DNA of 34,517 bases from a virus: the IMG/VR virus record IMGVR_UViG_3300034167_000106, positions 1 through 34,517 of that record. One strand, 5' to 3'. Position numbers and translations under genes: made by a program. Below the pieces are notes generated by a model. It was not told the origin of the DNA and ran no database searches. It saw only the letters and a list, made by a program, of their open reading frames with translations. The number at the start of each line of letters is the position of its first letter. The stretch's first letter is position 1. Of this stretch, positions 1 to 34,517 are shown one piece after another.

Positions 1-127
1 CAAGAAGAAATAAATGCTCATTTTTTTCAACTTAGATTAAAAAACCTTCAAGATGTTCAGGCGAATGCAGATAAAGAAAAAGAAATTGATAGGGCGAAAT
101 TAGCTGCAAAAATGGAATTTATAGATG
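1..127. repeat. Terminal direct repeat, left copy
   Basis: Bases 1-127 are identical to 34391-34517. The tape-measure reading frame runs unbroken from the right end into this copy, so the repeat is the overlap of a circular assembly rather than two separate loci. The length, 127, is a common maximum k-mer in de Bruijn assemblers, which favours an assembly overlap over a biological terminal repeat. Confidence 0.97.
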
Positions 128-585
128 CGGTAGGAGGAGCATTAAACGCATTAGGTAGCCTATTTGAAAAAGATACAGCAGCAGCTAAAGCATTAGCATT
201 GGCAGAAATAGCGATAGGTGTAGCAAAAGGTTATATTAATGGTTTAAATATTGCGCAAAAAAGTGCAGCAGGAACAGGACCAGCGGCGGCATTTGCATTT
301 CCTATTTTTTATGCTAGTCAAGTTGCAGCAGTTTTAACGGCTGCTGGAAAAGCAAAAGGTATATTGTCATCTGTTAAAGGTGGTGGCGGTAGCATTAATA
401 CTTCTGCGCCTTCAATTGCAGGTGTAACAGCACCAATTAAATCACAAGCAGAAACTACAACATTATCCGCTTCATCAATTAATCAAATAGGTGTAGCAAG
501 TTCAAGGGCATTTGTATTGGAAACCGATGTTACTAATAATCAAGAAAGAATACAAAGATTAAATCGGGCGGCAAGGATAAATTAA
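1..585 (+). CDS. Tape measure protein, C-terminal part (gene continues from 33272)
   Basis: This is the 3' end of the gene starting at 33272. Frame 1 is open from base 1, and the junction through the 127-bp overlap preserves the frame, giving a full protein of about 567 residues (373 codons before base 34391 plus 194 here). The part seen here begins with a charged helical stretch, continues with an Ala/Gly-rich hydrophobic region (about bases 112-390) and ends in a Ser/Thr-rich tail. Tape measure proteins set siphovirus tail length and reach the host envelope during DNA entry; the hydrophobic segments fit that role. An ATG at 112 gives an apparent 157-residue protein, but this is an internal Met. 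The prohead protease gene follows after 30 bp. Confidence 0.88.
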   Translation, partial: QEEINAHFFQLRLKNLQDVQANADKEKEIDRAKLAAKMEFIDAVGGALNALGSLFEKDTAAAKALALAEIAIGVAKGYINGLNIAQKSAAGTGPAAAFAFPIFYASQVAAVLTAAGKAKGILSSVKGGGGSINTSAPSIAGVTAPIKSQAETTTLSASSINQIGVASSRAFVLETDVTNNQERIQRLNRAARIN

Positions 586-615
586 ACAACTAATTTTAAA
601 TTATATATTATAAAT

Positions 616-1341
616 ATGAAATTGCCTATTTACGATTTAATAATTAATCAGGATGAGAATAACGATGCAGAGGTTTCTTTCGTGGCTTTGGTTGACGCAC
701 CTGCAATTAAAAAAGAATTTCTTGCATTTAACGAAGAAGAATTTATAGACCCAAACAAAGGCGAACAAAAGGATGAATTTTTAAGTCGTTGTATTAGCTA
801 TGTAGTTAATGAAGGTAAAGAAACAGAACAAGCGGTAGCGATATGTAATAGCTTATGGGAGCAACACTTTGAAGAAAAACCAATGGCATTTGCTATTCAG
901 TCAGAAAGCGAACATATTATTACAGGGCCATTAATGATTCCACAACAATTAATCTACCGTAATTCAGAACAGTTTGGAGAACATTATGTAAAGTTTTCAG
1001 TTGATACTATTAAGCAGATAGCAATTAAGTTTAGCAAGAAGGGATATCAAAAAAACGTTAACCTTATGCACGAAGCAGATATGCAAGTGGAAGGGGTAAC
1101 AATGTTTGAAAGTTTTATAAGTGATTCTAAGCGTGGTATTAAGCCTATGGAAGCATTTAAAGACTTACCTGATGGCACTTGGTTTGGTAGCTTCTACGTT
1201 GAAAATATGAAGGTTTGGGAATTAGTAAAGTCAGGCGAAGTAAAGGGATTTAGTGTTGAGGGAATGTTTGATTATGAAGCACCACTATCTGATGACCAAA
1301 AGCAATTAGCAGAATTAAGGGAAATTTTAAACAGTTTTTAA
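616..1341 (+). CDS. Prohead maturation protease, XkdF / Peptidase S78_2-like
   Basis: This 241-residue protein is placed directly before the scaffold-like and capsid genes. From about residue 100 onward it looks like the XkdF-type (S78_2) prohead protease: a GPLMIP motif, a candidate catalytic His in NLMHEAD and a candidate catalytic Ser in VKGFSVEG. Family knowledge says such enzymes cleave scaffold and capsid precursors inside the prohead. Residues about 53-86 form a separate insert with two cysteines (SRCISYVV and QAVAICNS), a motif I associate with several phage head proteins and whose role is not clear. The start is preceded by the A/T-rich leader seen across the genome rather than a Shine-Dalgarno site. 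The protease role is likely; the catalytic assignment rests on motif reading only. Confidence 0.8.
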   Translation: MKLPIYDLIINQDENNDAEVSFVALVDAPAIKKEFLAFNEEEFIDPNKGEQKDEFLSRCISYVVNEGKETEQAVAICNSLWEQHFEEKPMAFAIQSESEHIITGPLMIPQQLIYRNSEQFGEHYVKFSVDTIKQIAIKFSKKGYQKNVNLMHEADMQVEGVTMFESFISDSKRGIKPMEAFKDLPDGTWFGSFYVENMKVWELVKSGEVKGFSVEGMFDYEAPLSDDQKQLAELREILNSF

Positions 1342-1360
1342 AAAACAATATAATAGTAAT

Positions 1361-1915
1361 ATGGAAGCAAAAGAAATTTTACAAAAAGTAAAGCAATATT
1401 TTAACGAATTAGCTGCTGCCCCTGAAGTTATGGCTGCACCAATTGCAGAACCTACCGAATACGAATTAAAAGATGGCGGCAAAGTCATGATTGATGTTCT
1501 TGAAGTTGGTGGTATTGTAATGATTGATGGTAGTGCTGCATTAGCAGGCGAAGCCGAATTAATGGATGGTACAAAAATGACTATTGGAGATAACGGAGTT
1601 ATTACTGCAATATCAATGCCTGAAGAACCAATGGAAGAACCTATTGTTGAAGATATGGGAACAAAGTTTGCAGCATTTGAAACATTGACTAGCGAGAAAT
1701 TCGCTAACTATGAAATTAAGTTTTCTGCATACGAACAACGTTTTGCTGATTACGAAGTTAAAATGAAGAAAGCAAATAAAGTAATTGACGAACTTTTGAA
1801 ACTATCAACTTTACTTGTGGAAGCACCAGTGCAAGCACCTGATAGTTCAGTAAGAACATCAAACACTTTTAAAGATGTAGAAGAAAAAAGAACACTAAAT
1901 ATTTTATTTAACTAA
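1361..1915 (+). CDS. Scaffold-like capsid assembly protein
   Basis: A 184-residue acidic protein lies between the prohead protease and the major capsid gene, the usual site of a scaffold. It begins with a short helix, has an Ala/Pro/Glu-rich linker, then a segment with repeated short beta-like phrases (VMIDVLE, VMIDGS, MTIGDNG), and a C-terminal helical region about residues 105-150 with repeated FAxYE phrases (FANYE, FSAYE, FADYE) that could form a coiled coil. Scaffolds direct capsid shell assembly and are removed or cleaved afterwards. No domain is recognised with certainty, so the call comes from position, composition and coiled-coil character. It is separated from the capsid gene by 14 bp. 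Confidence 0.6.
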   Translation: MEAKEILQKVKQYFNELAAAPEVMAAPIAEPTEYELKDGGKVMIDVLEVGGIVMIDGSAALAGEAELMDGTKMTIGDNGVITAISMPEEPMEEPIVEDMGTKFAAFETLTSEKFANYEIKFSAYEQRFADYEVKMKKANKVIDELLKLSTLLVEAPVQAPDSSVRTSNTFKDVEEKRTLNILFN

Positions 1916-1929
1916 ACAATTATAAAAAA

Positions 1930-2895
1930 ATGGCATTAGCTTTTAGCGGATTATCCGCATACACAAAACAACTTGTTAAACCACTACTTACTAGTGCTGT
2001 ATTTGACGCAAAAACACAACAGTTAATTCTTGCAAGCGGTATTGTTATACCAAACGTAAAAAGTTCTGTTGCAATTCCTTTGATGGAAACAGATGCGGTA
2101 TTTGCTGCACAGTCTTGTTCTTTTGACGCAAGCGGAACAACTACTTTTTCTCAACGTTCTATTACAGTTGGTAAAATTAAAGTAGAAGAAAAAATTTGCC
2201 CGAAAGATTTAGAGGCTTATTTTACCCAAGAAGCGCTCAAAGCAGGGTCTACATATGAGGATTTTGGTAATGCAGATTTCCAAAAAGCATTCTTAGATAA
2301 AAAGAATATCCGTATCGCTTCACAACTTGAAACTGCAATATGGCAGGGAGATTCAACGGGCGCTACGGCCAACCTTAACAAATTTGACGGATTACAAAAA
2401 TTAATTGCTGCTGGTTCACCAGTACTTGCAAACGTATCAGGTTACACAGGTGTAACAGGTTCTCCGATTGTAACCGTAAATGCTTCAAACATTATCGCTG
2501 CAACTGAAGGTATCTACAAAGCTATCCCTGTTCAAGTTTTGAGCAAAGGTGATGTAAAGATTTTTGTTGGTAACGATTGGTATCGTTTGTTGATTCTTGC
2601 TTACAGAGAAAAAAATATGTTCTCTTATAATCCACAAGATTCACAAGCTGCTTCATTTATCTTGCCTGCAACTAACGTTGAAGTAGTAAGTGTAAATGGT
2701 TTGAATGGAACTGGTGATGCTTATGCAATCAGTCTTTCTAATATGGCTATGGCGGTTGATTTGGTCGATGAGGAAGGGTCATACAAACTTTGGTATAGCG
2801 AGGACAACAACGATGTACGTTATCGTGTAGAATTTAAAATGGGAGTAAACGTTGCCTTTACTAACGAAGTAACTTCTTTCATCGCTGCAATTTAA
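1930..2895 (+). CDS. Major capsid protein
   Basis: A 321-residue protein follows protease and scaffold genes and is itself followed by a strong hairpin. The sequence has the character of Bacteroidota phage major capsid proteins: an N-terminal helical arm, a central region with paired acidic and basic segments (KIKVEEKICPKDLEAYF), a helix containing ASQLETAIWQGD, and a beta-rich C-terminal domain ending in VNVAFTNEVTSF. An HK97-like fold is presumed from context but cannot be shown by eye. Codons in this gene are more regular and C-richer in places than in neighbouring genes (AAC, ATC, CGT), as expected for a very highly expressed protein. Confidence 0.82.
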   Translation: MALAFSGLSAYTKQLVKPLLTSAVFDAKTQQLILASGIVIPNVKSSVAIPLMETDAVFAAQSCSFDASGTTTFSQRSITVGKIKVEEKICPKDLEAYFTQEALKAGSTYEDFGNADFQKAFLDKKNIRIASQLETAIWQGDSTGATANLNKFDGLQKLIAAGSPVLANVSGYTGVTGSPIVTVNASNIIAATEGIYKAIPVQVLSKGDVKIFVGNDWYRLLILAYREKNMFSYNPQDSQAASFILPATNVEVVSVNGLNGTGDAYAISLSNMAMAVDLVDEEGSYKLWYSEDNNDVRYRVEFKMGVNVAFTNEVTSFIAAI

Positions 2896-2904
2896 TTTTC
2901 TAAC

Positions 2905-2937
2905 ATAGGGAGGTGGTTCGCTATCTCCCTATTTAAT
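2905..2937 (+). terminator. Hairpin with UUCG loop after the capsid gene
   Basis: ATAGGGAG (2905-2912) pairs with CTCCCTAT (2925-2932). Four further inner pairs, two of them G-U, close on a TTCG tetraloop at 2917-2920. A T-rich stretch follows (2931-2948) but it is not a clean T tract. It may act as a partial terminator or as an mRNA-stabilising 3' structure that raises capsid transcript level relative to downstream genes. Confidence 0.75.
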
Positions 2938-2948
2938 ATTTATATTTT

Positions 2949-3467
2949 ATGGCTTGTGCAATCGTAAGCGGATATACAATAGACTGTCGGGAATCAGTTG
3001 GGGGAGTTGACGCAGTATTTTTCGCAGAATTTGGAAACGTAACAATAGCCGATGCTAGTGGTATTGTTACAGGAATTACAAAAGCAGCAGGAAAGAAATT
3101 CTTTAAGTTTGAAATACCTACTAAATCAAGTGCAGTTGCTGCAAGCAATCCTACTGGTTCTATTGAGAATGGTACTTTGTTTTTTGAACAAACTTTAGAT
3201 TTCCCTATTAATAAAAGAGATGCCACTACAAGGAATATCATAACTACTTTATCAAAGAATAAAATTGTTGCGGTTACACTTGATAAAGATGGCACTTACA
3301 GAATGTATGGTAAACAATTCGGAATGTATTTAGCTGCAAGCACAGGAACAAGTGGTGCTGCTGCTGCTGATGCACAGGGTTATATGCTGAAGTTTGAAGC
3401 AAGTGAAAGGGAAGATTTCTTTGAAGTTACAAACGCACTAGGTTTGCTTTTGACTACTGCTGGATAA
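2949..3467 (+). CDS. Major tail tube-like protein
   Basis: A 172-residue, beta-rich protein sits directly after the capsid gene and is bracketed by hairpins on both sides, which suggests it is produced at high level like the capsid. The start MACAIVSGYTIDCRESVGGV and the central FFKFEIP and GTLFFEQTLDFPI phrases resemble tube-like proteins of Bacteroidota siphoviruses as I remember them. The role would be to form the tail tube around the tape measure. An alternative is a second abundant head protein such as a decoration protein. The start is the first ATG after an AT-rich leader. Confidence 0.6.
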   Translation: MACAIVSGYTIDCRESVGGVDAVFFAEFGNVTIADASGIVTGITKAAGKKFFKFEIPTKSSAVAASNPTGSIENGTLFFEQTLDFPINKRDATTRNIITTLSKNKIVAVTLDKDGTYRMYGKQFGMYLAASTGTSGAAAADAQGYMLKFEASEREDFFEVTNALGLLLTTAG

Positions 3468-3490
3468 CAATTCTTAATATTTAATTTATG

Positions 3491-3518
3491 CCCCGACCGA
3501 TGAAAGTCGGGGTTTTTT
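3491..3518 (+). terminator. Rho-independent terminator
   Basis: CCCCGAC (3491-3497) pairs with GTCGGGG (3506-3512) across an 8-base loop, followed by TTTTTT at 3513-3518. This is a textbook intrinsic terminator. The next gene starts only 4 bases later at 3522, so downstream genes depend on read-through or another promoter. Confidence 0.92.
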
Positions 3519-3521
3519 AAT

Positions 3522-3890
3522 ATGATAAATTTAACGAAAGGACTTACCGAAACAATTTATTTCACAGGTACAGAAAAGGCTACTATTGCAAACCCTTTTT
3601 TTTTATTTGTGTTTATCCACAGGGTTACACTTGATGTTGTTAAGTTAATGGCAACGAATCAAAGTATTACTGGTAGATATGATAAATTTGCATTTACGGT
3701 TAACAACTTTTTTGATTTAAAGGAGGAGGGATTTTATAGTTATAAAATTTATCAAAAGGTATTGGTTACTGATTTTACAGTAGCAGGGATAGTGGTTGAA
3801 GAGGGGTTTATGTATCTTAATCCATCAACTGCATTTGAACCAACTAAATACGAAGAACAAAACAATAATTTCGTTACTTATGAATTATAA
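3522..3890 (+). CDS. Virion-region protein of unknown function
   Basis: A 122-residue protein lies between the tube-like and portal genes, and its last 11 bases overlap the portal start. It contains alternating beta-strand phrases (ETIYFTGTEKAT, FFLFVFIHRV, GFYSYKIYQKV) and ends in an acidic tail. I recognise no motif. The location and all-beta look suggest a minor head or connector component, but this is inference. Its start lies almost immediately after a terminator, so its expression is probably lower than that of the two genes upstream. Confidence 0.7.
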   Translation: MINLTKGLTETIYFTGTEKATIANPFFLFVFIHRVTLDVVKLMATNQSITGRYDKFAFTVNNFFDLKEEGFYSYKIYQKVLVTDFTVAGIVVEEGFMYLNPSTAFEPTKYEEQNNNFVTYEL

Positions 3891-5862
3891 TAATATTATC
3901 ACAGTTAAATTCGCACAAGCGGAGCAACCTAGATTTGAAGAAAAGAAAGGTAAAGGATATATTGAATTTGGTATTAATAATAATTACCCTGATTATTTGA
4001 TAGGGTTATATAACGAAAGTCCCAAACATGGTGCTATTATTAAAAGCAAAACAAATTACATATTCGGTCAGGGTTGGGATGGTATTGAACAGAAGGCAAA
4101 TACAAAAGGCGAAACTTGGAATCAGGTAACAAAGAAATGTATTTTAGATGATGAACTTTTTGGAGGTTATTATTTACAAGTTATTTATAATTTATTAGGT
4201 GAGATTAAGGATGTGTATCACCTTGAATATCATAAAGTTAGAATCAATAAAGAAAAGAATGAGTTTCAAGTAAAAAATGATTGGTCAGATAATAAAGAAA
4301 CACCTAGATTATACCCTGCTTTTAACATTGCTGACCCTGTTGCAAGTCAAATCTTATTTGTAAAACAATACAATCCTAAGTCAGATTACTATCCTTTACC
4401 TAATTATTATCAGGGATTAAATTATATTGAAAGTGATGTACAAGTAAGCAGGCATATTTTAGGAAATGCAAAAGATGGTTTTGTTGCTACAACTTTAATT
4501 AACTTAAATGGTGGTGAACCAGCAGAGGAAGCAAAAGAAGCAGTTGAAAGAGGAATAAAAAAGAAGTTTACAGGCAGTGAGGGGGATAGGGTTGTAATAA
4601 TGTTTAACAAGTCTAAAGATAATAGTGCTGAAATATTGCCATTATCTTCAACGATGTTAACCAAAGAAGATTTTACGAATGTAAATAATTTAATTCAGCA
4701 AGAAATATTCGCATGCCATCAGGTTACTTCACCGAGTTTATTCGGGATTAAGACAGAAGGGCAGCTTGGCGGTTCAACCGAGATAAGAGATGCTTACAAA
4801 ATATTTGCCAATACTTATGTAAACGAAAGGCAGCAAGCAATTGAGGAAGTATTTAACCAGTTATTTAATTATGTAGGTATTAACGGAGAATATGAATTAA
4901 TACCAGTTGAACCATTAAGTTTTGAATTTAGCGAAGGGGTAATGGCTGCAAATATGACAAGGGATGAAATAAGGGAAAAACTAGGCTTAACATCTGAAGT
5001 TATTGCACCATCAATTAATCCTACTGATAATCCAACAGGTCAACCAATAGCAGCATCAAACGATTCTATTAAAAACCTTACAGGCAGACAATACCAAAAT
5101 GTAATGCGTATTGTTAGGCAGTTTACAGGTGGAAAACTTACTAAAGAACAGGCTGCTTTAATGTTAAAGAATGGATTTGCTTTTACTGATTCCGATGTAA
5201 ATACTTTTCTCGGATTAGATGCTGACCCTTCGACATTTAGTGCCGTTAATAAAGAAACTGAATTGCTAGAAATGTTTGAAAAGTTCAGCGAAAGTTTAGA
5301 TGATTATGATGTAATTGCAGAAAAATCACCTAAAGAGTTTAACCACTTTGCAGAGGAAGTTAGTTTAAGCCAATTAGAGGCTGAAATTTTGAACTTAATT
5401 AGTAAGGATAAGAGAATTACCAGCGAAACAATTTCAAGCGTTCTAAAGCAGGATATTAAAGTTGTAGAGGCATCATTAAAAAGCCTAGTTGAAAAGAATG
5501 TTTTGGTATCTAAAGAAATAAAAGTTGGTCAAGATACTATCATTGAAAGAAAGAAAACAGATATAAAACTAGATAAGCCTAAGACAATTACTTTGTCGGT
5601 TGCTTACACCTATGACTGGAGAACAGATGTAGTTATCCCTGCAAATGAAAGAGATTCAAAGGAGCATCCATCGAGACCGTTTTGTGTTAAAATGATGCAA
5701 CTTGCAAAAACAAGATTATGGAGTAGTTCTAACATTCAACAAATGAGTGTTGTATTAGGTTATTCAGTATTTGACAGGGTTGGTGGATTTTGGAATAATG
5801 GAGGTGATATTGAAACACAATGCAGACACCAATGGAAACCAGTAATAATTAAAAAGAAATAA
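3880..5862 (+). CDS. Portal protein with C-terminal extension
   Basis: The chosen ATG at 3880 gives 660 residues; a longer frame back to 3796 would overlap the previous gene by 95 bases and lacks portal-like sequence. Residues about 1-400 look like a phage portal: YIEFGINNNYPDYLIGLYNESPKHGAII near the N-terminus, then QGLNYIESDVQVSRHI and the later ITSPSLFG-like phrase (VTSPSLFGIKTEGQLG). Portals form the dodecameric ring through which TerL packages DNA. The C-terminal 170 residues add a winged-helix-like segment (around ITSETISSVLKQDIKVVEAS) and a final domain with HPSRPFC, GGFWNNGGD and TQCRHQWKP, reminiscent of the Cys/His ends of Mu F-type minor head proteins. It may therefore be a portal-minor head fusion. 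Confidence 0.82.
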   Translation: MNYNNIITVKFAQAEQPRFEEKKGKGYIEFGINNNYPDYLIGLYNESPKHGAIIKSKTNYIFGQGWDGIEQKANTKGETWNQVTKKCILDDELFGGYYLQVIYNLLGEIKDVYHLEYHKVRINKEKNEFQVKNDWSDNKETPRLYPAFNIADPVASQILFVKQYNPKSDYYPLPNYYQGLNYIESDVQVSRHILGNAKDGFVATTLINLNGGEPAEEAKEAVERGIKKKFTGSEGDRVVIMFNKSKDNSAEILPLSSTMLTKEDFTNVNNLIQQEIFACHQVTSPSLFGIKTEGQLGGSTEIRDAYKIFANTYVNERQQAIEEVFNQLFNYVGINGEYELIPVEPLSFEFSEGVMAANMTRDEIREKLGLTSEVIAPSINPTDNPTGQPIAASNDSIKNLTGRQYQNVMRIVRQFTGGKLTKEQAALMLKNGFAFTDSDVNTFLGLDADPSTFSAVNKETELLEMFEKFSESLDDYDVIAEKSPKEFNHFAEEVSLSQLEAEILNLISKDKRITSETISSVLKQDIKVVEASLKSLVEKNVLVSKEIKVGQDTIIERKKTDIKLDKPKTITLSVAYTYDWRTDVVIPANERDSKEHPSRPFCVKMMQLAKTRLWSSSNIQQMSVVLGYSVFDRVGGFWNNGGDIETQCRHQWKPVIIKKK

Positions 5863-6648
5863 ATGAGCGCAAATATATTATTCATATCGGAAAGTTTAAT
5901 TAAAAGCAGAACAGGAATAAGTGATGCAATAGATGGTAAACAATTAAAGCCACATATTAAGGTAGCACAGGATTTATATTTGCAGCCTGCATTGGGTTCA
6001 ACTTTATATCTTCGTTTGCAGTCAGGTATAGAAGCGGACAACCTTTCTAATTTAGAAAAAGTATTATTAGATAATTATATAACTGATTGCTTGCTATGGT
6101 ACACAATGAGTTTATTACCATTTGGATTAGGTTACCAGTTTTTCAGTAAAGGCATTCTTCAAAAGACAAGTGAAGAAAGCAACGCACCAAGCAGAGCAGA
6201 TTTAGAATTGATAGGTAACGAATATAAAAAGACTGCTGAATTTTATAAGCAAAGATTAATTAATTATTTAAGGGAGAATTACTTATTATATTCTCAATAT
6301 TTTAATCCTGCAAGTGGATTAGATGTTATTTTTCCCGAATTAAAAGCATATACAAGCCCTATTTATTTAGGTAATGTAGTTGATGGTGTAAGGGTGTTTT
6401 CTAATAATGCAACTACGGATGGGGCTACAACTATTTATCATACACCAGCAGCAGGGGATAATAGTTTTTCAGTTGGTGGATTGACTAATAAAGTGGTATT
6501 AATTGCAACAAGGTCAGGGCTAGTTAAAGGAATTACTAATTTACCTACTGCAAATCCAATGTATTTACAAATTGTTAATAATGTAGTTACGTTATCTACT
6601 GGTGATGTAACACAAGCAGCAGAAATATTTACATTCACAATAAGATAA
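5863..6648 (+). CDS. Head-tail connector-like protein
   Basis: This 261-residue gene starts directly at the base after the portal stop. Residues 1-150 are mostly helical (SESLIKSRTGISDAIDG; HIKVAQDLYLQPALGSTLY; DNYITDCLLWYTM), a pattern I associate with gp6-like head completion proteins in Bacteroidota prophages. From about residue 165 the protein becomes beta-rich (VVDGVRVFSNN, TTIYHTPAAGDNSF, LYLQ-like strands), which looks like an added small beta domain. The role would be to close the portal after packaging or join the tail. Position after the portal supports this; the family is not certain. Confidence 0.62.
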   Translation: MSANILFISESLIKSRTGISDAIDGKQLKPHIKVAQDLYLQPALGSTLYLRLQSGIEADNLSNLEKVLLDNYITDCLLWYTMSLLPFGLGYQFFSKGILQKTSEESNAPSRADLELIGNEYKKTAEFYKQRLINYLRENYLLYSQYFNPASGLDVIFPELKAYTSPIYLGNVVDGVRVFSNNATTDGATTIYHTPAAGDNSFSVGGLTNKVVLIATRSGLVKGITNLPTANPMYLQIVNNVVTLSTGDVTQAAEIFTFTIR

Positions 6649-6692
6649 TTATATGGCTTATAAAAAAGCATTAATTCAAAAAGTATTATTTC

Positions 6693-7124
6693 ATGACTTA
6701 CAACCAATTAATAACAACAATAACAAGCCTATTGCAAAGCCATGCAATGATAGAGACGGCAAAGCACACAACCCCAAAAGAATGGTTGCTAAGGGATGAG
6801 CAGCCAATTTATCCAATAGCTTGCTTTTCTGTTAATTCGGGAACTATGAATATAGGCAGGGAGCAAGTGTTTTCTGTTCAATTTTTCTTTTTAGACAAAA
6901 GCGGAAAGGAAGCAGAATTTGAAAACGATGTTATAAGCGACCAAATACAAACTGCATCAGATATATTAAGCCTAATGAGAACAGGCAGGAATAGTTATTC
7001 AATAGATGATAACGTTTCGTTTAATGCAATATCGGATAAATACGAGGATTATTTAGCGGGTATAGAATACACAATTAACATTTCAACTCAAAACGAATTT
7101 ACAGGATGCAACGTGCCATTATAA
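6693..7124 (+). CDS. Tail terminator / tail completion-like protein
   Basis: A 143-residue alpha/beta protein follows the connector-like gene. It starts with a helix (TYNQLITTITSLLQSHAM) and continues with strands such as IYPIACFSVNSGTM and FSVQFFFLDKSG, then a helix with IQTASDILSLM. This pattern fits the small tail terminator or completion proteins that cap the tail tube. The call rests on size, secondary-structure look and position. Its end overlaps the fibre gene by 19 bases, so translation of the two is probably coupled. Confidence 0.5.
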   Translation: MTYNQLITTITSLLQSHAMIETAKHTTPKEWLLRDEQPIYPIACFSVNSGTMNIGREQVFSVQFFFLDKSGKEAEFENDVISDQIQTASDILSLMRTGRNSYSIDDNVSFNAISDKYEDYLAGIEYTINISTQNEFTGCNVPL

Positions 7125-10100
7125 TAATTTTATTATTTTTATCTTTTGGATTAAAAGCACAGGTTTACCAAGCTATGCCACAGGCTGGATATGGTCCTGT
7201 AAAAAGATTTTTAACAGATAGTGTTTTGACTATTCCAACTGGTATAAATTCTTTAAGAAATATAACTGGTGGAAGGGATGCAGGACAAATAAGATGGAAT
7301 ACAACTGATAGTAGTTTGTATATGTATAGTGGTTCACAATGGATTAAAATAAATACAGATACAAGTTCGTTAAATAATAAGATTAATGGTAAATTAAATA
7401 TAAGTGATACGGCTGCCATGCTTGCCACTTATTTAAATGCAAGTGATACTATCAGCCTTTCAAATAGAATAAATTTAAGGGTTAAATATTCAGATACTGC
7501 ATCGATGCTTTTACCATATTTACGAAAGTTAGATACTGCAAGTTTATCAGATAGGATTAATAAAAAAATGGATAGTTTAATATTAACTACCATTGGCACA
7601 GGTGGATTGGCAACGTTGCTAGGAACTACTTTAAATATTCCAAATTATAGCGGCGCATTAACTGGATATGTGCCATATTCAGGTGCAACAAATAACGTTA
7701 CATTAGGAAGTTATAATTTAACAGGAACTTTATTAAATGCAGATTATGCTTTACAGGTAAAAAATGGTGTTGGTGCTTATGGTAATTCTACTGTAAATTA
7801 TACTGCAATTACTTCAGATAATGGAAGTTTTAATTTTTTTACCAATTGGATGTCAGGACCAACATTATTTCAAAAGGGTGTGGCTTTCGTATATCCTACA
7901 AGCGGTACAACTTTTCAATATTTATTACCTATCCGAAATGGCACTTTAGCATTGGTAGAAGATACGGTAAGTTTATCAAATAGAATCAATGCGAAATTAG
8001 CAATAACGGACACAGTTTCTTTGTCAAATAGAATTAACCTAAAAGCAGATAAGTCCACTACCTTAACCATTAACGGGACTGGTTATGATTTAAGCGCAAA
8101 CAGAAGTTGGACTATCCCTACTACAGACACTACCAGCCTTTCTGATAGGATCAATACAGAGGCATCAAGGGCAACAACTGCGGAAGGATTAAAGCTGAAC
8201 ATATCAGACACAGCCGCTATGCTTAGTGCATACTACAAGGCTTCTAATCCAGCAGGATATATCACTGCTGCTGCTATTGCAGGGAAATTAAATATAAGTG
8301 ATACGGCTTCAATGCTATCTAATTACCAAAGTGCTATAAATGCTCGTGTTAAATATACCGATACTGCGGCAATGTTAGACCCCTATTTAACCGCTGCGGT
8401 AACAAGTGTAGGGTTATCAATGCCAGTTGCTTTTAATGTCAGCAATAGCCCTGTAACAAGCACAGGAACGATTGCAGTAACAGGAGCAGGAACGGCAGCA
8501 CAATATATTCGTGGTGATGGTCAATTGGCTACTTTGCCATCAGGTGCAAGCGGTGGAAGTTCGGTTGATTATTATTTAAATGGGGGAACAAGTCAGGGAA
8601 CTATTGGCGGAAGTACTTATTACGAAATGAGTAAAATTCCAGTTATAGGAACTGGCGCAGATTTTAATAGAACTAACGCACAAGGCAACGGATTAATTGC
8701 ACAATTTATTACTGATGTTGCAGACCCAAACAGGACAGAAATACCAGCAGGGGCATGGAATTTTGAAATGTTTTTTAGTGCTTCTTCAAATGGCGGTACA
8801 CCTTCATATTATATAGAATTATTAAAGTACGATGGTACTAATTTTACTTCGATTGCTAGTAGTTCGGCAGTACCTGAATTAATTACAAGCGGAACTATTA
8901 TTGATTTATATTTAACTTCTTTAGCAGTTCCATTTACTGCATTATCTATAACGGATAGATTAGTGGTAAGAGTTTATGTTACTACTTCAGGTAAGACAAT
9001 TACACTACATACTCAAAACGGACATCTTTGTTTGATTACAACAAGTTTTGCAGGTGGTGTAACATCGTTAAATGGGTTGGCTGCAAATACTCAATATTTG
9101 GCAGTTGATACGGTAGGAAGTGATTTTAATATTAACAGTTTAGTTGATACACATACTTTTAATTTACCGACTGCAAGCGCAACAAAACGAGGTGCTTTAA
9201 AGTCTGCGGATTGGTCAACCTTTAATGGTAAAATGAATTATTCAGATACTGTAAGTTTATCAAACCGAATTAATTTAAAATTAAATAGTGCAGATACGGC
9301 AAGTTTATCAAACAGAATTAATACAAAAGCAGACGCATTAAGCGGAACAACTAACACAATACCTAAATTCACTTCAGGAACTACAATAGGAAATAGTAAT
9401 ATAAAAGATGATGGAAATATAGTAAGTGTTAATGCAACGGCTGGAACTTTTGGTGCTTTGCAAGTTGGTAATTATAATGGTAATATTTTAATGAATACTA
9501 ACAATACAAGTGCAGGTTTAATATTTCAAAATACATCAGCATCCAATAAAAAATGGGATTTTTCTTCTTATAATAATGACCTATCTTTTAACGAATCAAA
9601 TGTTAATCCTGTAATGACTTTGCAAGCAGGGGGCAATGTGGGAATAAATGTAACTAACCCATCTAATAAATTAGAAGTGAATGGAACTTTTAAGTCGGTA
9701 GGTATTGCGACATTTGGCAGCACATTATCAAACGGAACTTATGCCTATACATTGCCATCTGGCACAGGTACATTAGCGCTTTCAAGTGCTTTTGATACTA
9801 CTTCATTAAGCAACCGAATAAATACAAAATTAAACATTAGTGATACTGCTTCTATGCTTAGCGGATACCAAAGCGCAATTAATTCTAAGCAACCACAATT
9901 AAATGGTACTGGTTTTGTAAAAGCATCAGGCACTACAATTAGTTATGATAATAATACCTATGCAACTACATCAGCATTAAGTGGATATTTACCATTGAGT
10001 GGAGGCACTTTAACAGGTGCTTTGGGTGCGACTAGTGCTACGTTTGTAAGTTCAAATGCAGCTGGAACATTAGGAGTTTATGCAAGTACATCAGGGAGGG

Positions 10101-11389
10101 GTATTATGATTAACCCAAATCTAACAGTTGGTCAAACTTCAATATATTCTGATTATTTAGGAGGTGCAGAACCTACTCTATATTTAGCTACTTATACAAA
10201 CAGGAGTAATGGTTTAGGGATAACTTTAAATACTAATGGAACAGTAACATTAGGTGCTGCTTTGGGTGGGACTAGTGCTACTTTCTCTAGTAGTGTAACT
10301 TCATCACAATTTATTTCTCCTTCAAATTTAAATAATTCTCAATTAAATACAGGAAGTGTAGAAATTCAATCTTATGTAGTAAATAATAGTTGGGTAGGAG
10401 ATAATGTTTATTATAATGGAACAAATTTTACTAGAAGAAATGCAGGATATGCTTCTCAACTTTATTTTGAAACAAGCGGTGCTATTGCCTTTTTTACTTC
10501 ACCAAGTGCAGCAGCAGGAACAACACCTTCATTTGTAAGAAGTCTAACATTAACTAATACAGGAGCAGCTACGTTTTCTAGTAGTGTAAGTGTTGGTGGG
10601 TATTTAACAGGAACAGGAGTTAACCCAGGAGGACTTGGTGGAAGTAGATACCTTATTGACTTTTCAGGAAATTATTCAAGGTTTTTTTCTTATGGTATTA
10701 ATAATGCTACAAATGGAGGATTTTTATTTAATTCACAAAGGAGTGATGGTACAAATAGTTTAGATTTTTTAACCATAGCCCCTACAGGAGCAGCTACGTT
10801 TAGTTCATCGATTGCTGCAACAGGAGTAGTAGACATAAAAGGTGTAGGTTCTAATACTTTAGGAAGTGGACCATATCTTGAAATGGGTTCACCAGCAGGA
10901 AATAGATATTTTTTAGAACAACTTAATGCTTCAGATGGATGTGATTTTTGGTATTATAACGGTTCATCTTGGGCGGTAAAACAAACATTTAATTCAGATG
11001 GTAATGTTAAATTTATTGGGTTAGCAGGTTCAGGAAGCAGAGCAGTTTTAGCTGATGCAAATGGTTTATTATCCGCTCCTGTATCGGATATTAGTGTAAA
11101 AGAAAATATTAAGCCTTTAGATTATGGTATAGCTGATATTATGAAATTAAAGCCTGTTTCATTTGAATATATTAAATCTTATAAAAACTACGGGAAAGGA
11201 AAGCAGATAGGAAACATTGCACAAGATATGGCAAAGGTAATTCCAGAAGCAGTTTTCACTACACCGTCAACAGGTAAGATGGGTATTAATTATGACCAAT
11301 TAAATGGTGTTTATATTAAAGCATTACAAGAGTTGCAGTTACAAAATGAAGCATTAATTAAAAGAATAGAAACATTAGAAAACAAATAA
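7106..11389 (+). CDS. Tail fibre with signal peptide, SDT-SLSNRIN repeats and S74 chaperone domain
   Basis: At 1427 residues this is the largest gene. The first 19 residues form a Sec-type signal peptide (basic start, IIIILLFLSFG core, KAQ end), rare for a virion protein. The shaft carries many copies of two short related modules: DTxSLSNRIN (for example near bases 7447, 7532, 7960, 8009, 8126, 9244, 9293, 9796) and NISDTAxMLxxY. Later repeats read GATSATF or GAATFSSS. The C-terminal 85 residues are a Peptidase_S74 intramolecular chaperone (SDISVKENI, then LKPVSFEY, IGNIAQDM, a closing coiled coil), which trimerises the fibre and cuts itself off, usually just before that Ser-Asp. The likely role is host receptor binding. 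Confidence 0.9.
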   Translation: MQRAIIIILLFLSFGLKAQVYQAMPQAGYGPVKRFLTDSVLTIPTGINSLRNITGGRDAGQIRWNTTDSSLYMYSGSQWIKINTDTSSLNNKINGKLNISDTAAMLATYLNASDTISLSNRINLRVKYSDTASMLLPYLRKLDTASLSDRINKKMDSLILTTIGTGGLATLLGTTLNIPNYSGALTGYVPYSGATNNVTLGSYNLTGTLLNADYALQVKNGVGAYGNSTVNYTAITSDNGSFNFFTNWMSGPTLFQKGVAFVYPTSGTTFQYLLPIRNGTLALVEDTVSLSNRINAKLAITDTVSLSNRINLKADKSTTLTINGTGYDLSANRSWTIPTTDTTSLSDRINTEASRATTAEGLKLNISDTAAMLSAYYKASNPAGYITAAAIAGKLNISDTASMLSNYQSAINARVKYTDTAAMLDPYLTAAVTSVGLSMPVAFNVSNSPVTSTGTIAVTGAGTAAQYIRGDGQLATLPSGASGGSSVDYYLNGGTSQGTIGGSTYYEMSKIPVIGTGADFNRTNAQGNGLIAQFITDVADPNRTEIPAGAWNFEMFFSASSNGGTPSYYIELLKYDGTNFTSIASSSAVPELITSGTIIDLYLTSLAVPFTALSITDRLVVRVYVTTSGKTITLHTQNGHLCLITTSFAGGVTSLNGLAANTQYLAVDTVGSDFNINSLVDTHTFNLPTASATKRGALKSADWSTFNGKMNYSDTVSLSNRINLKLNSADTASLSNRINTKADALSGTTNTIPKFTSGTTIGNSNIKDDGNIVSVNATAGTFGALQVGNYNGNILMNTNNTSAGLIFQNTSASNKKWDFSSYNNDLSFNESNVNPVMTLQAGGNVGINVTNPSNKLEVNGTFKSVGIATFGSTLSNGTYAYTLPSGTGTLALSSAFDTTSLSNRINTKLNISDTASMLSGYQSAINSKQPQLNGTGFVKASGTTISYDNNTYATTSALSGYLPLSGGTLTGALGATSATFVSSNAAGTLGVYASTSGRGIMINPNLTVGQTSIYSDYLGGAEPTLYLATYTNRSNGLGITLNTNGTVTLGAALGGTSATFSSSVTSSQFISPSNLNNSQLNTGSVEIQSYVVNNSWVGDNVYYNGTNFTRRNAGYASQLYFETSGAIAFFTSPSAAAGTTPSFVRSLTLTNTGAATFSSSVSVGGYLTGTGVNPGGLGGSRYLIDFSGNYSRFFSYGINNATNGGFLFNSQRSDGTNSLDFLTIAPTGAATFSSSIAATGVVDIKGVGSNTLGSGPYLEMGSPAGNRYFLEQLNASDGCDFWYYNGSSWAVKQTFNSDGNVKFIGLAGSGSRAVLADANGLLSAPVSDISVKENIKPLDYGIADIMKLKPVSFEYIKSYKNYGKGKQIGNIAQDMAKVIPEAVFTTPSTGKMGINYDQLNGVYIKALQELQLQNEALIKRIETLENK

Positions 11390-11396
11390 ATCAAAT

Positions 11397-11618
11397 ATGA
11401 AAAAAACAATCACAACCCTAGTAATGGCATTAACCATGTCAACAGTATTTGCCCAAGTATCCGATACATTAATTATACGTATCGACACCACAACTTTTAA
11501 GAACGTAATTGCAATTATACAAAAGCAATTGGATAGCAAAGCAGCAAGTGATTACATTTTGCAAGCATTGAGTAAATATGAATTAATATCAACAAAGCCT
11601 AAAGAAATAAAAAAGTAA
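11397..11618 (+). CDS. Small secreted protein with signal peptide
   Basis: A 73-residue protein starts 8 bases after the fibre stop. Residues 1-20 form a clear signal peptide with a basic start, a hydrophobic core and a TVFAQ end typical of Bacteroidota. The mature part begins with a strand (DTLIIRIDTTTF) and then one amphipathic helix. It belongs to a run of three successive signal-peptide genes including the fibre. No family is recognised. It could be a fibre-associated or periplasm-directed factor; nothing in the sequence decides between them. Confidence 0.75.
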   Translation: MKKTITTLVMALTMSTVFAQVSDTLIIRIDTTTFKNVIAIIQKQLDSKAASDYILQALSKYELISTKPKEIKK

Positions 11619-11619
11619 T

Positions 11620-11994
11620 ATGAAAAAAATAATCTTATCAGTTTTAGTGTTGGCATCATTGTCAACAAAAGCGCAAATGTTTAGAAATAATTCCGATACT
11701 GCAATAATTGGAAATGATACTATCTACTACCAAAAGGGTGGTATATTAATTAAGCCAGTTATTGTTAATTACAAAGGAGAGGACGCATGGTCATTAAGTT
11801 GGACTGCTAACAACCTTTCAAGCAACGGAGAAGGGTGTAATACATACGTAACATTAAGAGGTAAAAACAACAACCAGTTAGCTGATTTTAACTGTTATAT
11901 TCCTGCTTCAGTAGTTGCGGTTTGGGGAATTAGTAATGCTCCGATAGATTCTACAATCCTATCTCAATATCCAAGATTTGTAAAACAAGACTAA
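11620..11994 (+). CDS. Secreted beta-rich protein with signal peptide
   Basis: This 124-residue protein starts one base after the previous stop. The signal peptide (MKKIILSVLVLASLSTKAQ) is again of host Bacteroidota style. The mature part is beta-rich with aromatic strands (DTIYYQKGG, DAWSLSWTANNL, CNTYVTLRG) and two cysteines that could form a disulfide once exported (Cys in GEGCNTY and NCYIP). Export to the periplasm or cell surface during infection is implied, perhaps acting with the fibre or in superinfection exclusion; these roles are inference. No homologous family is recognised. Confidence 0.75.
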   Translation: MKKIILSVLVLASLSTKAQMFRNNSDTAIIGNDTIYYQKGGILIKPVIVNYKGEDAWSLSWTANNLSSNGEGCNTYVTLRGKNNNQLADFNCYIPASVVAVWGISNAPIDSTILSQYPRFVKQD

Positions 11995-12152
11995 TGAACT
12001 GGCACGATTACAAAATATACATATTGAATGGGGTTGCGCTTTCGGTATCTCTTACAAGTATTGAAACATATTTACGCATTTCATTATTAGTCCTTTCAAT
12101 AGCATACACAATTTTTAAACTTTTAAAAAATGATAAAAATGAAAAATCTTAA
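11994..12152 (+). CDS. Small membrane protein (possible holin/antiholin partner)
   Basis: The ATG overlaps the previous stop by one base (TAATG) and opens a 52-residue frame ending at 12152, overlapping the next gene by 23 bases. The sequence has a polar start (MNWHDYKIYIL), one or two hydrophobic segments (NGVALSVSLTS; ISLLVLSIAYTIF) and a basic tail (KLLKNDKNEKS). Tight overlaps on both sides and placement at the front of the lysis genes support it as real. It could be part of the holin system. Confidence 0.65.
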   Translation: MNWHDYKIYILNGVALSVSLTSIETYLRISLLVLSIAYTIFKLLKNDKNEKS

Positions 12153-12321
12153 AACAAGTTTGGCTGGTTTATTGGCTGGTATGCCATTTGTTATTGATGC
12201 GCTTATGCAAGCCTATACGGCTGGTTCTTTTACCAACAAAAGCGGTCTACAATTAGTTGCAGCTATCGGGGTGGTTCTTTTAGGTCTATACAGTAAAGAC
12301 CACGATGTTAAAGGTCTTTAA
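12130..12321 (+). CDS. Holin-like small membrane protein
   Basis: A 63-residue protein precedes the spanin-like and lysozyme genes. It has two hydrophobic segments, LAGLLAGMPFVIDALMQAY and LQLVAAIGVVLLGLY, separated by a short polar turn, and ends in SKDHDVKGL. Small Bacteroidota phage membrane proteins ending in a similar AKDxxVTG phrase are familiar beside endolysins and are presumed holins that time lysis. An internal ATG at 12139 (MKNLKTS) is an equally plausible start, giving 60 residues. The 3' end overlaps the spanin gene by 17 bases. Confidence 0.7.
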   Translation: MIKMKNLKTSLAGLLAGMPFVIDALMQAYTAGSFTNKSGLQLVAAIGVVLLGLYSKDHDVKGL

Positions 12322-12814
12322 GTTATTAGTAGCAGTTATCCTATTAGGGGGCTGCTACACCCAATTTAAAGCTACCAAACAAGTTGACAAGGCGTTGGCT
12401 CATTATCCGCAAATAGTGGCTAGAATCGCCTTAGATTCTTTTCCTTGTGATGTTATCCGTATCGATACGTTTATATCCGTAAGAGATTCAATTATTGAAT
12501 GTATTCCAGTAGAAAACTTTACAACCCTGTCCCAAATAGATACAATATATGGGACTAAAAAAGTATTTATAAAGTTGCCTATTAGGACAACTTACATTAC
12601 CAAAGTGGTTGAATCAACTGCAAAGCTAGCCATAATTAACGCTCAATTGGATTCGGTTAATAATGTGATTCGCGAATTGCAAAAGGCAAAGGGTGAACTA
12701 ACTGGTAAGGTTGATAGAAAGAATAAAGTTATTTGGTGGCTTATTGGTCTTTTATTGTTATTGTCAATTCCATTAGTTATCCGCATTTTCAAGATGTTAT
12801 CAATAAATATATAG
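12305..12814 (+). CDS. Candidate unimolecular spanin (lipobox plus C-terminal membrane segment)
   Basis: This 169-residue protein begins with a lipoprotein signal: MLKVFKLLVAVILLGG followed by Cys17 (lipobox LLGGC). A predicted periplasmic part spans about residues 18-140 and includes a helical, coiled-coil-like stretch (residues 104-138, AKLAIINAQLDSVNNVIREL). A single hydrophobic segment (about 142-162, VIWWLIGLLLLLSIPLVI) lies near the C-terminus. An outer-membrane lipid anchor at one end and an inner-membrane anchor at the other is the architecture of u-spanins such as T1 gp11, which fuse the two membranes after wall degradation. The position between holin-like protein and lysozyme fits. 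An alternative is an Rz-like protein with a chance lipobox. Confidence 0.65.
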   Translation: MLKVFKLLVAVILLGGCYTQFKATKQVDKALAHYPQIVARIALDSFPCDVIRIDTFISVRDSIIECIPVENFTTLSQIDTIYGTKKVFIKLPIRTTYITKVVESTAKLAIINAQLDSVNNVIRELQKAKGELTGKVDRKNKVIWWLIGLLLLLSIPLVIRIFKMLSINI

Positions 12815-12823
12815 TTTTACAAT

Positions 12824-13276
12824 ATGAAGCAGCCATCTGAAGAATTTTACCGATTAATAAAGTTATTTGAAGGGTGTAAATTAGAGGCTTACAGATGCCC
12901 TGCTAATGTGGTAACTATTGGGTGGGGTAGTGTTTTAGATAGTAAAGGGAATGCATTTCACATGGGTGCTAAAATAACACAGGCTGATGCTGATTTACTT
13001 TTGAAAAATGAAGTTAATAAAAAAGCAAAGTTTTTAAATAAAGAATTGGGAAAAACAGAAGTAACGCAAAATCAATTTGATGCGCTTTTGTCATTTCAAT
13101 ATAATTGTGGTAATGCTGCATTAAGCAGAAGTACATTATTCAGAAGGGTAAAGACAGACCCTAATGATAGTTTTATTATATCAGAATTTGCAAAATGGAA
13201 CAAGGCAGGCGGTAAAGAAGTTAAGGGATTATCAATAAGAAGATCAATGGAATCAAAACTTTATTTCACAAAATAA
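12824..13276 (+). CDS. Endolysin, GH24 lysozyme
   Basis: This 150-residue protein matches the T4/P22-type lysozyme family (GH24), which cuts the MurNAc-GlcNAc bond of peptidoglycan. The active-site region reads LFEGCKLEAYRCPANVVTIGWG: Glu16, then Cys25 after 8 residues, then Thr31 after 5, the E-8-D/C-5-T triad in which Cys replaces the usual Asp in some members. A helix with NQFDALLSFQYNCGNAALSRS, typical of the C-terminal lobe, follows. There is no signal peptide or anchor, so it should need the holin for release. It sits 9 bases after the candidate spanin. Confidence 0.93.
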   Translation: MKQPSEEFYRLIKLFEGCKLEAYRCPANVVTIGWGSVLDSKGNAFHMGAKITQADADLLLKNEVNKKAKFLNKELGKTEVTQNQFDALLSFQYNCGNAALSRSTLFRRVKTDPNDSFIISEFAKWNKAGGKEVKGLSIRRSMESKLYFTK

Positions 13277-13281
13277 AAATT

Positions 13282-14115
13282 ATGCGCCCAAGATTTAATG
13301 AGATTCAAACGGACTGGTGGCAACAAAAGCAATTATTTGATAAACAACTTTACAAGGTATTAATATTTTCAGACTGTCATGGATGGCTGGCAGACCTTTC
13401 GGCACTTCGTTGCATTAATAAAGTACTTCAGCATAATAAATTTGATGAGGTAATTATTAATGGGGATGTAACTGATATGCCTTATATATCAAAGCACAGT
13501 CAGAAATTATATCAAGAAGGTATATTAAAAGGATATACCGAAGTAGGAGAAATAGAATACACCAAAGAGCAGATTTTAAAACCTTTACGATTAAGTACTG
13601 ATGCAAAGATTCGTGTTAGACTAGGCAACCATGACGAGAGAATAACTAATCCATATAATTTAGGTGATAAGCAATTGGCAAGATTAGCGGTACTTTACAA
13701 AAATTACAATAGTACGAAATACAATGAGATGTTAGGATTGAAAGAAACTGACGGATTTATTTATGATGAAAGCGATGTTTATAATCTATTTAATATTTTT
13801 GATGTTACCCACGGATTGAGTTTAAATAAAACCGCAGCCGAAAAAAACATTTATGAGTATATGGGTAGCGGTTCTACTGGTCATACTCATAGACTAAATT
13901 CTAAATACTTAACCAATAGAAAAAACCCTTATGTTTGGCTAGAAAGTGGATGTACAAGATTAACAAAAGAAGTTGAATTTTTCCCAACAGGAAAGACCGC
14001 TGATTGGCAACAAGGATTTATAGAAGTTGTATTTACGAAGACAGGGTTTTTTGCCCAGCCTACTTTGATATTAAATGGTGAATGTTATTATAACGGTATA
14101 ATATACAAGGGATGA
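13282..14115 (+). CDS. Calcineurin-like metallophosphoesterase
   Basis: This 277-residue protein carries the ordered metal-binding motifs of the calcineurin-like phosphoesterase family: D31-x-H33 (SDCHG), GDVTD at 61-65, GNHDE at 115-119, His177 (VTHG) and GHTHR at 200-204. Such enzymes use a dinuclear metal centre to hydrolyse phosphomono- or diesters. The substrate cannot be told from sequence; phage homologues could act on nucleotides, nucleic acid ends or signalling nucleotides. It lies between the lysozyme and an HExxH protein, overlaps the latter by 4 bases (ATGA), and is transcribed as part of the late operon that ends at 14443-14476. Confidence 0.88.
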   Translation: MRPRFNEIQTDWWQQKQLFDKQLYKVLIFSDCHGWLADLSALRCINKVLQHNKFDEVIINGDVTDMPYISKHSQKLYQEGILKGYTEVGEIEYTKEQILKPLRLSTDAKIRVRLGNHDERITNPYNLGDKQLARLAVLYKNYNSTKYNEMLGLKETDGFIYDESDVYNLFNIFDVTHGLSLNKTAAEKNIYEYMGSGSTGHTHRLNSKYLTNRKNPYVWLESGCTRLTKEVEFFPTGKTADWQQGFIEVVFTKTGFFAQPTLILNGECYYNGIIYKG

Positions 14116-14420
14116 ACGGAAGTATATTAATACCTGAAAACTTTAAGCTGGGTGGAAAAACTATTAATATAATTATAGACAATGAATATTGTAACGATAA
14201 CAACTGTCTAGGTGAAGCGGATTTTAGTTTAAAAATAATTACTTTATGCGATACCTATGCAGGTAAGAAATTAACTAAGCGAAGCAAAGAGCAAATATAT
14301 TACCATGAATTAATACATCAGATATTGCATACTATGAAGCTAGAAAGATTAAAGTATAATGAGTTATTTGTTGATGCTTTTGCTGACTGCTTAATTGAGT
14401 ATGAAAGGACAAAAAGATAG
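14112..14420 (+). CDS. Small HExxH metalloprotease-like protein
   Basis: This 102-residue protein has a zinc-protease signature H65-E-L-I-H69 (YYHELIHQIL) in a helix, with a later acidic helix (ELFVDAFADCLIEYE) that could supply a third ligand. The N-terminus has short strands (INIIIDNEYC, LKIITLCD). This resembles minimal ImmA/IrrE- or SprT-like metallopeptidases found in phages. The target is unknown. It is the last gene before the late-operon terminator and is translationally coupled to the phosphoesterase upstream. Confidence 0.7.
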   Translation: MNGSILIPENFKLGGKTINIIIDNEYCNDNNCLGEADFSLKIITLCDTYAGKKLTKRSKEQIYYHELIHQILHTMKLERLKYNELFVDAFADCLIEYERTKR

Positions 14421-14442
14421 TTTGTTTTTTAGTTTTTGGTTT

Positions 14443-14476
14443 AATCCTGCCGTTTCTACGGTGGGATTTTTAATTT
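14443..14476 (+). terminator. Strong rho-independent terminator ending the late operon
   Basis: AATCCTGCCG (14443-14452) pairs with CGGTGGGATT (14459-14468) through ten pairs, two of them G-U, around a 6-base loop TTTCTA. A T-rich tail TTTTTAATTTATTTT-like stretch follows from 14467. It lies 22 bases after the last late gene and about 80 bases before the early promoter, so it separates the two transcription units. Confidence 0.92.
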
Positions 14477-14556
14477 ATTTTATGACCTGAAACCCAATAG
14501 AATCAATGCTTATTATAATTATTATATATATATTGTAAAAAAAACTTTAAAATAAA

Positions 14557-14587
14557 TTTGGTAGTGTCAAAAAAGGTTGTATCTTTG
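14557..14587 (+). promoter_or_regulatory. Bacteroidota-type sigma-ABfr promoter for the early region
   Basis: TTTG at 14557-14560 is followed after 19 bases by TATCTTTG at 14580-14587, an exact match to the Bacteroidota consensus (-33 TTTG and -7 TAnnTTTG). The predicted start of transcription is about 14592-14596, leaving a short leader before the ATG at 14620. It faces the small-gene cluster and replication genes and lies just downstream of the late terminator, so it is the best candidate early promoter, read by the unmodified host polymerase. Confidence 0.85.
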
Positions 14588-14619
14588 ATTTATCAAATAA
14601 CCTTTAAAACTTTAAAATT

Positions 14620-14838
14620 ATGAAAATCAAAGTAACAAAAACATTTTATGATGGTCAAAAATTTACGGAATTAGGTTTTTATTCATCTTTAGAATCTGCT
14701 CATAGTGAACATAAACATTATGAATATCAACAGACTTTTGAAGATATTGAAAATGGCTTAGTTCCTTATATTCATTTAATTGAATATAGAAATGAAGAAC
14801 ATTGTAATGATTTATATTTTACTTGCAAGAATATTTAA
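14620..14838 (+). CDS. Small early protein, unknown
   Basis: This 72-residue protein is the first gene after the early promoter. It starts with strands (MKIKVTKTFYDG, ELGFYSSLESA) and is rich in His, Tyr and Glu, with the phrases EHKHYEYQQTFEDIE and EYRNEEHCNDLYF. I recognise no family. First position under a host-type promoter suggests expression within minutes of infection, as expected for host-takeover or anti-defence factors; this is inference from position only. Confidence 0.7.
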   Translation: MKIKVTKTFYDGQKFTELGFYSSLESAHSEHKHYEYQQTFEDIENGLVPYIHLIEYRNEEHCNDLYFTCKNI

Positions 14839-14891
14839 ATTAAAAGGGGGTGCAGCATCCTATCAACTGCATAAACGAAAAAACAAACAAA

Positions 14892-15032
14892 ATGACTTAC
14901 GCAAAAATTACATTTAACGGTTCAAAAACTTACATGGTAATTGATAGCGCTAACCAATGCAGGTTTGCTACAACTTCAGAAAAAAAAGCAAAAAACTTTT
15001 TAGCTAAACTTTTAAAACAAGTAAAAAATTAA
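14892..15032 (+). CDS. Small early protein, unknown (46 aa)
   Basis: I place the start at the ATG at 14892, which follows an A-rich leader like other genes here; an upstream in-frame ATG at 14850 would add 14 residues without obvious fold signals. The 46-residue product MTYAKITFNGSKTYMVIDS... has two to three strands and a basic Lys-rich helix (SEKKAKNFLAKLLKQVKN). The next gene's product also begins with short strands and ends with a Lys-rich helix, so the two may be distantly related. Function unknown. Confidence 0.6.
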   Translation: MTYAKITFNGSKTYMVIDSANQCRFATTSEKKAKNFLAKLLKQVKN

Positions 15033-15035
15033 ATT

Positions 15036-15170
15036 ATGAAAGCAACAATTAAAATAAAAAATCCTTTTACTTATCCAACATATACAGTTATGATAGGTAA
15101 AGAAATAATCAAAGGGTTTTATTTAAAATCTGAAGCACTAATTTTTAAAAATAAAATAAACCAAAAATGA
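15036..15170 (+). CDS. Small early protein, unknown (44 aa)
   Basis: The frame from ATG 15036 to TGA 15168-15170 encodes 44 residues beginning MKATIKIKNPFTYPTYTVMI and ending in a basic helix (SEALIFKNKINQK). It starts 3 bases after the previous stop and overlaps the next gene start (ATGA), tight spacing that supports a real gene. Its layout, short strands followed by a Lys-rich helix, resembles that of the gene just upstream. No function can be assigned. Confidence 0.6.
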   Translation: MKATIKIKNPFTYPTYTVMIGKEIIKGFYLKSEALIFKNKINQK

Positions 15171-15358
15171 AACCAAGCCAACTAAAAATGCTCGAAGATT
15201 TGTACAACTTTCTAGGAGCAAACGAAACCTTACTAAAAGCAGAATTTAAAAAATTTAAAAAAGCATACCCAAAAGAAAAATTTAACTTTTTACAATTTTC
15301 AGTAACCACTTATTCAAACTTAAATGAAAACAACAAACCCACCAAACCCAGCAAATGA
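15167..15358 (+). CDS. Small early protein, helical and basic (63 aa)
   Basis: The ATG at 15167 overlaps the preceding TGA. The 63-residue product is helical at the start (QLKMLEDLYNFLGANETLL), followed by a Lys-rich segment (KAEFKKFKKAYPKEKF) and a polar Asn/Lys/Pro tail. It could bind nucleic acid through the basic segment, but no family is recognised. Its end overlaps the next small frame by 35 bases. Confidence 0.55.
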   Translation: MKPSQLKMLEDLYNFLGANETLLKAEFKKFKKAYPKEKFNFLQFSVTTYSNLNENNKPTKPSK

Positions 15359-15425
15359 TTTCAACGAATGGATTAACTACATTTATAACTTATTAAAAGA
15401 AAATTATGACAGACAAAGAAATTAA
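15324..15425 (+). CDS. Very small ORF (33 aa), tentative
   Basis: ATG 15324 opens a 33-codon frame (MKTTNPPNPANDFNEWINYI...) ending at TAA 15423-15425, overlapping both neighbours. It contains a short amphipathic helix (FNEWINYIYNLLKENYDRQ). The chain of overlaps fits the compact early region, and the leader before the ATG is A-rich. The size makes the call uncertain. Confidence 0.4.
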   Translation: MKTTNPPNPANDFNEWINYIYNLLKENYDRQRN

Positions 15426-15495
15426 CGATGCGATTATTATTACAATCATTATTTTGGTAGCCTTATTTGCCGATAACATTTTAAACTTTTTTTAA
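15406..15495 (+). CDS. Single-pass membrane mini-protein (29 aa)
   Basis: ATG 15406 to TAA 15493-15495 encodes 29 residues: an acidic start (MTDKEIND), a pure hydrophobic core (AIIITIIILVALFA) and a short tail DNILNFF. It overlaps the previous small frame and ends one base before the next ATG. A one-helix membrane peptide in an early operon is plausible as a superinfection-exclusion or host-membrane factor, which is inference. Confidence 0.5.
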   Translation: MTDKEINDAIIITIIILVALFADNILNFF

Positions 15496-15496
15496 C

Positions 15497-15766
15497 ATGA
15501 AATACAAATTTAAAACCGAAATTGAAACCGAAATTGATATTGAATTGCCTTATTATTTTAAAATAGAAAATTCACATATTACAGATTCTTATTTTGCTAT
15601 AATATCAGAAAATTTAGCGATTTGCAATTGGAAAATTAATGATATTACTTCTTTAAATTGTCCTCAAGTAATAACAAAATTTATTGATAAAGGCAAAGTA
15701 ATTACTGCATCAGAATTTAAAACTGCGATAACACAATCGTGTAACCATATAATTAATTTAGTATGA
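15497..15766 (+). CDS. Early protein of unknown function (89 aa)
   Basis: An 89-residue protein with a strand-rich N-terminus (KYKFKTEIETEIDIELPYYFKI has alternating charge) and a C-terminal helix (SEFKTAITQSCNHIINLV). Two or three Cys residues are present without a metal-binding spacing. It starts one base after the preceding stop and overlaps the next gene by 4 bases (ATGA). I do not recognise the family. Confidence 0.65.
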   Translation: MKYKFKTEIETEIDIELPYYFKIENSHITDSYFAIISENLAICNWKINDITSLNCPQVITKFIDKGKVITASEFKTAITQSCNHIINLV

Positions 15767-15987
15767 AAGACAGTATAGAATTATACATCGAACATCCTAC
15801 CGATTGGGAGCAGTCAGAATATGTAATAGTAGATTACTTTATAGGATGGGATGGTGATAATTTAGATGATTTAGGAATTGACAAATGGCATTCAGTAGAT
15901 TTAGCCGAATGGATAACAGAAGATATAGTTTACAATGAATTATTTAACCAAATAAAAAAACAAAATGAGCAACCTAATCAAAATTAA
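15763..15987 (+). CDS. Small acidic early protein (74 aa)
   Basis: A 74-residue strongly acidic protein rich in Asp, Glu and Trp (HPTDWEQSEYVIVDYFIGWDGD; DLAEWITEDIVYNELF). Such small acidic proteins of phage early operons sometimes mimic DNA or block host nucleases, but nothing here proves this. It is coupled by a 4-base overlap to the gene upstream and overlaps the next gene by 23 bases. Confidence 0.65.
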   Translation: MKDSIELYIEHPTDWEQSEYVIVDYFIGWDGDNLDDLGIDKWHSVDLAEWITEDIVYNELFNQIKKQNEQPNQN

Positions 15988-16135
15988 AGCTGGAACAGGA
16001 CGGTCAAAACTAATTTCGTGCCGTCTTAAAATGAGTGATTATTTACTTTATCAAAAATTATGCAATGAAAACAATTTAACTTTAAGTGTTATTCCAAGAA
16101 ATGCAATTATTAATTTTTTAAACAAAACAAAATGA
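15965..16135 (+). CDS. Ribbon-helix-helix-like small DNA-binding protein
   Basis: ATG 15965 to TGA 16133-16135 encodes 56 residues. After a basic start, KLISCRLKMSDYLLYQKLCNENNLTLSVIPRNAIINFL matches the layout of CopG/Arc-type ribbon-helix-helix proteins: a strand with alternating residues, helix, turn, and a second helix. Such proteins dimerise and bind operators. Its first codons closely resemble those of the next gene (both begin MSNLIKI), which suggests local duplication. It overlaps the ERF gene by 4 bases. It may regulate the recombination or replication genes that follow. Confidence 0.55.
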   Translation: MSNLIKIKAGTGRSKLISCRLKMSDYLLYQKLCNENNLTLSVIPRNAIINFLNKTK

Positions 16136-16665
16136 GCAATCTAATTAAAATTCAAAGTGAATTAAAAGCACCCAAAAACCAAACTAATGCGTTTGGAAAG
16201 TACAAGTACCGAAGTTGCGAGGATATCCTCGAAGCGGTAAAGCCTTTACTTTTAAAATATGATTGCTTACTTGTTATAAGTGATGCAATTAAAGAAGCAG
16301 GAGGAATTATCTACTGCGAAAGCAGGGTTATTTTTAAAGACAAAGATGGTGATATAACAATTAGTGCTTGCGCTGGTATAGAACCAAATCGAAAAGGAAT
16401 GGATATAGCACAATCATTCGGGGCATCCAGTAGCTACGCAAGAAAGTACGCATTGAATGGTTTATTTTTAATTGATGATACTAAAGATGCAGATGCTACC
16501 AATGACCATAAGCCTAAAGAAGATATTAAACCTTTTATGACTGATGATAAAATGATTAGCTTAGTAGCAAGGTACAATGATGGGGAAAGGGATATATTTG
16601 AGAAAGCAAAAGCGCACTTAGTATTAAGGGATAAAGATTTACTAACAATAAAAGCCTTAAAATGA
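16132..16665 (+). CDS. erf: ERF-family single-strand annealing protein
   Basis: A 177-residue protein matching the ERF superfamily of recombinases: an N-terminal LIKIQSELKAPKNQ, then GKYKYRSCEDILEAVKPLL, a beta core (CESRVIFKDKDGDITISA) and the conserved AQSFGASSSYARKYALNGLFLIDD helix. ERF proteins anneal complementary single strands and, with a partner exonuclease, drive phage recombination and genome circularisation. The partner exonuclease overlaps by 4 bases downstream. The C-terminal 45 residues are a separate helical tail. Assignment is firm. Confidence 0.9.
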   Translation: MSNLIKIQSELKAPKNQTNAFGKYKYRSCEDILEAVKPLLLKYDCLLVISDAIKEAGGIIYCESRVIFKDKDGDITISACAGIEPNRKGMDIAQSFGASSSYARKYALNGLFLIDDTKDADATNDHKPKEDIKPFMTDDKMISLVARYNDGERDIFEKAKAHLVLRDKDLLTIKALK

Positions 16666-17303
16666 TAGAACAATATTCTAGCGAGTGGTTTGCCCAAAGG
16701 ATGGGCAAACTTACTTCATCAACCATTTACAACCTGATGACCGAACCAAAGTTAAAAAGCGAAGCAGGGCAATTATCAGTAAGTACAAAAGAATATTTAA
16801 CAAGTAAACTTGCCGAACGTTTAACAGGGGTACAAAGGGAATTTACTAGCAATGCAACCAATCATGGTTTAGAATTAGAGAATGAAGCCATAAGATTCTA
16901 TGAAGGTAAGACAGGAAACAAAGTTAATCCTTCAGGGTATATTGAATCAATTAGCGGTCTGTATGGTGGTACACCTGATGGGTTAATTGAAGGTGGTGGA
17001 ATAGTGCAAATTAAATGCCCCTACCAATATTCAAATCATATTAATAACGGTTGCATTGATAGTCAGGAATATTTTAAAAAGAATTACAAACAATATTACT
17101 GGCAATGCCAAAGTGATATGATAGTAACGGAAAGCGAATTTTGTGATTATGTTTCTTATTGTCCCCAGATAGCTGATAACTTAAAAATGTTTATCTTTAG
17201 GATTGAAGCAAACATTGGTGATATGGAATTGCTTTTACAAAAAATACATATGGCTGGAGAATATATTAATAACCTTTATAATCAAATTTCAAATGAACGA
17301 TAA
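16662..17303 (+). CDS. YqaJ-type exonuclease (lambda Exo-like fold)
   Basis: A 213-residue protein beginning with SSEWFAQRMGKLTSSTI, the hallmark N-terminus of YqaJ-like viral exonucleases. Motifs follow in order: GLELENEAIRFYE around residues 69-81, PDG at 105-107 containing the metal-binding Asp106, and VQIKCP around 115-120. It would resect dsDNA 5' to 3' and hand single strands to the ERF protein just upstream. The acidic residue usually found two before the catalytic Lys (ExK) is Gln here (Q116-I-K118), so activity may be altered or the residue may be a tolerated variant. Start coupling is by a 4-base overlap. Confidence 0.88.
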   Translation: MIEQYSSEWFAQRMGKLTSSTIYNLMTEPKLKSEAGQLSVSTKEYLTSKLAERLTGVQREFTSNATNHGLELENEAIRFYEGKTGNKVNPSGYIESISGLYGGTPDGLIEGGGIVQIKCPYQYSNHINNGCIDSQEYFKKNYKQYYWQCQSDMIVTESEFCDYVSYCPQIADNLKMFIFRIEANIGDMELLLQKIHMAGEYINNLYNQISNER

Positions 17304-17670
17304 TTTAAAAACAATACTAAAATACATTCAGTTATATACCGAATGCGATGATTATGCTTTAGGTAAAATATCTTTATTATTTGATAAATATCCTTTAGAA
17401 ACTGTTAGGGTACAGATAGTTGAGAAAGAAGTAAAGCAATTTATTCCTGAAAAAAAAGATATAGATGAATGGACAAAGAAATATCTTATAACAAATAACA
17501 TTACCTATGAACAATTAACTGCTAATAATCGTAAATATGAAACAGTATTGCAAAGGGTTAATTTTTCTAAAGAAGCTAGAGATAATGGATTTTATTTAAC
17601 GCAGATAGGTAAAAAATTAAAGATGCATCACTCTAGCATCATTCACTTAGTAAACAATTTTCAACCATAA
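17293..17670 (+). CDS. Protein with C-terminal DnaA-domain-IV-like helix-turn-helix
   Basis: The ATG at 17293 gives 125 residues and an 11-base overlap with the exonuclease; a longer frame to 17203 would lie fully inside that gene. The N-terminal half is helical and acidic. The last 40 residues (SKEARDNGFYLTQIGKKLKM, then HHSSIIHLVNNF) resemble the DNA-binding signature of DnaA domain IV, where IGKxxxxDHSTVxH contacts the DnaA box. It could therefore recognise the phage origin or repress early genes. There is no AAA+ module, so it is not an initiator by itself. Confidence 0.65.
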   Translation: MNDNLKTILKYIQLYTECDDYALGKISLLFDKYPLETVRVQIVEKEVKQFIPEKKDIDEWTKKYLITNNITYEQLTANNRKYETVLQRVNFSKEARDNGFYLTQIGKKLKMHHSSIIHLVNNFQP

Positions 17671-17680
17671 AAACAAAACA

Positions 17681-17932
17681 ATGACAGCACCAACAAATCA
17701 AAATGCAGAAGTATTAAATTTGCTTCTAACAGAAAAACAAACATCACTTAACTTAGTGATGAATGGAATCCTTAACCCAACTGCAAGGATTACAAACCTT
17801 CGTGCAATGGGAGTAAATGTCCTTTGTGAATTTATTTCACATACTAACAAGTTTGGTAGGGCAATCAGGTATGGTGAATTTTCAGTATTGAATAAAAAAG
17901 ATTCAAGGAGAATTTACAAAGAAATTAATTAA
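17681..17932 (+). CDS. Small winged-helix-like protein (83 aa)
   Basis: An 83-residue protein in which LNPTARITNLRAMGVNVLCE resembles the recognition part of small phage helix-turn-helix proteins that start with a QLNLVMxG helix and continue AxIxxLRxxGVxV (HTH_39-like). The remainder is a short strand pair (KFGRAIRYGEFSVL) and basic tail. It probably binds DNA and regulates replication or early transcription. A stable hairpin begins 6 bases after its stop codon. Confidence 0.6.
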   Translation: MTAPTNQNAEVLNLLLTEKQTSLNLVMNGILNPTARITNLRAMGVNVLCEFISHTNKFGRAIRYGEFSVLNKKDSRRIYKEIN

Positions 17933-17938
17933 TTAACT

Positions 17939-17960
17939 AGGGGTGGTTAATTCCACCCCT
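17939..17960 (+). terminator. Intergenic hairpin, possible terminator or processing signal
   Basis: AGGGGTGG (17939-17946) pairs with CCACCCCT (17953-17960) across a TTAATT loop; eight perfect pairs, mostly G-C. The following TAAATTTA is only moderately T-rich, so it may be a weak terminator or attenuator between the early and replication genes, or an mRNA-stability element. Confidence 0.7.
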
Positions 17961-17972
17961 TAAATTTACATC

Positions 17973-18203
17973 ATGATAAGCATAAATTCAAATATATTCG
18001 ATTTTAAAATAAATAATTCAGCTAAACTTTTTTATGTTTATCTTCAGCATACAAAAGCACTAGAAAAATCAAATGCCCATTATGCAGATTGCTTTGAAGT
18101 ATCTACAATGACAATTACCAACTGGCTAAATGAACTTCAGGATAAAGGAATTATAGAAATAATTTTTGATAAAAACAAACGTAAAATAAAAATTAATGAA
18201 TAA
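17973..18203 (+). CDS. Small winged-helix protein in the replication cluster
   Basis: A 76-residue protein with helix-turn-helix character: KLFYVYLQHTKALEKS is followed by CFEVSTMTITNWLNELQDKG and then a wing-like strand pair (IIEIIFDKNKRKIKI). This is the pattern of the winged helix found at the N-terminus of phage replisome organisers, where the helix SxxTITNWLxxL is the recognition helix. It overlaps the next replication gene by 8 bases. It could load at the origin or act as a regulator; sequence alone does not separate these. Confidence 0.7.
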   Translation: MISINSNIFDFKINNSAKLFYVYLQHTKALEKSNAHYADCFEVSTMTITNWLNELQDKGIIEIIFDKNKRKIKINE

Positions 18204-18630
18204 ATCTTATTACTTTAGCCATGATTACGCAGCAAGTAATGATGTAAAGATTCTATTTTTGCGGCAACAATTAGGGATGGAAGGTTATGGCATCTATTGG
18301 TTTTTAGTTGAAAACTTGGCACAGGCTGGGGGCATTCTACCCATGAACATTACCCCAGTTCTGGCAATGCAGATGCAGACAAATGAGGTAAAAGTAAAGG
18401 CAGTAATTGAAGAATTTAATTTGTTTACAATTGCTGAAAATGGTTTCTTTTCTAAAAGATTAACCGAACATTTAGAGATGAGAAAAAAACTAAGTGATAA
18501 GGGTAAAATTGGTGCTGCTTTACGTTGGAAAAATGGGGGGGCTATTGGGGATGCCATTGGGGATGGCAATGCAAAGAAAGAAAGTAAAGAAATAAATAAT
18601 AGGGATTTTTTAACAAAAATTGTTCTTTAA
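18196..18630 (+). CDS. Lin1244/Lin1753-type (DUF4373-like) replication protein
   Basis: The 144 residues start MNKSYYFSHDYAASNDVKIL, matching the Lin1244/Lin1753 N-terminal domain of phage replication initiator-like proteins: SxDxxxxxDxKIxxLxxxxGxxGYGIYWxLxE. After residue 110 the chain becomes basic with KGKIGAALRWKNG, then GDAIGDGNAKKESK, a typical linker. Many relatives continue into a further domain, whereas this one stops after a short tail, so it may be a naturally short form. A run of seven G at 18535-18541 and the repeat ATTGGGGATG lie in the linker. The role is probably helicase loading for DnaB encoded downstream. Confidence 0.78.
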   Translation: MNKSYYFSHDYAASNDVKILFLRQQLGMEGYGIYWFLVENLAQAGGILPMNITPVLAMQMQTNEVKVKAVIEEFNLFTIAENGFFSKRLTEHLEMRKKLSDKGKIGAALRWKNGGAIGDAIGDGNAKKESKEINNRDFLTKIVL

Positions 18631-18703
18631 TACATTCTTAATCCTTAAATGAGTATAAATGCTATTTAAACGCATTTTAAGGTAGCAAGGTTTGATTTTA
18701 AAT

Positions 18704-18723
18704 TACTTTTGATAGAATCTATC
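18704..18723 (+). promoter_or_regulatory. Promoter -7 element with overlapping palindromic operator
   Basis: TACTTTTG (18704-18711) matches the Bacteroidota -7 consensus TAnnTTTG. GATAGAATCTATC (18711-18723), a perfect 6-bp palindrome about a central A, overlaps its last base and covers the likely transcription start. No TTTG is found 19-21 bases upstream, so the promoter may need an activator. The palindrome could be the operator of one of the small HTH or RHH proteins upstream. The 128-bp gap between 18630 and 18759 otherwise contains no ORF. Confidence 0.5.
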
Positions 18724-18758
18724 ACGAACCAATTAAATAACCAAAAAACAGGCTTAAA

Positions 18759-20090
18759 ATGGCTAAGACAACAAAAGCACCACCAAACAACAAAGATGTT
18801 GAAGATAGGATTTTAGGTGTATTATTAATCGAGCAGAATAGTGTTCATACCTACATTGCTAAAATTACATCAGAATTTTTTTACCAAACTAAAAATCAAT
18901 TAATATTTAAAGCAATACAGGGGTTATATGATAAAATGAGTGCAATTGATATTGTAACAGTTTGCCAGCACCTAACTACCAACGAGCAAATGGAAACAGT
19001 TGGCGGAGCATTTGAAGTTGTTAAACTAACAAATAATGTTACTGGCAGTTCATCAATGAATGATTGGATATTAATTCTACAACAAAATTACCTGCAAAGA
19101 AAAGGTATTGTAATTGGTCAGGAATTAGTAAATGATTCTTATCAGGGAGAAATAGAAAACCATTTAAATAATGCTTCTAATAAAATATTAAACGCACAGG
19201 AAAGTATTTATAAAAATAGTGAAAAGGGAATGGCTCATTACATCATGAGTCTAGCTAAAGAAAGGGATGCAGTTTTAGAAAATGGTCAGATAGGAATTGA
19301 TACAGGATGGGAGAGTTTAAACAAATATATTAGTGGATGGGTTAATCCTGATTTAATTATACTAGCAGCAAGACCAGCACAGGGTAAAACTGCTTTTATG
19401 TTGAATGCAATCCTTAACGTATTAAGGCAAGATAAACCAGTAGGAATATTTAGTTTGGAAATGTCAGGGGAGCAGTTAGTTAACCGATTAATAAGTTTGG
19501 ATAGTGGGATAGCACATCATTATTTACGGACTAACAACCTTACAGAAGCACAAAAGTTTATGCTAATGGCAAGTGAGGAAAGATTGCAAAAAGCAAAATT
19601 GTACATTGATGATACACCAAGTTTAAACATCAGAGATTTAAGGAGCAAAGCAGCCATACTAAAAAGAAAATATAACATTGAATTTCTTTGTATTGATTAC
19701 CTTCAACTTATGAGTGGAGTAGACAGGAAAGGAAATAGAGAAAGCGAGATTGCAGAAATAAGCAGAGGGTGTAAAATAATAGCAAAGGAGTTAAACATAC
19801 CAGTAATGGCATTAAGTCAATTAAGCAGAGCAGTTGAAAGCAGAAACGATAAGATGCCGCAACTTTCAGACCTTAGAGAAAGCGGAGGCATAGAGCAGGA
19901 TGCAGATTCAGTTATCTTTTTAATGCGACCTGAAACATACGGAATAAAAGAAATAGAAGTTGATGGAATAACTTATGGCAGCGAAGGTAAATGTATTGTT
20001 AAGTTAGCAAAGAATCGGCACGGTAATTTAAAAAACATTCCTTTTCAATTTATAGGTGAACGGATGGAATTTAAAGAAATGAAATTATAA
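18759..20090 (+). CDS. dnaB: Replicative DNA helicase, DnaB family
   Basis: A full-length 443-residue DnaB. The N-terminal domain (about 10-110) carries DVEDRILGVLL and the collar helices; the RecA-like ATPase follows with a Walker A AARPAQGKTAF at about 203-213, GIFSLEMSG, the Walker B IDYLQLM near 310, LSQLSRAVE and DLRESGGIEQDADSVIFL. It unwinds the fork 5' to 3' as a hexamer. The Walker A reads ARPAQGKT instead of the usual GRPSMGKT, a mild variant with Gly-Lys-Thr retained. It is preceded by its own promoter-like element and by the replication initiator-like gene. Confidence 0.95.
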   Translation: MAKTTKAPPNNKDVEDRILGVLLIEQNSVHTYIAKITSEFFYQTKNQLIFKAIQGLYDKMSAIDIVTVCQHLTTNEQMETVGGAFEVVKLTNNVTGSSSMNDWILILQQNYLQRKGIVIGQELVNDSYQGEIENHLNNASNKILNAQESIYKNSEKGMAHYIMSLAKERDAVLENGQIGIDTGWESLNKYISGWVNPDLIILAARPAQGKTAFMLNAILNVLRQDKPVGIFSLEMSGEQLVNRLISLDSGIAHHYLRTNNLTEAQKFMLMASEERLQKAKLYIDDTPSLNIRDLRSKAAILKRKYNIEFLCIDYLQLMSGVDRKGNRESEIAEISRGCKIIAKELNIPVMALSQLSRAVESRNDKMPQLSDLRESGGIEQDADSVIFLMRPETYGIKEIEVDGITYGSEGKCIVKLAKNRHGNLKNIPFQFIGERMEFKEMKL

Positions 20091-20110
20091 ACCATATAAA
20101 AACAAAAAAA

Positions 20111-20752
20111 ATGAAAGTATTAATAGCCTGTGAAGAAAGTCAAGCAGTAACAAAAGCATTTAGAGAATTAGGACACGAAGCATTTAGTTGCGATTTATTA
20201 AATTGTTCAGGTGGTTATCCTGAATGGCATTTTAAACAAGATATATTTGAAATAATAGACAAGGGGTGGGATTTAATGATTGCACATCCACCTTGTACTT
20301 TTTTATCAGTAAGTGGTGCTAGATGGTTATATAATAAAGATGGTAGTATAAACGAAGAAAGGTATAATAATCAAAAAGAAGCATTAAATTTTGTACAGGA
20401 TTTAATGAATTCAAATATTCCTAAAATAGCAATTGAAAATCCTATTAGTGTAATTTCTTCTAAAATAAGAAAACCTGACCAAATAATACAACCTTATATG
20501 TTTGGTGATTCAGCATCTAAATCAACTTGTTTATGGCTTAAAAATCTTCCAAAATTAGAATCTACAAATATTGTATCTAAAGGTGATTTTTTTGAGTTTA
20601 AGGATAGAAAGACAGGTAAAAATAAAAGGCAACCAATGTGGTATTACGAAGCATTACAGAAAGCTAAATCGCCTGGTGAAAGAAGAACATTAAGAAGTAA
20701 AACATTTCCAGGCATAGCACAGGCAATGGCTACTCAATGGGGAAACTTATGA
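20111..20752 (+). CDS. Cytosine-methyltransferase-like phage protein
   Basis: A 213-residue protein of a widespread phage family often labelled DNA cytosine methyltransferase. It starts MKVLIACEESQAVTKAFRELGHEAFSCDLL, like a SAM-binding motif I region, and carries IAHPPCTFLSVSGARW with a candidate catalytic Cys62 in PPC, as in motif IV of C5 methylases. IAIENPI, then SxTCLWLKNLP and the C-terminal TFPGIAQAMATQWG complete the family pattern. It lacks the large target-recognition region of classical C5 enzymes, so whether it methylates DNA or modifies nucleotides is unknown. It overlaps the next gene by 4 bases. Confidence 0.7.
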   Translation: MKVLIACEESQAVTKAFRELGHEAFSCDLLNCSGGYPEWHFKQDIFEIIDKGWDLMIAHPPCTFLSVSGARWLYNKDGSINEERYNNQKEALNFVQDLMNSNIPKIAIENPISVISSKIRKPDQIIQPYMFGDSASKSTCLWLKNLPKLESTNIVSKGDFFEFKDRKTGKNKRQPMWYYEALQKAKSPGERRTLRSKTFPGIAQAMATQWGNL

Positions 20753-20958
20753 AAGCAATCCTAGAATTTAATCTACCTGAAGATAACCAAGAATTTGAAC
20801 TGCATACAAAAGCATTAAAAATGTATAGCACTTTGTGGGATTTTGATGTATGGTTAAGAAGCGAAATAAAATACAAAGACAAGGAACTGGATGAGGTAAG
20901 GGATAAATTAAGAGAGTTAATGAATGACAATAGGATTGACTTTGATATGGTAGAATGA
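20749..20958 (+). CDS. Conserved small phage protein (MKAILEFNLPED family)
   Basis: I choose the ATG at 20749, which overlaps the previous stop (ATGA), over an in-frame ATG 12 bases upstream. The 69-residue product begins MKAILEFNLPEDNQEF, followed by LHTKALKMYSTLWDFDVWLRS and a helical acidic C-terminus ending in FDMVE. I have seen this small protein type repeatedly in phage replication clusters, but no function is known to me. It closes the operon and is followed by the long noncoding region. Confidence 0.75.
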   Translation: MKAILEFNLPEDNQEFELHTKALKMYSTLWDFDVWLRSEIKYKDKELDEVRDKLRELMNDNRIDFDMVE

Positions 20959-21321
20959 TTGATAAACAAGATTTTAATGAGCGATAAATTAATGACTATA
21001 ATTCGGAATATTTCCGACATAACCGTTATTTTATGACGAAGCATTTAACATTATACTTTGCCAAATAATAACATTTAATTGAGTTTTGGCCGCATATAAA
21101 TTGACAATCTTAGAAGTGTAATTGTGCCAAATTCAGTAGTTATACTGCGCATATTTAATCAAAAGTAAACCAATAGCTTAACAAAATATCAACTATTTAC
21201 TTTACATATTGCATGAATTTTGACGGATAAATCATGCACAATGTGCCATATAAAGCACTAATGATTGGTTTATGCGACATTTAAGAAACATTAAAAGTAG
21301 GTGCAAAAGAATATAAATACG

Positions 21322-21451
21322 CGCAGATTAATTAATTACATTCAAAAACATATAAATTATGACACCAATCCTAACATTGGATATACAGGTTCGAATCCTG
21401 TCCTGATTACTACTAATTCGGAAATACCGAATTAATCATTGCAAATCTGCG
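21322..21451. repeat. Inverted repeat flanking the tRNA-like element
   Basis: CGCAGATT at 21322-21329 is the reverse complement of AATCTGCG at 21444-21451, and each arm continues inward with AATTAAT-type sequence. Together the arms bracket the tRNA-like segment and the TAATTCGG hairpin, as if a discrete 130-bp module had been inserted or could extrude as a cruciform. Confidence 0.6.
21365..21409 (+). other. tRNA 3'-half-like sequence (T arm and anticodon-like hairpin)
   Basis: ACAGG (21385-21389), loop TTCGAAT, CCTGT (21397-21401) is a perfect canonical T arm, GGTTCGAATCC being the diagnostic core. It is followed by CCTGATT and A in the place of the acceptor 3' strand and discriminator. Five bases upstream of the T arm, CCAAT/ATTGG (21365-21380) forms a 5-bp stem like an anticodon arm, but its loop has only six bases and lacks T33. 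No D arm or matching 5' acceptor strand (AATCAGG) is found, so this is not an intact tRNA gene. It may be an attP relic of a host tRNA target or a tRNA mimic. Confidence 0.5.
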
Positions 21452-21612
21452 TAGAATAGTATCGTTATTCACCGCAAACCGTTACAATCTGTCACGGTTT
21501 TATAAAAATTTGTGACATAAATTATAAAAACTTGTTGTACCTAAATTATAAAATGCTGCTGATATTAATAACTTTATTTTAAATGTGAATAAGTTTATTT
21601 TAATTTTATGAA

Positions 21613-21993
21613 ATGTTAGAGAAAGACTTACACAGGTTGGTTTGCGACTACATAAGAAAAATGTACCCCTATGTTATATTCAGGACTGACTTTAGTTCAG
21701 GGATGAGAATGAGCATTGGGATGGCTAAGCGCCACAAAGCATTGCAATATTCAAATGCTTATCCTGATTTATTTTTAGCAGAAGCACGAAAGGGTTATAA
21801 TGGATTCTTTATTGAATTAAAAACAATAAATAATGTGGTATTTAAAAAAGATGGTTCAATGCGAAAGAACGCACATCATGAGGAACAGGAAACAATGATG
21901 CTAAAGCTAAGAGGAAAGGGATATAAAGCAGAATTTGGATTAGGATTTGGACATACAATTAAATTAATAAACGAATATTTAAACAACCAATAA
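21613..21993 (+). CDS. VRR-NUC-type nuclease
   Basis: A 126-residue protein of the VRR-NUC branch of PD-(D/E)xK nucleases. The active-site elements are visible: an N-terminal helix EKDLHRLVCDYIRKMYP, then YPDLFLAEA with Asp52, then GFFIELKTI with Glu68-x-Lys70 (bases about 21800-21830), and an HHEEQETMMLKLRGKGY helix. Stand-alone phage VRR-NUC proteins are thought to be structure-specific or Holliday-junction endonucleases acting in replication and recombination. It is the first gene after the noncoding region. The ATG at 21613 is preferred over an out-of-frame ATG 5 bases earlier. Confidence 0.88.
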   Translation: MLEKDLHRLVCDYIRKMYPYVIFRTDFSSGMRMSIGMAKRHKALQYSNAYPDLFLAEARKGYNGFFIELKTINNVVFKKDGSMRKNAHHEEQETMMLKLRGKGYKAEFGLGFGHTIKLINEYLNNQ

Positions 21994-21995
21994 CA

Positions 21996-22274
21996 ATGAA
22001 CGAAGAAAAAAAACAACCTATCAGATTAGGAAGCGGTAAAAAAATTAACGATACTTTCCTAAGTTCAAGCCTATGTATCACAGATGCCTTAGAGCATTCA
22101 TACGAATACAATGGTAAGAAGTATATTAAATTAAACATTAGCATATTTGCTGAACCTGACCAGTACGGAAAGAACGTAAAGATTACATTGAATGATTACG
22201 ACCCAAAGGCAAAAGCAGAAACACCAAAAGCAAAGCCAGTAAGTATTAATTCAAATGATTATTTACCTTTTTAA
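21996..22274 (+). CDS. Conserved phage protein, possible DNA-metabolism accessory (92 aa)
   Basis: A 92-residue protein starting NEEKKQPIRLGSGKKIND, then LCITDALEHSYEYNGKKYIKLNISIFAEPDQYGKNVKITLN, a set of strands that could form a small OB-like barrel, and a Lys/Pro/Ala-rich linker before the acidic end NDYLPF. An acidic-aromatic tail of this type is a feature of single-strand DNA-binding proteins (DYLPF compares with DDDIPF of SSB), so an SSB-like role is possible. It lies among nuclease genes, which fits. This is inference from layout, not from a recognised family. Confidence 0.6.
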   Translation: MNEEKKQPIRLGSGKKINDTFLSSSLCITDALEHSYEYNGKKYIKLNISIFAEPDQYGKNVKITLNDYDPKAKAETPKAKPVSINSNDYLPF

Positions 22275-22540
22275 TGAAAGCGCATACTAAAATATACATG
22301 AAGTATTTTGGGTATGGGTTAGATTCGTATTTTGCCTGTGAAGTCTGTGATAATCGTGGAGTTGATTTACATCACATTGAAAATAGGGGCATGGGTGGAA
22401 GTAAGACAAAAGATTATATCGAAAATTTAATTTGCGTTTGTAGACAATGCCACGAGTTTTTCGGCGAAAAGGATGAATATTTACAATTTTTAAAAGACAA
22501 GCATTATGAATTTATGCAACGAAATGGAAGAACAGTTTAA
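22274..22540 (+). CDS. HNH-type endonuclease-like protein with zinc-binding cysteines
   Basis: An 88-residue protein with CEVC (residues 22-25), DLHHIENRGMGGS (His33-His34), NLICVCRQCH (Cys56 and Cys59-His60), matching the treble-clef HNH fold in which two CxxC knuckles bind zinc and HH plus N/H form the active site. In phages similar proteins act beside recombination genes (NinG- or Rap-like) or near terminases. The start overlaps the previous TAA by one base. The next gene, an HNH homing-type endonuclease, begins within its 3' end. Confidence 0.75.
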   Translation: MKAHTKIYMKYFGYGLDSYFACEVCDNRGVDLHHIENRGMGGSKTKDYIENLICVCRQCHEFFGEKDEYLQFLKDKHYEFMQRNGRTV

Positions 22541-23030
22541 ACCAATCAAAGGTTACGAAGGATTATACGAAGCTGGTAATTTGGGAAGCATTAAAAGTTT
22601 AATAACTAATAAAATATTAAAGCCACAAAGTAATCCACGTGGATATTATATTGTAGGGTTATCTATAAATAATAAATCTACTTCTAAAAGTGCTCATAGA
22701 TTGGTAGCGGAAACTTTTATTCTTAATTTAGAAAACAAGCCACAAGTAAATCATATTAACGGAATTAAAAATGATAATAGAATTGAAAATCTTGAATGGG
22801 TAACTGGTAAAGAAAATATTAATCATGCAATAAAAATGGGATTAAGAATAGAGGCAGGTAAATTAATAGCATTAAATAATATAAAAACAAAAAGCAAACA
22901 AACTTTAGATTTGTATACTGGAATTGTATTTGATAGTTTAAAAATTGCTTGTAAATCATTAAATTTAAATTATCATACACAGGCAAGTAGAATATTAAAA
23001 AATAATAATAATAGGTTACAATACATTTAA
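22524..23030 (+). CDS. NUMOD4-HNH homing endonuclease
   Basis: The Met at 22524 gives 168 residues beginning EEQFKPIKGYEGLYEAGNLGSIKSL, the NUMOD4 motif, and overlaps the upstream gene by 17 bases; an ATG at 22506 would add six residues. The central part (AHRLVAETFI, then VNHINGIKNDNRIENLEW) is the classic HNH domain of free-standing phage homing endonucleases, and the C-terminus has a small DNA-binding segment (SLKIACKSLNLNYHTQASRIL, NUMOD1-like). Such genes are selfish elements that copy themselves into related phages. Its codon use is richer in AT and runs of Asn/Lys codons than its neighbours, in keeping with recent arrival. Confidence 0.9.
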   Translation: MEEQFKPIKGYEGLYEAGNLGSIKSLITNKILKPQSNPRGYYIVGLSINNKSTSKSAHRLVAETFILNLENKPQVNHINGIKNDNRIENLEWVTGKENINHAIKMGLRIEAGKLIALNNIKTKSKQTLDLYTGIVFDSLKIACKSLNLNYHTQASRILKNNNNRLQYI

Positions 23031-23039
23031 AACATAATT

Positions 23040-23219
23040 ATGACATTATTAGAACAGATTAATATTGACTTGCAAAAGCGCGAAGAAAAAGGAATTAAAA
23101 CTTATGGAACTAAATTAGATGATGCAGATTTAAACAAAGAACAGTTATTAAATCATTTGTACGAGGAGTTACTAGATTCAGTATTTTACATTAAAAAATT
23201 AATCAATGATAAAAGTTAA
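23040..23219 (+). CDS. Small helical phage protein, MazG-like look (59 aa)
   Basis: ATG 23040 to TAA 23217-23219 encodes 59 residues. The pattern KREEKGIKTYGTKLDD, then ADLNKEQLLNHLYEELLDSVFYIKKLI resembles the helical MazG/dUTPase-like small phage proteins that have the acidic pair EELLD on a helix. Metal-dependent nucleotide pyrophosphohydrolase activity would be possible only as a multimer, and key motifs are incomplete. It overlaps the ParB-like gene by 14 bases, so it is probably translated with it. Confidence 0.55.
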   Translation: MTLLEQINIDLQKREEKGIKTYGTKLDDADLNKEQLLNHLYEELLDSVFYIKKLINDKS

Positions 23220-23670
23220 GGTAGCTGCTATTAAAAGCAACCCTAAAAACCCGAGGCTAATTAAAGATGATAAGTTTAAAAAACTTGTAAAGTCAATCAA
23301 AGAGTTTCCTGAAATGGAAACAGTCCGACCTATTGTAGTTAATAAAGACATGGTTATACTTGGAGGTAATATGAGGTATAAAGCTATGATTGAATGCGGA
23401 TATAAAGAAGTTAACGTTGAAGTAGTTGACTGGAGTGAACAAAAGCAGAATGAATTTATTATTAAAGACAATGTAGGTTTTGGGGAATGGGAGTGGGAGA
23501 TGGTCGCAAATGAATGGGATGAAATTGAATTAAAGGATTGGGGATTGGATTTGCCAGTATTTAAAAATGATATTGATTTTGACAATATAACTTCAAATGA
23601 AGATAGGAATATAGATAAACCTAGTAAATCAGTTACTTGTCCTAAATGTTTAAATAAATTTGAAGCATAA
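23206..23670 (+). CDS. ParB/Srx-fold protein with C-terminal zinc-finger-like motif
   Basis: A 154-residue protein with a ParB N-terminal-like domain: VAAIKSNPKNPR, then ETVRPIVVNKDMVILGGNMRYKA carrying the GGNxRxxA box (residues 53-60), and WSEQKQNEFIIKDN. The last residues form a CPKC pair (VTCPKCLNKFEA), half of a zinc-binding motif. In phages this fold accompanies DNA methyltransferases rather than plasmid partition, and the adjacent downstream gene is one, with a 1-base start/stop overlap. It likely recognises DNA or hydrolyses a nucleotide cofactor in the modification system. No ParA partner is present, so partition is unlikely. Confidence 0.75.
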   Translation: MIKVKVAAIKSNPKNPRLIKDDKFKKLVKSIKEFPEMETVRPIVVNKDMVILGGNMRYKAMIECGYKEVNVEVVDWSEQKQNEFIIKDNVGFGEWEWEMVANEWDEIELKDWGLDLPVFKNDIDFDNITSNEDRNIDKPSKSVTCPKCLNKFEA

Positions 23671-24596
23671 TGGCAATACCTTATATGGGTTCAAAGCGAA
23701 AGTCTGCACAAAAAATTTATCAAACAATAGTAAATTTTAATCCTAATTTAAAAACTATTGTAGATTTATTTTGTGGTGGATTTGCTATTGGTGAATTATT
23801 TTATAAAAATGGATTTAATGTTATTGCAAATGATAAAAATAAGTATGTAACTGCATTATTAAATCAAACAATAAATAATGGTTTAGACGAACAAAAATGT
23901 ACTGAATTTATTACAAGGGATAAATTTAATGATATTTTAAAAAATAGTGATAATTATGAAGATTGGTATGTAGGTTATGCAAGTTGTATTTGGTCTTTTG
24001 GTAATAATCATCAGAAAGGTTATATGTTTGGAAAAGAAACCGAGCCATATAAAAAAGCTGGTCACGAATTAGTTATTAATAAAAATCCATTGTTATTAAA
24101 AGAATTATTACCTAATATACCACAAAAATATATTGATGGTATTTTAAAACAAACAGATTGGCATAAAAGAAGGATAGCACTTGGGAAAGTTGCAAAAGCA
24201 CTTAAAAATAGAATTTTAGAACTACAGCAACTAGAGCGACTAGAGCAACTAGAGCGACTACAGCAACTAGAGCGACTAGAGCGACTACAGCGACTAGAAA
24301 TATTTAATAAAAGTTATAATGAAATAGTTATACCTAAAGATGCAGTAATATATTGTGACCCTCCATATGAAGGAACTGCTGAATATAAAGAAGGAGCATT
24401 TAACCATATTGAATTTTGGGATTGGGTAAGGATAATTTCTAAAACAAATAAAGTATACATATCGGAATATAATGCGCCTAAAGATTTTGATGTATTACTT
24501 TCATTTAGTCAAAAAAGCACATTGCAAGGTGGAACGCAAAAGCATAATAACCAGCCTGATGAAAAATTATTTATTCCTAAAGGTCAAGAAATATAA
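23670..24596 (+). CDS. N6-adenine DNA methyltransferase, D12 (Dam-like) class
   Basis: A 308-residue enzyme with MGSKRKSAQKI (motif X), VDLFCGGFAIG (SAM-binding motif I, residues 31-41) and CDPPYEGTAEY (catalytic motif IV, D230-PPY). This order is that of the D12 class, which methylates adenine N6. Residues 185-208 are an insertion of eight LxR/LxQ triplets encoded by 9-bp repeats, located between the target-recognition region and motif IV. No restriction enzyme gene is nearby, so it is an orphan methylase, probably protecting phage DNA from host restriction. It overlaps the ParB-like gene and the following gene by one base each. Confidence 0.93.
   Translation: MAIPYMGSKRKSAQKIYQTIVNFNPNLKTIVDLFCGGFAIGELFYKNGFNVIANDKNKYVTALLNQTINNGLDEQKCTEFITRDKFNDILKNSDNYEDWYVGYASCIWSFGNNHQKGYMFGKETEPYKKAGHELVINKNPLLLKELLPNIPQKYIDGILKQTDWHKRRIALGKVAKALKNRILELQQLERLEQLERLQQLERLERLQRLEIFNKSYNEIVIPKDAVIYCDPPYEGTAEYKEGAFNHIEFWDWVRIISKTNKVYISEYNAPKDFDVLLSFSQKSTLQGGTQKHNNQPDEKLFIPKGQEI
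24222..24293 (+). repeat. Eight 9-bp tandem repeats inside the methyltransferase gene
   Basis: Eight consecutive units of the form CTA-(C/G)AG-C(A/G)A encode Leu-(Gln/Glu)-(Gln/Arg). The order of residues is LQQ, LER, LEQ, LER, LQQ, LER, LER, LQR. Because each unit is three codons, slippage changes protein length without breaking the frame. The unit uses CTA for Leu, a codon less usual here than TTA, which suggests expansion of a single ancestral unit. Confidence 0.95.
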
Positions 24597-25108
24597 TGAA
24601 TAAGTGTAACGATATAGTGCTGGAGATTTATAACCATCCTGACCTTATAAAAGCAATAAGCAAAACAAAGCCTGAATCAATACAAGACGATTTAAGGCAG
24701 GAAATAGCAGTCAGCTTACTACTCCAGCCTTGTGATAAGATAAGCGCACTATTTGCTTCTAATAACCTATTACGATATGCTATAAAGATATGTTGGTTTA
24801 TGGCTACTTCTAAAACAAGTGAATTTTACTATAAATACAAAAAAAGTGATTTACTAAAGGCGGTTGAGTATTTTAATAGTCAATTGGATTTACCGATAAT
24901 ACCTGAAAGTTTAGCAGAAGAGGCAACAAAAGCACTTACAAAAAATAACATAGACATAGAAACAGATCACGAAATAAGAATTTTCAATAAATACGTAGAA
25001 CTTGGAAGCAATAGAAAAGTAGCAGAGTATTACGGAATACCAGTTAACCACGTTTGCAATATTACTAACAAAGTAAAAAAAGAATTAAAATGTATATTAT
25101 TACAATAG
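24596..25108 (+). CDS. Sigma-factor-like / HTH transcription regulator
   Basis: A 170-residue protein starting CNDIVLEIYNHPDLIKAI, with SIQDDLRQEIAVSLLLQP, a pattern similar to the sigma-70 region 2 start in short sigma-like proteins. The C-terminus (HEIRIFNKYVELGSNRKVAEYYGIPVNHVCNITNKVKKELK) forms a helix-turn-helix like sigma region 4. It sits just upstream of the morphogenesis block, where a phage factor that redirects host RNA polymerase to late genes would be expected. The two HTH-like parts and position make it a candidate late-gene regulator; sequence does not prove polymerase binding. Confidence 0.55.
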   Translation: MNKCNDIVLEIYNHPDLIKAISKTKPESIQDDLRQEIAVSLLLQPCDKISALFASNNLLRYAIKICWFMATSKTSEFYYKYKKSDLLKAVEYFNSQLDLPIIPESLAEEATKALTKNNIDIETDHEIRIFNKYVELGSNRKVAEYYGIPVNHVCNITNKVKKELKCILLQ

Positions 25109-25329
25109 CAGCCTTTACATTTGCTTATTACTTCATTAACGTATTTAATGGGCATATCATTTTAAAAAGAATATTTAAAATACCTTTAGTAAAAAGATTT
25201 AGACCATTTGACTGTATTCAATGTCTTACTGTTTGGTCAGCATTAGCATTTACGTTTCTACCTATTCATACAGTTGAAACAATAGCAGTAATATTTGCAG
25301 CAGGATTTATATCGATTAAGATTAAGTAG
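25090..25329 (+). CDS. Small membrane protein with CxxC-LTVW motif
   Basis: A 79-residue protein overlapping the previous gene by 19 bases. It has an N-terminal hydrophobic segment (IITIAAFTFAYYFINVF), a basic stretch with CIQCLTVWSALAFTFLP, and a C-terminal hydrophobic segment (VETIAVIFAAGFISI). The CxxC followed by W inside a membrane helix recalls the DUF1360-like small membrane proteins in phages. No mechanism is known to me. It is followed by a 12-bp tandem repeat. Confidence 0.65.
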   Translation: MYIITIAAFTFAYYFINVFNGHIILKRIFKIPLVKRFRPFDCIQCLTVWSALAFTFLPIHTVETIAVIFAAGFISIKIK

Positions 25330-25349
25330 ATACAAAAGTAGATACAAAA
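25326..25349 (+). repeat. 12-bp tandem duplication before a glycosyltransferase gene
   Basis: GTAGATACAAAA occurs twice in tandem (25326-25337 and 25338-25349). It covers the end of the membrane-protein gene and the leader of the next start at 25352, so copy number would alter the spacing before that start. Confidence 0.85.
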
Positions 25350-25351
25350 GC

Positions 25352-26341
25352 ATGAACATAATCGGATTAACACATAAGGAATCAGGATGCGGATATCATA
25401 GAGTAATATTGCCACTTGCTTTTATGAATGACATTAAAGGTTATGTAACCAACTTTATAACTGAAGATAAAACCGATGATTGGGATATTTTAGTTTACAA
25501 TAGGATATGCCAGTACGATATTAATTGGAACAAAACAAAGGAACTGCTTGGGTGTAAAGTAGTTATGGATATTGATGACCATTGGGATTTACCTTATAAC
25601 CATATCAATTACCAATCTTATCAAGACATGGGTAAAAGGATTGAAACAAATATATCTGAAGCAGACTTGGTTACGGTTACTAATCAGGCGTTATTGAATA
25701 AAGTAAAAGAGTTTACAGACAAGGCGGTTATAATGCCTAATGCTTTGCCTTATAATATTAATCAGTTTACAGATATTAAAGAACCATCGGACAAAGTAAG
25801 GTTATTTTGGTGCGGTTCGGTAAGTCATGAGAACGATATAAAGATATTGAGAGAACCACTAAAAAGATTGACAGGCAATATTCAAATGGTAATGGGTGGG
25901 TATAATGATAGCGACCCTTTAACTAAGTCAATATGGGATAGAATGTTTTCAATGTTTGCAGGTAAGCATCCATCAATTAAGTTACCATCAACAAGTCCTA
26001 CACAATATATGGATATGTATAATTATGCTGATATCGTTTTAATACCTTTAGAGGATAGCGAATGGCACGGATGCAAAAGCAATCTTAAAATATTAGAAGC
26101 AGCAGCAAAGAGATTGCCTGTTATCTGTTCAAACGTTGCTCCTTATAATATAGATACTGATGCGCCTGTGCTATGGGTTAATAGTCAAAAAGATTGGTTT
26201 AAATATATTAATTTACTCATTAACAACCCAAGCCTAAGGGAAAATTTAGGTAACGAACTTTATGCGTGGGCGACCAAAAGGTACAACTTCAAAGAAATTA
26301 ATCAGCAACGATTTAATGCCTACAAAAGCATTATTAGTTAA
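25352..26341 (+). CDS. Glycosyltransferase, GT4/group 1-like
   Basis: The ATG at 25352 follows the tandem repeat; a longer frame back to 25295 would overlap the membrane-protein gene. The 329-residue protein has an N-terminal Rossmann-like half (GCGYHRVILPL; VMDIDDHWDLP; ADLVTVTNQAL) and a C-terminal half with VRLFWCGSVSHENDI, then YADIVLIPLEDSEWHGCKSNLKILEAAAKRLPVI, the E-x(7)-E-like donor-binding region of group 1 glycosyltransferases. It would transfer a sugar from a nucleotide-sugar to an unknown acceptor: phage DNA, virion protein or host surface glycan. It overlaps the next gene by 26 bases. Confidence 0.82.
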   Translation: MNIIGLTHKESGCGYHRVILPLAFMNDIKGYVTNFITEDKTDDWDILVYNRICQYDINWNKTKELLGCKVVMDIDDHWDLPYNHINYQSYQDMGKRIETNISEADLVTVTNQALLNKVKEFTDKAVIMPNALPYNINQFTDIKEPSDKVRLFWCGSVSHENDIKILREPLKRLTGNIQMVMGGYNDSDPLTKSIWDRMFSMFAGKHPSIKLPSTSPTQYMDMYNYADIVLIPLEDSEWHGCKSNLKILEAAAKRLPVICSNVAPYNIDTDAPVLWVNSQKDWFKYINLLINNPSLRENLGNELYAWATKRYNFKEINQQRFNAYKSIIS

Positions 26342-26558
26342 GAAAGAAACAAATCTAGTATTTGATAAGCATAGGCACTTTTATGATTTCTACCATAAGA
26401 CAGGGGAAATAGTAAACTTTAACCATGATATCCAAAAAGAGTTATTAGATGAATACCGAAGGGTAAAAGATGCGTACTATCATTATAATACTAATTGTAC
26501 TATATGTGTTATTGACTTCCTTAATTTAATTTACCGATGGTATGACATTCAAGCATAG
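26316..26558 (+). CDS. Conserved small protein with Cys pair (80 aa)
   Basis: I take the ATG at 26316 (overlap 26 bases) rather than 26262, which lies deep inside the glycosyltransferase gene. The 80-residue product has DKHRHFYDFYHKTGEIVNFNH and a C-terminal YNTNCTICVIDFLNLIYRWYD segment with a CxxC pair. I recall similar short proteins in other Bacteroidota phages, commonly close to the terminase. It overlaps the next gene by 17 bases. No function is known. Confidence 0.6.
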   Translation: MPTKALLVKKETNLVFDKHRHFYDFYHKTGEIVNFNHDIQKELLDEYRRVKDAYYHYNTNCTICVIDFLNLIYRWYDIQA

Positions 26559-27204
26559 TGGAGTAACTGGGGATATTATATTTAGCTTACCAACAATAAG
26601 AAAGATGGGGGGCGGTACTTTGTATATTACACCTTATAATCTGCAAAGGGCTGAAAGCATAGCACCATTAATTAAAATACAGGATTATATTACCGATGTT
26701 ATTATAAGCGATAACCTGCCACATATTGATGTTGATTTAGATAAGTTTAGGGTATATGCAGGGCGTGAATCAAATTTGATTGAGGCGCATTTAAAGGCAC
26801 AAGGATTGTCAGATAATAGTTGGAAAGATGGATGGCTAAGGATTGAAGATAATAAGCCTATAATAGATTATACTTATTCGGTAATTAATACAGGAAGCAA
26901 TTACCTAGACCCTAACTTTGATTGGAGCAAAGAAATTAAATATTTACTAACTTTAAGCGAAAGGGTTTTTTATTTAGGTTATAGAGGTGAATTTGATTTA
27001 TTAAATAATAATGAAGCAGAATTTTTTGAATGTGATTTTGTAACTGCTGCTGAAATGATTTATTATGCTCAAATGTTTACAGGTGGATATTCTGCCTTAT
27101 CAACGATAGCAATGGGATTAGGTATTAATTATAGGATGGTTCAAGCACCTAATCATACTTGCAGCAGCTTATTAATGGAACGAGAAAAAATAGTTAATTT
27201 ATGA
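26542..27204 (+). CDS. Glycosyltransferase family 9-like protein
   Basis: A 220-residue protein with the N-terminal signature KHSGVTGDIIFSLPTIRKMGGG, reminiscent of ADP-heptose:LPS heptosyltransferases (GT9), whose GDxxxxxPxxxxL motif binds the acceptor. Later regions include SVINTGSNYLDPNFDWSKEI and the terminal YYAQMFTGGYSALSTIAMGLG, matching the GT9 donor-site pattern with a Gly-rich loop. It is shorter than the 300-residue bacterial enzymes. Together with the GT4-like gene 200 bp upstream it forms a small glycosylation cassette. The stop overlaps the TerS start by 4 bases. Confidence 0.7.
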   Translation: MTFKHSGVTGDIIFSLPTIRKMGGGTLYITPYNLQRAESIAPLIKIQDYITDVIISDNLPHIDVDLDKFRVYAGRESNLIEAHLKAQGLSDNSWKDGWLRIEDNKPIIDYTYSVINTGSNYLDPNFDWSKEIKYLLTLSERVFYLGYRGEFDLLNNNEAEFFECDFVTAAEMIYYAQMFTGGYSALSTIAMGLGINYRMVQAPNHTCSSLLMEREKIVNL

Positions 27205-27584
27205 GTTTAGAGAAACAACCACATGGAGGATTTTTAAATAGATACGAGAAAGGGGCAGCATGGAAAGGTAACCGTAATGGCAGACCTAGAAAGTACATAA
27301 CTGAATTAGCCCCACACGGTTACAAGAATGCTCAAGTAATGGATTGCATTCAGGTATTAATGGCAATGACTACAAAAGAACTACAAGAGATTTTAAAAAA
27401 TGAAGATAGCACAGTACTTGAAAGAACCTTAGCCAATGCACTATTAAAATCATTAAGTAAAGGTTCTTTATATTCAGTAGATACTTTATTGAGCAGGGTA
27501 TATGGTAAGCCAAAAGAAACAACGGCAGTAATACAAGACTCAAAGATTGAAGTAGTATTTGTAAAGGGTAAAACTATTTTATGA
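27201..27584 (+). CDS. terS: Terminase small subunit-like protein
   Basis: A 127-residue basic protein directly before TerL, with a 4-base overlap on each side. The N-terminus has an AWKGNRNGRPRKY motif, common in small terminase-like and DUF5681-type phage proteins, followed by a helical core (KNAQVMDCIQVLMAMTTKELQEIL; LERTLANALLKSLSKG) and a short strand end (KIEVVFVKGKTIL). Small terminases bind the packaging site and activate TerL. Position and basic N-terminus support this; no crystal-type HTH is obvious. Confidence 0.75.
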   Translation: MSLEKQPHGGFLNRYEKGAAWKGNRNGRPRKYITELAPHGYKNAQVMDCIQVLMAMTTKELQEILKNEDSTVLERTLANALLKSLSKGSLYSVDTLLSRVYGKPKETTAVIQDSKIEVVFVKGKTIL

Positions 27585-28735
27585 TTTTAGAACTACCTGA
27601 AGCGCATAAAAATCAAACTAAGATACTTGAATCAAATGCAAGGTTTCGGGTGGTGATGTGCGGTAGAAGGTTTGGTAAATCTGAATTAAGTCAGGTAGAA
27701 ATAATAAGCAATGCAATACAAGGAATGAATGTTGCTTACATCACCCCAACTTATAAACTAGCAAAAACATTTTTTGAGAAACTTACGCAATGCGTGCCAT
27801 TTGAAAACAACAAAAGCGATTTAACAATTCATTTTCCCAATATGGGAACAGTTGAATTTTTTACAGGAGAAAGACTAGATAACCTAAGAGGTAGAAAATT
27901 TCATTTAGTAGTAATAGACGAAGCAAGTTTTATACCTAACCTTGAAGATGGCTGGTTAAATTCAATCAGGCCAACGTTAACCGATTATCAAGGTAGAGCA
28001 TTATTCCTATCTACTCCTAGAGGTAAAAACTATTTTTATTCGTTATACATGAAGGGCGGTCAAAGAGATTGGGAAAGTTTTAAATTTACAACTTATGACA
28101 ATCCTTATATTTTAACATCCGAGATTAACGATGCAAAAGCACAGTTGCCATCAGTTGTATTTGAGCAAGAATACATGGCTAACCCTATGGAAAATGCAGC
28201 CAATCCATTTGGTAGTGAACACATTGCAAAGTGTACCTGTAATTTAAGTTACAATGAACCTATGTACTTTGGTATTGATTTGGCTAAGTCTGTGGATTGG
28301 ACTGTTATAATAGGACTAGATAGCGATGGTAAAGTAAGTTACTATGAACGTTTCCAAAAGGATTGGTTACAAACAAAAGAAACAATTAGACAGATAAGAA
28401 AGCATAAACATATATTTATTGATTCTACTGGAGTAGGTGATGCAATTGTAGAGGACTTACAAAAGCACTTCAACGATATGACAGGGTTTAAATACACATC
28501 AACAAGTAAACAGCAGTTAATGGAAAGCCTTGCATCATCAATTCATAAAGCCGAGATAGGATTCCCCGAAGGAGCAATTAAAGACGAATTAGAAATATTT
28601 GAATACTTATTTACGTCAACTGGTGTAAGATATTCTGCACCATCAGGCTTTCACGATGACTGTGTTAATGCGCTTGCCTTAGCTAATAAATGCCGTATAG
28701 AAAACAAAGGAAGCGGTCAATATCATTTCATTTAA
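27581..28735 (+). CDS. terL: Terminase large subunit
   Basis: A 384-residue TerL with the packaging ATPase and headful or site-cutting nuclease. ATPase motifs: Walker A VVMCGRRFGKS (residues 24-34), Walker B HLVVIDEA with Asp113-Glu114, and coupling motif LFLSTPRG (141-148). RNase H-like nuclease residues: Asp233 in FGIDLAKS, Asp281 in IFIDSTGVG, and Asp359-Asp360 in GFHDDCVNA. It is on the short side of the family but complete. It powers DNA translocation through the portal encoded about 10.7 kb further along the circle. Confidence 0.95.
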   Translation: MILELPEAHKNQTKILESNARFRVVMCGRRFGKSELSQVEIISNAIQGMNVAYITPTYKLAKTFFEKLTQCVPFENNKSDLTIHFPNMGTVEFFTGERLDNLRGRKFHLVVIDEASFIPNLEDGWLNSIRPTLTDYQGRALFLSTPRGKNYFYSLYMKGGQRDWESFKFTTYDNPYILTSEINDAKAQLPSVVFEQEYMANPMENAANPFGSEHIAKCTCNLSYNEPMYFGIDLAKSVDWTVIIGLDSDGKVSYYERFQKDWLQTKETIRQIRKHKHIFIDSTGVGDAIVEDLQKHFNDMTGFKYTSTSKQQLMESLASSIHKAEIGFPEGAIKDELEIFEYLFTSTGVRYSAPSGFHDDCVNALALANKCRIENKGSGQYHFI

Positions 28736-28766
28736 TTACATTTTTCAAAAACTTATATAATAGATT

Positions 28767-29408
28767 ATGACAATTAAGCAATTTCAAGAGTTGTACTATG
28801 TGGCTACTTCCGAAGATATGGACTTTGATAAGTCTATTAAGATGGTGGGGATAGTAACTAAAAAGACACCCGAGCAAGTAGAGGCAATGTCAATGATTAG
28901 GTTTAATTTACTTTGTGGCAGGGTGCATAATGAATTTAGGATATTCGAGAAAGACTTAATGAAGGGAAAGCCTAGAAAAATAGTAAGAGTAGGAAAGCGA
29001 TTCTATAAAATTAATTACGATGTAGCAAAATGTAAAGCATCAACCTATGTTGAAGTGGCAACTTTTAGCACGGATATAATTCAGAACCTGCACAAAATAA
29101 TGGCTTCAATAGTAACACCAGTTAGATTTAAATGGGGTAAGTGGGTTGAGCATGAAGAACTTGCAACGGATTTAGAAAAGATGGATTTTGAGGTGGCTTA
29201 CCATGCAGCGGTTTTTTTTTACACTTTATTCAACGTATCAATGCAAGTTATCCAGCCCTATTTGGTAGCAGAGATGACAAAGAAAGGGATAGCGAAGGAG
29301 AAAGCGACGGAGATATTGACGATTTCACAAAACATTTTGGATGGCTTTACAATGCCAAGATGGTCGCAGACTTCGAAAGAATATCTATTGAATCGGTTTG
29401 GAATTTAA
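28767..29408 (+). CDS. Tail-assembly-chaperone-like protein, zero-frame product
   Basis: A 213-residue helical protein following TerL. The core includes TPEQVEAMSMIRFNLL, RVHNEFRIFEKDL and ATDLEKMDFEVAYHAAVFFYTLFNV. In the zero frame, translation passes a run of nine T (29212-29220), and the last 45 codons (from about 29276) use G-ending codons (GCG, ACG, GAG, TCG, CGG) that are rare elsewhere here. The -1 frame over the same DNA has normal codon use and continues to 29491, overlapping the next gene. This is the arrangement of lambda G/GT-type tail assembly chaperones, with short and frameshifted long forms. The distance from the tape measure is unusual for such a pair. Confidence 0.7.
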   Translation: MTIKQFQELYYVATSEDMDFDKSIKMVGIVTKKTPEQVEAMSMIRFNLLCGRVHNEFRIFEKDLMKGKPRKIVRVGKRFYKINYDVAKCKASTYVEVATFSTDIIQNLHKIMASIVTPVRFKWGKWVEHEELATDLEKMDFEVAYHAAVFFYTLFNVSMQVIQPYLVAEMTKKGIAKEKATEILTISQNILDGFTMPRWSQTSKEYLLNRFGI

Positions 29409-29491
29409 AAGTAATTAATTTTTTAAATGATTTGCTTTATTTAAAATTAAAACAGGATAAGGATAATGAGTATATCAAAAAGTCAGCTTGA
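29192..29491 (+). CDS. -1 frame extension of the upstream gene (probable programmed frameshift)
   Basis: The frame one base behind the zero frame is open from 29192, just after a TGA at 29189-29191, to a TGA at 29489-29491. It has no good early start codon, so it would be read by slipping from the zero frame, most simply at the T9 run. Its encoded sequence includes DKERDSEGESDGDIDDFTKH, an acidic linker, and then FGWLYNAKMVADFE and VINFLNDLLYLKLK, a compact helical domain with the normal codon use of this phage. It fills the otherwise empty gap after 29408 and overlaps the next start at 29466 by 26 bases, as adjacent genes here usually do. Confidence 0.68.
   Translation, partial: GGLPCSGFFLHFIQRINASYPALFGSRDDKERDSEGESDGDIDDFTKHFGWLYNAKMVADFERISIESVWNLKVINFLNDLLYLKLKQDKDNEYIKKSA
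29212..29220 (+). other. T9 homopolymer, candidate -1 slippery site
   Basis: Nine consecutive T occur in the codon context GTT TTT TTT TAC. It lies within the window (29192-29408) where the zero and -1 frames are both open and allows the T-TTT-TTT type of tandem slip. No clear downstream pseudoknot was identified by eye. Transcriptional slippage is an alternative mechanism at such a run. Confidence 0.6.
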
Positions 29492-30098
29492 TAATTTTGC
29501 TAAAATAGGTAAGTCGGATTACACTATTGATGATGCTTATGTGCCTGATTTAAATAATACAACATTGGCTTTTTTTGAACAATATGCTAAAACATTTTTT
29601 GAAGAAATACAAAAAGAATTAAAAGATAAAAAAGTAAAAAGGGCAAGCGGTGATTTAGCAGATAATACAAAAGTAGTTGCAAATGAGGATGGAAGCGGTA
29701 TAAAGATATCAATGATTAACTACTATGATTTTGTAAATAAAGGAGTTAAGGGTGTAAGAAGTTCAACAAATGCACCAAGTAGTCCATATAAATACAAGAC
29801 TTATGGAATGCCTTTAAGTGCTAGGATTGGGATTAAAAAATATATTGAAAGCGGTAAAGCAAGCATAAGAGAAGAAACATCTAAAAAAACAATAATAGCA
29901 GCGCAAAAAAAGACTGTTTCAATTGATTTACAAGTTCAAACAATGGTTTATCTAATTAAGAAATGGGGTATAAAAACAACTAACTTTTTTGATAACGCAA
30001 CGGAAAGAGTAACCAAAGATTTAAGTGAAGATTTAATGTATCTAATTGGAAAAACTATAATAGTAAAAATTGGGCAACCTAAAAAGAAAAGTAAATGA
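29466..30098 (+). CDS. HK97 gp10-like tail completion / head-tail joining protein
   Basis: A 210-residue protein. Residues 35-125 contain an FFEEIQKELKDKK helix, a strand (GIKISMINYYDFVNKGVKG) and SPYKYKTYGMPLS, the layout of HK97-gp10-like proteins in Bacteroidota phages, where the YxxFVxxGVKG phrase is recurrent. The C-terminus is a helix followed by a basic tail KIGQPKKKSK. Such proteins finish the head-tail interface or the tail tube end. It overlaps the next gene by 4 bases. Confidence 0.7.
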   Translation: MSISKSQLDNFAKIGKSDYTIDDAYVPDLNNTTLAFFEQYAKTFFEEIQKELKDKKVKRASGDLADNTKVVANEDGSGIKISMINYYDFVNKGVKGVRSSTNAPSSPYKYKTYGMPLSARIGIKKYIESGKASIREETSKKTIIAAQKKTVSIDLQVQTMVYLIKKWGIKTTNFFDNATERVTKDLSEDLMYLIGKTIIVKIGQPKKKSK

Positions 30099-31243
30099 GT
30101 ATAACAATTAATACAAACCCTGCAAGCGGAAGCACGGCACAAGATGACCTTTGGCACGTTGCTACAAGTACTGCTTCAGGTAGTACAGACATGAAATACA
30201 TATTCGAGGTATATGTAGGTGGCAATAGGAAAATATCAGTAAGGCAATTCCCCGAACCTTCAACAGGTAAAGCATATTTTAACGCAGGGGCTACGGTACG
30301 CAATAGCATCACTTTTAATTGGTTTGAGCCAGTTGGTACGGCATACGTTTACGAGCCAAATTTAAGCGGTGAAATGGCGGTACAATACGATATTAGAGTA
30401 GGTGAGGAAGTTAGCGGAATAACAACCTTTAACCTTGCTTCAGGAACTACAACGGCATACAATTACAATGCTCCTTTATTAAAGCGAAGGGTATTAAGTT
30501 TGTCTGATAGATTAAACAAATGGTTAACCAATAGACCGCTTTACGCAAATACCAAACTAGGTGAAAATTTATATATTCCATTTTATACCAATGTAAACCT
30601 AAATTTAAAATGTGCAACCTATGATGGAAGTAATAATGTTATAGCATCAGCAACTGGAAGCACTACTACAATAGAGAATGGCTTTGTACAAATGAATATC
30701 GGTAGCGCTGCTATTGCAACCGAATTAGGAATAACAATAAATGATAGTGTAAAGTATTATGAAGTTTGGTTTAATAGTTTTGATAAAATAAGGGTTAACG
30801 TTGTCTGCAATCCAAAGTATGACCCAATTAATATTCACTTTGTAAATGCTTGGGGAATGTGGGATAGTGAAAGATTTGATTTAGTCAGTAGGCTTAATAT
30901 GTCGGTTGAACGTAAAGCATTTGAGCAAAGAGATTACAGATTTAATGGTAATGCAGTTGATTACAAAAGCACATCAAATAGATATTATGAAGGGGCAATT
31001 AATTATAGCAATAAATCAAACTTTACTTATAAGATAACTGCCGATGCTTTAACCGATGACGAATATAATTGGATGGCTGACCTTATAGCATCCCCACAAA
31101 TACTGATGGAGATTGACAGTTACTTTTATCCTGTAACATTAGTGGAAAATAATTATGAGTTTAGCAAAAATGTATTTAACAAATTAAAGGCTTTAGAGTT
31201 AACGTTTAACATGAACCAAACAAGATATTCCCAATTAAGATGA
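30095..31243 (+). CDS. Distal tail / minor tail protein
   Basis: A 382-residue beta-rich protein upstream of the large tail-tip-like gene. It starts SITINTNPASGSTAQDDLWHVAT and proceeds through Ig-like strand patterns (MKYIFEVYVGGNRKI; YDIRVGEEVSGIT), then a region with FVNAWGMWDSERFDLVSRLNMSVERK and a C-terminal ANxF-like strand set (DSYFYPVTLVENNYEFSK). It is similar in character to tail-tip proteins in Bacteroidota phages. It likely forms a ring or adaptor at the tail end. Its stop and the next start overlap by 4 bases. Confidence 0.7.
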   Translation: MSITINTNPASGSTAQDDLWHVATSTASGSTDMKYIFEVYVGGNRKISVRQFPEPSTGKAYFNAGATVRNSITFNWFEPVGTAYVYEPNLSGEMAVQYDIRVGEEVSGITTFNLASGTTTAYNYNAPLLKRRVLSLSDRLNKWLTNRPLYANTKLGENLYIPFYTNVNLNLKCATYDGSNNVIASATGSTTTIENGFVQMNIGSAAIATELGITINDSVKYYEVWFNSFDKIRVNVVCNPKYDPINIHFVNAWGMWDSERFDLVSRLNMSVERKAFEQRDYRFNGNAVDYKSTSNRYYEGAINYSNKSNFTYKITADALTDDEYNWMADLIASPQILMEIDSYFYPVTLVENNYEFSKNVFNKLKALELTFNMNQTRYSQLR

Positions 31244-33270
31244 CAAGAATATTAATCGAAGGATTCGACCTAGATATAGATAAAGGATTGAGCAATCAAA
31301 TTACTTATTCGGTAAGTGATTTAAAAGCAATAGACACTAAGACAACATCATTTAGTAAAACAATTATATTGCCAGGAACTGCAAATAATAATAATTTACT
31401 AGGTAATATTTTTGAGTTTAATAATGCTAATTATACAAACATTGTAGACCCAAATGTAAAGTATAATTACAACGCAAGTAAGACGGCTAATTGTAGCATT
31501 CAAGTAAACGGAATGACAGTAATTAAAGGAGTATTTAAATTACTTGAAATTATTATTGATGGTAAGAATATAGAGTATGAATGTAGTGTTATCGGTGAAC
31601 TTGGTGGATTGTCAATGAAGATGGGGGCAAAGAAAATTGAGGAATTAGATTTTAGCGATTACAACCACGTTTACAGTATTGCAAATATTACTGGAAGTTG
31701 GGCGAATGAAAATGCTGGTGCTGGTTATTACTATCCCCATATTGATTACGGAACTTATTCAACCGATAAAAAGAATTGGAAATATGGCACGTTTAGACCT
31801 GCTTTATTTGTAAAAGAATATTTAGAAAAAATCTTTGATGCGAATGGCTATACCTATGAATGTGATTTATTTAGCACAGATAGATTTAAACGTTTAATCA
31901 TACCACATAACTTAAAAAAAATAGTAAGCTATCTAACAGGTCAAATGGAGTTAGCTGCTAAAATTGCAACGTATACAGGCGCAACCGCTTGGAGATGGAA
32001 TGCAGTAACATTAGGTGATTTCCTTTCGGGTGATATTGATGGCGAAAGCTGGTATTATAACGGGGCAAGTACAATAACTGCCAATTTTAAAATAGCATTA
32101 TCAGGTCAGGTTATTTCGCAGGACTTTGCAGGGGTTAAACCTTTTGAATTAAGAAAAAATGGAGTGATTATCGGATTTGTAAATATAACAACAGGAAGCA
32201 GCTTACCTTTTACATTTTCAAATAAACAAATAAACGTTAATAATGTAAGCATTGCAAATGGTGATACATTTACCGTAACTTATCCATCATACAGTATTAC
32301 ATCATTAAGGCAGATTACAAGTTCATTTAAGGTAAGTACTAATTCAGTTAGCCCTGTAACCATTAATCTAGGTGATACTATTACAATAAATGATTGCATC
32401 CCTAAAAACATTCTGCAAAAAGATTTCTTTGCTTCAATACTAAAGCTATTTAATCTTTATGTAGACGAGAATCGCTTTGATGAAAAGCATTTAATTATTA
32501 AACCTTATGTTGATTATTATGATGGTAGTGTAGAGGATTGGAGTGATAAGGTAGACAGGGGCAAACCGATAAGGATTAAGCCTATGTCGGAGTTAAACAG
32601 TCGTTATTATATGTTAAAATATAAAGATGACAATGACTATTACAATGAGTTATATAAAAAAAGATATAATGAAGGATATGGCAGCAGAATGTTTGACAGT
32701 GAATACGAATTTTCAAAAGAAACGGAAAATGTAGAATTGATTTTTGCACCAACACCATTGGTAGGTTATGCAGGAGAAGAAAAGGTTTATAGCACTATAT
32801 TTAAACAAACAAATGCGCTAGAAGAAACTATTGATTCAGTTATTAGAATATTAATAGCAAAGAAAATTACAGGGGTAGCAAGTTACAATATCCTAGATGG
32901 TGCAACTGTATTAACAAGCCAAACCGTTTATGGTTATGCAGGACACTTTGATGATCCTGATGCGGTAGCAAATGATTTAAACTTTGGAGCAACACAAGAA
33001 TTATTTTTTACATTGGTAAGTGGTGCTTTAAATGTTAATCAGTTCAATGTTTATTATAGTCCGTACATGGCAGAAATTACAGATAAGGACAGTAGGCTAT
33101 TAACTTGTAATGTAAAATTAACCGATGTAGATATATTTAATTTAAATTTTGCTTCATTTAAATATATTGATGGCGGTTTGTATAGATTAATTAAGCTAAA
33201 CGATTACACACCAGAAGCAAACGACACAACGAAGGCAGATTTTTTAAGGGTAATAAATAAAGAATATTAA
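31240..33270 (+). CDS. Large tail-tip / baseplate hub-like protein
   Basis: A 676-residue protein. The N-terminus (RILIEGFDLDIDKGLSNQITYSVSDL, then KTIILPGTANNNNLLGNIFEF) and the later block FKLLEIIIDGKNIEYECSVIGE are typical of a tail-hub protein type in Bacteroidota phages. The central part has EYLEKIFDANGYTYE; the last third includes KPMSELNSRYYMLKYKDDNDYYNELY and a final beta region (LTDVDIFNLNFASFKYIDGG). It would sit at the tail tip and work with the fibre to open the envelope. No lytic domain is visible. The tape measure starts one base after its stop. Confidence 0.72.
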   Translation: MTRILIEGFDLDIDKGLSNQITYSVSDLKAIDTKTTSFSKTIILPGTANNNNLLGNIFEFNNANYTNIVDPNVKYNYNASKTANCSIQVNGMTVIKGVFKLLEIIIDGKNIEYECSVIGELGGLSMKMGAKKIEELDFSDYNHVYSIANITGSWANENAGAGYYYPHIDYGTYSTDKKNWKYGTFRPALFVKEYLEKIFDANGYTYECDLFSTDRFKRLIIPHNLKKIVSYLTGQMELAAKIATYTGATAWRWNAVTLGDFLSGDIDGESWYYNGASTITANFKIALSGQVISQDFAGVKPFELRKNGVIIGFVNITTGSSLPFTFSNKQINVNNVSIANGDTFTVTYPSYSITSLRQITSSFKVSTNSVSPVTINLGDTITINDCIPKNILQKDFFASILKLFNLYVDENRFDEKHLIIKPYVDYYDGSVEDWSDKVDRGKPIRIKPMSELNSRYYMLKYKDDNDYYNELYKKRYNEGYGSRMFDSEYEFSKETENVELIFAPTPLVGYAGEEKVYSTIFKQTNALEETIDSVIRILIAKKITGVASYNILDGATVLTSQTVYGYAGHFDDPDAVANDLNFGATQELFFTLVSGALNVNQFNVYYSPYMAEITDKDSRLLTCNVKLTDVDIFNLNFASFKYIDGGLYRLIKLNDYTPEANDTTKADFLRVINKEY

Positions 33271-33271
33271 A

Positions 33272-34517
33272 ATGGCAAAACAAGTATTAGCATTTGAAAT
33301 AACAACGGATTCAAAACAAGCAGAAGCATCGGTAGGTACTTTTAAAAAACAATTAAGAGAGGCTAACAATGAATTGCTAAATATGGCTTCGCAGTTTGGT
33401 GAAACATCAAAGGAGGCTATTAATGCAGCTAAGAAAGTAGCAGGATTAAAGGATGCCATCGGTGATGCAAAAGCACTAGCAGAAACATTTAACCCCGATA
33501 AAAAGTTTGTTGCTTTGGGTGGTGCTTTACAAGGTGCAGTAGCTGGATTTAGTGCCTTACAAGGTGCTATGGGTTTATTTGGTGCAGAGGGTAAGGATGT
33601 GGAAAAAATGATGCTAAAGGTACAAAGTGCAATGGCTTTGCAGCAGGGAATTAGCGGTATCGCTGGGGCAATGGATTCATTTAAGTTATTAGGTAATGAG
33701 ATTAAGGGGAATGTGACAAAAGCATTTAGCACATTAAAGGGAGCGATAGCAGCAACAGGAATAGGGTTATTAGTTATTGGGGTTGGTTTACTTGTAGCAA
33801 ACTTTGAGAAAGTTAAACAAGTAATGCTTAATTTAATTCCTGGACTTGAAAAGGTTACGGATTTCTTTGGTAAAATGATTGATGCAGTTACTGATTTTGT
33901 TGGTGTAACAAGTGAAGCGGACAGGGCATTAGAATCGCTTAATAATAAAACCAATGAAAGGAATAAAACAATAGACCAACAATTAAAGGTACTTGGTGCA
34001 ATGGGTAATCAAGAGGGGGCAATGCACAAACTAAAGCAAGAACGTGCAGCTTCTGAAGTTGAAATGTTATTGCAAAAAACAAACAGAACACAAGAAGAAA
34101 ATGATAAAATAATAGCTTTAAATACTGAAAGAACAGTTAATGAAATTGAGAATAATAACAGAATACAAAAGAATAGGGAAGATTTAGCAAAGAAAAATGA
34201 AGAAACAAGATTAAAAGAAGAAGAAAAATTAAAAAAACAAAAAGAACTAGCAGATAAATTAAGGTTAGCTACTTTTATTGCAAAACAAAAAGAACAAGAT
34301 TCAGATATTGAATTTGGTTTAAAATTACAAGAAGAACAAGATGCGATTGATAAAAAAGAAGTAGAAAGAAAAGCTGGAATTAAAAAAAGTCAAGAAGAAA
34401 TAAATGCTCATTTTTTTCAACTTAGATTAAAAAACCTTCAAGATGTTCAGGCGAATGCAGATAAAGAAAAAGAAATTGATAGGGCGAAATTAGCTGCAAA
34501 AATGGAATTTATAGATG
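33272..34517 (+). CDS. Tape measure protein, N-terminal part (continues at 1-585)
   Basis: The ATG at 33272 opens a frame with no stop to the window end; it continues at base 1 through the terminal overlap and stops at 585, giving about 567 residues. The N-terminus (AKQVLAFEITTDSKQAEASV, then TFKKQLREANNELL) resembles the start of many siphovirus tape measures. A hydrophobic segment (about residues 155-173, AATGIGLLVIGVGLLVANF) is followed by a long charged coiled coil (about 225-390, rich in Gln, Glu, Lys). A rough 1.5 angstrom per residue rule would suggest a tail of about 85 nm. The antisense frame here (33244-33954) is a shadow. Confidence 0.88.
   Translation, partial: MAKQVLAFEITTDSKQAEASVGTFKKQLREANNELLNMASQFGETSKEAINAAKKVAGLKDAIGDAKALAETFNPDKKFVALGGALQGAVAGFSALQGAMGLFGAEGKDVEKMMLKVQSAMALQQGISGIAGAMDSFKLLGNEIKGNVTKAFSTLKGAIAATGIGLLVIGVGLLVANFEKVKQVMLNLIPGLEKVTDFFGKMIDAVTDFVGVTSEADRALESLNNKTNERNKTIDQQLKVLGAMGNQEGAMHKLKQERAASEVEMLLQKTNRTQEENDKIIALNTERTVNEIENNNRIQKNREDLAKKNEETRLKEEEKLKKQKELADKLRLATFIAKQKEQDSDIEFGLKLQEEQDAIDKKEVERKAGIKKSQEEINAHFFQLRLKNLQDVQANADKEKEIDRAKLAAKMEFID
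34391..34517. repeat. Terminal direct repeat, right copy
   Basis: These 127 bases are identical to 1-127 and mark circular closure. Removing one copy gives a 34,390-bp genome with an intact tape-measure gene. Confidence 0.97.

Follow-up and report, generated by a model that had tools for sequence, protein, structure and literature searches.

Why should the tail fibre of a phage begin with a signal peptide for export? The question is raised by a stretch of 34,517 nucleotides of viral DNA (the window; IMG/VR virus record IMGVR_UViG_3300034167_000106), the ends of which carry an exact repeat of 127 bases and which is probably a complete phage map. Virion proteins of tailed phages normally remain in the cytoplasm. 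An earlier note on the window had reported signal peptides of Bacteroidota type at the start of three consecutive genes, including the fibre gene, and all three were found.

The features described here lie on the plus strand. The fibre ORF (7106-11389, 1427 aa), whose 5' end overlaps the 3' end of ORF 6693-7124, opens with a Sec/signal peptidase I signal peptide of 18 aa (7106-7159; MQRAIIIILLFLSFGLKA|Q, the glutamine at +1 being encoded by 7160-7162). This is followed by a mature N-terminal domain (7160-7351, pattern QVYQxMPQxGY...W), a body built of D-T-x-SLSNRI / SDTxxML repeats (7358-11083), a C-terminal Peptidase_S74 intramolecular chaperone domain (11084-11254; Pfam PF13884, 44.0 bits against a curated cut-off of 22) and a coiled-coil-like end. 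The S74 domain contains an S-D...K pattern, which we take to be the catalytic residues of S74 self-cleavage. In the ORF list of the window, no other unassigned gene is as large as the fibre. The fibre was also considered as a cargo of type IX secretion; this was rejected, a C-terminal sorting domain being absent and no Pfam family except S74 matching the fibre at E values up to 0.1.

Two small ORFs follow, 11397-11618 (73 aa; signal peptide 11397-11453, MKKTITTLVMALTMSTVFA|Q) and 11620-11994 (124 aa; signal peptide 11620-11673, MKKIILSVLVLASLSTKA|Q); the product of the latter has two cysteines, conserved in 9/9 aligned sequences. Next come a membrane-protein-like ORF of 52 aa (11994-12149), below the 60-aa listing limit and also present in relatives L003, L010, L015, L017 and L031, and a 63-aa ORF (12130-12321), called holin-like from its size, hydrophobic segments and position. 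ORF 12305-12814 encodes a lipoprotein with lipobox LLGGC and a C-terminal hydrophobic segment, a layout from which it was judged to be unimolecular-spanin-like. Neither of these last two ORFs had a match in Pfam or PHROG. The endolysin gene (12824-13276, Pfam Phage_lysozyme) is devoid of a signal peptide.

Signals were evaluated by a home-made hydrophobicity/cleavage score; among the 62 ORFs of the window, the four best values by this score belong to 7106, 11620, 12305 and 11397. By the same home-made score, ORFs 7106, 11397 and 11620 have Sec/signal peptidase I signals with a basic start, a hydrophobic core, a small residue at -1 and glutamine at +1, and fit the Q-rule for Bacteroidetes signal peptides given in PMC5837995. 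When N-termini of window ORFs were shuffled, a score of 3.4 together with glutamine at +1 was reached in 9 of 3100 cases (42 of 3100 with any residue at +1). Shuffles of its own composition equalled the observed score of 7106 in 0/5000 cases and that of 11620 in 2/5000, while 50/5000 did so for 11397, which is therefore the weakest signal when taken singly.

The signals were taken as real since they are conserved across relatives. A search with the fibre start identified 57 relatives, and all the 56 readable ones have, by eye, a signal followed by glutamine. A search with the upstream connector gene, from which the best 80 of 235 loci were used, gave 70 readable slots, and a signal with glutamine at +1 was present in 70/70 (script pattern Q[VTA]Y[QA], failed by zero readable slots); the remaining 10 contigs stop within 510 nt of the connector, and the two sets overlap. 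Residue -1 is A, G or S in all 70, and K or R stands close to the start in 41/41 distinct signals of the connector set. Signal and glutamine are likewise kept in 37/37 homologues of 11397 and 39/39 of 11620, some of these loci sharing a contig. For the fibre, dN/dS was 0.00 and 0.07 at cleavage positions -3 to +1 (two length classes, of 13 and 10 distinct sequences) and 0.02 and 0.05 over the first 16 mature codons. The values for the whole signal, 0.64 and 0.94, are uninformative, because synonymous change is low there too and the signal begins within the overlap with the preceding gene. The earlier note had named a true start lying further downstream as one way in which its signal could prove spurious; start and signal are conserved, and an internal start at M24 was rejected, this methionine being absent in, for example, L089, L093-L097, L101, L104 and L114.

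In these relatives the N-terminus of the fibre is constant, while the C-terminus is exchanged freely, and S74 is missing at the end of some complete slot relatives. An initial idea, that a second large adhesin is absent from all relatives, was overturned by L100, L105 and L115, in which a second large beta-helix-like protein (Pfam Beta_helix in L105) follows the fibre, i.e. in 3 of 38 readable loci of the signal-bearing clade. These adhesin-like proteins have a signal-like start devoid of glutamine at +1. The slot fibre is thus not the sole candidate adhesin in every relative; our assessment is unchanged by these loci, as the window itself contains no such second protein.

A neighbouring clade has the same gene order, with tail and head genes identical in kind across five signal-bearing and three signal-less genomes. 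Of its 80 slots, 70 show the fibre start and 0 have a signal (best score 1.11). Modules are shared, at E<=1e-8, by 56/63 signal-bearing and 46/59 signal-less fibres, the best matches reaching 61% across 273 aa and, at the C-terminus, 68% across 102 aa; S74 was recognised by a home-made profile in 19/63 and 30/59 slot fibres, respectively, some contigs being cut. The signal comes or goes as one block together with the fibre N-terminus. On the portal tree the signal label requires two changes, with the signal-bearing L057 falling in the signal-less clade; whether this marks a second origin is unsure, L057 being a long branch. A profile of the N-terminal domain alone reaches L049b (6.5e-6), L042 (5e-4) and L057 (1.6e-3), which is suggestive of a common module.

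General O-glycosylation in Bacteroidota acts on proteins outside the cytoplasm at the motif D[S/T][AILVMT], as described in PMC12871550. Occurrences of this motif were counted in de-duplicated sequences and compared with shuffles. Signal-bearing fibres, whose 36 de-duplicated sequences form a single clade and not independent events, contain 409 motifs against 141.6 (2.89); signal-less fibres contain 78 against 142.2 (0.55). The ratio is above 1 in 62/63 proteins of the former and 3/59 of the latter. Spanins (100/10.5 and 11/0.8) and small signal proteins (6/1.1 and 9/1.5) exceed shuffles 5- to 13-fold. Virion and cytoplasmic controls stay between 0.66 and 1.48 in 9 of 10 families: portal 0.66, connector 0.67, TMP-type 0.78, MCP-type 0.79, endolysin 1.12, terminase 1.16, 30095 1.27, 31240 1.28 and helicase 1.48 (1 vs 0.7); the tenth, a metallophosphatase, has 0 motifs vs 0.6. 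Within the window, the four signal genes contain 25 motifs vs 6.8 expected, and 43 others 15 vs 21.0. The mature fibre accounts for 17, one in the N-terminal domain and 16 in the body; 11397, 11620 and 12305 have 2, 3 and 3. At loci of other fibre families, the fibres' own counts are biased because these fibres were found through motif-containing repeats; their neighbours are less so, and ten with signal and glutamine gave 24/6.7 (one, the 441-aa ORF of L049, being itself fibre-like), as compared to 32/32.0 for 44 non-signal proteins.

Altered motifs in the signal-bearing fibres are not in excess (E[ST]h 0.61, N[ST]h 0.78, D followed by S or T and another residue 0.68), and a skew of the third position is confined to sites with D (0.76 vs 0.45). 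Fifty-four motifs, against 6.7, already lie within the first 80 mature residues. The fibre excess lies largely within repeats, where D-T stands at helix starts predicted by AF2 at low confidence: removal of repeat units deletes 240/409 sites and leaves a ratio of 1.62, vs 0.52 for the signal-less clade. The reversed motif reaches 1.43 in signal-bearing fibres and is in excess in 11397 (5/0.8), and non-signal small proteins give 7/4.3 (1.63, n=11). Helix capping could account for part of the fibre excess. Neither this signature nor the signal-less neighbouring clade was within reach of the earlier note, which was confined to the window.

The interpretations offered in the earlier note are partly supported. 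One of them was capture from a host secreted protein. Proteins with its signal plus S74 layout are indeed common in Bacteroidota chromosomes: S74 occurs in 57/198 genomes, and 27 of the 30 best-match host loci begin, by eye, with a signal and glutamine, the other 3 having no readable start. The N-terminal domain of the phage fibre, however, was not found in hosts. A single-pattern scan of host genome contigs gave none. Searching 296 Bacteroidota genomes with a profile yielded 3 weak hits; the two inspected (all except L283) were rejected as unrelated cell proteins, resembling the phage domain in no more than a signal peptide or a few generic residues. Nor was the motif inherited from host S74 proteins, as the 28 with a visible signal have 45 against 55.7 (0.81; 0.93 when three unsure rows are counted in). 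Since these signal-bearing proteins show no excess, being exported is not by itself enough to produce the motif; the excess, of the kind seen in Bacteroidota O-glycoproteins, is present in the phage signal proteins and absent in the host S74 proteins.

The search of the phage collection revealed no isolate whose fibre carries a signal. The fibre start had no tblastn match there, and the whole fibre matched only in short stretches, mostly at the S74 end, in phages of other hosts. Nonlabens phage P12024S, reached with portal and MCP-type queries, has no signal in its slot, and the baseplate query pointed to Winoviridae isolates; the fibre candidates inspected in P12024S, lotta8-1, Peternella_1 and FPSV-S1 are all signal-less. 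Further isolate queries gave no matches or unrelated tail fibres. Phage contigs related to the window occur in MAG UBA8137, which suggests a freshwater, Chitinophagaceae-like host. Three more genomes from the same family as this MAG also have related capsid genes; the surrounding stretch contains a fibre-sized ORF lacking a signal in L313 and no recognised fibre in L314 and L315. AF2 models reached pLDDT 62 for the fibre N-terminus and 53 for the 124-aa protein, values too low for a comparison of folds. The open-access literature matches listed included neither signal-bearing tail fibres nor O-glycosylated Bacteroidota phage proteins: in PMC8143477 and PMC3338817 signal peptides appear only in methods lines, in PMC12386605 host O-glycosylation takes one discussion sentence, and in the review PMC12871550 the word "phage" is absent.

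From the conserved signals, the constraint on the cleavage site, the equivalence of the slot with that of a signal-less fibre and the motif excess, we infer export and probable glycosylation. The reading somewhat favoured here is that the signals work and that the exported, glycosylated protein is most likely an adhesion fibre joining tails at lysis. Judged from sequence, export of the fibre through Sec is very probable, its glycosylation by the host, given export, fairly probable, and its identity as a virion fibre evenly balanced. The fibre, 11397, 11620 and the spanin-like 12305 would cross the host Sec translocon; signal peptidase I would cleave the first three, leaving a glutamine that a host cyclase could convert to pyroglutamate, and signal peptidase II would process the lipoprotein. 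The S74 fibre would trimerise in the periplasm, be modified by the host O-glycosylation system at 17 sites per chain, and wait there until the envelope is breached by holin, endolysin and spanin, when the mature N-terminal domain, which is conserved, would attach it to tails.

The same evidence of export would serve a protein that is exported and glycosylated but stays off the virion, in the periplasm or outer membrane, masking receptors, as the earlier note had proposed for a fraction of the fibre, or keeping progeny off the dying cell and its debris in an Llp-like manner. The two further small signal-bearing proteins adjoining the fibre, the ordinary occurrence of signal-bearing S74 proteins in Bacteroidota cells and the second signal-bearing beta-helix protein in three relatives would all suit such a role. 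We consider it rather unlikely, as the protein has its slot and body modules in common with the neighbouring clade's signal-less fibre, the fixed N-terminus and swapped C-terminus follow the usual pattern of attachment end and receptor end, and the gene lies within the structural/lysis stretch, overlapping the preceding gene.

Export may also be real and the motif excess a by-product of fibre architecture, D-T capping helices in coiled-coil repeats that are not glycosylated. AF2 places helices, at low confidence, directly after D85-T86 and around D101-T102, and both the loss of sites with the repeats and the lack of excess in signal-bearing host S74 proteins point the same way; but against it stand the lack of excess of N[ST]h and of E[ST]h, a third-position skew restricted to D, the enrichment of spanins and small signal proteins, and an excess already within the first 80 mature residues, and we regard this as unlikely. 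A silent signal, also suggested earlier, with cytoplasmic assembly of the fibre and a hydrophobic start that is unused or serves as a structural helix, would agree with the usual location of tailed-phage virion proteins and with the signal-less fibres of related body. It is very improbable given the invariant glutamine and small -1 residue, the basic residues near the start, the near-zero dN/dS at the cleavage site, the block-wise presence or absence of the signal and the tie between signal and motif excess.

An exported virion fibre would differ from known systems in several ways. Mycobacteriophage virion proteins are glycosylated by phage-coded transferases; here, the modification would be periplasmic and host-coded. 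The Llp of T5 is exported to block the receptor, but is a small lipoprotein and not a fibre. The window fibre resembles S74 tail fibres and spikes (PF13884, endosialidase chaperone) in its C-terminal domain and adds to them a Sec signal peptide with glutamine at +1. Bacteroidota cell proteins share signal, glutamine and C-terminal S74 with it, but have a different N-terminal domain, often QVPQGFNFQAVA..., and no motif excess. As reported in PMC10367356, Porphyromonas gingivalis phages (proposed Nixviridae) too have genes with signal and glutamine at +1; the five are of unknown function, unlike the fibre here, and the authors disregarded signals found on spanins and on capsid proteins, the latter probably processed by the prohead protease. 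The motif itself is that of Bacteroidota O-glycosylation of non-cytoplasmic proteins, from which the phage glycans are predicted.

Tentatively, several groups of Bacteroidota tailed phages may send their receptor-binding fibre through Sec to the periplasm, to receive pyroglutamate and O-glycans from host enzymes and to meet particles built in the cytoplasm only at lysis, so that assembly would be divided between two compartments. Motif enrichment may cheaply flag phage proteins that are truly exported. In PMC6199706 the lack of a signal peptide serves to recognise DGR targets as phage-derived; in Bacteroidota this criterion would be unsafe. If the favoured reading is true, a tailed-phage particle would be partly built outside the cytoplasm and bear host sugars, with consequences for adsorption, protease and immune resistance and the role of the Bacteroidota O-glycan. 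Even if the fibre is cell-bound, these phages would use the host export machinery, and probably that of glycosylation, for fibre-like proteins.

The starts of the fibre gene (7106-11389, 1427 aa, with a C-terminal Peptidase_S74 domain, S74) and of the two small genes beside it (11397 and 11620) consist of a short basic stretch and a hydrophobic core, followed by an A/Q junction. By sequence they follow the Bacteroidetes Q-rule, according to which signal peptidase cleavage leaves Gln at +1 (PMC5837995, PMC10653852). Among the 62 ORFs of the window, the four highest values of a home-made signal score belong to these three genes and to the lipoprotein gene at 12305. A search with the fibre start gave 57 IMG/VR relatives, and the 56 readable ones all have the signal. 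In order to counter the bias of that search, the connector (5863) was used as a second query, and the best 80 of 235 loci were kept: signal and Gln at +1 were found in 70/70 readable fibre starts, the remaining 10 contigs stopping before that point. The 41 distinct signals of this set all (41/41) have K or R near the start. At the cleavage site, dN/dS is 0.00 and 0.07, amino-acid change being near zero despite clear synonymous change; the first 16 mature codons gave 0.02 and 0.05. The fibre signal is real, judged by this conservation in relatives, and the earlier note, which described host-style Sec signal peptides on the fibre and its two neighbours as unexpected for a virion protein, is borne out. 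The small post-fibre protein carries a signal in some lineages and lacks it in their sisters (small proteins in the position of 11620 are without signal there), and the fibre retains it. In the mature protein of 11620-11991, C73 and C92 are kept in 9/9 aligned relatives, which fits an oxidising compartment.

The window (34,517 bases, GC 32%) carries an exact 127-base direct repeat at its ends (1-127 and 34391-34517), and so very likely represents an entire phage genome, circularly permuted; a tape-measure-like gene very likely spans the record ends, and is hence split there. Gene order runs from terminase (27581), through tail genes presumed from their place (28767 to 33272 on), head protease (616), a capsid-type protein (1930), portal (3796/3880), the DUF6712 connector (5863) and a 143-aa gene (6693), to the fibre and the two small genes, and then to lysis-type genes, with a 52-aa membrane-like ORF (11994), a holin-like ORF (12130), the lipoprotein (12305-12814) and lysozyme (12824). 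The lipoprotein combines an LLGGC lipoprotein signal and a C-terminal hydrophobic helix, the layout of a unimolecular spanin. Within the window, no second unassigned gene of fibre size was found. This holds for the window, not for all relatives: a second large beta-helix-like protein follows the fibre in 3 of the 38 signal-clade loci with a readable stretch, namely L105 (L223 11048-13921, - strand), L100 and L115 (4481-6208). Their starts are signal-like, with no Gln at +1 (..LLA/TNYYISNSG, ..VFA/TNFYVSNSG, ..CFG/RKFYFSSS); that of L105 matches Pfam Beta_helix and, weakly, SprB and Hoc-like proteins. They are possibly exported spikes or polysaccharide-binding proteins.

L133-L212 form a neighbouring clade (the best 80 of at least 593 relatives) that shares the gene order of the window; its connector, measured in three genomes, is 47-49% identical to that of the window. 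Its fibre starts with MESKKINQLAT..., without signal: none was detected in 70 readable loci (best score 1.11), the contig stopping before the fibre start in 10/80. The five signal-bearing genomes and the three signal-less ones that were compared have the same tail and head genes, 56/63 signal-bearing fibre bodies match 46/59 signal-less ones, and L060, a contig from a Chitinophagaceae MAG that belongs to the signal-less clade, has the S74 type of the window (69% identity). A single fibre slot, with a common pool of body and tip modules, thus occurs both with and without an export start. In the portal tree, the signal label requires two state changes, the second being unsure because of one long branch. 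The fibre slot of Nonlabens phage P12024S, an isolate and more distant relative, has no signal. At the fibre C-termini (L003-L030), several S74 subtypes or none swap, and the terminal residues (..KNEALIKRIETLENK) are unchanged in many. Putative homing-endonuclease genes are inserted beside the slot in L017 (10505-11038, resembling window ORF 22506), L159, L188, L209 and L212.

Non-cytoplasmic proteins of Bacteroidota are reported to be glycosylated at D[S/T][A/I/L/V/M/T]; B. fragilis does not tolerate Glu for Asp, which is rare in the others (PMC12871550). The motif was counted against within-protein shuffles, in de-duplicated sets. Signal-bearing fibres, which belong to one clade and hence are not independent observations, gave 409 vs 141.6 (2.89; 36/63 kept), whereas signal-less fibres gave 78 vs 142.2 (0.55; 41/59 kept); single proteins exceed 1 in 62/63 and 3/59 cases, respectively. 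Spanin lipoproteins gave 100 vs 10.5 (24/65 kept, after 4/69 without lipobox were discarded) and 11 vs 0.8 (2/7 kept), and small signal proteins 6 vs 1.1 and 9 vs 1.5. In virion and cytoplasmic families, the ratios are 0.66 for portal, 0.79 for capsid-type, 0.67 for connector, 0.78 for TMP-type, 1.12 for endolysin, 1.28 for 31240 and 1.27 for 30095; terminase (1.16), helicase (1.48, 1 vs 0.7) and metallophosphatase (0 vs 0.6) are represented by one or two distinct sequences each. In the window alone, the four signal genes hold 25 sites vs 6.8, the other 43 ORFs counted 15 vs 21.0. Of all proteins counted, relatives of 12305 have the highest motif content (about 9-fold), also in the clade with signal-less fibres; in the L133-L212 fibres and the portal, capsid-type and TMP-type families the motif is depleted (about 0.55-0.8), not merely unenriched. 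In a Chitinophagaceae MAG, sampled as 20 contigs or contig parts, the ratio is 2.04 for Q-rule proteins (n=11), 1.48 for lipoproteins (n=9) and 0.67 for cytoplasmic proteins (n=18).

In signal-bearing fibres there is no excess of E[ST]h, N[ST]h or D[ST]other (h being one of AILVMT), which served as control motifs; the reversed motif is in mild excess there (1.43), and in excess in 11397 too. Like the excess of the reversed motif, several further results weigh against the reading of export with glycosylation. Part of the fibre excess lies in repeats at predicted helix starts; once these are removed, the ratio is 1.62 in signal fibres, and fibres of the signal-less clade give 0.52. Small proteins that lack a signal have a ratio of 1.63. 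In 28 host S74 proteins whose signal is visible, it is 0.81; presence of the motif thus does not follow automatically from export, and its inheritance from such proteins, which have no excess, is rejected. A chromosomal Bacteroidota gene with non-phage neighbours (L061 6531-8312) also combines signal and S74 (S74 48% identical).

Six loci reached via fibre repeats (L039, L042, L047, L049, L055, L058), counted as loci and not as independent lineages, hold a large fibre-like protein with signal and Gln; their one match to the structural genes of the window is connector-like and lies in L039. Further signal and Gln proteins lie beside it in the five loci whose contig extends, and in L042 baseplate-hub-like genes lie immediately upstream. 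Over the six, motif counts are 24 vs 6.7 for the neighbours with signal and Gln (n=10) and 32 vs 32.0 for proteins without signal (n=44). No isolate phage with a signal-bearing fibre was found. Isolated Winoviridae phages have small signal and Gln proteins near holin or amidase genes (L285 15072-15437, L284 20342-20752), the fibre candidates examined having no signal.

The literature searched yielded no description of a tail fibre with a signal, nor of phage proteins O-glycosylated by the host. A DGR study took absent signal peptides as support for a phage origin of target proteins (PMC6199706). Q-rule signals are reported in P. gingivalis phages, five of the genes being of unknown function (PMC10367356), whereas in the window they are on the fibre.

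Export of the fibre is well supported by sequence, and its glycosylation is likely. It would be exported by Sec, the signal cleaved and the N-terminal Gln converted to pyroglutamate; S74-driven trimerisation and host O-glycosylation would take place in the periplasm. The main rival is that the exported fibre masks receptors. Docking on tails is inferred from the slot and its modules, and from the window's encoding no second fibre. On this favoured reading, the fibre would be released at lysis through holin, endolysin and spanin, and would dock on tails via its fixed mature N-terminus.

Follow-up and report, generated by a model that had tools for sequence, protein, structure and literature searches.

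The gene that directly follows the large terminase subunit gene (terL) of this virus raises the question of whether it encodes one protein or two, the second reached by a -1 shift of reading frame on a run of nine T residues (T9), and if so, what kind of gene it is. The window, that is, the whole stretch of 34,517 nucleotides analyzed here, carries a 127-bp direct repeat at its ends (1-127 and 34391-34517), across which a tape measure gene continues. Therefore, we take the record as a complete phage genome, circular or circularly permuted, in effect whole at ca. 34.4 kb.

Two reading frames downstream of the terminase gene

The zero frame (28767..29408; this gene, its parts, and the terL, next, and tape measure genes are all on the + strand) encodes a protein of 213 amino acids with homologues, the short form of a candidate tail assembly chaperone. 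It ends at 29408, leaving a gap of 57 bp before the next ATG at 29466, while the -1 frame is open from 29192 to 29491 and reaches 26 nt into the next gene before its own stop. A sequence-only reading of the window had described this arrangement and had proposed the T9 at 29212..29220 as a slip site, and each of these points was confirmed. The register of the run in the gene is GTT TTT TTT T.., which places in frame a -1 heptamer of the classical X_XXY_YYZ type, T_TTT_TTT (29213..29219). The part common to both forms comprises residues 1 to 151 (28767..29219), and the -1 extension adds 90 codons plus a stop (29219..29491), giving a long form of 241 amino acids. Between 29222 and 29405, ca. 62 codons (ca. 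185 nt) appear to be doubly coding, as judged from codon usage and from silent sites, which are suppressed in each frame. As far as sequence conservation can show, the locus specifies two products with a common N-terminal part, the longer one by way of a conserved frameshift.

Read across the record ends, the gene order is a small-terminase candidate (27201), terL (27581..28735; matches to phrog_2, Terminase_6N, and 6C), the chaperone-candidate gene, genes for proteins of 210 (29466..30098, with a weak hint of a tail-completion or neck function), 382, and 676 amino acids, and the tape measure gene (33272..34517, the rest at 1-585 across the end repeat). A protease (616), a probable capsid gene (1930), a structural gene (2949), and the portal (3796) follow, the assignments of 1930 and 2949 being weak. 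The tape measure was identified through the syntenic protein of a relative (L016), which matched phrog_24676, tail length tape measure, at 2.1e-10. The earlier reading had stressed that the gene lies next to the terminase rather than next to the tape measure. It does adjoin terL, but this concerns the arrangement of the genes only: three co-directional genes of the same module lie between it and the tape measure, the fourth gene downstream, and the chaperone candidate sits among the tail genes. Gene order differs among phages, so adjacency to the tape measure is usual for chaperones of the G/GT type but does not define them.

Two further features of the genome were recorded. The gene before the small-terminase candidate encodes 220 amino acids here (26542-27204), while in L016 a methyltransferase-like gene of 176 amino acids stands at 7100-7630; this slot looks like a cargo exchange site whose content differs between close relatives. 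Elsewhere, a run of seven G residues (18535-18541, inside the ORF 18196-18630) in a genome of 32% G+C is possibly a phase-variable or slippery site.

Conservation of the slip run and of both frames

We collected 80 loci by TerL, 80 by the zero-frame protein, and 80 by the -1 domain; the sets overlap, and dropping identical contexts left 98 plus 31, i.e., 129 distinct loci. The T9 was exact in all of the first 98 and in 29 of the further 31 (127/129), although these counts are not independent, since the loci are related. The two exceptions were a T8 (L219) and a T10 at a contig edge (L196), and T_TTT_TTT was kept in all loci, T8 variant included. A pattern search returned 24 contigs, partly overlapping the 129 loci, and all 24 had the T9. 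All 89 aligned loci had TTT for both Phe codons of the run, the overall share of TTT being 72%. The first and ninth T can be explained by the residues encoded in one frame or the other. At the last T of the second TTT, a C would keep both proteins and a ribosomal slip site, yet T was found there in all 89 aligned loci, as well as in all 24 contigs of the pattern search, which left this position free.

Wherever the ends were visible, the -1 frame stayed open for 88 to 95 codons after the slip, compared with 48 to 85 for the zero frame, while the third frame was closed within 1 to 28 codons (first 98 loci). The T9 is the exact border in the relatives, where the common N-terminal part stops and the -1 domain starts. 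Across 64 representative relatives, the -1 product was 37 to 93% identical, with the signature FGW.YNAK.VSEFE.IS..EVW.L....FLNDL.YLK.K. The acidic linker and compact domain recognized earlier in this frame are thus found again, with FGW.YNAK.VSEFE and FLNDL.YLK.K conserved in relatives. Judged from the sequences, the conservation of the -1 product together with the invariance of the T9 is far beyond chance. No relative with a closed or unconserved -1 frame was seen among those examined, all of which had it open and conserved. In one subclade (L213 and L227, at about 2504-3282), the zero frame is open for 85 codons past the slip, so that almost all of the -1 domain is open in two frames. Searches of 50,697 phage records with the joined protein (tblastn) gave no match, and a scan of GTDB genomes with the -1 domain gave no relative.

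Codon usage, scored as the mean log-odds per codon in each frame, changed along the gene. Before the slip, the zero frame scored +0.06 and the -1 frame -0.85; in the overlap (29222-29404), the values were -0.00 (zero), +0.11 (-1), and -0.65 (third frame); past the zero-frame stop, they were -1.31 (zero) and +0.22 (-1). According to these scores, both frames are coding-like in the overlap and only the -1 frame is so after the zero-frame stop. The earlier estimate of ca. 200 bases with coding character in both frames can be made more precise, the overlap being ca. 185 nt here and 48 to 85 codons in relatives. In addition, the zero frame encodes a predicted helix where the -1 frame encodes the variable acidic linker.

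It could nevertheless be that only one frame, either -1 or zero, matters past the slip, the other being an accident of base composition. An open zero frame is weak evidence by itself, given that codon shuffling with the -1 protein kept left it open as long in ca. 17% of trials per sequence; for that reason, we relied on silent sites, whose conservation in both frames had been suggested as a check. In the 17 sequences of the window clade, the per-site differences for the first, second, and third codon positions were 0.09, 0.07, and 0.33 before the overlap and 0.09, 0.03, and 0.24 after it, while within the overlap, in -1 frame positions, they were 0.16, 0.08, and 0.11. The silent sites of this clade changed at 0.44 (95% interval, 0.22 to 0.89) of the single-coding rate in the -1 frame and at 0.49 (0.33 to 0.67) in the zero frame, with intervals obtained by column resampling that ignores the tree. 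The ratios were 0.77 (-1 frame) and 0.71 (zero frame) among 64 distant relatives, with intervals below 1, and among 8 relatives of middle distance the ratio was clearly below 1 for the zero frame only. Silent changes in both frames are thus rarer in the overlap than in the single-coding stretches of this gene, in the window clade and in the distant relatives. Along similar lines, pN/pS was <1 for either frame in each of the three groups, and the zero-frame stop was held at 48 to 65 codons in nearly all loci. Together, the open zero frame and the silent-site suppression argue for a doubly coding overlap and leave the one-frame alternative very unlikely.

Two other readings keep both frames but dispense with slippage during expression. 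The -1 ORF might be a distinct small gene with an internal start, unfused to the N-terminal part; the window has an in-frame ATG at 29360, and GenBank has the corresponding extension of a cultured phage, P12024S, as its own ORF 39. However, conservation of the -1 frame begins at the slip, well ahead of this ATG, which falls in the middle of the conserved domain and is replaced by Leu in some relatives. A separate gene would also leave the invariance of the slip run without a reason, and joined chains are found among the models of BFVD, where A0A6J7WJY4 and A0A516L611 (243 and 258 amino acids) match the zero form as well as the -1 domain, which suggests that the joined protein exists as a single deposited ORF. 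We regard this reading as even less probable than the previous one. The same uninterrupted full-length relatives, along with the single T10 contig, could instead point to phase variation at the DNA level or an assembly error, with a T10 as the true or alternative allele giving one long gene. Against this, the run is exactly nine in nearly every locus, from many metagenomes and also in the GenBank genome of P12024S, and the zero-frame C terminus is under selection, unlike a dead allele; this is the least credible of the alternatives and can hardly be the explanation. A programmed -1 frameshift, as postulated by the sequence-only reading, is supported by the conservation of both frames and the invariant slip run.

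Family identity and comparison with known tail genes

Within 23 whole phage records, Phage_TAC_7 (PF10109; P2 gpE, Mu gp41) had one match each in 9, always in this gene and near residues 7 to 60, positions that were converted from contig ranges. The best match had an E value of 1.1e-6 and 24 bits against a curated cutoff of 25. The phrog_166 family ("tail protein") likewise had one match each in 11 of 18 records, in the same stretch of the gene. The window's own protein had no Pfam match, and none of the matches of its relatives reached the curated cutoff. For the -1 domain, comparisons with Pfam, PHROG, and the PDB gave nothing convincing, and it belongs to no annotated family. The two parts were modeled separately with AlphaFold2: the short form is predicted to be mainly helical, with a single long helix that runs over the slip position (mean pLDDT, 84.6), and the model of the -1 domain is only moderate (69.5). 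A fold search of the PDB with the short form gave nothing, and among viral models it had 29 matches at an E value of <0.001, none of them informatively named; the two joined chains of BFVD are among them. The protein R9VW65 of Flavobacterium phage 6H was set aside, with a weak fold match (E value, 0.02) and no obvious shifted extension.

The cultured Nonlabens (Persicivirga) phage P12024S (JQ823122) has a counterpart, gene 38 (L153, 23136-23830), directly 3' of terL. Its N-terminal domain is like that of the window by profile and by fold, being the best of 35 proteins against the N-domain profile (E value, 9.4e-5; next, 0.04), and it has a T9 in the same register with the -1 frame open for 81 codons past the slip. 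On the other hand, its zero frame ends ca. 25 codons after the slip, compared to ca. 62 in the window, and its extension has diverged so far that no significant alignment was obtained. GenBank lists genes 38 and 39 as two hypothetical genes, but they probably form a single gene that is frameshifted at a T9, and the annotation could be corrected. Mainly on the basis of this phage, the lineage probably belongs to the phages of Bacteroidota, a placement that concerns the lineage and not the host of the window phage.

In order to put the locus into perspective, we compared it with known frameshifted genes, reading the overlap lengths from their sequences. P2 gpE/gpE+E' has weak sequence similarity to the window gene and is likewise a tail gene with a T-rich -1 slip site (TTTTTTG), although its zero frame stops 6 codons past the slip and E' leads straight into the tape measure gene. 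Lambda gpG/gpGT also has a short and a -1 extended form with a common N-terminal part and the tape measure downstream; however, no sequence similarity to gpG was found, the slip site is GGGAAAG, the overlap is 5 codons, and the gene lies between those of the tail tube and the tape measure. HK97 gp13/gp14 has two such forms in the tail module but no sequence similarity, an overlap of ca. 5 codons, and another slip site. We found no paper describing a gene like that of the window in the open-access literature, which does not prove that there is none.

Given the conservation of both frames, the invariant run, the Phage_TAC_7 and phrog_166 matches close to the cutoff, and the tape measure downstream, the likeness to G/GT-type chaperones noted in the earlier reading is supported. 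The lack of a Pfam match at the cutoff, of an annotated family for the -1 domain, and of an RNA stimulator speaks against a frameshifted chaperone gene, as does the position of the gene, not directly before the tape measure. On balance, we conclude that the gene very probably encodes two siphophage tail assembly chaperone forms of the lambda G/GT (P2 E/E+E') kind, the long one reached by a -1 slip on the T9, in a phage lineage that is new.

How the long form may be made

Under the chaperone reading, normal decoding would give the 213-amino-acid short form, while a fraction of decoding events would slip by -1 on the T9 (T_TTT_TTT) to give the 241-amino-acid long form, in which the 151 common residues are followed by the acidic linker and a different C-terminal domain. 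In lambda, the short form is on the tape measure and the long form recruits the tail tube (PMC5009743). By analogy, the common part may bind the tape measure protein and the -1 domain may recruit the tail-tube protein, with the ratio of the two forms set by the efficiency of the slip.

Stem-loops, pseudoknots, and upstream Shine-Dalgarno (SD) sequences are common but not obligatory stimulators of -1 frameshifting. At the slip site, folding by simple base pairing, without pseudoknots, showed no RNA structure 3' of the run beyond that of shuffled sequences, there were no consensus pairs, and an SD-like GAGGTGG upstream of the T9 was dismissed because it varies in relatives and encodes residues. 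This bare T9 makes slippage of RNA polymerase a live alternative, in which U10 transcripts would be translated normally into the long form. Thermus dnaX and Shigella mxiE, examples of transcriptional slippage that encode different proteins, likewise have nine A or T residues in a row where the frames meet, and in many bacteria, selection against slippage is seen at run length nine (PMC1088944). The constancy of exactly nine T residues, including the one replaceable by C without protein change, points the same way, and elsewhere in the genes of these phages, A runs of at least nine are rarer than expected (4 seen versus ca. 28 expected). This depletion can, however, also reflect replication slippage, and in-register T7 is depleted as well (31 seen versus 47.5 expected), as ribosomal slipping predicts, so run depletion speaks for both mechanisms. 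The intact in-register heptamer in every locus, even in the T8 variant, also argues against the polymerase. A second coding T9 of the window (3596-3604, in a 122-amino-acid gene at 3522-3890) is not used, with no long shifted frame following it, which likewise counts against the polymerase, and is missing from both homologues found; its presence indicates that T9 is not forbidden in coding sequence. Overall, we place a slip by the ribosome, which we consider somewhat probable, modestly ahead of RNA polymerase slippage, which is plausible to the extent of roughly one case in three. Accordingly tentative is the idea that this phage lineage sets its chaperone ratio by RNA polymerase slippage at the T9, with two C-terminal domains drawn from the same 50 to 85 codons.

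Whichever the mechanism, two features, as read from the nucleotide data, are new with respect to the known systems: the long dual-coded overlap (48 to 85 codons versus 5 to 6 in lambda, P2, and HK97) and the bare T9 without detectable RNA structure. The long overlap implies that selection maintains a separate C-terminal domain in the short form, in contrast to the short forms of lambda, P2, and HK97. These findings would add to the phages with a tail-chaperone frameshift a large lineage, mostly unannotated, whose long form is invisible to gene callers, and the bare, invariant T9 may serve as a natural system to tell ribosomal frameshifting from transcriptional slippage.
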